DNA of 64,000 nucleotides from Gonocerus acuteangulatus (Eukaryota > Arthropoda > Insecta > Hemiptera > Coreidae): positions 53,077,359 through 53,141,358 of the forward strand of contig OX328132.1 in the NCBI GenBank assembly GCA_946811695.1. Direction: 5' to 3'. The notes under the pieces were generated by a model, which did no database searches, had not been told where the DNA came from, and saw only the letters and a program-made list of their open reading frames with translations. The translations under genes and the position numbers were made by a program. Shown piece by piece: positions 1-64,000 of this stretch; within the stretch, counting starts at the first letter, position 1, and each line of letters starts with the position of its first letter.

Positions 1-185
1 TTGACCTAAGAATGCAACACTTGTACTTTCATAAACTTGTACTTTTTTATCTTTTCTGTCATCTTCAAAATATATCGATGAAGCTGTGTAAGTGACTGTT
101 ATCTTAAATATTGCTTCTTATAGGACAATTACACTCTTTATGATTGTGTATTCCTACATAAAATAAGTATTCCTGAATGAGAAAC

Positions 186-1110
186 GTCCGTCGCGCAGGA
201 GATGAATAACTAAGCACTTTCCTCAGAATTGGGTAGTGTCGAGTGCATTCCTGAATAATTTGCTTAAAACAACCTATATAGATAAATCAAATAAAAACAT
301 AAATAGTTCTGCTCTATTGAATTTGTTACTTTTGTAATTAATTTCCTTCCAGAGGTTTGTGTATGCGGTGTACTACACTACTTAATAAATACACAAAGCT
401 TCACATTTTCGCCTATTGATCTTGATGAATAATAAAAGAAACGCGATATAGAAATAATGCAGGAACAGGATACAGTGCCCCCCTAGCGGCTGACATAAGA
501 ACTTTACGGCCCACAGCGTCATATCAAAACAGAGGCACTCCTACTGGGAGTTTCGCGAACCAACGTTTGGCGGGAGAATTCAATTCAAACATAGTACAAA
601 GAAACCCCCCCCTTCCGATAGACCGATTTAGTTCATTTTACAATTCTTTCTAATTAGATGCCCAGGAAGTATAGCGCGTTTCGTTACAATACAACAGAAA
701 TTACGACCAGTATGAGCAAATTAGTAATTTGGGTCCGGAGTAACCCCCCCCCCCTACCAATTAACCGATTTAGTTTATTTTTACAACACACATTTCTCTT
801 CAGTTGACCAAAAAGTCGTTGAAATATAACAAACATTACGATTGGCATTGGCAAATAACTACTTTTGCTCCGGACTAAACACCCCCCTCCGGATAGACCG
901 ATTTTGTTGGTTAATGAACTCCTTCAATCGTTTGATGGGGGAATACTACATACCAAGTTTCGTGGGGAAAAAACAAAAACAAAAAATTTTATCTGGGGTC
1001 ATTTTCGGTGTCTACTAGGTAGGATCGATAAAGATTCGAAGAAATGTTTCAAAAATACCGTCATGAGTGTAACCTCAGTAGCTTCTTTCCTTCGGAGGAA
1101 AGTGCTAAAA
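186..1110 (+). mobile_element. Family B Helentron-like (HINE) element
   Basis: The left end reads GTCCGTCGCGCAGG, followed by the subterminal motif CTAAGCACTTTCCTC. The right end is a short hairpin (CTTTCCTTCGGAGGAAAG) followed by TGCTAAAA. The subterminal motif is the inverted copy of the right terminus, giving the asymmetric inverted repeats known from Helentrons. The middle holds C-rich units of about 150 bp (near 600, 730 and 880). The internal (TA)n seen in other copies is missing here. Other copies lie at 13125-13980, 25403-26120, 27465-28747, 39352-40440 and 48091-49173. There is no coding capacity. Classification is inferred from structure. Confidence 0.7.
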
Positions 1111-1112
1111 GG

Positions 1113-1182
<70 letters not shown>
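1113..1182. repeat. (TA)n microsatellite
   Basis: Uninterrupted TA dinucleotide tract starting right after the 3' end of the family B element. The YIYIYI reading frames across it are artefacts. Confidence 0.95.
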
Positions 1183-1185
<3 letters not shown>

Positions 1186-1237
1186 GTTTATATAGTTAAA
1201 AAATACCAGTTTAGGAAGGTCTAGTTTCGAAGCAAAG

Positions 1238-1279
1238 TGATTTCCTCCTTATTGGGAGTGAAGAAACACGCTTTAAAAA
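1238..1279 (+). mobile_element. 3' terminus of a degraded family C/A element
   Basis: Contains TTTCCTCCTTATTGGGAG followed by GAAGAAACACGCTTTAAAA, a worn hairpin-plus-tail like the 3' ends of families A and C. It abuts the 5' end of the next element directly, so two elements sit head to tail in one A/T run. Confidence 0.45.
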
Positions 1280-1280
1280 A

Positions 1281-1935
1281 AGTCTGACACGCAGGAGCTG
1301 CGACATCTTAACGCGCTTGCGTTCTTATCTCTAGTGTCATTTAGAACAGTTGATATCTTGTCTTAATTTTTCGCGAAAAAAGGAAGACAAAATCTCAACG
1401 AGAATCAACAACAGGAAACTGGCAGTAACCTAAGCGGAAATTTGAGCATCGATTTATCCGAATGGGAGCGTTCTATCAAACATTGTAAAAGAAGCGTTGT
1501 TTTAATAAATTTAAGAATCTTTCGAATAGATGCTTTACACTGTTGGTTGCTAGTGTTGTTATATTTCGCCCAAATCCTATTGGGCTTCATCATACTTGAT
1601 CCTGCTGGTCGCAGATAGGTAGGAGCTAACAACACTTGAAACTAAGATATTGCTGGAGAAAAATGGAAAAAGAGAAACAAGACCTCAGCGAGGAAATTTA
1701 AAGGAGTATGTGCTTTACATTAACGATTTCCTAATCGGTTTCGAAATATTTCAGATTATATCCGAAAAACTCAAGAAAAGTTTATTTTCCCACACCAAAT
1801 TAATTACTAAACGTGCAACTGGAAGCCTAATAACGCAATAATCGTAAGCACTACAATTTATTTCTACGAATTTTCTCCGGAGCTTCATATGGTAAAGTGG
1901 ATTGTCCCTATGGACGGAGGGAAGAAACGCGCTAA
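1281..1935 (+). mobile_element. Family C Helentron-like element
   Basis: The 5' end reads AGTCTGACACGCAGGAGCTG with a subterminal TTAACGCGCTTGCG. The 3' end has a small GTCCCTATGGAC hairpin and ends GAAACGCGCTAAAA. The ends resemble family A but the body differs, and no (TA)n is present. No coding region is visible; the 63- and 76-residue open frames inside have no recognisable motif. Confidence 0.55.
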
Positions 1936-2612
1936 AAGGTTGAAATTGAAGTTATCTTCCTGTCTTGTGAGTTCATTTCATCACTAGGATAGTCACAATA
2001 GAATGAGACATTTTGATAGTTGTCAACATCGAAACAGGATCAGGATGCAAATCTGGTGAAGGAGAAACCCCCCAAGCCCGTAAGGTTGGTGGTTACATGT
2101 ATGTATGTGTAAATAACTGCAAAATAATTCTTATTTTGTGTAATTGCTTTGGATACTAACGTTCATTAATTGCGCCCGATTCTGGACTATTGATGATAAT
2201 AATGTCAATCATTGTGTTCATCATATCGAGGAAAATTAATCGCATGAAATGAGCAGAATCTATGATCCTTCATTAACTCCTCTGATCTACTGGACTAATG
2301 GAATGCTTGGTGCTCAATTCGAAATGCCAACTTCGAGGGGATGGTTTTCATTCTTGCATAATTTCACCCAGAATAGGTCATAGGTTAGCGCCATTTCAGG
2401 CCTTCCAGAACTCTGTGACGTTTTCTAATTTTTATATACACAATATATACATTTGGGGAATGCGCTTTAAAATATGTACACTCAAACAGTAAGTGTGAAA
2501 ACATATATGTGTAACTTCGACAGCTTTAGTTACTGATTTATTTATTAAAAATGTACGTCTAATACGACTTAACATATTTTATTCAGTTGAAAAAACTAAC
2601 AAAATCTCTTAG

Positions 2613-2707
<95 letters not shown>

Positions 2708-2708
2708 C

Positions 2709-2790
<82 letters not shown>

Positions 2791-2800
2791 ATAATTACAT
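1936..2800. other. No gene seen; AT-rich sequence ending in a microsatellite
   Basis: Unassigned AT-rich DNA. The last part is a compound (TA)n(TG)n tract. I see no exon, RNA gene or intact element end. Confidence 0.6.
2617..2790. repeat. Compound (TA)n with TG tail
   Basis: TA repeats interrupted by single ATGTAT or ACATAT variants, then a pure TG run at 2771-2790 next to the 3' end of a family A element at 2804. Confidence 0.95.
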
Positions 2801-2957
2801 TTTAGCGCGGTTCCTCCCTCCCCCATAGGGAGGAACCCCGCTTATAAGGTTGATCTCATGAAACAATCCGGAAGTGCCGACTAGAAAATTTCGCGTTTCA
2901 GAACCTCTAGAGACCGAAAATAACGGTGGTAAAAATTTGTATATATATACATATATA

Positions 2958-3140
2958 TCTTAATGCGTTTCGTTCTTTTAGGCTTAGGGTCGGGAAAAAG
3001 TAGTACTTCCTTGTGTCACACCACTTTATTTTTTCCTGCCCTACATGTTTCGTGCTTAATTCCTTCGCACCTCATCAGGGGCACTTCTTGCTAAGAAGTC
3101 CTCTCGTCTCCTCATGTACCTTCTACGGAGGCAGGGGTAA
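2958..3140 (-). mobile_element. Penelope-like 3' fragment with hammerhead motif
   Basis: About 180 bp shared with both arms of the palindrome at 39463-39880 (common phrase 'cttttaggcttagggtcgg'). It sits in the (TA)n of the outer family A element, replacing the sequence that normally follows that tract. It contains a complete hammerhead motif at 3037-3083. Assignment to Penelope-like elements rests on the ribozyme type. Confidence 0.5.
3037..3083 (-). ncRNA. Small hammerhead ribozyme (copy a)
   Basis: Read on the minus strand: stem I UGCCC, core CUGAUGA (3078-3072), one extra G, stem II GUGC/GCAC with an 11-nt loop, GAAA (3051-3048), then CAUGUA and the stem I partner GGGCA. ACAUGU is self-complementary, so stem III has no loop in a monomer but would form between two molecules. 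The predicted cleavage follows the A at 3042. The extra nucleotide after the core departs from the canonical motif but is shared by all copies here. All invariant core positions are present. Confidence 0.65.
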
Positions 3141-3917
3141 ATTTACCCCTCCGCCGATTTTGATGAAATTTGGTACAAAAATCTGTCGTCCAATTTGAAA
3201 GGTCAAGTTCGTTAACCAGCAAAATCCGCTCACTGGAAGATGGCGTTTGCGGCGAAATTCGCGCAAAAAAAAATCGTAACGCTTATGTTTTTGAGTTCAT
3301 AAGCTTGTAAGTACTCTTTTTCTAGGCTTCTTGGGCTAGGAAAACGAATGAAACCATTTTCAAGGCGATAGCTTTAACCGTTTTCGAGAAAATTGGAAAA
3401 ATAGTTTTTGAATACCGTTTTTGGTTTGGGTACTTAGAATCACGGGATTCAGTTGAAACATTATCTGCATGTTCTTCTTTCATTAAAACTAATATGTTGA
3501 AAGTTTTGTTACGTTTGGAGTTAAGGAAGGGTTAGAATAAAATATTTTATTAACAGACATGAAAAGTTTTGGGAACTTTGTATACTTTCATTAATATCTC
3601 GAACACGGTTGGGAAATCGTGGTAAGTAGATAGAAACTGTTTGAAAGCTTACTAAATTTTCTACAAAAAAGATTCTAAAACAATTTTTGATTAGGTTATG
3701 TCAATCGGAGAAATAAGTGCTTAAATCTTCAAATACGTCTGTTTTTTTCTTTTTCTAATGAACGGGTTTTTGTCGTTCTTTTTAGCGCGGTTCCTCCCTC
3801 CCCCATAGGGAGGAACCCCGCTTATATGGTTGATACAATGAAACAATCCGGAAGTGCCGACAAGAAAATTTCGCGTTTCAGAACCCCTAGAGACCGAAAA
3901 TAACGGTGGTTCAAATT

Positions 3918-4026
<109 letters not shown>

Positions 4027-5130
4027 CTGTTCGCTCATTTCTGGCTTCCCTGATGGTCCGATTTTGATGAAATTTGGTACAAAAATCTGTCGTCCAATTT
4101 GAAAGGTCAAGTTCGTTAACCAGCAAAATCCGCCCTCTGGAAGATTGCGTTTGGGGCGAAATTCGCGCAAAAAAAATCGTAACGCTTACGTTTTTGAGTT
4201 CATATGCTTGTAAGTACTCGTTTTATAGGCTTCTTGGGCTAGGAAAACGAATGAAACCATTTTCAAGGCGATAGCTTTAACCGTTTTCGAGAAAACTGAA
4301 AAAATAATTTTTGAATGCCGTTTTTGGTTTGGGTACTTAGAATCATGGGATTCAGTTGAAACATTTACTGCATCTTCTACTTTCATTAAAACTAATATGT
4401 TGAAATTTTGGTTGCGTTTGGAGTTAAGGAAGGGTTAGAATAAAATATTTTATTAACAGACATAAAAAAGTTTTGGTAACTTTGTATACTTTCCCTAATA
4501 TCTCGAAAAAGGTTAAGAATCTTGGGAAACGGAAGGATACCATTGGAAATCTTACTAAATGCTCTACAAAAAAGGTTCTAATGAAAGTTTTGATTAGGCG
4601 ATGTCGATCGGAGAAATAAGTGCTTAAAACTTTAAAGTAATTGATTTCGCTTATTCGAACTGTTCTTTTTGTCTTTGATTTTGATACTTAAAATTATGGG
4701 ATTCAGTTGAAACATTTTCTGCATGTTTGAATTTTATCAACACTAATATGTTAAAATTTCGGTTACGTTTGGAGCTAAGGAAGGATTAGAATAAAATATT
4801 TTATTAACAGACATGAAATGTTTTGGGAACTTCGTATACATTCCCTGATATCTCGAAGACGGTTAGGAATATTGGTAAACGGAGGGTTACCATGCGAAAG
4901 CTTACTAAATGTTCTACAAAAAAGATTCTTAAACAATTTTTGATTAGGCTATGTCAATCGGAGAAATAAGTGCTTAAACTTTGAAGTAATTGATTTCGTT
5001 TATTCGAACGGTTCTTCTTGCTTGTTTTTATTCCTTGTTGTTTTTTCATTGGTTATAGTAGGATAATGTATTTGACAATAAAACAGATTAATTAAAATAA
5101 GAAAAGCAATTCATTGTTAAAAATATATCA

Positions 5131-5234
5131 GGCTGTACCGTATGAAATGTCAGTTTTGGATTTGTCGATTTCCTTCAAATGTCTTGAAACTGTCGAGGCT
5201 CCTATTCCGAGTTCTTTGGCATATTCCCTAGTGT
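5131..5234 (-). pseudogene. Mariner-like helix-turn-helix coding remnant (copy 1)
   Basis: The minus strand translates to a short open stretch containing EYAKELGIGASTVSRHLKEI and a few further residues. This resembles the second DNA-binding helix-turn-helix of mariner-type transposases (A..L.VS.STVSRHL..LGK). The same stretch is open in two other family A interiors (9852-9957 and 47430-47535) with mostly conservative differences. No catalytic DDD/DDE portion is visible nearby. It may be an exon of a lost autonomous partner or a captured fragment. Confidence 0.4.
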
Positions 5235-6363
5235 TTTTAATTGCTTATAGTAGTCAAATGTATTTGTCAATAAAACAGGATACGTACAATTAGAATCAAT
5301 ATTTTGTTTGTTAGAATTCGAAGATGCCGTATGAATATCTAGATTACAGTACTGGTGTTGATTTCGTTCTTTAGAATTATTCTTGGTATTCCCTATTTTC
5401 ATCTGTTACCCATAGTTTTTTATTGTTAGTAGGTTTTTCTTATTGATTATAGAATATAAATCTATCTTGCTATAAACCAGGATACGTAAAATTAGTGGCA
5501 ATATTTCGGAGATTTCTGAGCGAAATACTTTTAAGATTTTCTACCACCACGAACGGCTTTTTTCCTCTATTTTTATCCACTAGATAGGCTTTATTTTGCA
5601 TATTATTCTATATAAGTTTTATTCAGCAGGGGATTCTGATGAAATGTCGTGTTTTTGCTGTGGATTTTAAATACGATGTATCTAAGATTGGATAACATTA
5701 GCGAGTCTACATAGTTAAGAACCGACGACGGAGGATTACTTCTTGCTATGATTTAGTCTACATATGTATATTAAGTCCTAAATCCAAAAATAAACTTCAC
5801 AACGGTTAGATACTATGAGCGAATATGGCGGTTCAATGCCCGTAGAAGCAGAAGGTCCGCAGGAAATTTACCTGCTAAGAGTTAATCCTCAAGAGCTGTA
5901 AATATACCCCAGGTATCTGCCGACACAAATACAAAGCCTAGGCGGAGAGCACCCCAAAAACACAGATCCAAACATACGTTATATACTAAATATTCATAAA
6001 GACTACTTAGTTGTAAACCGATTCATCAATTAGCAATCAATAGTTTTCAACAAATGTTATATACTAAATATTGATAAAAAGTATTGAATTAGAAAAAAAA
6101 CAATGTTCCACAAGACTTGTTTTTGGTCCATTTGTGTCAACTCCATAGACTTAATTAGGTATATTATTCTATTTTAGTTGGGCAACTAAACTTTGTTTTA
6201 TTTTGTTAAATAAAGTTTTTTTTCTTGACTTGTTATTCGTCAAGACTTTTATTTGTCCTTGTGTATTAACTAGATAGGTTTTATTCGGCATATTATTCTA
6301 TATAGGCTATATTAGGCAGGGTATTCTTCTCAATCTTGTGTACTTCTTCTTGATCCTTCTGTA

Positions 6364-6619
6364 CATGGGCGTATATAAAAACAATTTCGGGGGGGGGGGG
6401 GCTGAGACCATTTCCAGGGTATGGAATACTAAATATTTAGAGCTTGGAATAGTTTTAGGCAACTAAAACGCTATTACACGTAAAATAAAATATGTTTTAT
6501 GAACTAAGTGATCTTATTTAATTTATTTTTAAGGGTTTTACGAGAAGTTTTTATCATCAATTCAAAATTTCGGGAGGGGCTGCAGCCCCCTCAGCCCCCC
6601 CCCCTCATATACGCCCATG
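6364..6619. mobile_element. hAT-type MITE with 8-bp TSD
   Basis: 256 bp with terminal inverted repeats CATGGGCGTATAT and its complement ATATACGCCCATG, G/C-rich subtermini and no coding. It is flanked by the perfect 8-bp duplication CTTCTGTA (6356-6363 and 6620-6627). The uninterrupted target 'ccttctgtatccac' is found in the related family A copy near 50105. An 8-bp TSD fits the hAT superfamily. Related copies: 29170-30158 and 35305-35531. Confidence 0.85.
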
Positions 6620-6803
6620 CTTCTGTATCCACTAGAAAGGCTTTATTAGGCATATTTTGTATTGATTTATAGACCTTTGCTTTAGAATGAGAGCCAGATT
6701 CTGTAATTTCCGCTTCTGTGTAAAAGTTAGCTACTGTCGGTGTCCCTGACGCCTTAATATCCCTTTTATTCGATATGTTCGAGAGGATTTTGACAATTTT
6801 CAC
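6620..6803 (-). pseudogene. Conserved small ORF of family A (N-terminal part)
   Basis: Open from an ATG at 6803 (MKIVKILSNISNKRDIKASG...) for about 60 codons until the MITE cuts it. The homologous stretch at 50291-50058 stays open for 77 codons, and a shorter part recurs near 60080-60003. Differences between copies include several third-position changes. No domain is recognised. It lies close to the 5' end of the element in the sense direction, so it could be a first coding exon. Confidence 0.3.
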
Positions 6804-7023
6804 GAGATATATAAAAAAAATAAGTTTATTTATTTTCTAAGCTTATCAAATGGCACTAGGGACATGAACGGAACCGCGCTAAGATGCTGCAGTTCCTGCG
6901 AGTCGGACTTTTGTAATTTTTGTCTCTTTCCCTTGGGTTTTTATTGCTTTTTATTTTTGTAATTTCTTATGTTGGGAAAATGTATTTGTGTGTAAAACAG
7001 GATAGGAAAAATGAGACCAATTA

Positions 7024-9517
7024 CACAGGTCTACAACCAAAAATTTGATTTGATGATTTTGGCTAATCTCTGTGTTTCTCGGTGTGCTGAGGCCGAGAAT
7101 GAAGTCCATTTTTCTCTATCACTTACAGATTTTTTTCAAATCCATAGAACATAATATACCTGCTATACAGATAAATTTGGTAAGAAGTAGGTTTTTTTCT
7201 TTTTTCCAAACGATTTCTCTTTTTATAAACAGACATCTTTCACTAGGTGGTGTAGGCAATGACTCCCTCAGTAGATGTTGTAGGCCTGAGGGTGTCTAGG
7301 CACGACCTGTTCAGACAGGAACGTACTTGTTTGGTCTCCGATGTCACCGTCTGAAGCTAAAAGAGATTGAACCTGTTGTATCAGGAACTTGGAGCTAAAT
7401 TTCTGTTCATTCTCTCAGTTCAGTAGTATCAACTGAAGTGAACACATTCACTGATGTCTCTTAGTTGTGTCAAAGTGATTAAGAACGTATTTTAAGGTTT
7501 GAAAGTGCATTTAGACAAAATGTCTCATCGTCGATGTGTTACCAGTCCAGACTACTTCTGTTTTATCTGTGGTGAGTACACAGTTAAGAAATACCAACGA
7601 AATATAACAGGTTTTGTCAAAAATGTATATTATGCATATTTTGGCTTGAGAATAGGAGATCAAGATAAAGTGTGGGCTCCTCACAAAGTATGCCATAGCT
7701 GCGTAGAAAAACTTCGCTTATGGTACAAAGGTGAGTTAAAATCTTTCGGATTTGCTATCCCAATGATGTGGAGGGAGCAAAAAAAACACGTTAATGACTG
7801 TTACTTTTGTAATTGTCATGTTCAAGGCTATAATTCCAAAAATCATAAGCTCATTAACTACCCTAATGTGGAATCTGCTAGTCGTCCGGTACCACACGGT
7901 CCTGGATTGACAGTTCCTCAGCCCCCTCGTGACTTGGGCAGTATAGATAGGGAAGCTAATAGAGAAGACTGTATGTCGGAGAGCGATGAAGTACACAGTG
8001 AGTTCAAAGCAAGCAGTTCAGAAGATGAACCTCAGCTTATTTCTCAACAGGAGTTGAACGACTTAGTGAGAGATCTTGGACTTCCAAAAGATGCAGCTCA
8101 GTTACTTGGCTCCCGTCTTAAAAACAAAAATTTATTACAGCCAGGCACTTATTTTTCATGGTATCGACACCGTGAAGCAGTTTTTGTTCCTTACTTTGCT
8201 CTGGATGAGAATCTTATTTATTGCAAAGACATTCTTGGTCTGATGGGTCAATTTGGTATACAATATGACCCGATTCATTGGCGTCTGTTCATAGACTCAT
8301 CAAAGCGAAGTCTAAAGGCTGTTTTGTTGCACAATGGCAATACTTATGCTTCAGTTCCAGTTGGCCATTCGGTACATTTAAAAGAAACATACGAAAATTT
8401 GTCATTAGTTCTCGAACGAATTCATTATAATGAGCATAACTGGTTGATATGTGGAGACTTGAAAGTACTTACTATGCTCTTAGGTTAGCAATCAGGGTAC
8501 ACCAAGTTCCCTTGTTTTTTATGTTTATGGGATAGCCGAGACAGAAATTCCCATTGGAACAACAAAGACTGGCCATCACGAGGAGCTCTGTCGCCAGGCC
8601 AAAAAAATGTAATTAGGAGAAGTTTGGTTCCTTCTGACAAAATCCTGCTACCTCCTCTACACATAAAGCTAGGGCTGATAAAACAATTCGTAAAGTCTCT
8701 CAATAAAGAAGGTGAATGTTTTAAGTACTTATGCTCCAAGTTCCCACGATTAAGTGATGCAAAGCTAAAAGAGGGGATCTTTGTAGGCCCAGATATTCGG
8801 AAACTTTTCACAGATCCACATTTCACTCAGACCATGAATGAGAAGGAGAAGGAAGCTTGGAATTCTTTTAAAGATGTTGTTGAGAAGTTCCTTGGTAACG
8901 TGAAGGATCCCAACTACAGAAGTATCGTGGAACGCATGTTGAAGGCATTTCAATTACAAGGTTGCAACATGAGTTGGAAGGTTCACTTCTGACATTCGCA
9001 TGTGGACTATTTTCCGGAAAACTTAGGGGAAGTAAGTGAAGAACAAGGGGAAAGGTTCCATCAGGACATCCAGGAAATGGAACGTAGGTATCAGGGCAAA
9101 TGGAACGTAAACATGATGGCTGACTATTGTTGGATGCTGCAGCGTGAATCATCTGAAGAGTCCTACAGCCGGAAACGAACACGGAGAAATTTTCAAGAGA
9201 AAAAAATACGTTTTCATAAAAATAATAACTAAATAAGCCACTGTTAATTCTGAAGCTGTTATTTCTACACATTTATGTATTTTGTACAGTAAACAACATT
9301 GAAATAACTAAAAGATCATGGAAATAAATGAAAACTCTTATTCGCCAATTCTGTTTTCTTTTAATGGTAGTACCTCTGCCCTTACTTGAGATTGAACAAT
9401 TTCCTTACGTGATAGAGAGGGACTGACCTCATGTTCGTCTTCAGCACGCCAAGGAGCATAGAGATTGACCAAAATCATCAAATCAAATTTCAGAAAGATT
9501 ATTTTTGTAGACCTGTG
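7024..9517 (+). mobile_element. 2.5-kb DNA transposon, unassigned superfamily
   Basis: Terminal inverted repeats of about 80-90 bp: left 7024-7105 begins CACAGGTCTACAA and right 9433-9517 ends TTGTAGACCTGTG. Both arms share 'atttgatttgatgatttt'; the right arm has an extra ~10 bp. It is flanked by TTA at 7021-7023 and 9518-9520. Other family A copies (for example near 44235 and 46140) read 'gaccaattttctgttg' without the element, which fixes the insertion point. The CAC start and 3-bp TSD recall CACTA-like (CMC) elements, but that is only a similarity of ends. It carries one gene (7520-9232). Confidence 0.85.
7520..9232 (+). pseudogene. Transposon-encoded zinc-finger protein with two in-frame stops
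   Basis: A 570-codon frame starting MSHRRC. I chose the ATG at 7520 because the frame upstream has only a TTG at 7499. It is broken by TAG at codon 323 (8486-8488) and TGA at codon 491 (8990-8992), with no frameshift, so the protein family remains readable end to end. N-terminal zinc-binding candidates are C14/C17, H55/C58/C61 and C94/C97, resembling a treble-clef or ZAD-like module. An acidic linker (about 150-180) follows. Candidate catalytic acids of an RNase H-like fold are D in LFIDSSKRS, D in CGDLKV and E in SEEQGERFHQDI near the C terminus; these are inferred. I recognise the family as widespread in arthropod genomes but cannot give a superfamily name. Codon use is less AT-rich than the flanks. 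It lies centrally between the inverted repeats and is presumably the transposase. Confidence 0.75.
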
Positions 9518-9539
9518 TTATCTGTTGCTAGAAATAATG

Positions 9540-11580
9540 AATATTTTGGGAACTTCGTATACTTCCATTAATATTTCGAAAACGGTTGAACATCTTGGGA
9601 AGCGAAAGGTTACCATTTGAAAGCTTACTAAATGGTCTACAAAAAAGGTTCTAAGGAAAGTTTTGAATAAGCGATGTCAATCGGAGAAATATGTGTGATT
9701 AAACTTTGAAGTAATTGATTTCGTTTATTTCATACGGTTCTTTTGGTCTGTTTTTATTCCTATTTTTTCATTGCTTATAGTTGGATAATGTATTTGACAA
9801 TAAAACAGATTAATTAAAATAAGAAAAACAATTCATTGTTAGAAATATATCAGGCTGTACCGTATGAAATGTCAGTTTTGGATTTGCCGATTTCCTTCAA
9901 ATGTCTTGAAACTGCCGAGGCTCCTAATCCGAGTTCTTTGGCATATTCCCTATTGTTTGCAATTGCTTATAATAGTCAAATGTATTTGCCAATAACACAG
10001 GATACGTATAATTAGAATATTTTATTTTTGCGGAATCTTGGGATTCTCAGATCCCGTATGAATATCTATTACGCCCCCTTCGTATATTTTCCTTAATATC
10101 TCGAAAAGGGTTAGGAAATCGTGGGAAGTGAAATGTAACAGTTCGAAAGCTTACTAAATTCTCTACAAAAAATGTTTTGAAGAAATGTTTGATGGGGTCG
10201 TCACATTAGGAGAAATAAGTGCTTAAAACTTAGTTAGTTAGATTCGTTTATTTAAACGAATCTATTTGTGTGTTTCCCGCAGTTTTTTTTTTTTTCACTG
10301 CTCGTTATTTTTGTAATTTCTTATAGCAGTCAAATGTATTTGTCAGTAAACAGGATACGTATAATTAGAAGCAATATTTTGTTTGTTAGATTTCGAAGAT
10401 GCCTTATGAATATCTAGATTACAGTACTGGTGTTGATTTCGTTCTTTAGAATTGTTCTTGGTATTCCCTATTTTCATCTGTTACCCATAGTTTTTTATTG
10501 CTAGTAGTTTTTCTTATTGATTATAGAATATAAATCTATTTGACTATAAAACAGGATACGTAAAAGTAGTAAGAATATTTCGGAGATTTCTGAGCGAAAT
10601 GCCTTGTAAGATTTTTTACCACTACGAACGGCGTTTTTCCTCTATTTTTATCCACCAGATAGGCTTTATTTGGCATATTATTCTATATATGTTTTATTAA
10701 GCAGGGGATTCTGATGAAATGTCGTGTTTTTGCTGTGGATTTTAATTACGATGTACCTAAGATTGGGTAACATTAGCGAGTCTACATAGTGAAGAACCGA
10801 CGACGGAGGTAGACTTCTTGCTATGATTTAGTCTACATATGTATATTAAGTCCTAAATCCAAAAAATAAACTTCACAACGGTTAGATACTATGAGCGAAT
10901 AGAGTCGGTTCAGTGCCTGGACTGAACCCTCCTAGCAGGAAATTTACCTGCTTGGAGTTAATCCTCAAATACAAAGCCTAGCTACGCAGTCCAGGTAACG
11001 AATGCTTGAAAACAGCTATAGGTAGAAATGTTCGGAACACAATTTTTGACTTCGTAACTTTTTTTGGGCTGGATAGGAGGTGAACATATCAAAAGTCCTT
11101 ACCCTTAATCTTTGAGCCGGGGGGAGGGGGGGGGGTTTAGAAGGTCCCATTTTTTGGGTGTTCACTAATATCTCGGAAACCCTGCGTCCTAGCTACATGA
11201 CTATTCTATAACAAATGAAAGCTGATTAAATTTCATACAAGTTCTATTCTATACAGTTTTTCGAGATATCTTTAGTTTTCGAAATATCCGCTCTTGATAG
11301 TCTGTCATTTTGGGGAAAAACACTTTTGCCGCATATTTTTTCCCCGTTTTGACCGGATAACTCTTCAACGGTGTACCAAAATAATAGATAACGGTTATAG
11401 GGCTGTAGAGTATTGCATTCCGTCCAATAATATATATTACTTTGCTATTTTATGTATTTTCCTTCAAACGTAAAAATAATTTCAGTGTTCACCGTGAAAT
11501 CTGAAATGTAGCGACTAACAGCCTAGGAAACTAAGAGTTATAGGTGGAAATGTTTGGAACACAATTTTTAACTTCATAAC
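9540..11580 (-). repeat. Family A interior units
   Basis: Continuation of the outer family A element after the 2.5-kb transposon. It repeats the order of motifs seen at 4800-5900 and 47150-49700: 'cggagaaata...gtgtgatta', the helix-turn-helix remnant (9852-9957) and the segment ending 'gtctacatatgtatattaag'. 10980-11580 diverges and contains a 500-bp stretch in which 'cacaatttttnacttcntaact' occurs twice (11040 and 11560). No intact gene. Confidence 0.6.
9852..9957 (-). pseudogene. Mariner-like helix-turn-helix coding remnant (copy 2)
   Basis: Same open stretch as at 5131-5234, reading REYAKELGLGASAVSRHLKE on the minus strand. The T-to-A change in STVSRHL is the main difference. Confidence 0.4.
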
Positions 11581-12880
11581 TTTTTTTTTTTTGTGTGTGT
11601 TTTAAGGCATGTCAGCTACACGGGCGATTTATGCCTTGATTGGGGTGACAGATAGCGCCACCACCACCGACAGGACCCGACCAGGCGAGGGCACGCCCAC
11701 CGATATCGCAGGCCCCCCACTAGATGAGGGTTTAGAGTATACTACAGATATTACATGACATGAGCTTGTGACCGAGGGTCTGTTCGGTGGGACCAGGCCG
11801 ACCAGAACCTCCAAGCTCATGGACCCTTTGGTCCTGAGGGCCCACGACACCAGAAGACCCACCCCCACCCGACCGGCACCATGCCGGAGCAGGGACACAC
11901 CCACCTCCCCAATCAATAATAGTTAATATTTAAATGAGGCTGATTCTATGGATTAATATGTTTTAGAATTAATTATAATGAAATTGTTGCTATTTAATTC
12001 ACATGTTACAGCAAATATATTTCTAAAATGACATCATAAAATTTACTTTTAGATTTTTCTTTTAGTAATATTTTAACTAGTTAAATTTTTGAAATTAATT
12101 GGGTATTTTTTAGAAAAAGTAATAATTTATTGACTTGAATGGGACTGTTACCTAAGATTTCCTCGAAATCTGATGAAAGCCGAAGTTCATCTCTTTGTTC
12201 TTTATAAATTCGACACTCAATAAAAATATGCTTGACAGTTATAAATACTCCGCATGTTGGGCAAATGGGCTGTGCCTCTCTGGTCATCAGATATCCGTGA
12301 GTCAATCGGGTATGACCAATGCGCAGTCGTGCCATAGCAACCTCATCCTTCCTCTGGCCTGTAAAAGAAGTTTTCCAAGCCCTGACACCTGCTTTAATTT
12401 CCCTTAGTTTGTTATTGTTCTGGTCGTACCACTTAGCTTGCCAGGACATCCACATCTTGGACTTTATGTGTGCGTGAATATCTGAAAAGGGGACTTTTTT
12501 GTATGGTATTCCATTAGAAACGGCTGCCTTTGCTGCCCGGTCTACTTCCTCATTTTCGGTTATGCCACAGTGACCAGGAATCCAAGAAAAGACAACTGAA
12601 ACATTGCTTGCTCTGAGTGTTTCTAGGCATTCCAAAATGTTGACAACAAGTGGATGGTCAGAAAGAGGGTTATTTATTGCTAGGAGTGCTGAGAGTGAAT
12701 CGGTGAAGATTGATACGTGTCTTTCCTGAGGGGTTATTGTAGATAATGCTTTGTAAATAGCTAGAAGTTCAGCGGTAAATATGCTACTAATTGAATCTAA
12801 TACGAATTTATCTGATCTTGTTTCACAATTGAATGCCGCTCCGACCCCGAAGTCATCTTTGGATCCGTCTGTGAATAGAC
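11581..12880 (-). pseudogene. LINE ORF2 C-terminus (RNase H and CCHC-like end) with 3' UTR
   Basis: The minus strand encodes the end of a Jockey-like ORF2. An RNase H domain is readable from 12880 to ~12500 (TAELLAI, IFTDSLSALLAI, then GHCGITENEEVDRAAK with catalytic E/D candidates). It is followed by a helical segment (MARLRIGHTRLTHGYL) and a zinc cluster (CPTCG...HIFIEC). The reading frame 12635-12081 is open for 184 codons. The 3' side ends in a T-run at ~11581-11592, the poly(A) tail in reverse. The presumed 3' UTR includes a G/C-rich block at 11640-11920. It is truncated at 12880 exactly where family A sequence resumes. Confidence 0.8.
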
Positions 12881-13051
12881 ACTAGGGATATGAACGGAAC
12901 AGCGCTAAGATGATGCAGTTCCTGCGAGTCGGACTTTTTATGAGTAAGCATAATCACATTTTATTTATTTTATAATTAATAATAATTTTTATTATTTATT
13001 TTTTACTTATCTTTTAACATAAATATGTTTTAGCGATGACTAACTGAAAAA

Positions 13052-13100
13052 AACGTTACAAAAAAGCGTTGCAAAAAGCGTTACAAAAAGTGTCACAAAA
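13052..13100. repeat. 12-bp tandem repeat
   Basis: Four tandem variants of AGCGTTACAAAA just before a family B element. Confidence 0.7.
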
Positions 13101-13124
13101 ATGTGTCCACTGGTATTCGCGCAT

Positions 13125-13980
13125 ACGTCGTGGCCATGTAGTCCGTTAACCACCAAAATCGGTCCTCCGGGAGGGGGGGGGTTTACCCCAGACCCAAAAC
13201 ACTTATTTGACCATGCCAGCCGTAGTTTTTGTTATATTTCAACGAAACTCGGTATTCGTTATGTTGATCTAAAGAGAGACATACGCTGTAAAAATAAACT
13301 AAATCGGTTTATTAGGAGGGGGGTTTACTCCTGACCCACATTACCAATTTGCCTCTACCAGCCGTAATTTTAGTTACATTTCAACGAAACTCGGTATTCG
13401 TGGTGGTAATCAACAGAGAAAAATGGGTTGTAAAAATAAACTAAATCGGGTTATTTGGAGGGGGGGTTTAGGGGGAGGGGTACTCCTAAAGTACTAATAT
13501 ACTCATACCGGTCGTAATTTTTGCTGTATTGTAACGAAACGCGGTATACGTCGTGGGTATCTCATGAGAAAGAAGTGTTCTAAAAATGAAGTAAATCGGT
13601 CTATTGGAAAGGAGGGTTTACTTTAAACTCTGTTTCATTAGAATTAGCCGGCCAGACGTAGGTTCCCAAAGCCGCCGCGAGGAGCCCTATCTCCCACAAG
13701 GGGGACTGTATCCTGTTCCTGCGTCAGATCAAAAGACGGAAAATGAAGTTTTTGTGTATTTATTAAGTAGTACAGTATTATGTATTAACATAACTCTGAA
13801 AGCAAATTATTTACAAAATTAATAATTTAACAGGTCTCATAAGAAATGTAAATGAGCAGAACTATTCACGTTTTTATTTTATTTATATAGGTTATTTACA
13901 GCAAATTATTCAGTAATGTAGTCTACACTACAAAAATTCTGAGAAAAGTGCTTAGTTATACAGCTCCTGCGTGACGGACT
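13125..13980 (-). mobile_element. Family B element, 3' truncated
   Basis: On the minus strand the 5' end is GTCCGTCACGCAGGAGCTG at 13980 followed by the subterminal ACTAAGCACTTTTCTC. Three of the C-rich ~150-bp units follow (G-runs near 13176, 13316, 13460). The terminal hairpin and (TA)n are missing at the low-coordinate side. Confidence 0.65.
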
Positions 13981-13984
13981 TTTT

Positions 13985-14439
13985 TTTCCCCTCTCTGCAT
14001 TTTTATTTAGTAATCGTTAGTTCTTATGTTCGGAGTAAACAAACAAATTTCTATTGAAGATCACTAGTTTTCATGGAAGGCAAAGTATCACCAGTGTTTT
14101 TACTTCTATCATTGTAATAAAAATAATAATAGGAATAAAAGGAGAATTGTACAGAATTAATATAATCTGAAGTGTTTTCGTCACTTCATAGTTATCTGTG
14201 TTTGGAATTGCGTTTTTTTTTTCTAAATGATCCAGTTTATGAAAGACATGTGCATTCTAACTAAGATAAACATGTTTTATAATCGGAAGTAAAATTAAGA
14301 CGTGCTCATGCGTTGCTTGAAGCTGTTTACTTTGTTTGGCTAGATAAATGAAAGCAAAGATAAGATTTTATAATAATGATTGATGACCATCACTTCATTC
14401 CCAAGTCCAATGTTTATATACATAGTATATATAAAATCA
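13985..14439. other. No gene seen; AT-rich unassigned DNA
   Basis: No coding stretch, inverted repeat or element terminus recognised. Confidence 0.5.
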
Positions 14440-14757
14440 GTCCTGTAACAGGCCCTGAGGGGCAAATACTATAGAGGTATCTGATTCATGACCATACGGC
14501 ATCATAGTGTGGTCATTACTATGCTCCGACCGCCTGATTTTCCCCTTGCTGCTTCGACTACCAGGGTCAGTAGCACATAGGTACCCATTAATAAATTATT
14601 TAAAGGCTGGGTTGGCCTAAGGACTGTCAGGGAGGCCGAATCAAACCCATGAACGAAGACACTAGAAGATAAAAATCTTTAGTGCTTGATCGGGATTCGA
14701 ACTCAGGTCCTGGCATACTAGTCCAGTGCTCTACCACTGAGCTGAGGATTGGTGTGT
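14440..14757 (-). mobile_element. tRNA-derived SINE, family 2, copy 1
   Basis: The minus strand starts with a tRNA-like head: AGCTCAGTGGTAGAGC (A-box region) and GAGTTCGAATCCC (B box, 14692-14704). The body shares 'aatcagtcctgtaac' and 'atactatagaggtatctgat' with the copy at 16571-16869. The D-stem and T-stem similarity is strong, but the 3' side carries the SINE body, so this is not a functional tRNA gene. It is followed at 14772 by (TA)n. Confidence 0.75.
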
Positions 14758-14769
14758 CAAAGCACACTA

Positions 14770-14771
<2 letters not shown>

Positions 14772-14836
<65 letters not shown>
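14772..14836. repeat. (TA)n microsatellite
   Basis: Pure TA tract beside the SINE head. Confidence 0.95.
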
Positions 14837-14839
<3 letters not shown>

Positions 14840-15467
14840 CGATTCCGACGTGTCCCTCCGACCGAGCGGTTAGGGAATTCTGGGCAACTATACATTTGAA
14901 GCTAGAGTGAGTTAATATTTGGTAGAGGGGATTTTTTTATACGTCATGTAGTGTGGGAAGAATGGGACATCACCATCATCGTGAGAAATTAAAGAATTTG
15001 TTCTGAATGTCTCCTTCACGCTAAAGCACATTTATTGATTTTGATATAGAAATCAGAAGAAAATAGATTCTAATAGATTTTTTCTACGAGGTACCAGTTA
15101 CCTCGAAGCTGCTTATTAAATAATGCAGCTTTCGAGGCTGAGACATACCTCTATTCTAAAAATAGCGGATTAAGAAAATATTGAATAATTTAATAAAACA
15201 CTAATATCAAACATTGTCATCCATATGGATTTTAAGATAGCTCTTAATTTACATGGTAATAACGGGTGTTTTTTTATTAGAAATTTAATGTGGATACTAA
15301 AAATTTGGTCGTTATTTACGATACCTTGATCAAAAATCTCGAAAACACAGATTTTCCTAAAAAAAAAACAAAAAAACAATAGTTTTTAAAGTACACAAAA
15401 TTTTAAGTAGCACTGCTACATTTTCAGATAGAAAGCATTTTGGCGTCACTGAACTACAAAAGACGTA

Positions 15468-15523
<56 letters not shown>

Positions 15524-16446
15524 CAACGCAAAATTAAAAGGTTCTTAACGAAACCGACACTTTCAAGTTTCAAGCGCCGATTTCTGTCTAAATAAGATCG
15601 CTTAATCAAGACTTCCTTATGAATCGTTCATGTAGAAAATGTATTAAGCATTTAATGTGTACCTCGCACTTACTATGATTTCCCAACCGGGATATTTAAG
15701 CAAATATAAGAAAAGCTCAAGAAAAATCTGTGTCCCTGGAATCTTATAGAGACAAAGCTATAAAATCTACGCGACGTTTTTTTTTCGCTCAAATTGCCAA
15801 AATAGTTTTTCTGACTGGTTTCATAAAAATCAGAACATTTTTGAACCTACTAAAGTGCGAAGAGACGAATATCGGGGGTTCTATTTTGCACACACTCGCA
15901 TATATATATATACACGCAAAAATTTGAACCACCATTATTTTCATTAATTATTAATTCTGAAATATGAAATTTTCTAGTCGGCACTTCCGGATCGTGACAT
16001 TGGGTAGCAGTAATATTAATAAGAATGAGAAAAATTCCCATCTGCACCTTGGACTTCGGCACTATTGCCCCACATGTCGGAGCGCCGTAAAAAAAATTAA
16101 CCTTGGTACCCCAAGAATGGAAGCGTCCATATGGCAAAACATTGAAAGCCAAGAAAAATCAATACATTTATCCGGTAAATGAGATGCTGCCACAGACCAA
16201 TGGCTCTAAATTCTTCTGGTCAGTGGTCAGTAACCTAAAGAGCAAACGATATGAGGCATGTGAGATCTCCCATACTCAATGGCTGGCCTTTTCACGGCCC
16301 TGTTTCCTCATTATATTGATAAACACAGAAATTTGAAAAATACTCCAGAAAATGATACTGTAAACTATGAAGTCTTAAAATATTACCCTTGTACATGGAC
16401 TTTTGTTTGCTGGATGAGTGAGGCTGTTCCCGATGGCTGGACTACG
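14840..16446. other. No gene seen; family A fragments and a (TA)n tract
   Basis: (TA)n at 15467-15521. 15915-16000 matches the family A 3' module in + orientation ('tttgaaccacc...cggcacttccggat'). The short frames around 15850-16500 show no domain. The remainder is unassigned. Confidence 0.55.
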
Positions 16447-16916
16447 TTTCAGCGCGTTTCCTCCCACCCTCCGTTGGGAGTAAGCCCGTTTAACTGCATC
16501 TGATTGACCTCATAACGCAGTCCGAAAGTGCCGACCAGAAAATCTCACGTTTCAGAACCAATAAAAAAAAAATCAGTCCCGTAACAGTCCACAAGAGCCC
16601 AGAGGACCAGATACTGTAGAGATATCTAATTCTTGGCCATACGCCACACTAGGGAGAGGTGCGGTCAGTAATATGAACCGGCTGCCTGATTTCCCCCCTT
16701 TGAAGGTCCCCATTGATAAATTAATTAATGGCTGGGTAGGCCTAATGACAGTCTGAGACCTCATATCCAACCTACGAACGTAGACACTAAAAGATAAAAT
16801 CTTGAGTGCGCTCGAGTTTTGAACTCATGTATTCCAGCATATTAGTCGAGTGCTCTACCATTGAGCTATGGTTCTGATCACAGACCCTATAGATCCCGAT
16901 TATAACTGTGGTTCAA

Positions 16917-16970
<54 letters not shown>

Positions 16971-17120
16971 TTTTTTGTTTTGTTTTTTGTTTTTTTTTTG
17001 GTGCGTCTATATTTACGCCTTTAGTCCATGCAGAACCACCGTTATTTTCTTGAACTATGGGTTCTGAAATGTAAAATTTTCTCCATTTCTGGTGGTGGCA
17101 CTTCTGGATTACATCATAAG
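16447..17120 (-). mobile_element. Degraded family A 3' end with SINE insertion and mirrored module
   Basis: The 3' end hairpin (CGTTTCCTCCC.../GGGAG) is at 16452-16478, with the family A phrase 'ccgaaagtgccgaccag'. A SINE (16571-16869) splits the module after 'cgtttcagaacc', and the family A sequence resumes at 'gacccta' up to (TA)n at 16920-16966. Beyond the tract, 17030-17110 carries the same module in the opposite orientation, so two family A ends face each other across the microsatellite. Confidence 0.5.
16571..16869 (-). mobile_element. tRNA-derived SINE, family 2, copy 2
   Basis: Same body as 14440-14757 with a more worn tRNA head (B box changed to GAGTTCAAAACTC on the minus strand; A box AGCTCAATGGTAGAGC kept). 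Inserted in a family A 3' module. Confidence 0.7.
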
Positions 17121-17439
17121 ATAAAAGACAAGCAACAAATTACCGGGCGGTGTCTCTTACAAGGTGCCAGAGCAAAATTCTTGTGAGAATAGTAAATAAA
17201 AACTTCTCTGGTATTTCGAAAAAGAATCAATGCTATCGAGATATCAGGGAGCCTTTAGACCTAGGAATGGCAGAATGGATCACATATGAAACTCAAAAAC
17301 GATATATGAAATGCTTTTATATCCAAACAATCCGTATTAGCGACACACGTCAATATAAGAAAGAGTCTGAGTACTACATTCTTCAATGTTGCTACTAACT
17401 CACTTAGTTCTTGCATCCCATACACAATAAATTGTTGCC

Positions 17440-17562
17440 AATATGCTTGACCCTATAGATCAATATTTTTGACCCTATAGATAAATTAAACAATGTGGAA
17501 AACTAGTGGTCAATTGCAGGATTCAAATTCTCCGAAGGAAAAACAAACGGATCTATTAAAGA
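17440..17562 (+). pseudogene. LINE reverse transcriptase fragment
   Basis: The + strand reads LNNVEN, a stop, then WSIAGFKFSEGKTNGS, matching the segment of Jockey-type RT that follows the YADD box (W...GFKFS..KT). It is cut at 17563 by a TIR element; the thumb and RNase H part reappears at 20810. Confidence 0.5.
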
Positions 17563-17734
17563 AAAGGGGTGCCAGTGATTTTATCAGTAACTGTGATTAT
17601 TTTATCTAAATGAAATAAAACATATGTTACGGTAACCTCACCAAATTTCCTAATTTTGTTATAGTTTAATTTGTGCTCTTGGCTGGCTCAAACGTAGTGA
17701 ATATATTTCAGTTAAGTGAGCATATCAGGACTAA

Positions 17735-20575
17735 TAGTCCGTCGGCCCGTGTACATTTTATGCAACGATTTTTAAGATTCTTCATTTTTTCACTATTGAT
17801 TGTACAAGTCTTAACTAGAACAGTGCCACTTGTCAGCTGGCTAGGTAGCGGTGGGTTTGGCTGCGGGGGCGTTGCAAACTTCGGAAAAATATGAAAATGT
17901 GAAACGATTTTAAGATTCATGAAATTTTTTGGAGAAACACCTTTTATTATACAATAATCATTGGCACTTGTCAGCTGGCCGGCCAGCGGTGTACTGCTTG
18001 TCAGCTGGGGGTCTAAACTTGGCAAAAATACGAAATTCTGAAACGATTTTAAGATTGCTGAAATTTTGGTGGTTACTAGTATTTGTAGTGAGATTAACGA
18101 AAAACATTGTCAGCTGATCATATCTTGGTGGAAAACTTGTCAGCTGGGGGTGTATAAGCGCTGAGCGTATGGCGCGCGCTCCGCTTTATACTGCCAGCTG
18201 ACAACTTTTCCACGCACATATAAGCAGCTGATAATTGGTTTTGTCAATCTTATTACGAATACTACCTACTAACAAAATTTCAGGAATCTTAATATAGTTT
18301 TTGACTATTTAATAGCGAAAGCATGCTTATATTGATTACAACTTCTGAATATATTGATTGTAATTTACAATAAATGAATATTTTTATTATCAACGTTAAA
18401 ATATATTATTTATTTGCATTAAGGTATGATGAAAAAATATATCATTTATTTGTATAAAATACATAGCACATAACAAATTTTCGCCTGTGAATGCGTGAAA
18501 ATCAGGCAACGCTTGGCACAGTGTTTTGCCTAGTATTAAAAATAACTTATTATTATCTAAATAGTTTGGTTTGTTCACGTTCCCATATTCATCCAAATTT
18601 TAACATCTAATAATAACATGAATAAACTGTACACATGTAAATGGTTTGATGGCAAACAATTACCTCCAGTAGTTCAAATGATTGTTCAAGATCAGTAATT
18701 CACTGAAGATATTAAAATTATTCATTTTCTTTGCTTTATTAATGTTTCATCATTTTTTCAATACCAATAATTAGTATTTTCACACGAGAGACAGCAGGAT
18801 GACCCCACAAACACTACAAATATCGAAAGTAATGATTCTGAAGGTAAAGAGTCAGACTTTCTTTTTATTAAAAAGCTTTATAAGTAAACTATTATTATTA
18901 TAAATAAATTATATAATAATTTTTACAGTATTTTATACAAATAAATAATATATTTTTTCATCATACCTTAATACAAATCTATACAAATAATACAATTCTA
19001 ACGGATCGCTGTCTGCATCTGGAAGATGGGGAAAAATACTACTGGGGACCTTTATCAATGCAATAGTACCCAAAACAATGATTTTTAAAATTTTTGCCTG
19101 CTTGTCTGTTTGTCTGTGCGCGCTAATCTCAGAAACGGCTTATCCGATTTAGTTGCAGTATTCACTAATATATTGTGGTACGTTTCACTTAACATTTAGT
19201 GTTTGTTTCATGCGAATCGGTACATAAATAAAAAAGTTATGCCAATGTAAAGAATCACGTCCAACATTTCATGAACTATCGTTAATACGATACACACCAG
19301 AGGTTTTTTTCGTCACGAAACTTTGTATATAGTATTCCCTTAGCAAATGATTTAACGAGTTCTTTAACCAGCAAAATTGGTTCATCTGGAGGAGGGGTTT
19401 ACGCCGGATCCAAAGTCGCTCGGACGAAACTCGATATTCGTTTGTGGAAATATTAATAGAAAAATATGTTGTAAAAATAAAGTAAATCGGTTTATTAGGA
19501 GGGGGGTTTATTCTGGACCCGATTTACCAACTTACCACTACTAGCCGTAATCTATCTTCACATATAATAAAATTCTAACGGATCGCTGTTTGTACATGCA
19601 AGATATATGAGTAAAAATACTATTGAGGGCCTTTATCAACGCAATTCTACCCAAAACAATGATTTATAGAATTTTCGTCTGTTTGTCTGTATGTCTGCTG
19701 TTTTAGACACTCTATACACACTACAGTTAAACAATCCTTGAGGGGTCTAGTTCGTCACGTTTTAGCAATCCAGCAGCCTGTATGCTTGATCCCCGATGGC
19801 TATACGCCTAATATCGAGTAGGGATAAATCTACTGTAAAGTAGATTTAAAAAAAATACCTATACGACGATGTTTATACTCTAAAATAAACAAACAAGAAC
19901 CTTCAAGTTTAACTCCTCTGGATTACGGATGTGATATTGAAGATAATATATAAACATGTAAATGGTTTGACGGCGAACAATTCCGTCGAGTAGTTGATAT
20001 GATTGTTCGAGATCAGCAATTCACTGAAGATATTAAAACTATTTATTTTCTATGCTTTATTAATGTTTAATCATTTTATCAATAACAATAATTAGTATTT
20101 TCAGCTGAAAGACACCAAGAAGAGGATGACCGCACAATTACTGCGGATGCGGGCATTGATGATTCTGAAGGTGCAGAATCAGAATCAGAAAACGATTGAC
20201 TTTCTTTTTATTACAAAGTGTTATTAGTATACTATTATTATTATTATGATTAATTGTATAATAACTTTTTATTACCAATACAGTATTTTATACAAATAAA
20301 TGACATATTTTTTCATCATACCTTAATGCAAATACATAATATATTTTAACGTTGATAATAAAAATATTCATTTATTGTAAATTGCAATCAATATATTCAG
20401 AAGTTGTAATCAATATAAGTATGCTTTCGCTATCAAATAGTCAAAAACTATATTAAGATTCCTGAAATTTTGTTAGTAGGTAGTATTCGTAATAAGATTG
20501 ACAAAAAAAATTGCCAGCTGCTTATATGTGGGTGAAAAAGTTGTCAGCAGGCGGTAGAAAGCGTAGCGCTTTTTA
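17735..20575. mobile_element. Long-TIR foldback element, copy 1 (right end lost)
   Basis: Starts TAGTCCGTCGGCCCGTG, as in the complete copy at 54340-57482, with the left arm to ~18480. The arm carries repeated TTGTCAGCTG motifs in both orientations. The interior contains two direct copies of a coding-like module (18630-18960 and 19955-20260) and two copies of 'attctaacggatcgctgt' (18996 and 19572). The right arm stops in 'gcggtagaaagcgtagcgc', where the complete copy continues for another ~450 bp. Confidence 0.75.
19955..20200 (+). pseudogene. Two-exon coding remnant in the foldback element
   Basis: The + strand reads WFDGEQFRRVVDMIVRDQQ and continues in frame for about 16 codons. It then has a possible 40-nt GT...TTTTCAG intron (20067-20106), then an acidic tail ERHQEEDDRTITADAGIDDS to a TGA at ~20198. 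The duplicated module at 18640-18870 has an internal stop and a lost splice acceptor (CAC instead of CAG). Equivalents lie at 55207-55440 and 56430-56670. The protein is not recognised; it may be the end of a lost transposase. Confidence 0.3.
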
Positions 20576-20809
20576 TTCTTAGTTAATAATTTTTGTTTTT
20601 CTTAGTTAATAATAATGGACTTTATAATTTAAATAAATAACTTGTTTTTTCAGTTGTCATTATTAAATATGTTTTCAGGTTATTTATAAAATGTATTTTC
20701 TTCATTAAACATACGTTATATATAATAATAACAGTTATTTAACAAAATCACTGGCACCCCTTTTCCGAAATAGACCCAAACAAACTGTATCTTATTCACA
20801 ATAAAGAAG

Positions 20810-21780
20810 AGAATTGGGATCCGTAACATGTATTTGAAAAAATCTATTTTACCCATAACAAACATTATTACATTTCTCGGACTAATATTTGACTCAAAAC
20901 TAACATAGATTCCCCATGAATGGACTCAAATGCAAGAAATTCTTGAACATAAAATAGATTCTGAGCAATACGAAGTGGGGTGCTGACGGATGGTCTATGC
21001 TTGACGTGTACAGAGCGTATACAAGATCACTACTGGAATACATTGCATTGTATTGCATATTAATCTGCCAGTAGGAATCCGACTGCAGTCTCAATGTTGG
21101 CCTCCATTAATATATATCAAATATTCAGCTTAAAGTACTTCGAAAAACTCAGATACTTAAACAATCATTGCACACTCATTAAAATCAAATATCATAATAA
21201 TTACAATCGAAGACGGGCAAAACAAAAAGAATTGAATATAAGAATACAAGAATACGCACAAAACACTGATTTATTATCAAGGAGGGTGAAAATCCCATCA
21301 CGGAGGGTAAATAACTTAGAAATAGTGACCATTTATCCATTTTTACCAAACTGAATATATCTTCGGATCCACTTATCTTCACAGATGGATCAAAAATAGT
21401 ATAAGGTACTGGATCAGCAGAAGTTATTCATTCAAACCCTTATCATCTGGGAATAGCTGATATCTAGCATCTTTACAGCAGCATTACATGCTATTACGTT
21501 TTACTAGCTCTTCAACATTGAATCATCCTCCCAAACCAAAACATTCTAATTTTTTTCGGATTAGGATAAGTTAAGTTCTTTGCCCTGAGTAACCTTTATG
21601 AAACAAATCCAATAAGCACACGAATTTTGGGAACAAGTATTCTGTTTTCAAAGTCATAATGTACACAGAAATGTTGTACCTGGATTCACAACGTCTCTGC
21701 AAATACTGACGCGGAGAAAGAAGCGAAACTTGCAGCGAAAAAAAACAACTGACGAAGAACGAATGACTTTAATAGACTCC
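20810..21780 (+). pseudogene. Jockey-like LINE: RT thumb and RNase H remnant
   Basis: Frames carry ITNIITFLGLIFDSKLT (RT thumb), LDVYRAYTRSLLEYIAL, then IFTDGSK (RNase H first Asp) and NTDAEKEAKLAAK (the late RNase H Asp region). Several stops and frame changes make it a pseudogene. It is interrupted at ~21780 by a family F repeat; a matching tail segment follows at 22600-22800. Confidence 0.65.
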
Positions 21781-22570
21781 TAGGTACACGGTAGTGCGCC
21801 AGGCCAAGTTCAGGCCTATGCACACTATATGTATATCACAGGAAGTATTAGAGCTGATTTTTACCCTCTCATAACTTTGAACCAGCTAAAGATAAACTTA
21901 TGAAATCTTACACAGGTATTATACTGTGAGTAAAAGTTTCATAATTCTACATTGAATAGTTTCTGAGATATAGGCGATGGAAAATCGGAATTTATAGGAC
22001 CCACTCACTCACTCATTCATCAAAATTATTAGGCATTTACCAAGAAACTAGAGAGTTGAAATTTTGCAGGATGTTAGACAATAGGGTGTTATTAAAGGCA
22101 AAAAACGTAAACCCATGTAAAGTTGTTTTTGGCTCCACTTCCAGGGGGGTGCCCGTTTTGTACTTCATGTTCGTTCAGAAACCCATCATTCCTTCCGAAA
22201 CCCATCATGTGGGGTATCAAATGAATCGCCTCGGTAAGGAAATCCTATATTCGATGTTTTAAAAAACATTTCGACACATCTTAACATTTTTATGTACATG
22301 TGTATGTAAGGCGACGGCGACATTAGTTACACTTGAAATTAATAAGTGTCTGACGAGGACACAAGGGCATTTCTAAATAATGATAAGCCTAGAAGGCATT
22401 ATAAAAAATAAAATACCGACACAATAAAAAGTAAAAAGAATAATAAAACATAGTTTACGTCCCCGCATCATCCTGCTCAAGCCAAACATGGACGGCGCCA
22501 ACTCAAAATTCACTTACAAAAAGTATTGATATTCTCCAAAAAAACTAAAGTTGAAAAAAAGGCCACTTTT
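21781..22570 (+). mobile_element. Family F repeat, copy 1
   Basis: Starts near 'ctaggtacacggtagtgcg' and contains 'cactcactcactcattcatc' and 'cccatcatgtggggtatc'. Other copies: 33018-33275 (inverted, 5' part) and 58321-58830. The GCGCACTACCGTGCGC-type palindrome marks one end. No coding. Confidence 0.6.
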
Positions 22571-22599
22571 TTTCAACGTTAGTTTCTTTGGGGGATTTA

Positions 22600-22800
22600 T
22601 CATCACATTGCAGCACACATTATAAACGAATGGCAAAAGGCAAGGACGTAGACTATAGACAATAAATGGAGTGAAATAAAAAGTGCTGTAAGTGCCTGGC
22701 CTTCGAGAAACCGATACAAAAGAAGAGAAGTCATAGTTACCAGGCTCAGAATAGGTCATTCCCTGGTGACTCTTTCTTATATGTACTATCAACTCCAAAA
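22600..22800 (+). pseudogene. LINE ORF2 tail fragment
   Basis: Reads HIINEWQKA, WSEIKSAVSAW and VTRLRIGHSLVT, homologous to the tail of the LINE at 11581-12880 (MARLRIGHTRLTHGYL). Probably the continuation of 20810-21780 beyond the family F insertion. Confidence 0.55.
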
Positions 22801-22877
22801 ACAAATCAGCTCTCAAAATTAATGTTTTCTTAGCTTTATTTTCAAATTTTGCATCGGCTGTATATCTATATATATAA

Positions 22878-23428
22878 AAATCACGTGTCTGTCTGTTTTT
22901 CTGTTTGTCTGTTTGTTTGTCCCTTATACAAATCCACACCGTTCGTCCGATTTTGACCAAACTTGGAATAATGGTAGGTCTTGATACGGCGATTGCCATA
23001 GGCTAGGTCAAAACGGCTACCATCTGTCTGTCTGTATGTTTGTTCTTTATACAAACCCACACCGTTTGACAGATTTTGATCAAACTGGGCACACAGGTTG
23101 GTCTTGATCAGGGGAGTGTCATAGGCCAGGTCAAAAACGTCTACCAGCTGCTGTCTGTATGTGCTTTTTTTTTTTTTTTTTAAATAAAAATCCACACTGT
23201 TAGACCGATTTTTACCAAACTTGGCATACATGTATGTCTTGATACGGGGGGGGGGGGTGTTATAGGTTAGGTCAAAGTCGTCTAGGACTCCCAGTTGAGA
23301 GGTCACGGGTTCGAAACAGTTACAGATTCGTGTTATTTGATTTTAATAATACTTATTTGGTTTCTAATTTATTTAGGCTTTTCTATATGCAGAAAGTAGG
23401 TGTAGCATGGCACGCCGGGTAACAGCTA

Positions 23429-23432
<4 letters not shown>
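22878..23432 (-). mobile_element. Family D repeat, copy 1
   Basis: Three ~110-bp units, each with 'gtctgtctgt', 'cacaccgtt' and 'gattttgaccaaacttgg', then an end block 'cccggcgtgccatgctacac' on the minus strand ending in CTAGCTGTTACCCGG. Copies: 40781-41029 plus 42859-43120, and 58850-59220. The 141-codon frame across it reflects the repeat, not a gene. Confidence 0.65.

Positions 23433-23433
<1 letters not shown>

Positions 23434-23490
<57 letters not shown>
23434..23490. repeat. (TA)n microsatellite
   Basis: TA tract directly after the CTAGCTGTTACCCGG end of family D. Confidence 0.95.
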
Positions 23491-23491
<1 letters not shown>

Positions 23492-23639
23492 CTTCAGCCC
23501 AACACATTATAGAAAAATTGTTTAGGTCAGTGTACCTATCTTAATACGCCACAATAAAACGAGCAAATTTCTTCATTGCGGGCTAGTAACTCCAATAAAT
23601 AAATTAAGAAAATAAACGACGAACCTTATCCCATCACTA

Positions 23640-25258
23640 TCGTCCTACTTATCCCACAGATTCACTCCAATACACTACTACCACAACCTCCAGATTTTCC
23701 TTTTTCCCCCCAATCAGCTGTTTCCTGCCCTCCTAATTCTACTAGAAATAGAAAAACTCGATTTGCTGGCAATGCTTGGTATCATACTTCTAGGAGGTGA
23801 TTTCAACGATAATCATCTTCAGTGGGGGTCTAGCTTAACTCGCTGTTTACTCCTGAAAACAATGCTCGTCCTTTCCTTAGTAACTTATTGCCCCACAGAT
23901 TCCGTAAGATGATTTATCTTCTGATCACAGTCCTTAAATCCTTACACCCTCTGTACAACCTATTCCAAAGTCACATCCACCATCCTTGACCACTATCCTG
24001 ACCCAATCGACTGCAACCTCTTCCCAGCCCTCCTTGAAGACTCGTTCAATCTCAATATTTCTCTTAATTCACCCGAAGCTCTAAATATAGCGGTACAAAA
24101 ATTTGCAACATCCATCCGACAATGCGCATGGAAATCCTCACTGCAAAAACGCGAATACCAAGCAAACATTTAGTCGGGGTTGGTTGGAAATGATCTTTTG
24201 TCCCACTTACTAAAATACTTTATTTTACACAAATCCCAATCACGATATTTTAGTCAGAGAACCCATTATCGCTCTAACAATCTACTATGCCAATTAGTAA
24301 AAACACGATTAATCCCAAATCAGGTTATCACTGTCCGAGAATCCAAAATCTTTCTGAATCCTTGAATTTCTACCCTTCAATCTCTATATACCATAAAACA
24401 TTCTAAAGTACCATCTTGTATCTACACCTCTTCGTCGAAAGGATAACGCATAGGCCTCATCCTACGAATATAATTCCAAATCTTTGGCAACCATCTCAAA
24501 AGGATATTTACTCCTCATCCCCCATCTGAACATATTTCCCATTTTACTGAACAAGACGAATTCCTGCAATGAACATTTCCTCTTTCCCCAAAGACAGACT
24601 ATCGATCAGAAGTTAAATTTCTAATATCCCGATTCTCTTCGCGGAAAGCCCCGAGTTACGATCTCATTACCTTCAAAATCCTTACACAGCTTCCAACCAA
24701 AGTCTATCGTATCGCTCAACTACTTCTACAACTGCATTCTCCGAAAATTACCCCATACTGGAAATTCTTTGTTGGATTATTTTTCGTAAAACTGGTAATC
24801 CTCCTAAGATTCCTTCCTCACATCGTCCTATCAGTCTTCTCCCTATATTTTCAAAATTATTTTAGGAGATTCTATTAAAGCGTCTTCTACCTATCCTTAA
24901 TTTCCTAAATCTAATCCAATTCAATCAATTTGGTTTCTTCTCCCAACGCTCCATAGTGCAGCAAGTGCTTTGTGTTGTTCATTCCTCGAGAGAAAAGAAT
25001 TCTGCACGTGTGACTTCTTGGATGTTTTACAAGCATTCGATCCTCTAAGATAGGTTCTTCCGGGTTCAACATTCAACAGCCTAACAAGATTATTTTCCTG
25101 TGGAAACACGTCCTGATACTCTCACGGCTATGGTGCAAAAAGTTGCGCATCAAGATAAACGTCGAAAATGTAAATAAATAACTTTCACTCTCCGAAGTAA
25201 AACATTGTCTCCCACAATTTTCCCTTAAACGACAATCCTTTAGCCATAACATCCGGTT
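23640..25258 (+). pseudogene. Jockey-like LINE ORF2: endonuclease and RT remnant
   Basis: The endonuclease motif LLGGDFNDNHLQWGSSLT is at ~23790. RT motifs near 24790-25050 are HRPISLLPIFSKLF, then NQFGFFSQRSIVQQV and LDVLQAFDPL. Numerous stops and frameshifts. It is interrupted by the MITE at 25262-26672; the thumb region resumes at 26680. Confidence 0.7.
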
Positions 25259-25402
25259 CCTTAAGCGGCGGTCACACTAGGCTGCCTAGCAGCCGCTACT
25301 AACCAGCCGCTAGCTAGTAGCGCCAGCAGCCAGCGGATAAGCCGTGGTCACACTAGGCTGCCTAGCAGCCGCTACTGAACAGCCCCTAGCTTGTAAATAG
25401 CC

Positions 25403-25908
25403 GCTTATTCAGTTCCCAATTTGCTCAAAATAACTTATATAAATCAAATAATAACATGAATAGTTCTGCTCTTTTACATTTGTAAAGATCATACCGATCA
25501 AATTATTTTAATTAATAATTTCTTAATTAATTTCCTTGCCGAATTTTGTGTATGCGTGATACTAAACTACTAAATAAATACACGAAAACTTCTCATTTTC
25601 GCCTTTTGGTATGTTGCAGGAAACAGGATACAGCACCCCTAGCGGTAGACGTGAGAAATAATATCGAATAAGTAATTTCGCTCCAGAGTAACCCCCCCCC
25701 CTGATAAACGGATTTAGATTATTTTTACAACGTAATTTTCTTTTTAGTTTACCACAACAAATACCGAGTTTCGTTGAAATATAACAAAAACTACGGCTGG
25801 CACGGTCAAATTAGCGTTTTGGCTCCGGGGTAAACCCCCTTCCCGGCGGTCCGACACACACACGCGCGCGAACGCACGCACGTACACACACACGCGCACG
25901 CACGCACG

Positions 25909-25981
<73 letters not shown>

Positions 25982-26120
25982 ACACACACACACAAATATT
26001 AACGGGGGTCATTTTCGGTGTCTCCTAGGTGGAATCGATAAGGATTTGAAGCAATTTTTCAACAACTCCGTCATGAGTGCAACCTCAATAGCTACTTTCC
26101 TTCGGATGAAAGCGCTAAAA
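25403..26120 (+). mobile_element. Family B element with (CA)n in place of (TA)n
   Basis: Matches family B from 'aatttgctcaaaata' to the terminal CTTTCCTTCGGATGAAAGCGCTAAAA. The 5' terminus is lost. The internal microsatellite is a complex CA/CG tract (25856-25994). Confidence 0.65.
25856..25994. repeat. (CA)n/(CG) microsatellite
   Basis: ACACAC runs mixed with CGCACG, at the usual family B microsatellite position. Confidence 0.95.
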
Positions 26121-26299
26121 CGAAGAAAAAAATTAATACAATACAATTAATCAAAAGCAAACAATAATAGAACTATTATAATATTTATTTATTGTTTACA
26201 TTTTAACGTCCATTATCATTAACTAAGAATTTTGGGATGAGGTACCTATAGGGTTCCACCCTTTTCTAGGCAGGATAGGGCTGATTCCTTATCTTTTTT

Positions 26300-26395
26300 C
26301 TAAATAAAAGCCACCACCCCATAGTGGGAATCGAACCCACGGCCTTCGGCACGCAGTGTTAAGTGCTCACGCCTTAACTCTCATATTATAATACA
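26300..26395 (-). mobile_element. tRNA-like SINE head
   Basis: The minus strand reads GTGGGTTCGATTCCCAC (B box with T-stem) after 'gtgagcacttaacactg'. The same A-box side recurs at 50340-50405 and 60235-60300. There is no acceptor-stem closure, so it is a SINE fragment rather than a tRNA. Confidence 0.55.
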
Positions 26396-26679
26396 CATGA
26401 TAGAATATTTAGAATATAATATATGTGTCACATTGGCTGGTTGGGGCTAGCGAGGAGATCACGTGACCGGCAGCAAGGAGATCACGTGACCGCCGGCGCT
26501 AGTAAGCAGCGTTAAAAAGGTTAACATGTTCAACTTCTGACTTTGGCTGGTAATCACCAGCCCGCTGGCATTCCCCAACCGCTGGTCCTGGGTCAGACTA
26601 AGCTGCTTGCTGGTAATTCCCCAGCTGCTGGCTAGTAGCGGCTGGTAACCAGCCTAGTGTGACCGCGGCTTTAGCGACC

Positions 26680-26860
26680 GGTTCGTATCTTGACTCACGA
26701 TTAACTTGGAACGTACCCACCTAGCTCAAACGATTTGGTAAACTATACGAGCTACTAAATCGATCATCACACCTAACCCTACTTAACAAACAGACTGTAC
26801 ACAACTCTATTCGTGACCTGCAGCCAGCGTGTGACCTTGAAATAAAACTTACGTTGTAAA
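26680..26860 (+). pseudogene. LINE RT thumb remnant (continues 23640-25258)
   Basis: Reads LDSRLTWNVPT, LKRFGKLYELLN and LLNKQTVHNSIRD, typical of the segment after the RT active site. Separated from its upstream part by the MITE. Confidence 0.5.
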
Positions 26861-26869
26861 AGTGAGTAA

Positions 26870-27310
26870 TGATTGTATCTGTCCGTTTTATTGCTGTTTA
26901 AGCAGATTTCTTTTAAATTTCCTTCAAGCAGGTATTTCCATTTTTTTCACCTTAAAATGAATTTATAAATATAATGCATAGTTTCCAGAAAAATAGTGAA
27001 AAATTTGAGAGCTAAATATTAAAAGTTTTTATTGTAAGCATCACAAGTTTGTGTTGTCTGTTGTTTGTAATAGTGTTTTTCTCAAAAATGAGCAGAAGTC
27101 TTAGAGTGAGCTTGAGTGAGTTATTCCCGCTTAGAGCGGACTACACTCGATTTTCTGCTCATAGTAACTATTTCAGGACCTAAAATCTTACTTTTCTGAT
27201 ATATTTCAAAGGGGTAAGTGTTAAAATTTGTATAGTAAAATATAAGTTTAGCAATGTAAGTTTAAGCTGTGAGTAGGCAAATTAGCAAGAATTTTGAAAA
27301 CAAAATATGA
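26870..27310. other. No gene seen
   Basis: AT-rich. A 10-bp inverted pair ATGAGCAGAA/TTCTGCTCAT at 27087 and 27154 is the only structure noted. Confidence 0.5.
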
Positions 27311-27464
27311 ACTGTTCTGGGAGTCTCCTCGTGGTCTAGTGGCCTTAAATTCTCATGCGGGAAATGTGGGTTCGAACCCAGCCAACAGCCAGGATTTTTT
27401 ACATTTAAGATCAGTTGAAACAATTCCCTGCTGCACCATGGGCGTCGGTGCTAATGTCCAAAAA

Positions 27465-28747
<1,283 letters not shown>

Positions 28748-29169
28748 AAGCCTGTTCGCCGTAAAAAAAATAATAATAATGTACAGTTCAAAGCAATCCA
28801 AATGACCGCAGGAATAAGAACGCTATGAAGAGGCAATCGGAGAGTTTTGGAGGTATCGAAAATAAGGGAGTGAAATGAAAAATATTGGTATTTTTCAACA
28901 ACATTTTTAACTGTAATTTGTAAAGGTGGGATGAGAAGAACTACCAAAAGGGCACACGAGTTCACTTGAGAAATTTATTAAGGCTTTGGTCGAGGATGTG
29001 CTTGGAAGCATATCCGTGGGATGTTCTCGACTCACGCTTCAACCCACTACATCCCATCGCAGCTCTTGGCAGAGTTTTCCTGTCTACTCTAGGCAGCATC
29101 CGCTTCTAACAACCCTTTCCTTCCGCTCATTCCTACTCACACTTCTACTTCAGCTTCTTTACTCCCCTC

Positions 29170-30158
29170 CATGGGCGTATATATGGGGGGCTGAGGCGGC
29201 TGCAGCCCTCCCCCCTCGACATTTTGATTTAATCGGTAAAAATGTGTCAACAAACATCAAAAATAGGGTCTGTTTGCGAAGAGCACATCCAGTTACGTCT
29301 TCAGTTATTTGTGAAGTAGCTGTAGGGATTACAACAGTGATCCAGCGCATGCGTACAACTCATTCGCATTTCTATTGGTTGTTGCTGGTAGTAAAGTAAT
29401 CTTCAACGCTCAAGTCAATCCAACTCGCAAACATTAATAGAATTCTATTAATTTTAGCGAGTTGGATTGACTAGAGTTTTGATATCTTCTTGAGCGAGCG
29501 GAAACGCATAGCACGTATGCCCATAATGCGAAATAAATATAAATGTTATAGAACCACCAGACAAAAAAATCGGTGAGGAGGCCTCTAAACTTCACAATTA
29601 CCATTGGTTTTTATAATATTAACCTTTTTATTAATAAGTATTGCTTGCTGAAATATATTCTGCTTATTTTAATTTATGCTTTACAAGTCTAAAAGTATTA
29701 CTTACAAATACAAGTTATCTGACGGTTAGTTAGAAACCATATCATGTAAATGTAGTAGTAAAAACAAACTTACTTTTAGAAGTGATTGCAAAGATTTTAA
29801 ATATTTTTCATTACTATATCAACTTTTCATTACTATATTTATATAATATGGTTTCTAACCATAGATAACCTGTTAAGAAGTAATAGATAACCTGCAAAGA
29901 ATCTGTAAACTAATCCGCAAGTATCATAATCATTGTTAAAAATCACGACAGATAGTTCAAAGTAACTGAATGTGGTCTTCGCAAACAGACCACAAAGATA
30001 AATTAAATAAGATCACTTTGTTCAGAAAAAATAATTTTTTGGGGGGTATAATAACGTTTTAGTTGGCTAACTATTCCAAGTTCTAGGTTGTTAGTGTTAC
30101 ATACTCCCCAAATTCTCCCGGCCCACCCCAACCCGAAATTATTTCCTATATACGCCCC
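29170..30158. mobile_element. hAT-like non-autonomous element, ~1 kb
   Basis: The left end CATGGGCGTATATATGGGGG and right end CCTATATACGCCC match the ends of the MITEs at 6364 and 35305. Inner inverted phrases 'gtctgtttgcgaagagc' (29269) and 'tcttcgcaaacagac' (29972) extend the symmetry. A 60-bp palindrome lies at 29413-29472. The target duplication is not clear on the right. The 137-codon open frame at 28986-29399 crosses the element boundary and has no motif. Confidence 0.6.
29413..29472. repeat. 60-bp near-perfect palindrome
   Basis: Outer arms AGTCAATCCAACTCGC and GCGAGTTGGATTGACT are exact complements. The core ATTAATAGAATTCTATTAAT is itself a perfect palindrome. Only the 4-nt joints (AAAC, TTTA) fail to pair. 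Confidence 0.95.
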
Positions 30159-30489
30159 TCCTTCCTTGAGAGAAGAAACCACCATATCCGCGGAAAAACG
30201 ATTCGTTCACATTTGTATATACTGTCTTCCAAAAGTAATCGGAAAAACCAATTTTCGGTATTTTTTTAAAATATCATAATATAATTGTGGCTAAAAAAAA
30301 ATAATAAAAAATAAATAAATAAAAATTCAACGATTTGAATGCCATACATTGAGGATGAAAATAAGCTCAATTTCAAACAATAAAGATAGAATAGAACATC
30401 CTTTATTTTCAAAAACTCCTAATCGAGACATGGACTCGTCATGTAATAATAAATTTACAGATTTCACTTAGAAAGCCGTTGTGGATGCT

Positions 30490-31276
30490 AAAACTATTTA
30501 TAAAAAATCTTCAATTATGTAAGATGGCCTTTGTCTGAGTCTTCTTTTCAATTTTATAATAAGAATTTTGGTCGGTTGGATGTTTCTTAATTCCGGAGGC
30601 AGAAAATTGAACAAAACTAACCCACAAAATTCGACTCCTTTCCTATAAAAAGTTGTAATATGTTTCTCAATTTTTATTTTTCCTTTTTGGCTTGTTAAAG
30701 ATTAGTGGTCATCTCCTTGAATTCTAAATTGGGTTAATTTTTGTTTGACGTGGGATATATTAATTAGTCCAAAAATAAAAAAATATGATTATGATCGGAA
30801 TAATCAAAATTAGCAAAAAAAAAAACACGGTAAGTTAAGTAGTTATATCCTTGTTCAGACCTTATATTAGTAGTGAACCCGTCTTTTTGGATAATCTCTT
30901 GAAACGTTCTCGTCATGGAACCCTTTAATTTAGATGTCGTTCGGAGGCTTATATTGGTCAAGAATTCCAATATCGTTTTTTCAACTCTTCCTTGTTATTA
31001 AATCTACGATTTTGGAGTTAATTATAAATACGTGAAATTGTCTATACGATTAAGGCCAGGTGCCAATAGTGGTGTTCTAAAAACATTCTGCAATAACATA
31101 GCAGCCATAAGCGAGTTCGGTTCATGTTTCACGTCATTATCCAGGCAGAATTTGAATGTATTCTGAATTTCCATTTTGCGGACACTATTTCTCCTGAATA
31201 TTAAATAAACAGATTTTGCTGTTTCACGAGCACGTCTAATCGATGTGACAATATTGTATTCAGAATTGCGGTACAA
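30490..31276 (-). pseudogene. Probable LINE ORF2 C-terminal remnant
   Basis: The minus strand at 30670-30500 reads ITTFYRKGVEFCGLVLFNFL then PPELRNI and a basic helix, resembling the C-terminal end of some non-LTR ORF2 proteins (a G...WN.LP.E+R pattern). An 84-codon frame at 31276-31022 precedes it. Frames are broken. Family not determined. Confidence 0.35.
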
Positions 31277-31284
31277 AAAAACGA

Positions 31285-31287
31285 AAG

Positions 31288-31338
<51 letters not shown>

Positions 31339-31340
31339 TA
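31285..31340. repeat. (TA)n microsatellite
   Basis: TA tract upstream of the hammerhead remnant at 31441. Confidence 0.95.
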
Positions 31341-31440
31341 ATTATAATTAAGCTAACCCTTTACTTTAATCTTCGAATTTTCGTAATAAACGAAGGTCAA
31401 AAAATAAGAACTACACTAAAAAGTTTTACGAAATTTATTT

Positions 31441-31483
31441 TTCCCTACATGTTTCATACATTTTTGGTGCCTCTTCAGGGGAA
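31441..31483 (-). ncRNA. Small hammerhead ribozyme, decayed (copy d)
   Basis: Minus strand: stem I UUCCC, core CUGAAGA (N7 = A, allowed), stem II weakened (GCAC against GUAU), GAAA, CAUGUA, stem I partner GGGAA. Stem I differs from copies a and b by a compensating G-C to U-A change. The stem II damage suggests poor activity. Confidence 0.5.
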
Positions 31484-31499
31484 CATTTTATAAATACAA

Positions 31500-31850
31500 C
31501 TTAGAGCCTCAACTTGAGGAGAAGAACCTTCTACTAAAAGAATCCAATACGGTGGAAAATAGTCAGCTGATCGATAATCGATATGTCATATGTAGTATTA
31601 CTAGTATTCCTGTTTTGTTTTTGTTTGTTTTATTTTATTTTTTATTTTTTTATTTGCCATTTTCTTTCTATTTTTTATGATGTGAATATTTTGCTTAATC
31701 TTTCTTTTCAGTTAATTTCATTCTTTCCCAATGTTTTTCAAAATCAAAATTATGTTTATATTTTATACCATGTTAAGGCAAAGCTGTTTTATGCTCTCTT
31801 TATCAATATCAATGATAAATTAAAATTCCAAAATGTAACATAAAAGTTCG
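31500..31850. other. No gene seen; T-rich stretch
   Basis: T-rich with an 86-codon low-complexity frame; no element ends. Confidence 0.5.
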
Positions 31851-31937
31851 ACTCTCAGGAACTGCGTTATCATAGCGCGCTTCCGTTCTTACCCCTAGGG
31901 CCATTTGGAAAGCTTGGGACAGATACAGTAACTAATT

Positions 31938-31960
31938 ATATATATTTTTATATATATATA

Positions 31961-32007
<47 letters not shown>

Positions 32008-32013
32008 ATATAT
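31938..32013. repeat. (TA)n with TTTA interruptions
   Basis: TA tract broken by TATTTATA, at an internal position of the family C-like element. Confidence 0.9.
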
Positions 32014-32289
32014 TTCGTGAAAACATCTGTTTCCATCACGTCTCGAAGAAAAGGGAGATTTTGGGCGCCATGCCGCAGGAAAACTATTACAAACACGTTT
32101 ATCATTTACTTACGTTGTTATACTGAAATATAATTTTACTATTAAATGAAATTTAAAAAAAAAATAATAATAATAACTCAGGAAAACAAAATAAAAAACA
32201 TTCAAAGGAACGATAGCAACACTTTCGTATTTTAAGCACCGATTACTCCAACTGAAAATTGCTTACAAATCGTTTTGCAGTAAATTTAG

Positions 32290-32777
32290 TTACTATCCCA
32301 AAAAAAAACATAAATGTGAAATAGAGGCCAAGTTCCTCCCCCCACAAAGAAACACTCCCTTCCCCAAAAATATCCCCTCCTAAAACCCCCCAAAAACGCC
32401 TTACCATCCTACACTCCAAAAAAGTAGTATGAGTTAGTGTATTAAGTGCACCATATTTTCAACCAAAAATATTTGCCAATACAAGAGATGATACAAGAAA
32501 GAAATGTCCAAGTTCATTACTTGGAAGACCTCATAGTTACTTACTAAGAACAGTAAAGACACTTCAACTGACTTTTAAAAACAACAATAAAAATACTTAT
32601 ATCCAGTTACTAAAATATCACTTTCCTCAAACAGGTATATTCTTAAACTTGGCAATGTTTTATTTGTGCCGAAATTATCTTTAGAGAGAAAACTAAACAT
32701 TGCCAAGTTTAAGAATATACCTGTTTGAGGAAAGTGATATTTTAGTAACTGGATATAAGTATTTTTATTGTTGTTAA
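32290..32777 (-). repeat. Hairpin repeat family, copy 1
   Basis: 32578-32661 and 32694-32777 are inverted copies (~84 bp, essentially perfect) around a 32-bp loop. 32310-32640 is the reverse complement of 59550-59955, so the family is represented twice. No coding identified. Confidence 0.75.
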
Positions 32778-32813
32778 AAGAACAGAGGAAAAAAAATAAT
32801 AATAATAATAATA

Positions 32814-33017
32814 GGGGTCTCCCGTGGTCTAATGGCTAGCGCCTTCGATTCATAAGCGGGAGATGGTGGGTTCGATTCCCAACCTCCGGCAGGAATTTTA
32901 TCATCCCACGGCTCGCTGGTAAAATTCCTCGCTACACCCTGGATGTCGGCGCTAATGACCTAGATGTAGATGCGCCGTAAAAAAAAGAAAAAAAAAAAGA
33001 AAAAAATAATAATAATA
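32814..33017 (+). mobile_element. tRNA-derived SINE, family 1, copy 2
   Basis: A box TGGTCTAATGGC (32825-32836), B box GGTTCGATTCC (32869-32879), body with 'ggatgtcggcgctaatgacc', 3' 'gcgccgtaaaaaaaag' and a poly(A)/(AAT)n tail. The best-preserved head of the family. Confidence 0.85.
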
Positions 33018-33275
33018 ATTTTGATGAGTCAGTGAGTGAGTCCTATAAATCCCGATTTTCGATCGCTTATATCTCAGAAACTATTCGAGAATTATGAAAA
33101 TTTCCAGTTTTACTCACATCTAGTAGTATAATACCTGTGTAAGATTTCATAACTTTATCATTACCTGGTTGAAAGTTATGAGAGGGTAAAAATCGGCTCT
33201 AAGACCTCCTGTAATATACACACAGTATGCTTAGGCCGGAACTTGGCCTGGCGCACTACCGTGCGCCTAGATTCG
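33018..33275 (-). mobile_element. Family F repeat, copy 2 (end part)
   Basis: Inverted relative to 58321: includes 'gtgagtgagtcctataaatc' and ends at 'gcgcactaccgtgcgcc'. Confidence 0.6.
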
Positions 33276-33786
33276 AATGGTAACCGTCTACTTACCACAA
33301 TATTCCAATACTTTCGAGACATTTAAGAAAAAATAAGAAACTTTCGAAACTGCTCATGTCTGTTTATAAACTTTTTTTTTTGTCTAATACGTACTGTAAA
33401 AAAACGAAATTGTTACGTACCATTTTGGAGGAATTGCAAATGCCTTGGAAATTTTTCAACTAGAACCGTAATCCAGAATTATCCACAATGAAAATTCCAA
33501 TTTTCTCTTCTTTGCTTTAAAGCAGTTATTGATATAAGTTAGGTAATGGTTTCATTTGAATGACCAAGTCAAATTAACAAGTGTAGCAGGAGCAAAGTCA
33601 TAGTCGCAACGGTTTTTTCAAACATATTTTGGTGAAAAAACACTGTTGAGGAAGGCGGATTCTGCTGGTTAACGAACTTGACCTGTAGTTTGTGAAAAAG
33701 TGTTTTTTTTTACCACATTTTATCGAAATTGGATCATTCTTGAGACTGATAGAGCGCGAAGAGACATTTATGTATATGTATTTACA

Positions 33787-33980
33787 GGGCCTCTCCATGG
33801 TGTAGTGGCTAGCATGCTGAATTCTCAGGATGGAAATGTCTGCCCGAGTCCCAGGTTCACTTTCTTCAGCGATGGGCTCGCAGAATAAATCCCTGCTGCA
33901 CCAGTTTATTATTGGTGATAACCAGTAGATAGTCCGGTGCTAATGACCTAGAAGCAGACGTAGACCTAAAGAATGACTTC

Positions 33981-34058
<78 letters not shown>
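33787..34058 (+). mobile_element. tRNA-derived SINE, family 1, copy 3, with 76-bp poly(A)
   Basis: The A box TGGTGTAGTGGCTAGC (33798) is kept; the B box is eroded. Body 'ggtgctaatgacctagaagc' and an uninterrupted A tract at 33983-34058. A pure 76-A tail suggests recent retroposition or tract expansion. Confidence 0.8.
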
Positions 34059-34059
<1 letters not shown>

Positions 34060-34109
34060 CAGGTTTCCTCCTTATGGAGGGAGGGAGAAACGCCCTAAAA
34101 TAACATCGC

Positions 34110-34980
34110 ATGCTCGCTTTCCATGAGCAGACACTTGAAATGCCTGGGGGAAAATAAAGCGCAATTATGCTACACACAATCCAGTTATGTCTTTTTTTTT
34201 TTTTTTTTTTTTAGTATGGATCCAAAAAAATATATTTAAAATGAATTCATCTCGACTCATATATTTCAGCTATGATTTAATTTTCAGATCAATTGATAAC
34301 TTATGTATAACGATATTCTAATGCACTATATATTTTTTTGTTCCAGGGCATTTGCTAGAATTTTGTGTATCTGTCAAGATCAAAGAATGAATCATCGATA
34401 CCGAGGGGCTCTTCGGGCTAAGTATAGCCAGGTATCATTTCTTTACAACTCAGAAAATTCTTAAATTTTCATAGGACAAAAAAAAATGAAGTAGTCACTT
34501 CTTTTTAAATAAGGGGCTTAAACTCGCTCCTGAGTGATTTGGTATAATTCCAAAGGACACTGGGCAAATGTGGTCTAAAAATGTCAATAGATGAAACTTT
34601 CTGAAATGATAGTACATGAAGATGGAGGCAATCATACTGAAATTTGTGTTATATACAGGATGGCATATATTCAGGAGCGTGTAGGGGGCCAAAAAAAACA
34701 TGACAAAAAGTCCTTTAGAGATTTGCTCGTTTTGGAGAAAATCGCAAAACAAGAAACGAAACAAGTTTTCATTTTTGTATATACTTATTTAATTTTTTTT
34801 TCTTTTAGCGAGGTTCTTTAGATATCGGATTAATTAGAAACTTCGAATAATATGATGTTTTAAATTTTTTCCCAAAAATTATCACTCGAATAGAAACATA
34901 CATTTTTTTTTCAAATCAGCCACTTCCCTTCAAAGAAAACTCAATAGAACGTAGACTTTATTGGCATTAGGGAGGAGGAG
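34110..34980. other. No gene seen
   Basis: Unassigned AT-rich DNA with T-runs at 34190 and 34896. The 76- and 89-codon frames have no recognisable domain. Confidence 0.5.
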
Positions 34981-34989
34981 AAGGTATTT

Positions 34990-35830
34990 GCCAAAGGAAT
35001 GAAAGAAATCTGTCCTATGCCCCATTCATAAGAAGGGGGCCCATTGGAATGTTCCAATTATAGAGGCATATCCCTCCTACCTGCTGCATATAAAATTCTT
35101 TCCAATATTTTCTACCAGTGAGTTTCCTCCTTTGGTGGCCATATCCTCGGGCACTATCCTTGTCTTCCAGAAGGAAATCAACAATTGATCAGGTATTCAG
35201 CCTTGGACAAATTATTAGGCAAGGTCACGAGTTTACTACACACCATCTTTATGTTGATTTCGAGAGTGCTTATAACAGCATAAATAGGAATGATCTGTAC
35301 AGTGCATGGGTTTATATAAAAGGGGACTGCAGCCAACCCGAAATCTGTTAAAAGTGTCATAAAAACCTAAAAAATAAATTATATAAAATCAATTAGTTCA
35401 GAAAAAATAATTCTTTTTGAGTGTAACAGCGTTTTAATTGGCTAATTATTCCAAGTTTTAGATTGTTAGTATTCCATACCCCCAAATGCTCCCAGACCCC
35501 CCCCCCAAATTATTTTCTATATAGACCCATGGTACAGTGGAATATTTAATTGAAGTGGGAGTTCCACAAAAACTAGTGAGCTTATGCATTATGCGAAGCT
35601 ACTATGCAGAGTCTAACTAGATGTACGTTATGTCTCCAGCGAATTCCAGCCTTATTATGGCGTTCGACAGTACGACGGCCTAGCATGTGTATTCTTTAAT
35701 TTTGGATTATTTAAGACGGAGAGGGAGTTCATACACTATTTCAACTATTTTGACGAGAAGCGTTCAGATATTGAGATATGCAGACGTCTTGGATATAGTT
35801 CGTAACTCCTTGAGGGCAGCAAAGGTGACA
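34990..35830 (+). pseudogene. LINE reverse transcriptase remnant
   Basis: The + strand frames read SVLCPIHKKGG, NYRGISLLPAAYKIL (RT fingers), STIDQVFSLGQIIRQ, LYVDFESAYNSINRNDLY (palm; the usual DF.AAYDS), then after the MITE EVGVPQKLVSLCIM, and RSDIEICRRLGYSS where the YADD box would lie (decayed). Multiple frame changes. Differs from the Jockey-like pieces elsewhere in the window. Confidence 0.7.
35305..35531. mobile_element. hAT-type MITE inside a LINE, 8-bp TSD
   Basis: 227 bp, ends CATGGG and CCCATG, flanked by perfect GTACAGTG duplications (35297-35304, 35532-35539). Its right half matches 30013-30158. Confidence 0.85.
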
Positions 35831-35999
35831 TACCCTGCTTAGAGGAGTTTGAGCTAACATTATTTCCCCCACCCAAGATTTTTTTTCTAATATCCTTAGG
35901 TATGGTATGAGTATGCTGAAACCAAGTTTTCCAACTCAAAAGCCAAGGGGAGAACTTTTGGCAGGCGAAAAACCGCGAAATGTTAGCACTTTTTTTTCA

Positions 36000-36840
36000 G
36001 TTTTTCTTCATTAATTTAAAAACCGTTCATTTGGGGTAAAAAAAAACTTCAAATAGGGAGTAAAGAACCTTAACTTCTGCTTCAAATGAACTGGTCGAAG
36101 CTCGAATTCGGCCTGGTAAAAGTTTCGCAATCGCTCCCCAAAAAACAACAATTGTTTCCAATTTTGCGAAAAAATGTGGCGAACCTACTTTTAACGAGTT
36201 ACAGCTTGGATTCATCTATTCTTTTGATACATCCTCTTCCTAAAAGTTAAAGAGCATCAATGACTGATTCCAAAAAGCACAAATACTTATAAATTTGACC
36301 AATATTAAAATTTTTAAATCACTATTGAGCCAAAATGAGTAAAACAGATATTTTCATGCGTGTAAGCGGTATATTGAGGGAAGGGGGGGGGGGCGGAGAA
36401 CCCTAAAACATTTGAGCCAAAATGAGGAAAACAGCACTTTTCTAGCAACATTTTGGGCTAGTGATTGCGGAAATTTTAAGGGGCCAAATTTGGACTTTAA
36501 CCAGCTCATATGACGCAGAAATTAATGCTCTTTATTAATAATGAAAGATAAGATACTCCATTTGATGATGAGCCTCAAAAAGAATAAGTAATCATAAAAA
36601 ACTGTGGTGACCCCACATTTAACGAGCTACAGGTTGGATTTATCAATTTTTTTTATAACCTCCCTCCCTAAATGTTAAAGAGCATCTATAACTGAGTCTA
36701 AAAGGCACAAACACTTATAATTTCAACCAATTTTAAAACACTATTGAGCCAAACAGAGGAAATCCAAAATTTTCTTGCAACATTTTTGGCTAGCGATTGC
36801 GGAAATTTTACTTAATTGAAAAACTCGCTATTAAAGAAAC
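36000..36840. repeat. Two tandem ~430-bp units
   Basis: 'taacgagttacagcttgga' (36191) recurs as 'taacgagctacaggttgga' (36618), and 'gttaaagagcatc' and 'attgcggaaattttact' recur at the same spacing. No coding seen. Confidence 0.65.
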
Positions 36841-36968
36841 TATAAATAAAAACCTTGAAACGTTAAAATGAATTTATTAATATAATTAAAATTTTCCAGC
36901 AAAAAAAGGCAAAAATTTGAGACAAAAATATTATTGTATTCTAAGCTTTTTATATCACATAATAATAA

Positions 36969-37010
36969 TGATTATTTGGATCGCGCTAAGATGACGCAGT
37001 TCCTGTGATA
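36969..37010 (-). mobile_element. Family A 5'-end fragment
   Basis: Contains 'cgcgctaagatgacgcagtt' but the GTCGGAC terminus is replaced by a short (TA)n. Confidence 0.5.
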
Positions 37011-37866
37011 TATATATATTTATTTATTCCTGCATGAGTGGACGCTGCTTACAGGTCTACTCTCTTCCAACCACATCGGAACTAAATAAAGCTCCTACAA
37101 ACGAGACTGATCACGGTCTAATAATAATCCCATCGCTCCTTACCAATATATCGGAATTCTAACGACCAAAATTCCTCTCTCCATCATCGCTAAGCATCAC
37201 ATGCGCTAAATATTCTCTTGTGGATAAACATTTGGGAAGCCGGCGAATCAATCAATACATGATTTAATGTAACTAGATCCTGTTGGAGAGTGTTGAAGCT
37301 AAAACTATGCGGTTAAAGGGGTGGATCTCGTACATCAAAGGGTTCAATAAAGTGTGGTCCGTAGGGAGTTTACTGGAAGAGTCCACTAAAACGATATCAT
37401 CAGACTTAAAAGTAGATAATGCTCATGGCGGCATCATTTATTTTTAATAAAAATAAAATAATTTTGTTAAATATTAATAAAATCATTTAATTTTTATATA
37501 AAAGCATATATACACAGTATAGGTTTGTACCAATTTCAGCACAATGTACTAATGTGACCTCATTTTACGGTAACATTAAATTATTAAAAAAAAAAAAAAA
37601 TGCTCTTAATCTGTTTTGTTTTTCAGAAGAACTTTATTTATGCTTTATTTACAATTTTATTCTTTTTCAAGTGTTATAAAGTTTGATTTATATTATTATT
37701 TTGCATTCTTCACATTTTATTTATTTTTGTGGTTTTATTTAATTACCTTTATTTTAGCGAATGTTTGTAAGGGTGTAATCAATTCATGGATGTAGACAAA
37801 TGTAATTGATATTATTTTCTTTGGTGAGTTAAAGAAAAATAATATTTTTTTTTTTTTTTTTTACAG
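37011..37866. other. No gene seen
   Basis: 37020-37440 is less AT-rich and may be old coding or repeat DNA, but no frame is convincing. 37440-37866 is AT-rich and ends in a pyrimidine run and CAG. Confidence 0.4.
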
Positions 37867-38160
37867 TATAAGGGTGGCCACTCCTTGGTTCTTGCACCTG
37901 CTTCTGTCACCTACGCCACCGTCTGCCAGCACGATATGTATTCTATGTAAATATTGCAAAAAACAGTACATGGAAGAACGTTCTTGGCAGTTAGATCATA
38001 GATCATTAACTTATACAGCTTCCAGGCTGTCTGGAAGTATAAAAGTCAAATTTGGAGTAAAATGTGATGGTTTATTTCATTTGAGTTTTGAAATTACCAC
38101 TGTTTGTTAAAAAAAATTTAGAATTGTATTGAATATAGAAATAAATACGGTATCTTATGT
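37867..38160 (+). other. Possible terminal exon, weak
   Basis: A ~20-T run and ACAG precede a more complex sequence with two alternative open frames (one of 78 codons ending at 38110, one of about 28). AATAAA occurs at 38140 and 38160. No domain or homologue recognised, and no upstream exon found. It could equally be repeat sequence. Confidence 0.15.
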
Positions 38161-38225
38161 TTAATAAAAGTGATATCAGGACTCTCAGAATTAATTTTAT
38201 TCCTTTTACCCTTAAACATACTTTA

Positions 38226-39075
38226 CAATAGAGTGGGTCGAAAAAAGTCAACTTTTTTTTTTCGAGTCGTAATACTGCGGAAAAGTTGCGAAATTAAGGG
38301 ACTAAAAAGGGGTTAAAATATTAAAAATATCTGTTGGTATCTTTCGGTCGCGCATGTGCTCTAAAGTTTGACAAAATTTTTAAAAAATCACATTTTATTG
38401 CTAATTTTTATTATTTTTCAAGTTATAATTTTTAATATGTAATAGTTGAAATTTTCATCAGCGAGACACTAAGAAACAAATATGTAAACACTGGAATTGT
38501 CTGTTAACATCTTTCGGTCGCGCAAAGGCTGTCAAACATTGACCAAATTGCTTATAACCAGAAATATTAGCAAAGGTAAAAAAAAAGGTTTTCTATCATT
38601 GAATGCAAAGAAGATACATGACTTATGATCACATTACATGTCTGGTAGTTTGAAATGTGACTTATTTTTAAAGGCATCGTCGACCTTGACTTAATAATAC
38701 TTCTCATGAAGTCATTCCGAGAATTGATTGCAAAATCCCTCAGATTGACCGAAAGAACTCATTGTCAGTAAAGATCAGAAATAATTGCTGGGCATATCGG
38801 TAGCAATTAAATCAGGCAAATGTAAAGAAGATTTGGCATTGTGGGCTCTGGTAGATGGCAATTCCAACTATTACATATTCAAAATGGGAATTAAAAAATA
38901 ATAAAAATTGCCATTAAAATGCGATTTTTTAAAAATGTTGTCAAACTTTAGAGCAAATGCGCGACCGGAAGGCACCAACAGATATTTTTAATATTATTAT
39001 CTCCCAATTTCGTAACTTTTCGGCGGTATTATGACTCGGAAAAAAATGTTTGGTTTTTTTAGACCCACACTACTA
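38226..39075. mobile_element. Tc1/mariner-like MITE with ~220-bp TIRs
   Basis: Inverted ends 'agagtgggtcgaaaaa' and 'tttttagacccacact' continue for about 220 bp (38226-38450, 38868-39075), with shared phrases such as 'ctttcggtcgcgca' against 'tgcgcgaccgg'. TA flanks both sides (38224, 39076). The interior has one more copy of the 'tcggtcgcgca' unit. Non-coding. Confidence 0.65.
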
Positions 39076-39537
39076 TATAAGCCTATGCAAATTAAGCTTG
39101 AACTAATTACTTATAATTTTTTTGAATTTGTCTACATTTATTTGCAACTGTACAATGGCAGCGTGTGTTAAACGCTCATGCCTGCAAGACTAGGGAGTTG
39201 ATGTGGGCGACACATCACAAAAGAATTAAAATGAAGTAGGTGGAGAGCAAATAAATCTTAACAATTTCCTTAAAAAACATTGCTAAACATGCTATTACTT
39301 TAAAATTTTAAAATCTCGAATATTTCTGACCCAAAAAAGCAGTTTCACTTTTAACCCATTTCGCCGAAGGAAAGTAGGTATTAAGGTTGCACTCATTGTG
39401 GAAATTTTGAAAAATGTCTTCAAATCTTTAACCCCCGATATGCACATATATATATATATATATTAATGCGTTTTGTTCTTTTAGGCTTAGGGTCGGAAAA
39501 AGTAGCACTTCCTTGTGTCACACCACTTTATTTTTCA

Positions 39538-39584
39538 TGCCCTACATGTTTCGTGCTTAATTCATTCGCACCTCATCAGGGGCA
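39538..39584 (-). ncRNA. Small hammerhead ribozyme (copy b)
   Basis: Minus strand: UGCCC, CUGAUGA (39579-39573), G, GUGC/GCAC stem II, GAAA, CAUGUA, GGGCA. Identical in all core positions to copy a; the loop of stem II differs at one base. Confidence 0.65.
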
Positions 39585-39732
39585 CTTCTACAACAAAATC
39601 CATTTTTGTACCTCCCAATGTTAAACATATTTAAAATATACAATATTTTAAAAGTCCAGATTTTAAAATAACTTTAAAAAACATTTTTTTTTTTTTTTTA
39701 GGGAGGTACAAAAATGGATTTTGTTGTAGAAG

Positions 39733-39779
39733 TGCCCTTGATGACGTGCGAATGAATTAAGCACGAAACATGTAGGGCA
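39733..39779 (+). ncRNA. Hammerhead motif with core mutation (copy c)
   Basis: Same structure as copy b on the + strand, but the core reads UUGAUGA (C3 changed to U at 39738). C3 pairs with G8 in the active fold, so loss of cleavage is expected. Confidence 0.6.
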
Positions 39780-39879
39780 TGCAAAATAAAGTGTGTGTGA
39801 CACAAGGAAGTGCTACTTTTTCCGATCCTAAGCCTAAAAGAACAAAACGTATTAAGAAATATTTTGGGTCATATACAAG

Positions 39880-39883
<4 letters not shown>

Positions 39884-39926
<43 letters not shown>
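39884..39926. repeat. (TA)n microsatellite
   Basis: Flank of the palindromic hammerhead element within family B. Confidence 0.95.
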
Positions 39927-39927
<1 letters not shown>

Positions 39928-40440
39928 TTTTATATACGTGAGTGTGTGTGTGTCTGTTAACACGATAACCGTCAGGGCTTTCGTTTTTTCTTCACGAAAC
40001 TAGGTTTATAGCGTTCACTTAGCAAACGATTGAATGAGATCGTTAACCACCATAATCGGTCCACCCGGAGTGGGGAGTTACCCCAAAACACTAATTTGAC
40101 CATGCCAGCCCTAGTTTTTGTTATACTTCAACGAAACTCGGTATTCGTTGTCATCTAAAGAGAAAAATAAGTCTTAAAAATAAACTAATTCCTTTTATGA
40201 GGAGGGGGGTTTACCCCGGAGCGAAATTACTAATTTGCTCATACAGGTCGTAATTTCTGTTGTATTGTAACGAAACTCAGAATACATCTTGGTTATCTAA
40301 TTGAACTAAATCGGTCTATTGGAAGGGGGGTTGACATTGTACTATGTTTTAATAGAATTTTCCAGTGAAATGTATGTTGGCAAAGCTGCCGCTAGGAGTG
40401 CCTCTGTCCTGATTTTACTTCCCACAAATTTTTCAAATTT

Positions 40441-40556
40441 CTCTGCTGGTTAACGAACTTGACCTTTCAAATTAGACGACAGATTTTTGTACTAAATTTC
40501 ATCAAAATCGGACCATTTTTGAGCTTGCTAGAGAGCGAACAGACATGCATATATAG

Positions 40557-40623
<67 letters not shown>

Positions 40624-40760
40624 AATTTGAACCACCTATATTTTCGTGATGTATGGGGTCTGAAACGAGAAAGTTTCTAGTCGGCACTTCCGGATTGCGT
40701 CGTGAGGTCAACCTCATAAGCGGGTTCTCCCTATGGAGGTAGGGAGTAACCGCGCTAAAA
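40441..40760 (+). mobile_element. Family A 3' module, 5' truncated
   Basis: From 'gctggttaacgaacttgacc' through (TA)n (40558-40622) to the hairpin GGTTCTCCCTAT/GGTAGGGAG and CCGCGCTAAAA at 40760. Confidence 0.7.
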
Positions 40761-41124
40761 TAGCAAAGTAATATATATTACTAGCTGTTACCCGGCGTGC
40801 CATGCAACACCTACTTTCTGCATATAGAAAAGCCTAAATAAATTAGAAACCAAATAAGTATTATTACAATCTAATAACACGAATCTTTAACTGTTTCGAA
40901 CCCGTAACCTTCCAACAGTGAGTCCTAGACGACATTGTCCTAACCTATTACACCCCCCGTATCAAGACATACATGTATGCCAAGTTTTGTAAAAATCGGT
41001 CTAACGGTGTGGATTTTTATTTAAAAAAAGTCCGACTCGCAAGGAACTGCCTCATCTTAGCGCGGTTCCGTTCTTATCCCTAGTCTAATTTCGAAAGATT
41101 AAAATAGAAGCAGTTATTATTTTG

Positions 41125-41273
41125 TTGAGAGGAGATCGTTGACCGTTGATGATGCAAGGTAGGGATTGTCCGGGTTCGGTCACTGCTACTTAATAATACA
41201 TACCCCATATGTGTATGTATGTGGGCATATATATGTACATATGTGTACGTGTATATGTGTATGTGTATATGCT

Positions 41274-41321
<48 letters not shown>

Positions 41322-41469
41322 AGGTATATTTACATAGATATGTGCATATATGTCCTACTTGTATTTACAGCCCTGATGAAGGCTTGAAGTTCAAGCCGAA
41401 ACGTCGGCACAATAAAACCATTTTTAGGATAAAATGTAGTTTTATTAAGTAGCAGTGACCGAACCCCGA
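41125..41469 (+). mobile_element. 345-bp hammerhead-bearing element with TIRs and 14-bp TSD
   Basis: Flanked by perfect CAGTTATTATTTTG duplications (41111-41124, 41470-41483). The empty site is readable in the duplicated segments near 44690 and 46595 (reverse strand). Inner inverted repeats CGGGTTCGGTCACTGC... (41171-41194) and its complement (41444-41468) enclose (TA)n (41276-41320) and a hammerhead motif (41370-41408). The variable-length TSD fits target-primed retrotransposition; no coding capacity. Confidence 0.75.
41370..41408 (+). ncRNA. Small hammerhead ribozyme (copy e)
   Basis: Stem I GCC/GGC (41370-41372, 41406-41408), core CUGAUGA (41373-41379), one extra A, stem II of 6-8 bp (GGCUUG/CAAGCC), GAAA (41398-41401), then CGUC with cleavage expected after C41405. 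ACGU is palindromic, so stem III can form only between two RNAs. The same layout as copies a-d with a different sequence. Confidence 0.65.
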
Positions 41470-42627
41470 CAGTTATTATTTTGGTTCCACCAGTCTTGAA
41501 AGGTAGGATTTACAATCTTACCTGGAAGGGTCGGCAACACTAGAAACCGTCCCGCTAGTTACAAGGTCTTGGAATCTTGGAACCTGTTTTATTTTCGAAT
41601 ACATTATCCAACTATAAGCAATTAAAAAATAACAAGGAATTAAAAACAGACAAAAAGAACAGTTCGAATAAGCGAAATCAATTACTTTAAAGCTTTAAGC
41701 TCTTATTTCTCCGATTGTCATCGCCTAATCAAAACTTTCATTAGAACATTTTATGTAGAGCATTTTATAAGCTTTCTAATGGTATTCTTCCGTTTACACA
41801 GATTTTCAACCGTTTTCGAGATATTAATGAAAGTTCCCAAAATTTACATTATTTCTAGCAACAGAAAATTGGTCTCATTTTTCATATCCTGTTTTACACA
41901 CAAAATTTTCCCAACATAAGAAATTACAAAAATAAAAAGCAATAAAAAACGAAGGGAAGGAGACAAAAATTACAAAAAGAACGACAAAAACCCGTTCATA
42001 AGAACAAAACAGACTTATTTGAAGTTTTAAGCACTTATTTCTCCGATTGACATAACCTAATCAAAAATAGTTTTAGAATCTTTTTTGTAGAGAATTTAGT
42101 AAGCTTTCAAATAGTTTCTATCCACTTACCATGATATCCCAGCCGTGTTCGAGATATTAATGAAAGCATACGAAGTTCCCAAAACTTTTCATGTCTGTTC
42201 ATAAAATATTTTATTCTAACCCTTCCTTAACTCCAAACGTAACAAAACTTTCAACATATTAGTTTTAATGAAAGTAGAACATGCAGATAATGTTTCAACT
42301 GAATCCCGTAATTCTAAGTACCCAAACCAATAATGGTATTCAAAAACTATTTTTCCAATTTTCTCGAAAACGGTTAAAGCTATCGCCTTGAAAATGGTTC
42401 CATTCGTTTTCCTAGCTCAAGAAGCCTATAAAAAGAGTACTTACAAGCTTATGAACTCAAAAACGTAAGCGTTACGATTTTTTTTGCGCGAATTTCGCCC
42501 CAAATGCCATCTTCCAGTAGGCGGATTTTGCTGGTTAACGAACTTGACCTTTCAAATTGGATGACGGATTTTTGTACGAAATTTCATCAGAATCGGACCA
42601 TCCGTCTTCTAGCTAGAGAGCGAACAG

Positions 42628-42692
<65 letters not shown>

Positions 42693-43126
42693 TATACATA
42701 TATATATATATATATATACAAATTTGAACCACCGTTATTTTCGGTCTCTAGGGGTTCTGAAACGCGAAATTTTCTAGTCGGCACTTCCGGATTGTTTCAT
42801 TGTATCAACCTTATAAGCGGGGTTCCTCCCTATGGGGGAGGGAGGAACCGCGCTAAAAACACAGACAGCAGCTGGTAGACGTTTTTGACCTGGCCTATGA
42901 CAATCCCCTGATCAAGACCAACCTGTGTGCCCAGTTAGATCAAAATCTGTTAAACGGTTTGGATTTTTATAGGGAACAACCATACAGACAGACAGCTGGT
43001 AGAGGTTTTACGGCACTCTCCAGAATAGGATCTACCTGTGTACCGAGTTTAGTCAAAATCGGACGAACGGTGTGGATTTGTATAAGGGACAAACATACAG
43101 ACAGACAGTTATACAGACAGACGTTT

Positions 43127-44772
<1,646 letters not shown>

Positions 44773-45127
44773 TTTTTGTCTTTGATTTTGGTACTTAAAA
44801 TTATGTGATTCAGTTGAAACATTTTCTGCATGTTCGAATTTCATCAACACTAATATGCTGAAATTTTGGTTATGTTTGGAGTAAAGGAAGGGTTAGAATA
44901 AAATATATTATTAACAGACAAGAAAAGTTTTGGTAACTTTGTATACTTTCGTTAGTATCTCGAAAACCGTAGGCAATCTTGGGAAGCGGAAGGTTACCAT
45001 TCGAAAGCTTACTAAATGCTCTACAAAAAAGGTTCTGCAGAAAGTTTTAATTACGCGATGTCAATCGGAGAAATAAGTGCTTAAAACTTTAAAGTAATTC
45101 ATTTCATTCATCCGAACGATTCTTTTT

Positions 45128-45260
45128 AGCGCGGTTACTCCCTATCTCCATGAAGAGAACCCGCTTATGAGGTTGACCTCATGACGCAATCCGGAAGTGC
45201 CGACTAGAAACTTTAACGTTTCAGACCTTATAGATCACGAAAATATAGGTGGCCCAAATT

Positions 45261-45345
<85 letters not shown>

Positions 45346-45672
45346 ATTTATATATACGCTTGTCTGTTCGCGCTCTAGCAAGCTCAAAAATGGTCCGATT
45401 TTAACGAAATTTCGTATAAAAATCTGTCGTCTAATTTGATAGGTCAAGTTCGTTAACCAGTAGAATCCGCCCACTAGAAGATAGTGTTTGGGGCGAAAAT
45501 CGCGCAAAAAAAATCGTAACGCTTAAGTTTTTGAGTTTATATGCTTGCAGGTACTTTTTTATACGTTTCTTGACATAATAAAACGAATGAAACCATTTGT
45601 GATGCTAATCTATTCCATTTCTTCGAGATGTACGTAACCGCGCTAAGATGACGCAGTTCCTGCGAGTCGGAC
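45128..45672 (-). mobile_element. Compact complete family A element (545 bp)
   Basis: Both termini present: AGCGCGGTTACTCCC with hairpin at 45128, (TA)n(TG)n at 45268-45345, the 'gatttt...cgaaatttcgta' module, and a 5' end with CGCGCTAAG and GTCGGAC at 45672. Flanked by T-runs. The clearest short, non-coding copy. Confidence 0.8.
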
Positions 45673-46333
45673 TTTTTTGTACTTACAAACATGGGATTCA
45701 GTTGAAATATTTTTTGCATGTTTGAATTTCATCAAAACTAAAATGTTAAACTTTTAGTTACGTTTGGAGTTAAGGAAGGGTTAGAATAAAAAATTTTATG
45801 AACAGACATGAAAAGTTTTGGGAACTTCGTATACTTTCATTAATATCTTGACACACGGTTGGGAAATTTTGATAAGTGGATAGAAACTATTTGAAAGATT
45901 TCTAAATTCTTTACAAAAAAGATTCTGAAACAATTTTTGATTAGGTGATGTCAATCGAAGAAATAAGCGCTTAAAACTTCAAATACGTCTGTTTAGTTCT
46001 TATGAACGGGTTTTTGTTCGTTCTTTTTGTAATTTTTGTCTCTTTCCCTTAGTTTTTTATTGATTTTTATTTTTGTAATTTCTTATGTTGTATTTGTAAG
46101 GCAAATATATTTGTGTGTAAAACAGGATAGGTAAATTGAGACCAATTTTCTGTTGATAGAAATAATGAAAAATGTTGGTAACTTCGAATATTTTAATTAA
46201 TATCTCGAAAACGGTTGAAAATCTTGGGAAGCGAAAGGTTACCATTCGAAAGCTTACTAAATGATCTACAAAAAAGGTTCTGAAGAAAGTTTTGATTAAG
46301 CTATGTCAATCGGAGAAATAAGTGCTAAAATTT

Positions 46334-47140
46334 TAAAGTAATTGATTTCGTTTATTCGAACGGTTCTTTTTGTCTGTTTTATTCCTTGTTATTTTTTAAT
46401 TGCTTATAGTTGGATAATGTATTTGACAATAAAACAGGTTGAGTAAAATAACAAAAAAAAATTTATTGTTAGAAATATAGATTTCCAAGATTCCAAGAGC
46501 TTGTAACTAGCGGGACCGTTTCTAGTGTTAGCCGACCCTTCCAGGTAAGATCGTAAATCAAGACCTTTCAAGACTGGTGGAACCAAAATAATAACTGCTT
46601 CTATTTTAATCTTTCCAAATTAGACTAGGGATAAGAACAGAACCGCGCTAAGATGATACAGTTCCTGCGAGTCGGACTTTTTGTCTTTGATTTTGGTACT
46701 TAAAATTATGTGATTCAGTTGAAACATTTTCTGCATGTTCGAATTTCATCAACACTAATATGCTGAAATTTTGGTTATGTTTGGAGTAAAGGAAGGGTTA
46801 GAATAAAATATTTTATTAACAGACAAGAAAAGTTTTGGTAACTTTGTATACTTTCGTTAGTATCTCGAAAACCGTAGGCAATCTTGGGAAGCGGAAGGTT
46901 ACCATTCGAAAGCTTACTAAATGCTCTACAAAAAAGGTTCTGCAGAAAGTTTTAATTACGCGATGTCAATCGGAGAAATAAGTGCTTAAAACTTTAAAGT
47001 AATTCATTTCATTCATCCGAACGATTCTTTTTAGCGCGGTTACTCCCTATCTCCATAAAGAGAACCCGCTTATGAGGTTGACCTCATGACGCAATCCGGA
47101 AGTGCCGACTAGAAACTTTAACGTTTCAGACCTTATAGAT
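46334..47140. repeat. Recent direct duplication, right copy
   Basis: Pairs with 44429-45235. The right end falls inside the family A 3' module, after 'cagaccttatagat', where the copies diverge abruptly. Confidence 0.85.
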
Positions 47141-47429
47141 TTCGTTTATTCGAACGGTTCATTATGTCTGTTTTTATTCCTTGTTATTTTTTAATTGCTT
47201 AAAGTTTGATAATGTATTTGACAATAAAACAGACTAATTAAAATAAGAAAAACAATTCATAGTTAGAAATATAGCTTGCCAAGAGAAAGAGATTCGATGA
47301 CGTCTTTCAATTCATGAATCTTTTCAATTGCCTTCATGCTGTTGGTTTTTTATTTTATTTTTTAATTGATTTTAATTGTAGAATTATAGTTAGAATTAGA
47401 ACAATTCATAGTTAGAAATACATATATCA

Positions 47430-47535
47430 GGCTGTACCGTATGAAATGTCAGTTTTGGATTTGCCGATTTCCTTCAAATGTCTTGAAACTGTCGAGGCTC
47501 CTACTCCAAGTTCTTTGGCATATTCCCTAGTGTTT
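47430..47535 (-). pseudogene. Mariner-like helix-turn-helix coding remnant (copy 3)
   Basis: Reads TREYAKELGVGASTVSRHLK on the minus strand, uninterrupted. A second short open piece, SMKAIEKIHELKDVIESLS, lies ~100 bp before it (47340-47275). Confidence 0.4.
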
Positions 47536-48090
47536 GCAATTGCTTATAGTAGTCAAATGTATTTGCCAATAAAACAGGATACGTATAATTAGAAACAATA
47601 TTTTATTTTTGCGGAATCTTTGGATTCTCAGATGCCGTATGAATATCCATTAGGCCCCCTTCGTATATTTTCCCTAATATCTCGATAAGGGTTAGGAAAT
47701 CGTGGCAAGTGAAATGTAACAGTTCGAAAGCTTACTAAATTCTCTACAAAAAATGTTTTGAAGAAATGTTTGATGGGGTCATCACATTAGGAGAAATAAG
47801 TGCTTAAAACTTAGTTAGTTAGTTTCGTTTATTTAAGCGGATCTATTTGTGTGTTTCCTGCAGTTTTTTTTTCACTGCTCGTTATTTTTGTACTTGCTTA
47901 TAGCAGTCAAATTTATTTGTCAGCAAACAGGATACGTATAATTAGAAGCAATATTTTTTTTGTTACAATTCGAAGATGCCGTATGAATATCTAGATTACA
48001 GTACTGGTGTTGATTTCGTTCTTTAGAATTGTTCTTGGTATTCCCTATTTTCATCTGTTACCCATAGTTTTTTATTGCTAGTAGTTTTTT

Positions 48091-48209
48091 AGCACTTTCC
48101 TCCGAAGGAAAGTAGCTATTGAGGTTGGACTCATGACGGATTTTTTGAAAAATTTCTTCAAATCTTTATCGATCCTACCTTGTAGACACCGAAAATGACC
48201 CCCGTTAAA

Positions 48210-48283
<74 letters not shown>

Positions 48284-49173
48284 CTGTTAACACGATAGCG
48301 GCCAGAGTTTTTGTTTTTTCGTCACGAAACTTGGTATATAGCATTCAATTAGCAAACGATTGAACGAGTTCGTTAACCACCAAAGTCGGTCCACCGGAAG
48401 GGGGGGGTTTACCCCGAACCCAAAACACTAATTTGACTATGTCGGCCGTAATATTTGTTATATTTCAACGAAACTTGGTATTCGTAGTGATCAAATAGAG
48501 AGAAAAATGAGATATAAAAATGAACTAAATCGGTTCATTAGAAGGGGGGGTTTACTCCGGACCCACAATACCAATTCACCACTACCAGCCGTGATTTTTG
48601 GTATATTTCGACGAAACTCGGTATTCGTAGTGGTAATCTACAGGTAAATATGTCTTGTAAAAATAAACTACATCGGTTCATTAGAAGGGGGGGTTTACTC
48701 CGGACCCAAATTCCTAATATACTCATACCGGTCGTAATTTCTGCTGTATTGTAACGAAACGCGGTATACGTCGTGGGTAACTCATGAGAAAGAAGTGTTG
48801 TAAAAATGAGCTGAATCGGTCAATCGGAAAGCGGGGGTTTAATTTGTAATATATTTCAATAGAAAAGCCCGCCAGACGTAGGTTCACAAAGCCGCCGCAA
48901 GGAGCGCTATCTACCACTAGAGTGACTGTATCCTGTTCCTGCGTTAGATCAAAATACGATAATTTGAGGTTTTTTGTATTTATTAAGTAGTGTAGTAGGT
49001 ACCATGTGTAAACATAACTCTGGAAGCTAATTAATAATTGATCAGTTACTCATGTTAGCTAACAGGTTAACTATTCATGTTTTTATTTTATTTATGTAGG
49101 ATATTTTAAGCAAATTGTTCTGGAAAGCAGTCTACACTACCCAAATTCTGAGGAAAGTTCCTGCGTGACGGAC
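48091..49173 (-). mobile_element. Family B element, full length
   Basis: 3' AGCACTTTCCTCCGAAGGAAAG, (TA)n (48214-48278), C-rich units, 5' end GTCCGTCACGCAGG at 49173. The empty site 'agtagtttttcttattg' is present at 10505. The insertion splits the T-run with no other duplication. Confidence 0.8.
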
Positions 49174-50057
49174 TTTTTCTTATTGATTATAGAATATAAA
49201 TCTATTTGACTATAAAACAGGATATGTAAAATTAGTAACAATATTTCGGAGATTTCTGAGCGAAATGCCTTGTAAGATTTTCTACCACCATGAACGGTGT
49301 TTTTCCTGTATTTTTATCCACTAGATAGGCTTTATTTGTCATATTATTCTATATATGTTTTATTAAGCAGGGGATTCTGATGAAATGTCGTGTTCTTGCT
49401 GTGGATTTTAATTACGATGTATCTAAGATTGGGTAACATTAGCGAGTCTACATAGCTAAGAACCGACGACGGAGGTAGACTTCTTGCTATGATTTAGTCT
49501 ACATATGTATATTAAGTCCTAAATCCAAAAAATACTTCACAACAGTTAGATACTATGAGCGAATAGTGAGTCGGTTCAGTGCCCTTAGAAACAGAAGGTC
49601 CGCAGGAAATTTACCTGCTAAGAGTTAATCCTCAAGAGTTGTAAATATACCCCAGGTATCTGCCGACACAAATACAAAGCCTAACTAGGGTACGGAGAGC
49701 AACTTAATGATATCATTCACCAAAAGTTCTTAAACTATACTAGATTCTGAAATAACACAGTTCCAAACATAGGTTAAATACTAAATATTCATGAAGACTA
49801 CTTAGTTGTAATCCGATTCATGAATTAGCAATCAATAGTTTTCAACACAGGTTATATATACTAAATATTGATAAAAAGTATTTAATTAGAAAAAAAAAAC
49901 AAGATTCCTCAAGATTTGTTTTTGGTCCATTTGTATCTACTCCATAGACTTAATTAGGTATATTGTTCTATATATTGACTTGTTATTCGTCAAGTCTTGT
50001 TATTTGTCCTTCTGTATCTACTTGATAGGCTTTATTCGGCTTATTATTCTATATAGG

Positions 50058-50290
50058 CTATATTAGGCAGGGTATTCTACTCAATCTTGAGTACTTCTTC
50101 TTGAGCCTTCTGTATCCACTAGAAAAGGCTTTATTAGGCATATTTTCCATTGATTTATAGAGCTTTGCTTTAGAATGAGAGCCGGATTGTGTAATTTCCG
50201 CTTCTGTGCATAAGTTAGCTACTGTCAGTGTCCCTGACGCCTTAATATCACTTTTATTCGAGATGTTCGAGAGGATTTTTACAATTTTCA

Positions 50291-50291
<1 letters not shown>
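50058..50291 (-). pseudogene. Conserved small ORF of family A, second copy
   Basis: 77 codons, MKIVKILSNISNKSDIKASG..., homologous to the frame at 6803. It ends ...YRRLKKKYSRL and a few more residues. No domain recognised. Confidence 0.3.
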
Positions 50292-50332
<41 letters not shown>

Positions 50333-50339
50333 TGATGGA

Positions 50340-50411
50340 CTTTTTTCCATCACTCCAGCGTTAAGTGCTCACTCCTTAATGCTCACGGCCACCGGGCCTC
50401 CTCTCTCTTTC

Positions 50412-50491
<80 letters not shown>
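50340..50491. repeat. SINE-head fragment with (CT)n(TA)n
   Basis: 'cgttaagtgctcactcctta' then 'cacggccaccgggcc' and a CT tract followed by (TA)n running to the LTR edge at 50492. The same arrangement recurs at 60235-60350. Confidence 0.7.
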
Positions 50492-50496
<5 letters not shown>

Positions 50497-50964
50497 CTTT
50501 GGGGGTAATTGTGACGTCACTCGGGGTTTGGTTATATAAAACACGTGCTCATTTTAATAATATTTACTTATATTAATAATTAAACACAATATATATACAT
50601 ATGGCATGCCGCTAGTAAATCATCTTAACAATAGCCTAATAAAATATTAAAATTATATGCTAACCTAGGAACTACTTTGTACATACTATAATCTATCTTA
50701 TACTACATATATATACAATTAATACTAACGCTACTTGCGGATATCCATCACTACTCCTCATTACACCTAAGTATGGCCATACTGATAAGTTTTTACAACA
50801 TAACACATACGGAGTAACTATTCACAAAAACACACGTGAGCGTCCTATATTCGGAAACTGGCTAACCTCCTAGGCAAGAACCTTCCAGCTATATCCTCCC
50901 AGAGTCTACCATAGAGGTAGGATCTCTAGGCGCAGTTATTAGCCTATGACGAACCGCCACAGCA
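50492..50964 (-). repeat. 3' LTR of the gypsy element
   Basis: 473 bp, begins TGCTGTGGCGG after the polypurine tract and ends at the (TA)n. Its last ~65 bp ('ggttatataaaacacgtgct' region) match 58256-58320. The terminal bases expected before the primer site (aataag) are replaced by the microsatellite. Confidence 0.8.
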
Positions 50965-51522
50965 CTCCCCCCTAATAACTGCGTCCAAAAATCTGACGTT
51001 TGGCTTAATGGTGCGGCCAAACCTACTCTTCACCGGGTGTACTGGTAGTCCTTCTTCCTTGTCCTCTTCTTCAGCGGCTGCAGTTGGTTCAATAGAGGTT
51101 TCAGGGTTATCAGCTGCTGTGGTTACTCTTCTGCCATCTTCATCCTGGGCAAGCAGGAAAGCTGGTTTCACTCTGTCTAGCGAAACTGTGAGCTCTCTGT
51201 TCGGCAACTGAAGTGTGAATAGCTTTTCGGTCCTCCGTAGAACAGGATAAGGACCATTATACGGTGGGGTAAGGCCCTTCTTCAACGTGTCTTCCCTCAA
51301 AAATACAAATTTGCGTGTTGCTAAAGCCTGATGTACAAACATCTTCTTACTAGCTCGAAATGGACGTAGATGGCTTAAATCTTCCTTCAACCGGCGAACA
51401 AATTCTTGTACGGTATAACGTCCGAGAGATGGAGCTATGAACTCACCAGTCAACCGCAAGTTCTGACCATAAACTGATTCCGCGACACTGAAACCTGTGT
51501 CATCTCTTATCACGGTCCTCAA
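50944..51522 (-). pseudogene. Gypsy integrase C-terminal part
   Basis: 192 codons: RTVIRDDTGFSVAESVYGQN, FRASKKMFVHQAL, then a chromo/GPY-like segment (YNGPYPVLRRTEKLFTLQL, VSLDRVKPAFL) and an acidic tail ending in GECCGGSS. The stop lies inside the LTR, with the polypurine tract coding for the last residues, which is usual in this lineage. One frameshift separates it from 51553-53211. Confidence 0.85.
50965..50973 (-). other. Polypurine tract
   Basis: AGGGGGGAG on the minus strand directly before the LTR start TGCTGTGG. Confidence 0.75.
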
Positions 51523-51552
51523 TCCTAGAAGAACTGTAGGAAGCAGGTTAGC

Positions 51553-53211
51553 CTAATTGTGCACATCCAGGTGTACGATCAAAGCTGCTTTCAAAGTCCT
51601 ATGCCATCTTTCCATACACCCGTTAGATTGAGGGTGGTATGGGGATGTCCTGACCTTGTTGGTATCAAGGAACCGAGTAAGACAACAAAAGAGCTCACTC
51701 TCGAATTGCCTCCCTTGGTCCGTAGTCAATCTAGATGGCACACCAAATCGAGACACCCATCCATGGTAAAATGTTTCTGCTATTATCTCAGCCGTTATGT
51801 ACTCCACTGGCACAGCTTCCGGCCAGCGCGTATATCTGTCAGTCATCGTGACCAGATACCGCTTACCTTTTGACGGCAGTAACGGTCTGACTATATCCAT
51901 ATGGACGTGCTCAAAACGCTCAGCGAATTCAAAGTTACCAGGGCTTGTAACCGTGTGTCTTCCAACTTTACCTCGCTGGCATCCAATACATGTCTGTGCC
52001 CAAGCGCTGACATCCTTATTTAAACTTGGCCAAAAGTACTTATGAGCAACAGATTTTCGGGATGCTCTCACTCCGGGGTGGCTCGCATTATGTAGAGAAT
52101 CGAAGATCTCCCGACGAAGTGCTGCCGGAACGTAGACTAGCACTTGCTTCTGGGATGTCTCACACAGGATAGGTTCGGCTGCTCCAGGTAAGCTGATCAA
52201 TTTCAACTGCAAATTCTCCTGCTTCTTCAGAGCTTCGACCTCCGGATCCTTCTTCTGTAGAGCTGCAAGTCTATCCAAATCGCTAGCAAGATGAATAGCT
52301 TCCACGCGTGATAAAGCGTCAGCTACCTGGTTGTTCTCGCCATCAACGTGCTGAATATTGGTCGAAAATTGGGAAATAAAATTTAACCACCTCATCCTAA
52401 TCGGAGATGCTGTAGACGAGATGCTTGGCTTTTGATGCATAGCGTAGACGAGTGGTCTGTGATCAGTAAAAATGACAAAGCTCCTCCCTTCGATGATAGG
52501 TCGGAAGTATTGCACATCTGAATGTATAGCCAGCAGTTCACGATCGTATGCTGAATATGTACTTTGTGCCTCCGATAATGCTTTTGAGTAAAATCCCAAA
52601 GGTGTCCAATGATCTTCTTCCCACTGCTGAAGAACTGCTCCCATACAACTACTGGACACATCGCAAGCCCATGATAATTTGTCATCTGGTTTGGGATGAG
52701 TAAGCAATGCTGCTGACTTTAAGCTATCCCTACAGCGCTCAAATGCTTCAGTGCTCTCCTCCGTCCACGCAATCAGCGATTTGTCGTTTTTCTTAGAGCC
52801 TTGGAGATATCGGTTGAGAATCCGTTGTACCGCAGCGGCCTTGGGAATGCAGCCACGATAAAAATTAATCATCCCTAAAAATCTGCGTAACGATCTAACG
52901 TCCTGGGGCTTTGGATATTCGGCAATGGCCTGAACTTTTGCTTCCTGCGGCCTTATTCCCTCCGACGTTATGTGATAACCAAGGAAATCGATCTCACTCA
53001 AACCAAATTGACACTTATCTGGGTTAAGTGTGTGCTCCTTATGGCTTGAAGAGGCAATAAGCACATCATCCAGGAAAACAAAGCAGAAGTTCAAATCTCG
53101 GAGTATGCTGTCCATAAAACGCTGAAAAGTTTGCGCAGCATTTTTCAGTTCAAAACACATCCTTGAAAATTCAAATAGTCCAAACGGAGTAATTATTGCT
53201 GTCTTGGGCAC
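51553..53211 (-). pseudogene. Gypsy pol: RT palm, RNase H, integrase zinc finger and catalytic core
   Basis: 552 open codons. RT active site CFVFLDDVLIAS (about 43-54), then a deletion of roughly 20-25 residues so that SHKEH runs straight into LNPDKCQFG. RNase H has D (WACDVSSS), E (YDRELLAI) and D (IFTDHRPL). Integrase H2C2 zinc finger: H-x3-H and C-x2-C (ASHPGVR...CIGCQRG). Catalytic acids: HMDIV, TTDQGRQFES and GCMERWHRTLK. The deletion in the RT palm probably inactivates it by itself. The frame is lost upstream at ~53211-53250. Confidence 0.9.
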
Positions 53212-53249
53212 ATCTACCTCTCTAATCGGAATATGATAATAAGCCGTTA

Positions 53250-53741
53250 CTAAACTAGTCTTGAGAAATGGGTCTTACCGTACAGGTTGTTGCGAAAGTC
53301 CATTATATTTGGAACGCCATATCGGTCAGGCACTGTCTGAGAATTAAGTTGGCGGAAGTCTCCACAAGGTCGAACTTTTCCATCTTTCTTGTCCACAACG
53401 TGCAGAGCACTCGACCATTGTCTCTTAGATGGACGACATATACCCATTTCCACCATATGATTAAACTCCTCCTTCACCTTCAGGTACTTATCAGGATGTA
53501 GTCTTCTAGCCTTCGCAGAGACAGGATGTCCGGTCGTTTCAATGAAGTGAACGGTGTCATGCTTCACCGGATCCTTCATGGAACTTGGTCTGGTAATGTC
53601 CGGAAATTTGCGAAGCAAGAAGGCGTATAGGTGTCCTTCGGGAACGGCTGAGATAGATGCTGGAATCTCGTTGATGATTTTGCCTCTAGAAGTCAACCCT
53701 GTTGTCTTGTCAATCAGTTGTCGACCCTTGAGATCAACCAT
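53250..53741 (-). pseudogene. Gypsy RT N-terminal part
   Basis: 163 codons covering the protease-RT linker and RT fingers: VSAKARRLHPDKY, ALHVVDKKDGKVRPCGDFRQ, NSQTVPDRYGVPNI, HFSRLV. It ends where a one-base shift moves the frame into 53211-51553. A TAA separates it from the protease frame, in the same phase. Confidence 0.85.
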
Positions 53742-53753
53742 CAGGTTGTAGTA

Positions 53754-54110
53754 TTACATAAAGTCCGCTCCGATAATAGCTCTGGGTATGTCCGCAATTA
53801 CGAAAGGCCATTTAAAAGAACGACGAAGTCCAAGGTCCAACTTCAATGTTTCCTCACCGTAGGTCTTAATCTTGGTACCGTTTGCAGCATATAAAGTAAA
53901 ATCCTTCTGGACAGGCTTCATGCACTTCCTTGTAGGAATAACAGAAATAGCTGCACCAGTGTCGATTAGCAGGGAAAGTCCTGTCCTCTTATCCTGTTCA
54001 AAAAGACGGCGTTGTGCAATACTGCTGGCACCGGCACACGCCACTTCCGGGCCATCAGCTAGTTTTCCGACTTCTTGTGCAATCTCTCCCAGGCACATGG
54101 TTGAATGCAC
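53754..54110 (-). pseudogene. Gypsy aspartic protease
   Basis: 118 codons with the active-site motif LLIDTGAAISVIP and the C-terminal flap/ILG region as RAIIGADFM. The catalytic Asp is present. It ends in an in-frame TAA at 53754. Confidence 0.85.
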
Positions 54111-54339
54111 TTGTTAGCATTTTCCTTAAATCGGAAATGATAAAAGCATAACCAATCTGGTTTGTTCGCTTGACTCTTGGAACGACATCGGTTTCTCTGG
54201 TTTGTCCTATGGCGCTGAAGAGATGAATCCTCCCGCTGTCCTTGGCACCCTCGAGAAGACAAAGCTGCAATTTGCGCGGTCAGCTGCTCTATCTTCGATT
54301 CTAAGCGTGAAGCTGTGTTCTGCCTGGAGGAAGAACTTG
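54059..54339 (-). pseudogene. Gypsy gag C-terminal part with zinc knuckle
   Basis: Reads RLESKIEQLTAQIAALSSRG, then WLCFYHFRFKENANKCIQPC, matching the C-x2-H...C-x3-C knuckle at the end of this gag lineage. It is in a different frame from the protease, and the foldback element interrupts it at 54340. Confidence 0.75.
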
Positions 54340-57300
54340 TAGTCCGTCGGCCCGTGACATTTTATGCAACGATTTTTAAGATTCTTCATTTTTTCACTAT
54401 TTATTGTACAAGTCTTAACTAGAACAGTGCCACTTGTCAGCTGGCTAGGTAGCGGTGGGTTTGGCTGCGGGGGCGTTGCAAACATAGGAAAAATATGGAA
54501 ATGTGAAACGATTTTAAGATTCATGAAATTTCTTGGAGAGACACCTTATATTATACAATAATCATTGGCACTTGTCAGCTGGCCGGCCAGCGGTGGACTG
54601 CTTGTCAGCTGGGGGTCTAAACTTGGCAAAAATACGAAATTCTGAAACGATTTTAAGATTGCTGAAATTTTGGTGGTTACTAGTATTTGTAGTGAGATTA
54701 ACAAAAACATTGTCAGCTGCTCATATCTTGGTGGAAAACTTGTCAGCTGGGGGGGGGGGGTATAAGCGCTGAGCACATGGCGCGCGCTCCGCTTTATACC
54801 GCCAGCTGACATCTTTTCCACCCACATATAAGCAGCTGACAATTTGTTTCGTCAATCTTATTACGAATACTACCTACTAGCAAAATTTCAGGAATCTTAA
54901 TATAGTTTTTGACTATTTAATAGCGAAAGCATGCTTATATTGATTACAACTTCTGAATATATTGATTGTAAATGAATATTTTTATTATCAACGTTAAAAT
55001 ATATTATGTATTTGCATTAAGGTAAGATGAAAAAATATGTCATTTATTTGTATAAAATACATAGCACAGAAAAAGTTTTTGCCTGTGAATGCGTGAAAAT
55101 CAGACAACGCTTGGCACAGTGTTTCGCCTAGTGTTAAAAATAACTTATTATTATCTAAATAGTTTGGTTTGTTCACGTTCCCATATACATCCAAATTTTA
55201 ACATCTAATGGCAAACAATTACCTCCAGTAGTTGAAATGATTGTTCGAGATCAGTAATTCACTCAAGATATTAAAATTATTCATTTTCTTTGCTTTATTA
55301 ATGTTTCATCATTTTTTCAATACCAATAATTAGTATTTTCACATGAGAGACAGCAGGATGACCTCACAAACACTACAAATATCGAAAGTAATGATTCTGA
55401 AGGTGAAGAGTCAGACTTTCTTTTTATTAAAAAGTTTTATTAGGTAACTATTATTATTATAAATAAATTATATAATAATTTTTACAGTATTTTATACAAA
55501 TAAATAATATATTTTTTCATCATACCTTAATACAAATCTATACAAATAATACAATTCTAACGGATCGCTGTCTGTTTCTGGAAGATGGGGAAAAATACTA
55601 TTGGGGACCTTTATCAATGCAATAGTACCCAAAACAATGATTTTTAAAATTTTTGCCTGCTTGTCTGTTTATCTGTGCGCGCTAATCTCAGAAACGGCTT
55701 ATCCGATTTAGTTGCAGTATTCACTAATATATTGTGGTACTTTTCACTTAATATTTAGTGTTTGTTTCATGCCAATCGGTACATAAATAAAAAAGTTATG
55801 CCAATGTAAAGAATCACGTCCAACATTTCATGAACTATCGTTAATTCGATACACACCAGAGGATTTTTTTTCACGAACCTTTGTATATATTATTCTCTTA
55901 GCAAATGATTTAACGAGTTCTTTAACCAGAAAAATTGGTTCATCTGGAGGAGGGGTTTACTCCGGACCCAAAGTCGCTCGGACGAAACTCGATATTCGTT
56001 TGTGGAAATATTAATAGAAAAATATGTTGTAAATAAAAAGTAAATCGGTTTATTAGGAGGGGGGTTTATTCTGGACCCGATTTACCAACTTACCACTACT
56101 AGCCGTAATCTATCTTCACATATAATAAAATTCTAACGGATCGCTGTTTGTATATGCAAGATATATGAGTAAAAATACTATTGGGGGCCTTTATCAACGC
56201 AATTGTACCCAAAACAATGATTTATAGAATTGTTGTCTGTTTGTCTGTATGTTTGCTGTGTCAGACACTCTATACACACTACAGTTAAACAATCCTTAAG
56301 AGGTCTAGAGCTTCTTTTAGCAATCCTAGCAGCCTGTATGGTTGATCCCCGATGGCTATACCTCTAATATCGAGTAGGTATAAATCTACTGTAAAGTAGA
56401 TTGAAAAAAAAAAAAATACCTATACGACGATGGTTTGACGGCGAACAATTCCGTCGAGTAGTTGATATGATTATTCGAGGTCAGCAATTCACTGAAGATA
56501 TTAAAACTATTTATTTTCTATGCTTTATTAATGTTTAATCATTTTATCAATAACAATAATTAGTATTTTTAGCTCAAAGACACCAAGAAGAGGATGACCG
56601 CGCAATTACTGCGGGGGGGGGGGGTTGATGATTCTGAAGGTGCAGAGTCAGAATCAGAAAACGATTGACTTTCTTTTTATTATTATATTATTAAGTGTCT
56701 TTAGTATACTATTATTATTATTATTATGATTAATTGTATAATACTTTTTTATTACCAATACAGTATTTTATACAAATAATTGACATATTTTTTCATCTTA
56801 CCTTAATGCAAATACATAATATATTTTAACGTTGATAATAAAAATATTCATTTACAATCAATATATTCAGAAGTTGTAATCAATATAAGCATGCTTTCGC
56901 TATTAAATAGTCAAAAACTATATTAAGATTCCTGAAATTTTGTTAGTAGGTAGTATTTGTAATAAGATTGACGAAACAAATTGTCAGCTGCTTATATGTG
57001 GATGGAAAAGTTGTCAACTGGCGGTATAAAGCGGAGCGCGCGCCATGTGCTCAGCGCTTATACCCCCCCCCAGCTGACAAGTTTTCCACCAAGATATGAG
57101 CAGCTGACAATGTCTTTCGTTAATCTCACTACAAATACTAGTAACCACCAAAATTTCAGCAATCTTAAAATCGTTTCAGAATTTCGTATTTTTGCCAAGT
57201 TTAGACCCCCAGCTGACAAGCAGTCCACCGCTGGCCGGCCAGCTGACAAGTGCCAATGATTATTGTATAATAGAAGGTGTCTCTCCAAGAAATTTCATGA

Positions 57301-57482
57301 ATCTTAAAATCGTTTCACATTTCCATATTTTTCCTATGTTTGCAACGCCCCCGCAGCCAAACCCACCGCTACCTAGCCAGCTGACAAGTGGCACTGTTCT
57401 AGTTAAGACTTGTACAATCAATAGTGAAAAAATGAAGAATCTTAAAAATCGTTGCATAAAATGTACACGGGCCGACGGACTA
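54340..57482. mobile_element. Long-TIR foldback element, complete copy
   Basis: 3143 bp with ends TAGTCCGTCGGCCCGTG and its complement and ~720-bp inverted arms (54340-55066, 56762-57482). Flanked by TTG (54337-54339, 57483-57485). The arms hold at least seven TTGTCAGCTG motifs in alternating orientation and a mirrored TATAAGCG...CGCTTTATA block around 'gcgcgcgctcc'. The interior carries two direct copies of the coding-like module (55207-55440, 56430-56670) and B-like C-rich units. No intact gene. The 105- and 130-codon frames in the arms are mirrored non-coding sequence. Superfamily unknown. Confidence 0.85.
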
Positions 57483-58020
57483 TTGCATTACCCACCGAAC
57501 AAACTTCTTCAGGTCGAATCACCTCGTGAATTTTATCTACAACTTCCACTAGCTTCTCAACTTCTGTGTGGCCAGCCGTGGTAAGAATCGCCTGTGTATT
57601 GGTCGGCAGTGAACGCAGCCATAGAGTCTTCAAAATGTCCTTATTGACTGTTTCCCCTGCCAGCTGTTGCGTGTGCCTTAACAGCTGAGATGGCTTCTCA
57701 TCTCCCAGTTGTTTTCCTTCCAATAACTGTTCTATGCGTCTACTCTCAGACTCGGCGTAGCAACTTCATATGGCGATACGGCACTAGGATTTCTAACTAT
57801 ATCAGAAACTTGTCGCATAACATCCAAGTCGAGCATAGGTATCACCGTATGGAATTTCGTGACACTGTTTGTAATCCCCGCACGAGCAAAAGCGGCCTCC
57901 ATTTGTATAAACCATAATTCGGGATCTGACTTCCAAAAAGGCGGTGTCTTGTTAGTAGCAGAAAATGCAGCGAGAAACTCTAGCGTACTTTCCTGTTCCT
58001 TCTCGTCAGCCGTTTTATAT
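57483..58020 (-). pseudogene. Gypsy gag N-terminal part
   Basis: Frames read PPFWKSDPELWFIQMEAAFA, TKFHTVIPMLD, then after a one-base shift RRIEQLLEGKQLGDEKPSQL and LKTLWLRSLPTNTQAIL. This is the capsid-like region of Ty3/gypsy gag. It is interrupted at 57482 by the foldback element. Confidence 0.8.
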
Positions 58021-58231
58021 ATTTTTTAATAACTAAAATGTGCACAAGTTAAAAATCAGAAATTTGAAAAAGAAAAAAAAATAGGTCATTTAATTTAAAT
58101 AAATAAATAAATTATTTAATTTAAATAAATAAAGAAAACTAGACCAAAAACGGCTAAAAATAATTTACTTCACGCAAAACGTAAATTTGGAAACTATGAC
58201 GTCACATGCCAATCATTTACTGTATTTTAGA

Positions 58232-58250
58232 AATCACGTCGGGGTCACCA
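58232..58250 (-). other. Primer binding site for tRNA-Trp
   Basis: The minus strand TGGTGACCCCGACGTGATT is complementary to the 3' end (with CCA) of eukaryotic tRNA-Trp. It lies 5 nt after the LTR remnant. Confidence 0.85.
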
Positions 58251-58255
58251 CTTAT

Positions 58256-58320
58256 TACCTCTTTGGGGGTAATTGTGACGTCACTCGGGGTTTGGTTATA
58301 TAAAACACGTGCTCATCTTA
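58256..58320 (-). repeat. 5' LTR remnant
   Basis: 65 bp matching the end of the LTR at 50492-50556. The rest of the LTR is replaced by a family F repeat starting at 58321. Confidence 0.85.
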
Positions 58321-58830
58321 ATCTAGGCGCACGGTAGTGCGTCAGGCCAAGTTCCGGTCTAAGCATACTGTGTGTATATTACAGGCGGTCTTAGAGCCGA
58401 TTTTTATCCTCTCATAACTTTCAACCAGGTAAAGATAAAGTTATGAAATTTTACAAAGGTATTATACTACTAGATGTGAGTAAAACTGGAAATTTTCATA
58501 ATTCTACATCGAAAAGTTTCTGAGATATAAGCGATCGAAAATCGGGATTTATAGGACTCACTCACTCACTTACTCACTCACTGACTCATCAAAATTATTA
58601 GGCACTTCCCATGATGCTAGAGACTTGAAATTTTGCATGAAGATAGATATGAAGATGTTATTAAAAAAAAATCGAAAAATCGCGAAAAGTTGTGTTTGAC
58701 TCCGTTTCCGGGGCGGGGGCGTGCCAGTTTTGTACATCCTTCGGAAACCCATCATTCCGTCCGAAACCCATGATGTGGGGTATCAAATGAATTGTCTCGG
58801 TATGAAGAACCTATGTTTGATGTTTTAAGA
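58321..58830 (+). mobile_element. Family F repeat, copy 3
   Basis: Starts 'ctaggcgcacggtagtgcg', includes 'cactcactgactcatc' and 'cccatgatgtggggtatc'. A second piece of its end recurs at 59250-59360 after a family D array. Confidence 0.65.
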
Positions 58831-58849
58831 AACAATTAGACGCATAAAG

Positions 58850-59220
58850 GCTCGGTAAAAATCTTATACCAGCTGTCTGTCTGTATGTTTGTTCCTCTAA
58901 CAAATCCGTACCGTTTGACCGATTTTGACCAAACTTGGGACACAGATGGGTCTTGATACGGGGAGAATCATAGGCTAGGTTAAATTGTCTATCAGCTGTC
59001 TGTCTCTCTGTTTGTTCCTTATACAAATACACACCGTTTGACCGATTTTGACAAAATTTGACACACAGGTAGGCCTTGGTCCGGGGAATGCACTAGGCTA
59101 GGTAAAAAAGGTCTTTCAGCTGTCTGTCTGTATGTTTGTTCCTTATACAAATTCACACCGTTTGGCCTATTTTGACCAAACTTGGCACGCAGGTAGGTCT
59201 TGATACGGGAGTGTCATATT
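58850..59220 (-). mobile_element. Family D repeat, copy 3
   Basis: Three units with 'agctgtctgtctgtatgttt', 'accgtttgaccgattttga' and 'tcttgatacggg'. The end block seen in copies 1 and 2 is missing. Confidence 0.6.
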
Positions 59221-59524
59221 ACCTATAACGTTTTATACTTTTTGTTCCATCGAAATGCCATCATTCCTTCTGAAACCCATCATGTGGGGTATCAAATGAA
59301 TAGTCTTGGTAAGGAGAACCTATATTTGATGTTTTAAAAAAATATTTCGACGCATCTTAACAAAAACAGTTGTGACTTCTTTCTTAAATGTAGTAAATAA
59401 AGTCGTAGGGGTTCGCTGCATAATATACTTCAAAGCAGATACTAAGTTTTTCAAAGTCGAGCCATCTAAATTACAAAGTTTAGGATCACAAACCCAAAAT
59501 GTATCGTCTTTGTTCTTAAATTTT

Positions 59525-59955
59525 CTTGAAGGTATATTCTTAAACTTGGCAATGTTTAGTTTTTCTCTAAAGATAATTTCGGCACAAAAAAAACATTGCC
59601 AAGTTTAAGAATATACCTGGTTGAAGAAAGTGATATTTTAGTAACTGGATATAAGTATTTGTATTGTTGTTTTTAAAGGTCAGTTGAAGTGTCTTTACTG
59701 TTCTTGGTAAGTAACTATGAGGTCTTCTAAGTAATGAACTTGGACATTTCTTTCTTGTATCATCTCTTGTATTGGCAAATATTTTTGGTTGAATTAATAC
59801 ACCAACTCATACTACTGTTTTGGAGTGTAGAATGGTAAGGCGTTTTTGGGGGGTTTTAGGAGGGAATATTTTTGAGGAAGGGAGTGTTTCTTTGTGGGGG
59901 CAGGAACTTGGCCTCATTTCACATTTATGTTTTTTTGGGTATCTCATTACTTTTT
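59525..59955 (+). repeat. Hairpin repeat family, copy 2
   Basis: Reverse complement of 32310-32700. It retains a shorter hairpin (arms 'cttaaacttggcaatgttt' and complement, 59540-59620). Confidence 0.7.
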
Positions 59956-59999
59956 TCTAAGTATTAAATAGAATTTAGTTGCCGCATACCTACTGGCTT

Positions 60000-60077
60000 A
60001 GTTAGCTACTGTCGGGGTCCCTGACGCCTTAATATCACTTTTATTCGAGATGTTCGAGAGGATTTTGACAATTTTCA

Positions 60078-60145
<68 letters not shown>

Positions 60146-60230
60146 GTTTATTTCTTTTCTAAGCTTTTCAAATGACACTAGGGATATGAATGGAACCGCG
60201 CTAAGATGATGCAGTTCCTGCGAGTCGGAC
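60000..60230 (-). mobile_element. Family A 5' end fragment
   Basis: Contains the start of the conserved small ORF (60080-60003), (TA)n at 60080-60140, and the 5' end with CGCGCTAAG and GTCGGAC at 60230. Confidence 0.7.
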
Positions 60231-60234
60231 TTTT

Positions 60235-60287
60235 TTCCATCATTCCAGTGTTAAGTGCTTACTCCTTAATGCTCACGGCCACCGGGC

Positions 60288-60350
<63 letters not shown>
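60235..60350. repeat. SINE-head fragment with (CT)n(TA)n
   Basis: Same order as at 50340-50491. Confidence 0.7.
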
Positions 60351-60354
<4 letters not shown>

Positions 60355-60633
60355 TCTTTTTTTGATTGATAAAGGATATAAGCTTCCCTCGTGAGGAGGC
60401 AGCCAATGTTGAAAAATGGTGGAATTCACGGCACATCGCCTCCCTTTCACTGTATTATTGGTTTGAATTATTCAACCATAACACCAACCCCACTCCGGAT
60501 AAAAATTATATTTTTTAATTTAAATTTAATTAAATATCTTAACTTAATTTAAAAGATATAAATAAAAAATACTTAGTTCCAAGGATTTCGGCACTGGCAA
60601 GTCACCATATTCTTTCTTGATGTCTGAAGACAG

Positions 60634-61240
<607 letters not shown>

Positions 61241-61248
61241 GAAGACAG

Positions 61249-61599
61249 ATCTGAAAGCCGTACAAATAATTAGATTTATCTACACAACCAGATGGTTGAT
61301 GGTTTCCCGCGAGTTCTCTTCTAAAATTTGAGATAAAATGTTACAAATGGCGAAGAACCCAACTTCTATAACAATTAGGATAATGAAAAAGGAAATTCTT
61401 ATCTTGTAAACCCCAGTATCACTATGCTCTTATCACTGCATGCCATCTTTATCTCTCTGGAGTGACAGCTGGGTGCAGTTCAAACAGTGTTTAACTCTCT
61501 AGCGATTTGAAAGAAGATTTTAAATCGTTCTTTTGGTCCTATGGTTCTATTACATATAAGAGCTTAAGATAAGTCTAATAGTTTTGTGTCAAGATAAGA
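61249..61599. other. Putative 5' region of the prolidase gene
   Basis: Non-repetitive by eye, less AT-rich than the repeats, and directly upstream of exon 1. The 5' UTR and promoter probably lie here. I see no convincing TATA box or initiator. Confidence 0.35.
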
Positions 61600-61655
61600 A
61601 TGGTAAATACTGGTAGTACTGTGAAAGAAACAAAAAGTGAAATGGCTCCCCAAAG
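61600..61655 (+). CDS. PEPD: Prolidase (Xaa-Pro dipeptidase), coding exon 1
   Basis: Opens with ATG at 61600 (MVNTGSTVKETKSEMAPQ) and ends at a good donor AAAG|GTAGGT (61656). It leaves two bases (AG) that join the first base of exon 2 to make Arg, so the phases match. An internal in-frame ATG at 61642 (MAPQ) would give an N-terminus nearer in length to the vertebrate enzyme and may be the real start. The intron that follows is 1072 bp and contains two (TA)n tracts. The call depends on exon 2 homology and phase, not on this exon's own sequence. Confidence 0.6.
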
Positions 61656-61748
61656 GTAGGTCTGTTATAATGTTTTTATAATAATCATGAATTAGTATGC
61701 TGTGAATCATTTAGTTTCATTGATTGTGGTTATTTCTGTTCTGTAATA

Positions 61749-61749
<1 letters not shown>

Positions 61750-61815
<66 letters not shown>
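61750..61815. repeat. (TA)n in prolidase intron 1
   Basis: TA tract with one ATGTAT variant. Confidence 0.95.
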
Positions 61816-61820
<5 letters not shown>

Positions 61821-62222
61821 ACACTTTTTAATAATGGAATTTGGTTTATTAAAGATGTTATACTAAAATTAATACATTATATAATAATAATTTTAAGGAT
61901 GAGAGTTTGTGTAGAATATAAGGGCCAAGATGACAAAGACCAATTTTACAATTTGTAAAATAAGGACAGCTCGTATGAGGTAAATTAATTAAATGATTTT
62001 AAGTAGTTTTGGGACAAGGGGTTGAATAATGTATTTTAAATTTAAGGAGTAAATCAGATGTGTAACTCTTCAATTTTCTTCCAGATTGAAAATCGCAAAA
62101 TAGCTGAAACGTTTAATGAAAAGAAGGAGAGAAAAATAAAGATTGGTTTGAGTTCAAGATCTATTAAAATGTGTGTTAATTAATAATTACCTCAGATTTT
62201 CGTGGTTAAAAATATTTAATAA

Positions 62223-62225
<3 letters not shown>

Positions 62226-62282
<57 letters not shown>
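62226..62282. repeat. (TA)n in prolidase intron 1
   Basis: Second TA tract of the same intron. Confidence 0.95.
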
Positions 62283-62286
<4 letters not shown>

Positions 62287-62727
62287 TTGTCCCCTCCTAC
62301 ATATATTTTTTTATCTCATTTCAGAATAAAGAAATGTATGACTTATGGGTAGCTTAAGTTTCTTTTCTGATCCAAATATTACCACATATCACTTATTAAA
62401 TTCATGTTCTTTTTATCTGTCCCTATTTCTGTTCTTAAAATACTTTATTATGTAGTTTTATACATTGGAACCACAGAGATTTAAAATTAAAGAAATGCGT
62501 TTTAAACGATTTTTTGTAAATGAGGAATTGACAGTCATTTTTTAATTTTAAAGCGTAAAAAATGTTATGAAAAAGGAATAAATGTATTTAAATACTGTTA
62601 ACCATTTTACTGCATAATTAAATATTCCATTTCTTTATGTACGGCCTATGGACTAAAAATATTGACATGTATTGACTTTATTAATAGGCCTAACTATTTA
62701 CTAATTAATTTGTATTTTTTTTTACAG

Positions 62728-62911
62728 AGCTGATGTTTCCTGTTTCCATATGGGCAATTCTACTTTGGAAGTCCCAATGACATTGTTTGCTGAAAACAGA
62801 AGACGATTATTGACAGAACTAAAGAAAGTAACCCCTAAGTCAATAGTTTTTTTACAAGGCGGTACTGCTATTAATCATTATAACACTGACACCGAATACC
62901 CATTCCGTCAG
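62728..62911 (+). CDS. PEPD: Prolidase (Xaa-Pro dipeptidase), coding exon 2
   Basis: Follows a T-run and CAG acceptor (62727) and ends CCGTCAG|GTACTA (62912) in phase 0. The translation includes MGNSTLEVPMTLFAENRRRL, VFLQGG, and NTDTEYPFRQ. It matches the N-terminal part of animal prolidase (LGNETLKVP, LFA.NR.RL, VLQGG, the Y.TDT..LFRQ border), with the next exon expected to start at the ES(F/Y)F motif. Prolidase is a cytosolic metalloenzyme of the pita-bread fold that splits dipeptides with C-terminal proline or hydroxyproline. The metal ligands lie in later exons outside the window. The only confident host gene here. Confidence 0.88.
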
Positions 62912-63245
62912 GTACTACTTATAAGCAATATGGTAATGTGAACCATTTAATGGGACTAAAAAACATAAAAGGGTGGAAAATAGTTCGAACTTGATGGATT
63001 AGATAATAGGGTAAATTGGTTTTAAGGAGAAAAATTAAACAGTTTAAAGAATCAAAATTCAGGTTGAAATAGGTTTTGATTTTCAGATTTATGCAAGCTT
63101 ATCTAATTTGTACTGAGCTTTTATAGAAAAATTGTAGTCTCATCGATTTTATCTATAACAGTTCTATCCTGGCCTAACATGTGCTTTCCACTGAACCAGA
63201 AAAAAGTATCCATCAGCAAAAGATACATGTGTTTTTGTGTGTGTA

Positions 63246-63303
<58 letters not shown>

Positions 63304-63552
63304 TACATTAAAATTAACTGAATGTATTTGAAACTCAAAATGGGGATTTTAAAGCCCTCTCCAAGGATGAAAATGAGTTGGATTTTGCATTTTTATATCT
63401 TCAGAAGAATTTTGTAAATTCTAAAAGATGAACAAACAAATATACAAATGAAATATACATATTTATATACATATATAGGGTGTTCAAAACTCGATTGACA
63501 ACCCCCTTTTTTCCCACAATTTTTGAAATTTAAAAAAGAAAGTTGGTGGGTC

Positions 63553-63631
63553 TTAACGTGGTCGAATGAAATTTCATTGGACCTAATGCACGACCCCTCA
63601 ACTTTCTCCAGTTCTTCTCCAGAGACCCTAA
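63553..63631. repeat. 79-bp direct repeat, left copy
   Basis: Identical by eye to 63787-63865: starts TTAACGTGGTCGAATGAAAT and ends CAGAGACCCTAA. The segment between the copies is 155 bp. Confidence 0.9.
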
Positions 63632-63786
63632 CTCTGGAATCTCCAATGGAAAGGGGTTATTTTTATGACGGATTATTGTAGAGAATTGAATTTTATGTCG
63701 ATTTTATATCTGTAATTTTTTCGCTAAAGAGCACCAATGAGTAACAAATTGCCAAAAACCGATAAAACCCTTGTTTTTTTGTCACT

Positions 63787-63865
63787 TTAACGTGGTCGAA
63801 TGAAATTTCATTGGACCTAATGCACGACCCCTCAACTTTCTCCAGTTCTTCTCCAGAGACCCTAA
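63787..63865. repeat. 79-bp direct repeat, right copy
   Basis: Pairs with 63553-63631; the sequence after it differs (AAGCGGCCCC against CTCTGGAATC). Confidence 0.9.
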
Positions 63866-64000
63866 AGCGGCCCCTACACGGTCAGTAATAATGACATTAC
63901 CTTATCAAAATGACAGTAATAATGATAGTGTAAGGTGGACAAAGTTGGAATGACGAACAGTAATGATGTGAATCCGGATTTTCTGATCTCGGCTTCATCA

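What the first reader, a model, noticed from the sequence alone, without database searches (positions are those of the whole stretch)
41125..41469. Complete 345-bp element with hammerhead ribozyme, TIRs and 14-bp TSD
A short non-coding element has all boundaries visible: perfect 14-bp target duplication, a readable empty site in the 44690 and 46595 segments, 24-bp inner inverted repeats, (TA)n and a hammerhead core whose stem III is the palindrome ACGU. Penelope-like elements are known to carry small hammerheads that act as dimers. A miniature, TIR-bearing, ribozyme-carrying derivative with this layout is not one I can name.
Basis: partly seen in the sequence, partly recalled or inferred. Interest (0 to 1): 0.85.

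Follow-up and report, generated by a model that had tools for sequence, protein, structure and literature searches.

The report
Penelope retroelement end spread by transposon
The 345-base element is a truncated end piece of an ordinary Penelope-type retroelement with its small ribozyme motif, which jumped once into another mobile element and was then copied about two thousand times as that element's passenger.

Summary
In detail: a 345-bp insert (41125-41469), a perfect 14-bp target duplication, empty sites, 25-bp inverted repeats, (TA)n and a minimal hammerhead core with stem III ACGU. The reading as a free-standing miniature TIR element does not hold.

(1) The near-identical genome copies examined sit at the same base of the same host repeat. 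Exact filled-site junctions: 1950. Exact empty sites: 4893. Reversed-pattern control: 0. So there was one insertion event, later copied with its host.

(2) The host (41030-42856, minus strand) looks like a non-autonomous Helentron (HINE): 13-bp subterminal inverted repeats, A/T-run targets, 42 different outer flanks.

(3) The insert is a Penelope-like element (PLE) 3' end (pLTR with hammerhead), with a short inverted piece of the same end plus 'tail' on its left, the anatomy published for Penelope (PMC3846280). The pLTR-tail junction 20-mer occurs 5359 times. A 3.5-kb copy bounded by it in inverted orientation holds a 400-aa open reverse-transcriptase frame.

Self-cleavage was not tested; Rfam gives no hammerhead hit. 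A new family of a known kind, with a hitch-hiking history.

The parts
41125..41469 (+). Truncated PLE insert (pLTR 3' end with hammerhead, plus short inverted tail piece at its left)
   Evidence: 14-bp TSD, empty sites, same ends in PLE copies at other sites L081, L083
41111..41124 (.). Left copy of 14-bp target duplication CAGTTATTATTTTG
41470..41483 (.). Right copy of 14-bp target duplication
41125..41171 (-). PLE tail (inverted); on the minus strand it continues the pLTR 3' end
   Evidence: in L081 from 1491 on the same tail runs straight into the pLTR end and hammerhead
41172..41196 (-). Left inverted-repeat arm = 25 bp of the PLE pLTR end, inverted
41442..41466 (+). Right inverted-repeat arm = end of the PLE pLTR
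41284..41317 (.). (TA)n run; whole insert 321-432 bp in the copies measured, mainly through this stretch
41373..41405 (+). Minimal type I hammerhead core; stem III is ACGU without loop; predicted cut after C41405
   Evidence: cleavage not tested
41411..41446 (+). AATAAAAC...GTTTTATT inverted repeat downstream of the hammerhead
   Evidence: sequence
41030..42856 (-). Host repeat, filed by structure as HINE (non-autonomous Helentron), 1827 bp with the insert; 5' end at 42856, 3' end at 41030 on the minus strand
   Evidence: homology of most of 30 loci runs between about 41019-41035 and 42850-42862, several break inside; A/T-run target and 42 different flanks; ends compared with PMC4067079
44321..44777 (-). 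Host-repeat copy with empty site
46229..46682 (-). Host-repeat copy with empty site (duplicate of the previous one)

Best explanation
The 345-bp element is a severely truncated copy of a PLE family of this genome. It is the family's 3' pLTR end, with a TA-rich stretch and a minimal hammerhead, joined at its 5' side to a short inverted piece of the same 3' end with the ~45-bp tail. It was made by the PLE reverse transcriptase/endonuclease at an AT-rich site inside one copy of a HINE-like repeat, giving the 14-bp duplication (event shown; enzyme inferred from the ends). The filled repeat then transposed, presumably by Helentron-encoded Rep/helicase (inferred), and carried the passenger to about 2000 places. 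The hammerhead, if active, belongs to processing of PLE transcripts, probably as a dimer or with protein help (inferred from published PLEs).
For: Same site in 30 of 30 copies and 30 of 30 loci. 1950 exact filled left junctions against 4893 exact empty sites, control 0 for both. 42 distinct outer flanks of the host in the 51 of 60 loci where a script found its left end; 41 of 42 end in three or more A, one in AAAAAG. pLTR-end/tail 20-mer 5359 times, control 0. Of the 100 listed places 38 in three tandem arrays were dropped; among the other 62, 19 of 19 neighbours closer than 6 kb face outward, at a continuum of 254-5157 bp. The 3.48-kb pair C1:2936010-2939490 contains, in the 1201 bases read, a 400-aa uninterrupted frame with RVT_1 (E 2.4e-08) and 36.6% identity to the RT part of the L082 frame (E 2.7e-62 against that one sequence); the 942-aa stop-to-stop frame of L082 holds RVT_1 and GIY-YIG. 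Other GIY-YIG PLEs here carry the same kind of motif: 13 of 20 loci have one, 10 of 20 on the same strand downstream of the domain, with covariation in stems I and II of 12 sister motifs. Published Penelope anatomy matches: adjacent inverted pLTR, optional 31-bp tail on one of them, TSDs of 8-10 bp where present, solo pLTRs (PMC3846280, passages); the tail lies between two internal RT start sites (PMC11167929, parts 1-2 of 4).
Against: The full coding region of this PLE family was not read, so its GIY-YIG domain is unseen. Only one copy at another site shows a clear TSD (L083, 13 bp unambiguous, 17 bp shared), and that copy is itself in a duplicated region. L085 gave no clear repeat, but the right-hand stretch that I compared did not reach its outer end. 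The HINE label rests on structure; the distance of the repeat from the 3' end fits only partly, and no Helentron protein was sought. The hammerhead of this family is poorly recognised by covariance models.
Confidence: 0.93

Rival explanations
1. A self-standing non-autonomous ribozyme element (mini-PLE or retrozyme-like) that moves on its own through RNA, using PLE proteins in trans.
For: Very short PLE copies with both ends do occur elsewhere (outward pairs at 254-361 bp; L083 with its own TSD).
Against: The ~2000 copies counted by the filled junction are one insertion copied by its host. Distances of the 19 outward pairs form a continuum from 254 to 5157 bp, as expected of truncation during reverse transcription, though 19 pairs from one stretch of one contig are few. 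No tandem repeat of the unit in the window or in the copies, the hallmark of animal retrozymes (PMC7229834, part 1 of 6 and passages).
Confidence: 0.05
2. A MITE or other TIR DNA transposon that picked up a hammerhead.
For: 25-bp inverted repeats and a TSD.
Against: The left arm is 47 bp inside the end; 14-bp TSD; the same ends bound a 3.5-kb element with a PLE reverse transcriptase.
Confidence: 0.01
3. The hammerhead is a chance or dead motif; only the PLE anatomy is real.
For: No Rfam hit; weak score with a model of sister motifs; the minimum-energy fold of the 65-nt RNA keeps stem II but pairs GAUG with CGUC across the core.
Against: Core, stem I and palindromic stem III agree with the motifs of other PLEs here, whose stems covary; 0 hits in 200 simulated windows; an active, protein-assisted hammerhead is published for an Anolis PLE (PMC11167929).
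Confidence: 0.1

Closest known systems
Penelope / Poseidon-type PLEs with pLTR, inverted pLTR and tail (Penelope of Drosophila virilis; Pen families of Adineta vaga, PMC3846280; Poseidon of Anolis, PMC11167929)
   Same: Outward-facing inverted 3' ends, optional tail of 30-45 bp at one of them, minimal hammerhead near the 3' end of the pLTR, AT-rich target, TSD of 8-17 bp, severe truncation, PLE reverse transcriptase in a long copy
   Different: This copy is reduced to one pLTR end and 25 bp of the inverted one, and was amplified by a different transposon. Tail lengths differ (31 bp in Pen2a, about 45 here).
HINE / DINE-1 (non-autonomous Helentrons, PMC4067079)
   Same: Host element: 13-bp inverted repeats, one 2-4 nt from the 5' end, short palindrome near the 3' end, T-run target, microsatellite and internal repeats
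   Different: The 3' repeat lies 27-40 nt from the end against the 38-60 reported for mite HINEs; carries a nested PLE; autonomous partner not sought
Metazoan non-LTR retrozymes (PMC7229834)
   Same: Type I hammerhead in a short non-coding animal repeat of ~300 bp, low GC
   Different: Minimal motif; single unit, not tandem; spread as passenger of a DNA element

Membership tests
Penelope-like elements (PLE) | A long relative with the same ends encodes a PLE reverse transcriptase | tested here: met
   One long copy sampled: L091, 400-aa open frame, RVT_1 2.4e-08; 36.6% to the PLE frame of L082, E 2.7e-62
Penelope-like elements (PLE) | GIY-YIG endonuclease in the same long copy | not tested
GIY-YIG is shown for sister families only
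Penelope-like elements (PLE) | Inverted pLTR ends with optional tail | tested here: met
   19 of 19 close neighbour pairs outward-facing, tandem arrays dropped; tail continues the pLTR end in L081
Penelope-like elements (PLE) | Minimal hammerhead in the pLTR | tested here: met
   Core and stems, sister motifs with covariation; but weak in the covariance search and absent from the Rfam results
Penelope-like elements (PLE) | Variable TSD at AT-rich sites in independent insertions | tested here: inconclusive
   14 bp here, 13-17 bp in L083; L085 not settled; too few independent copies read
HINE (non-autonomous Helentron), for the host | subTIR 2-4 nt from the 5' end, T-rich target | tested here: met
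   minus-strand 5' end TTTTTAGCGCGGTTCC; 41 of 42 left flanks end in three or more A on the plus strand
HINE (non-autonomous Helentron), for the host | second subTIR 38-60 nt from the 3' end and a palindrome of 5-10 bp there | tested here: inconclusive
   repeat starts 40 nt and ends 27 nt before the 3' end; palindrome GCAG-TTC-CTGC in other copies has 4-bp arms, with one extra base in the window copy
HINE (non-autonomous Helentron), for the host | No target duplication (recalled); autonomous Rep/helicase partner | not tested
   A runs on both sides hide short duplications; partner not sought
Metazoan retrozyme | Tandem ~300-bp units with canonical type I hammerhead | tested here: not met
   single unit in the window and in the copies; minimal motif
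TIR DNA transposon / MITE | Inverted repeats at the very ends and a transposase-bearing partner | tested here: not met
   left arm 47 bp inside the end; the long copy sampled encodes RT

The most novel reading that the evidence does not exclude
A rolling-circle DNA transposon has become a vehicle for a self-cleaving ribozyme. About 2000 copies of a HINE-like element now carry a PLE hammerhead, and where two such copies lie close together in the same sense (L017, L025) a read-through transcript would hold two hammerheads, so could form the dimer and release unit RNAs. That would be a route to ribozyme-bounded RNAs, perhaps circles, outside PLEs and retrozymes.
Probability: 0.08. Interest if true: 0.6.

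Novelty: new member of a known kind. Interest (0 to 1): 0.3.

Why it matters
It shows that this striking anatomy needs no new class of element. It also warns that many near-identical copies with a perfect TSD can be a single insertion carried by another transposon. The 1950 filled and 4893 empty sites form a natural series of one hammerhead evolving without its parent element, which would let one ask whether the ribozyme decays neutrally. In the 12 PLE hammerheads aligned here the core keeps one extra nucleotide between A9 and stem II, which may explain why standard covariance models miss it.

Tried and rejected
Rejected: MITE/TIR transposon, free-standing miniature element, retrozyme (see rivals). 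Rfam searches gave no hammerhead; the relaxed hits in the TA stretch (mir-297 and others) lie below their gathering scores. A paper search by motif letters found 155 papers, of which the 10 listed are unrelated by their titles. A search of solved structures with the RT fragment found nothing at E 0.01. A test whether the hammerhead is better conserved than the host flanks was not done, because the copies in hand were chosen by similarity to the element. The Cervera and De la Pena 2014 paper on PLE hammerheads is not held and is known to me only through papers that cite it. Counts of the intact hammerhead and of the right junction in the genome were asked for and not answered.

Full report
What is there. 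Joining the flanks with one duplicate gives a sequence that aligns without a break at the site to two other copies of the surrounding repeat in the window; these two are a duplicate of each other.

Copies in the genome. The window lies in an unnamed 1.1-Gb genome. A search with the whole insert scored 40 of 1062 candidates and gave 30 loci. A script found 30 complete copies in them: one each in 29 of the 30 loci and a second in L017. In L025 two left ends were found without a matched right end and were dropped. All 30 complete copies lie at the same site by their flanks; 19 of 30 keep an exact duplication of 14 bp or more, the rest differ by small changes. A second search with the hammerhead part only (40 of 63 candidates scored) gave 30 loci, all at the same site on the right. 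In 22 the exact left-tail string was found; of the other eight, seven carry the same left end with one or a few changes and one (L038) is rearranged. The two sets make 47 distinct loci by their coordinates. Both searches favour the copies most like the query. Exact counts over the whole genome do not: 1950 filled left junctions and 4893 empty sites, control 0 in both. So the duplication and the likeness of these copies stem from one insertion that was copied with its host.

The host. In most of the 30 loci homology to the window runs from about 41019-41035 to 42850-42862; several break inside through rearrangement. The host starts GTCCGACTCGC and ends GGAACCGCGCTAA on the plus strand. In 51 of the 60 loci a script found the left end of a filled host copy; these have 42 different outer flanks, 41 ending in three or more A and one in AAAAAG. 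Some flanks are themselves host-like sequence, so nested. Read on the minus strand the host begins TTTTTAGCGCGGTTCC and ends GGAACCGCGCTAA-GATGAGGCAGTTCCTTGCGAGTCGGAC-TTTT, with a strong hairpin next to the 5' end (z -6.2). [quoted passage not shown] The 5' side and the target fit. On the 3' side the repeat lies 27-40 nt from the end and the palindrome has 4-bp arms, so the fit is partial. I file the host as HINE-like on structure alone; its autonomous partner was not sought.

The parent. L081 holds a copy at another site in which the 47 bp outside the left arm run straight into the pLTR end, the inverted repeat and the (altered) hammerhead of the same strand. [quoted passage not shown] The junction of pLTR end and tail, as a 20-mer, occurs 2516 + 2843 times, control 0. 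At least two of the 100 listed places (C1:3564663 and 5598575) abut filled host junctions listed, so the count includes some passengers. Tandem arrays with 58-76 bp spacing inflate it too. I left out the 38 listed places in three such arrays; among the other 62, 19 pairs of neighbours lie closer than 6 kb, and all 19 face outward, at 254 to 5157 bp. From the pair at 3.48 kb I could still fetch 1201 bases: one frame is open throughout (400 aa), has an RVT_1 domain, and is 36.6% identical to the RT region of the L082 frame. The L082 frame (942 aa from stop to stop) has RVT_1 and GIY-YIG and lies in an element whose 550-bp ends are inverted at 99.6%, each with a hammerhead motif. The parent is thus a Penelope-like element. 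Its own GIY-YIG domain was not seen.

The hammerhead. Of 20 GIY-YIG loci, 19 match the second half of the L082 frame by tblastn, and 13 carry a minimal hammerhead pattern: 10 on the same strand downstream of the domain, 3 on the other strand; 7 carry none. Over all loci and the window the pattern gave 20 distinct strings; 12 of these 20, this one included, form at least 3 bp of stem I and 4 bp of stem II when one extra nucleotide is allowed, and 8 do not. An alignment of 12 sister motifs (11 from the GIY-YIG loci, one from L028; repeats of the same string and the other families left out) supports stems I and II: 5 of 9 pairs with changes on both sides, 98.1% of cells paired, 0 of 500 shuffles as high on four of the five measures (194 of 500 on the number of pair types), and slid structures far lower. 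In this register one nucleotide, G in 12 of 12 rows, remains unpaired between A9 and stem II; here it is A. A review lists a paper on an extra nucleotide in the core of a viroid hammerhead (title in the references of PMC6155905); that it is the same position is my recollection. The model finds four other motifs in the window at E 8e-13 to 5e-7 (3028-3092 minus, 31432-31492 minus, 39529-39593 minus, 39724-39788 plus) but not the motif of this finding with default filters. Without filters on 601 bases that motif is the best match, with only 13.8 bits. It differs by a longer stem II and a 2-bp stem III. No Rfam model of a hammerhead matches. The fold of the 65-nt RNA alone is more stable than shuffles (z -2.8) but pairs part of the core. 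Whether it cleaves is open. In the Anolis PLE the motif cleaves only with protein present and is not needed for insertion in vitro (PMC11167929, parts 1-2 of 4).

Comparison. [quoted passage not shown] The tail of the Anolis element is the stretch between two internal start sites of reverse transcription (PMC11167929). Hammerhead motifs, usually minimal, are stated to be present in all available PLE sequences (PMC6155905, passages), and more than 6000 type I motifs, minimal or canonical, occur in a coral genome (PMC7229834, part 1 of 6 and passages). The layout of the insert is therefore known. What I did not meet in the listings (6 to 20 rows shown each), nor in what I read of the papers named, is a report of a PLE end amplified inside a HINE. 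Nesting is ordinary for transposons, so I rate it as a curiosity.

Verdict. New member of a known kind, interest 0.3.

Noticed in passing
window 39456-39862: A second, nearly palindromic PLE fragment: two ends in inverted orientation (93-bp arms at 97% and 68-bp arms at 94%), with a hammerhead match on each strand, the plus-strand one altered in the core.
   Followed up: partly
window 31432-31492 (-) and 3028-3092 (-): Two further minimal PLE hammerheads; the one near 3040 belongs to a fragment of the 39.5-kb family lying within another copy of the host repeat.
   Followed up: partly
L090 and G000:C1:2618815-2621282, 6773658-6773981, 7644849-7645390: Tandem arrays with spacings of about 58-76 bp that contain the PLE pLTR-end/tail junction, and repeats of the tail alone (about 41-44 bp) in L090: minisatellites that seem seeded by the PLE 3' end.
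   Followed up: no
L082:937-4493: A PLE with a 942-aa stop-to-stop frame (RT + GIY-YIG) whose 550-bp ends are inverted repeats at 99.6% identity, each with a hammerhead motif; looks young.
   Followed up: partly
A1 (12 PLE hammerheads) and window 41373-41405: 12 of 12 aligned sister motifs and this one keep one unpaired nucleotide between A9 and stem II; it may explain the misses of standard hammerhead models.
   Followed up: partly
window 43784-45235 and 45679-47140: A 1.46-kb duplication (94.9%); much of the 3-5 kb and 41-47 kb stretches is related to the host repeat.
   Followed up: no
window 50944-53753 (-): Open frames of 202, 573 and 167 aa that read like a Ty3/gypsy polyprotein (RT, RNase H, integrase); judged by eye, no domain search.
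   Followed up: no
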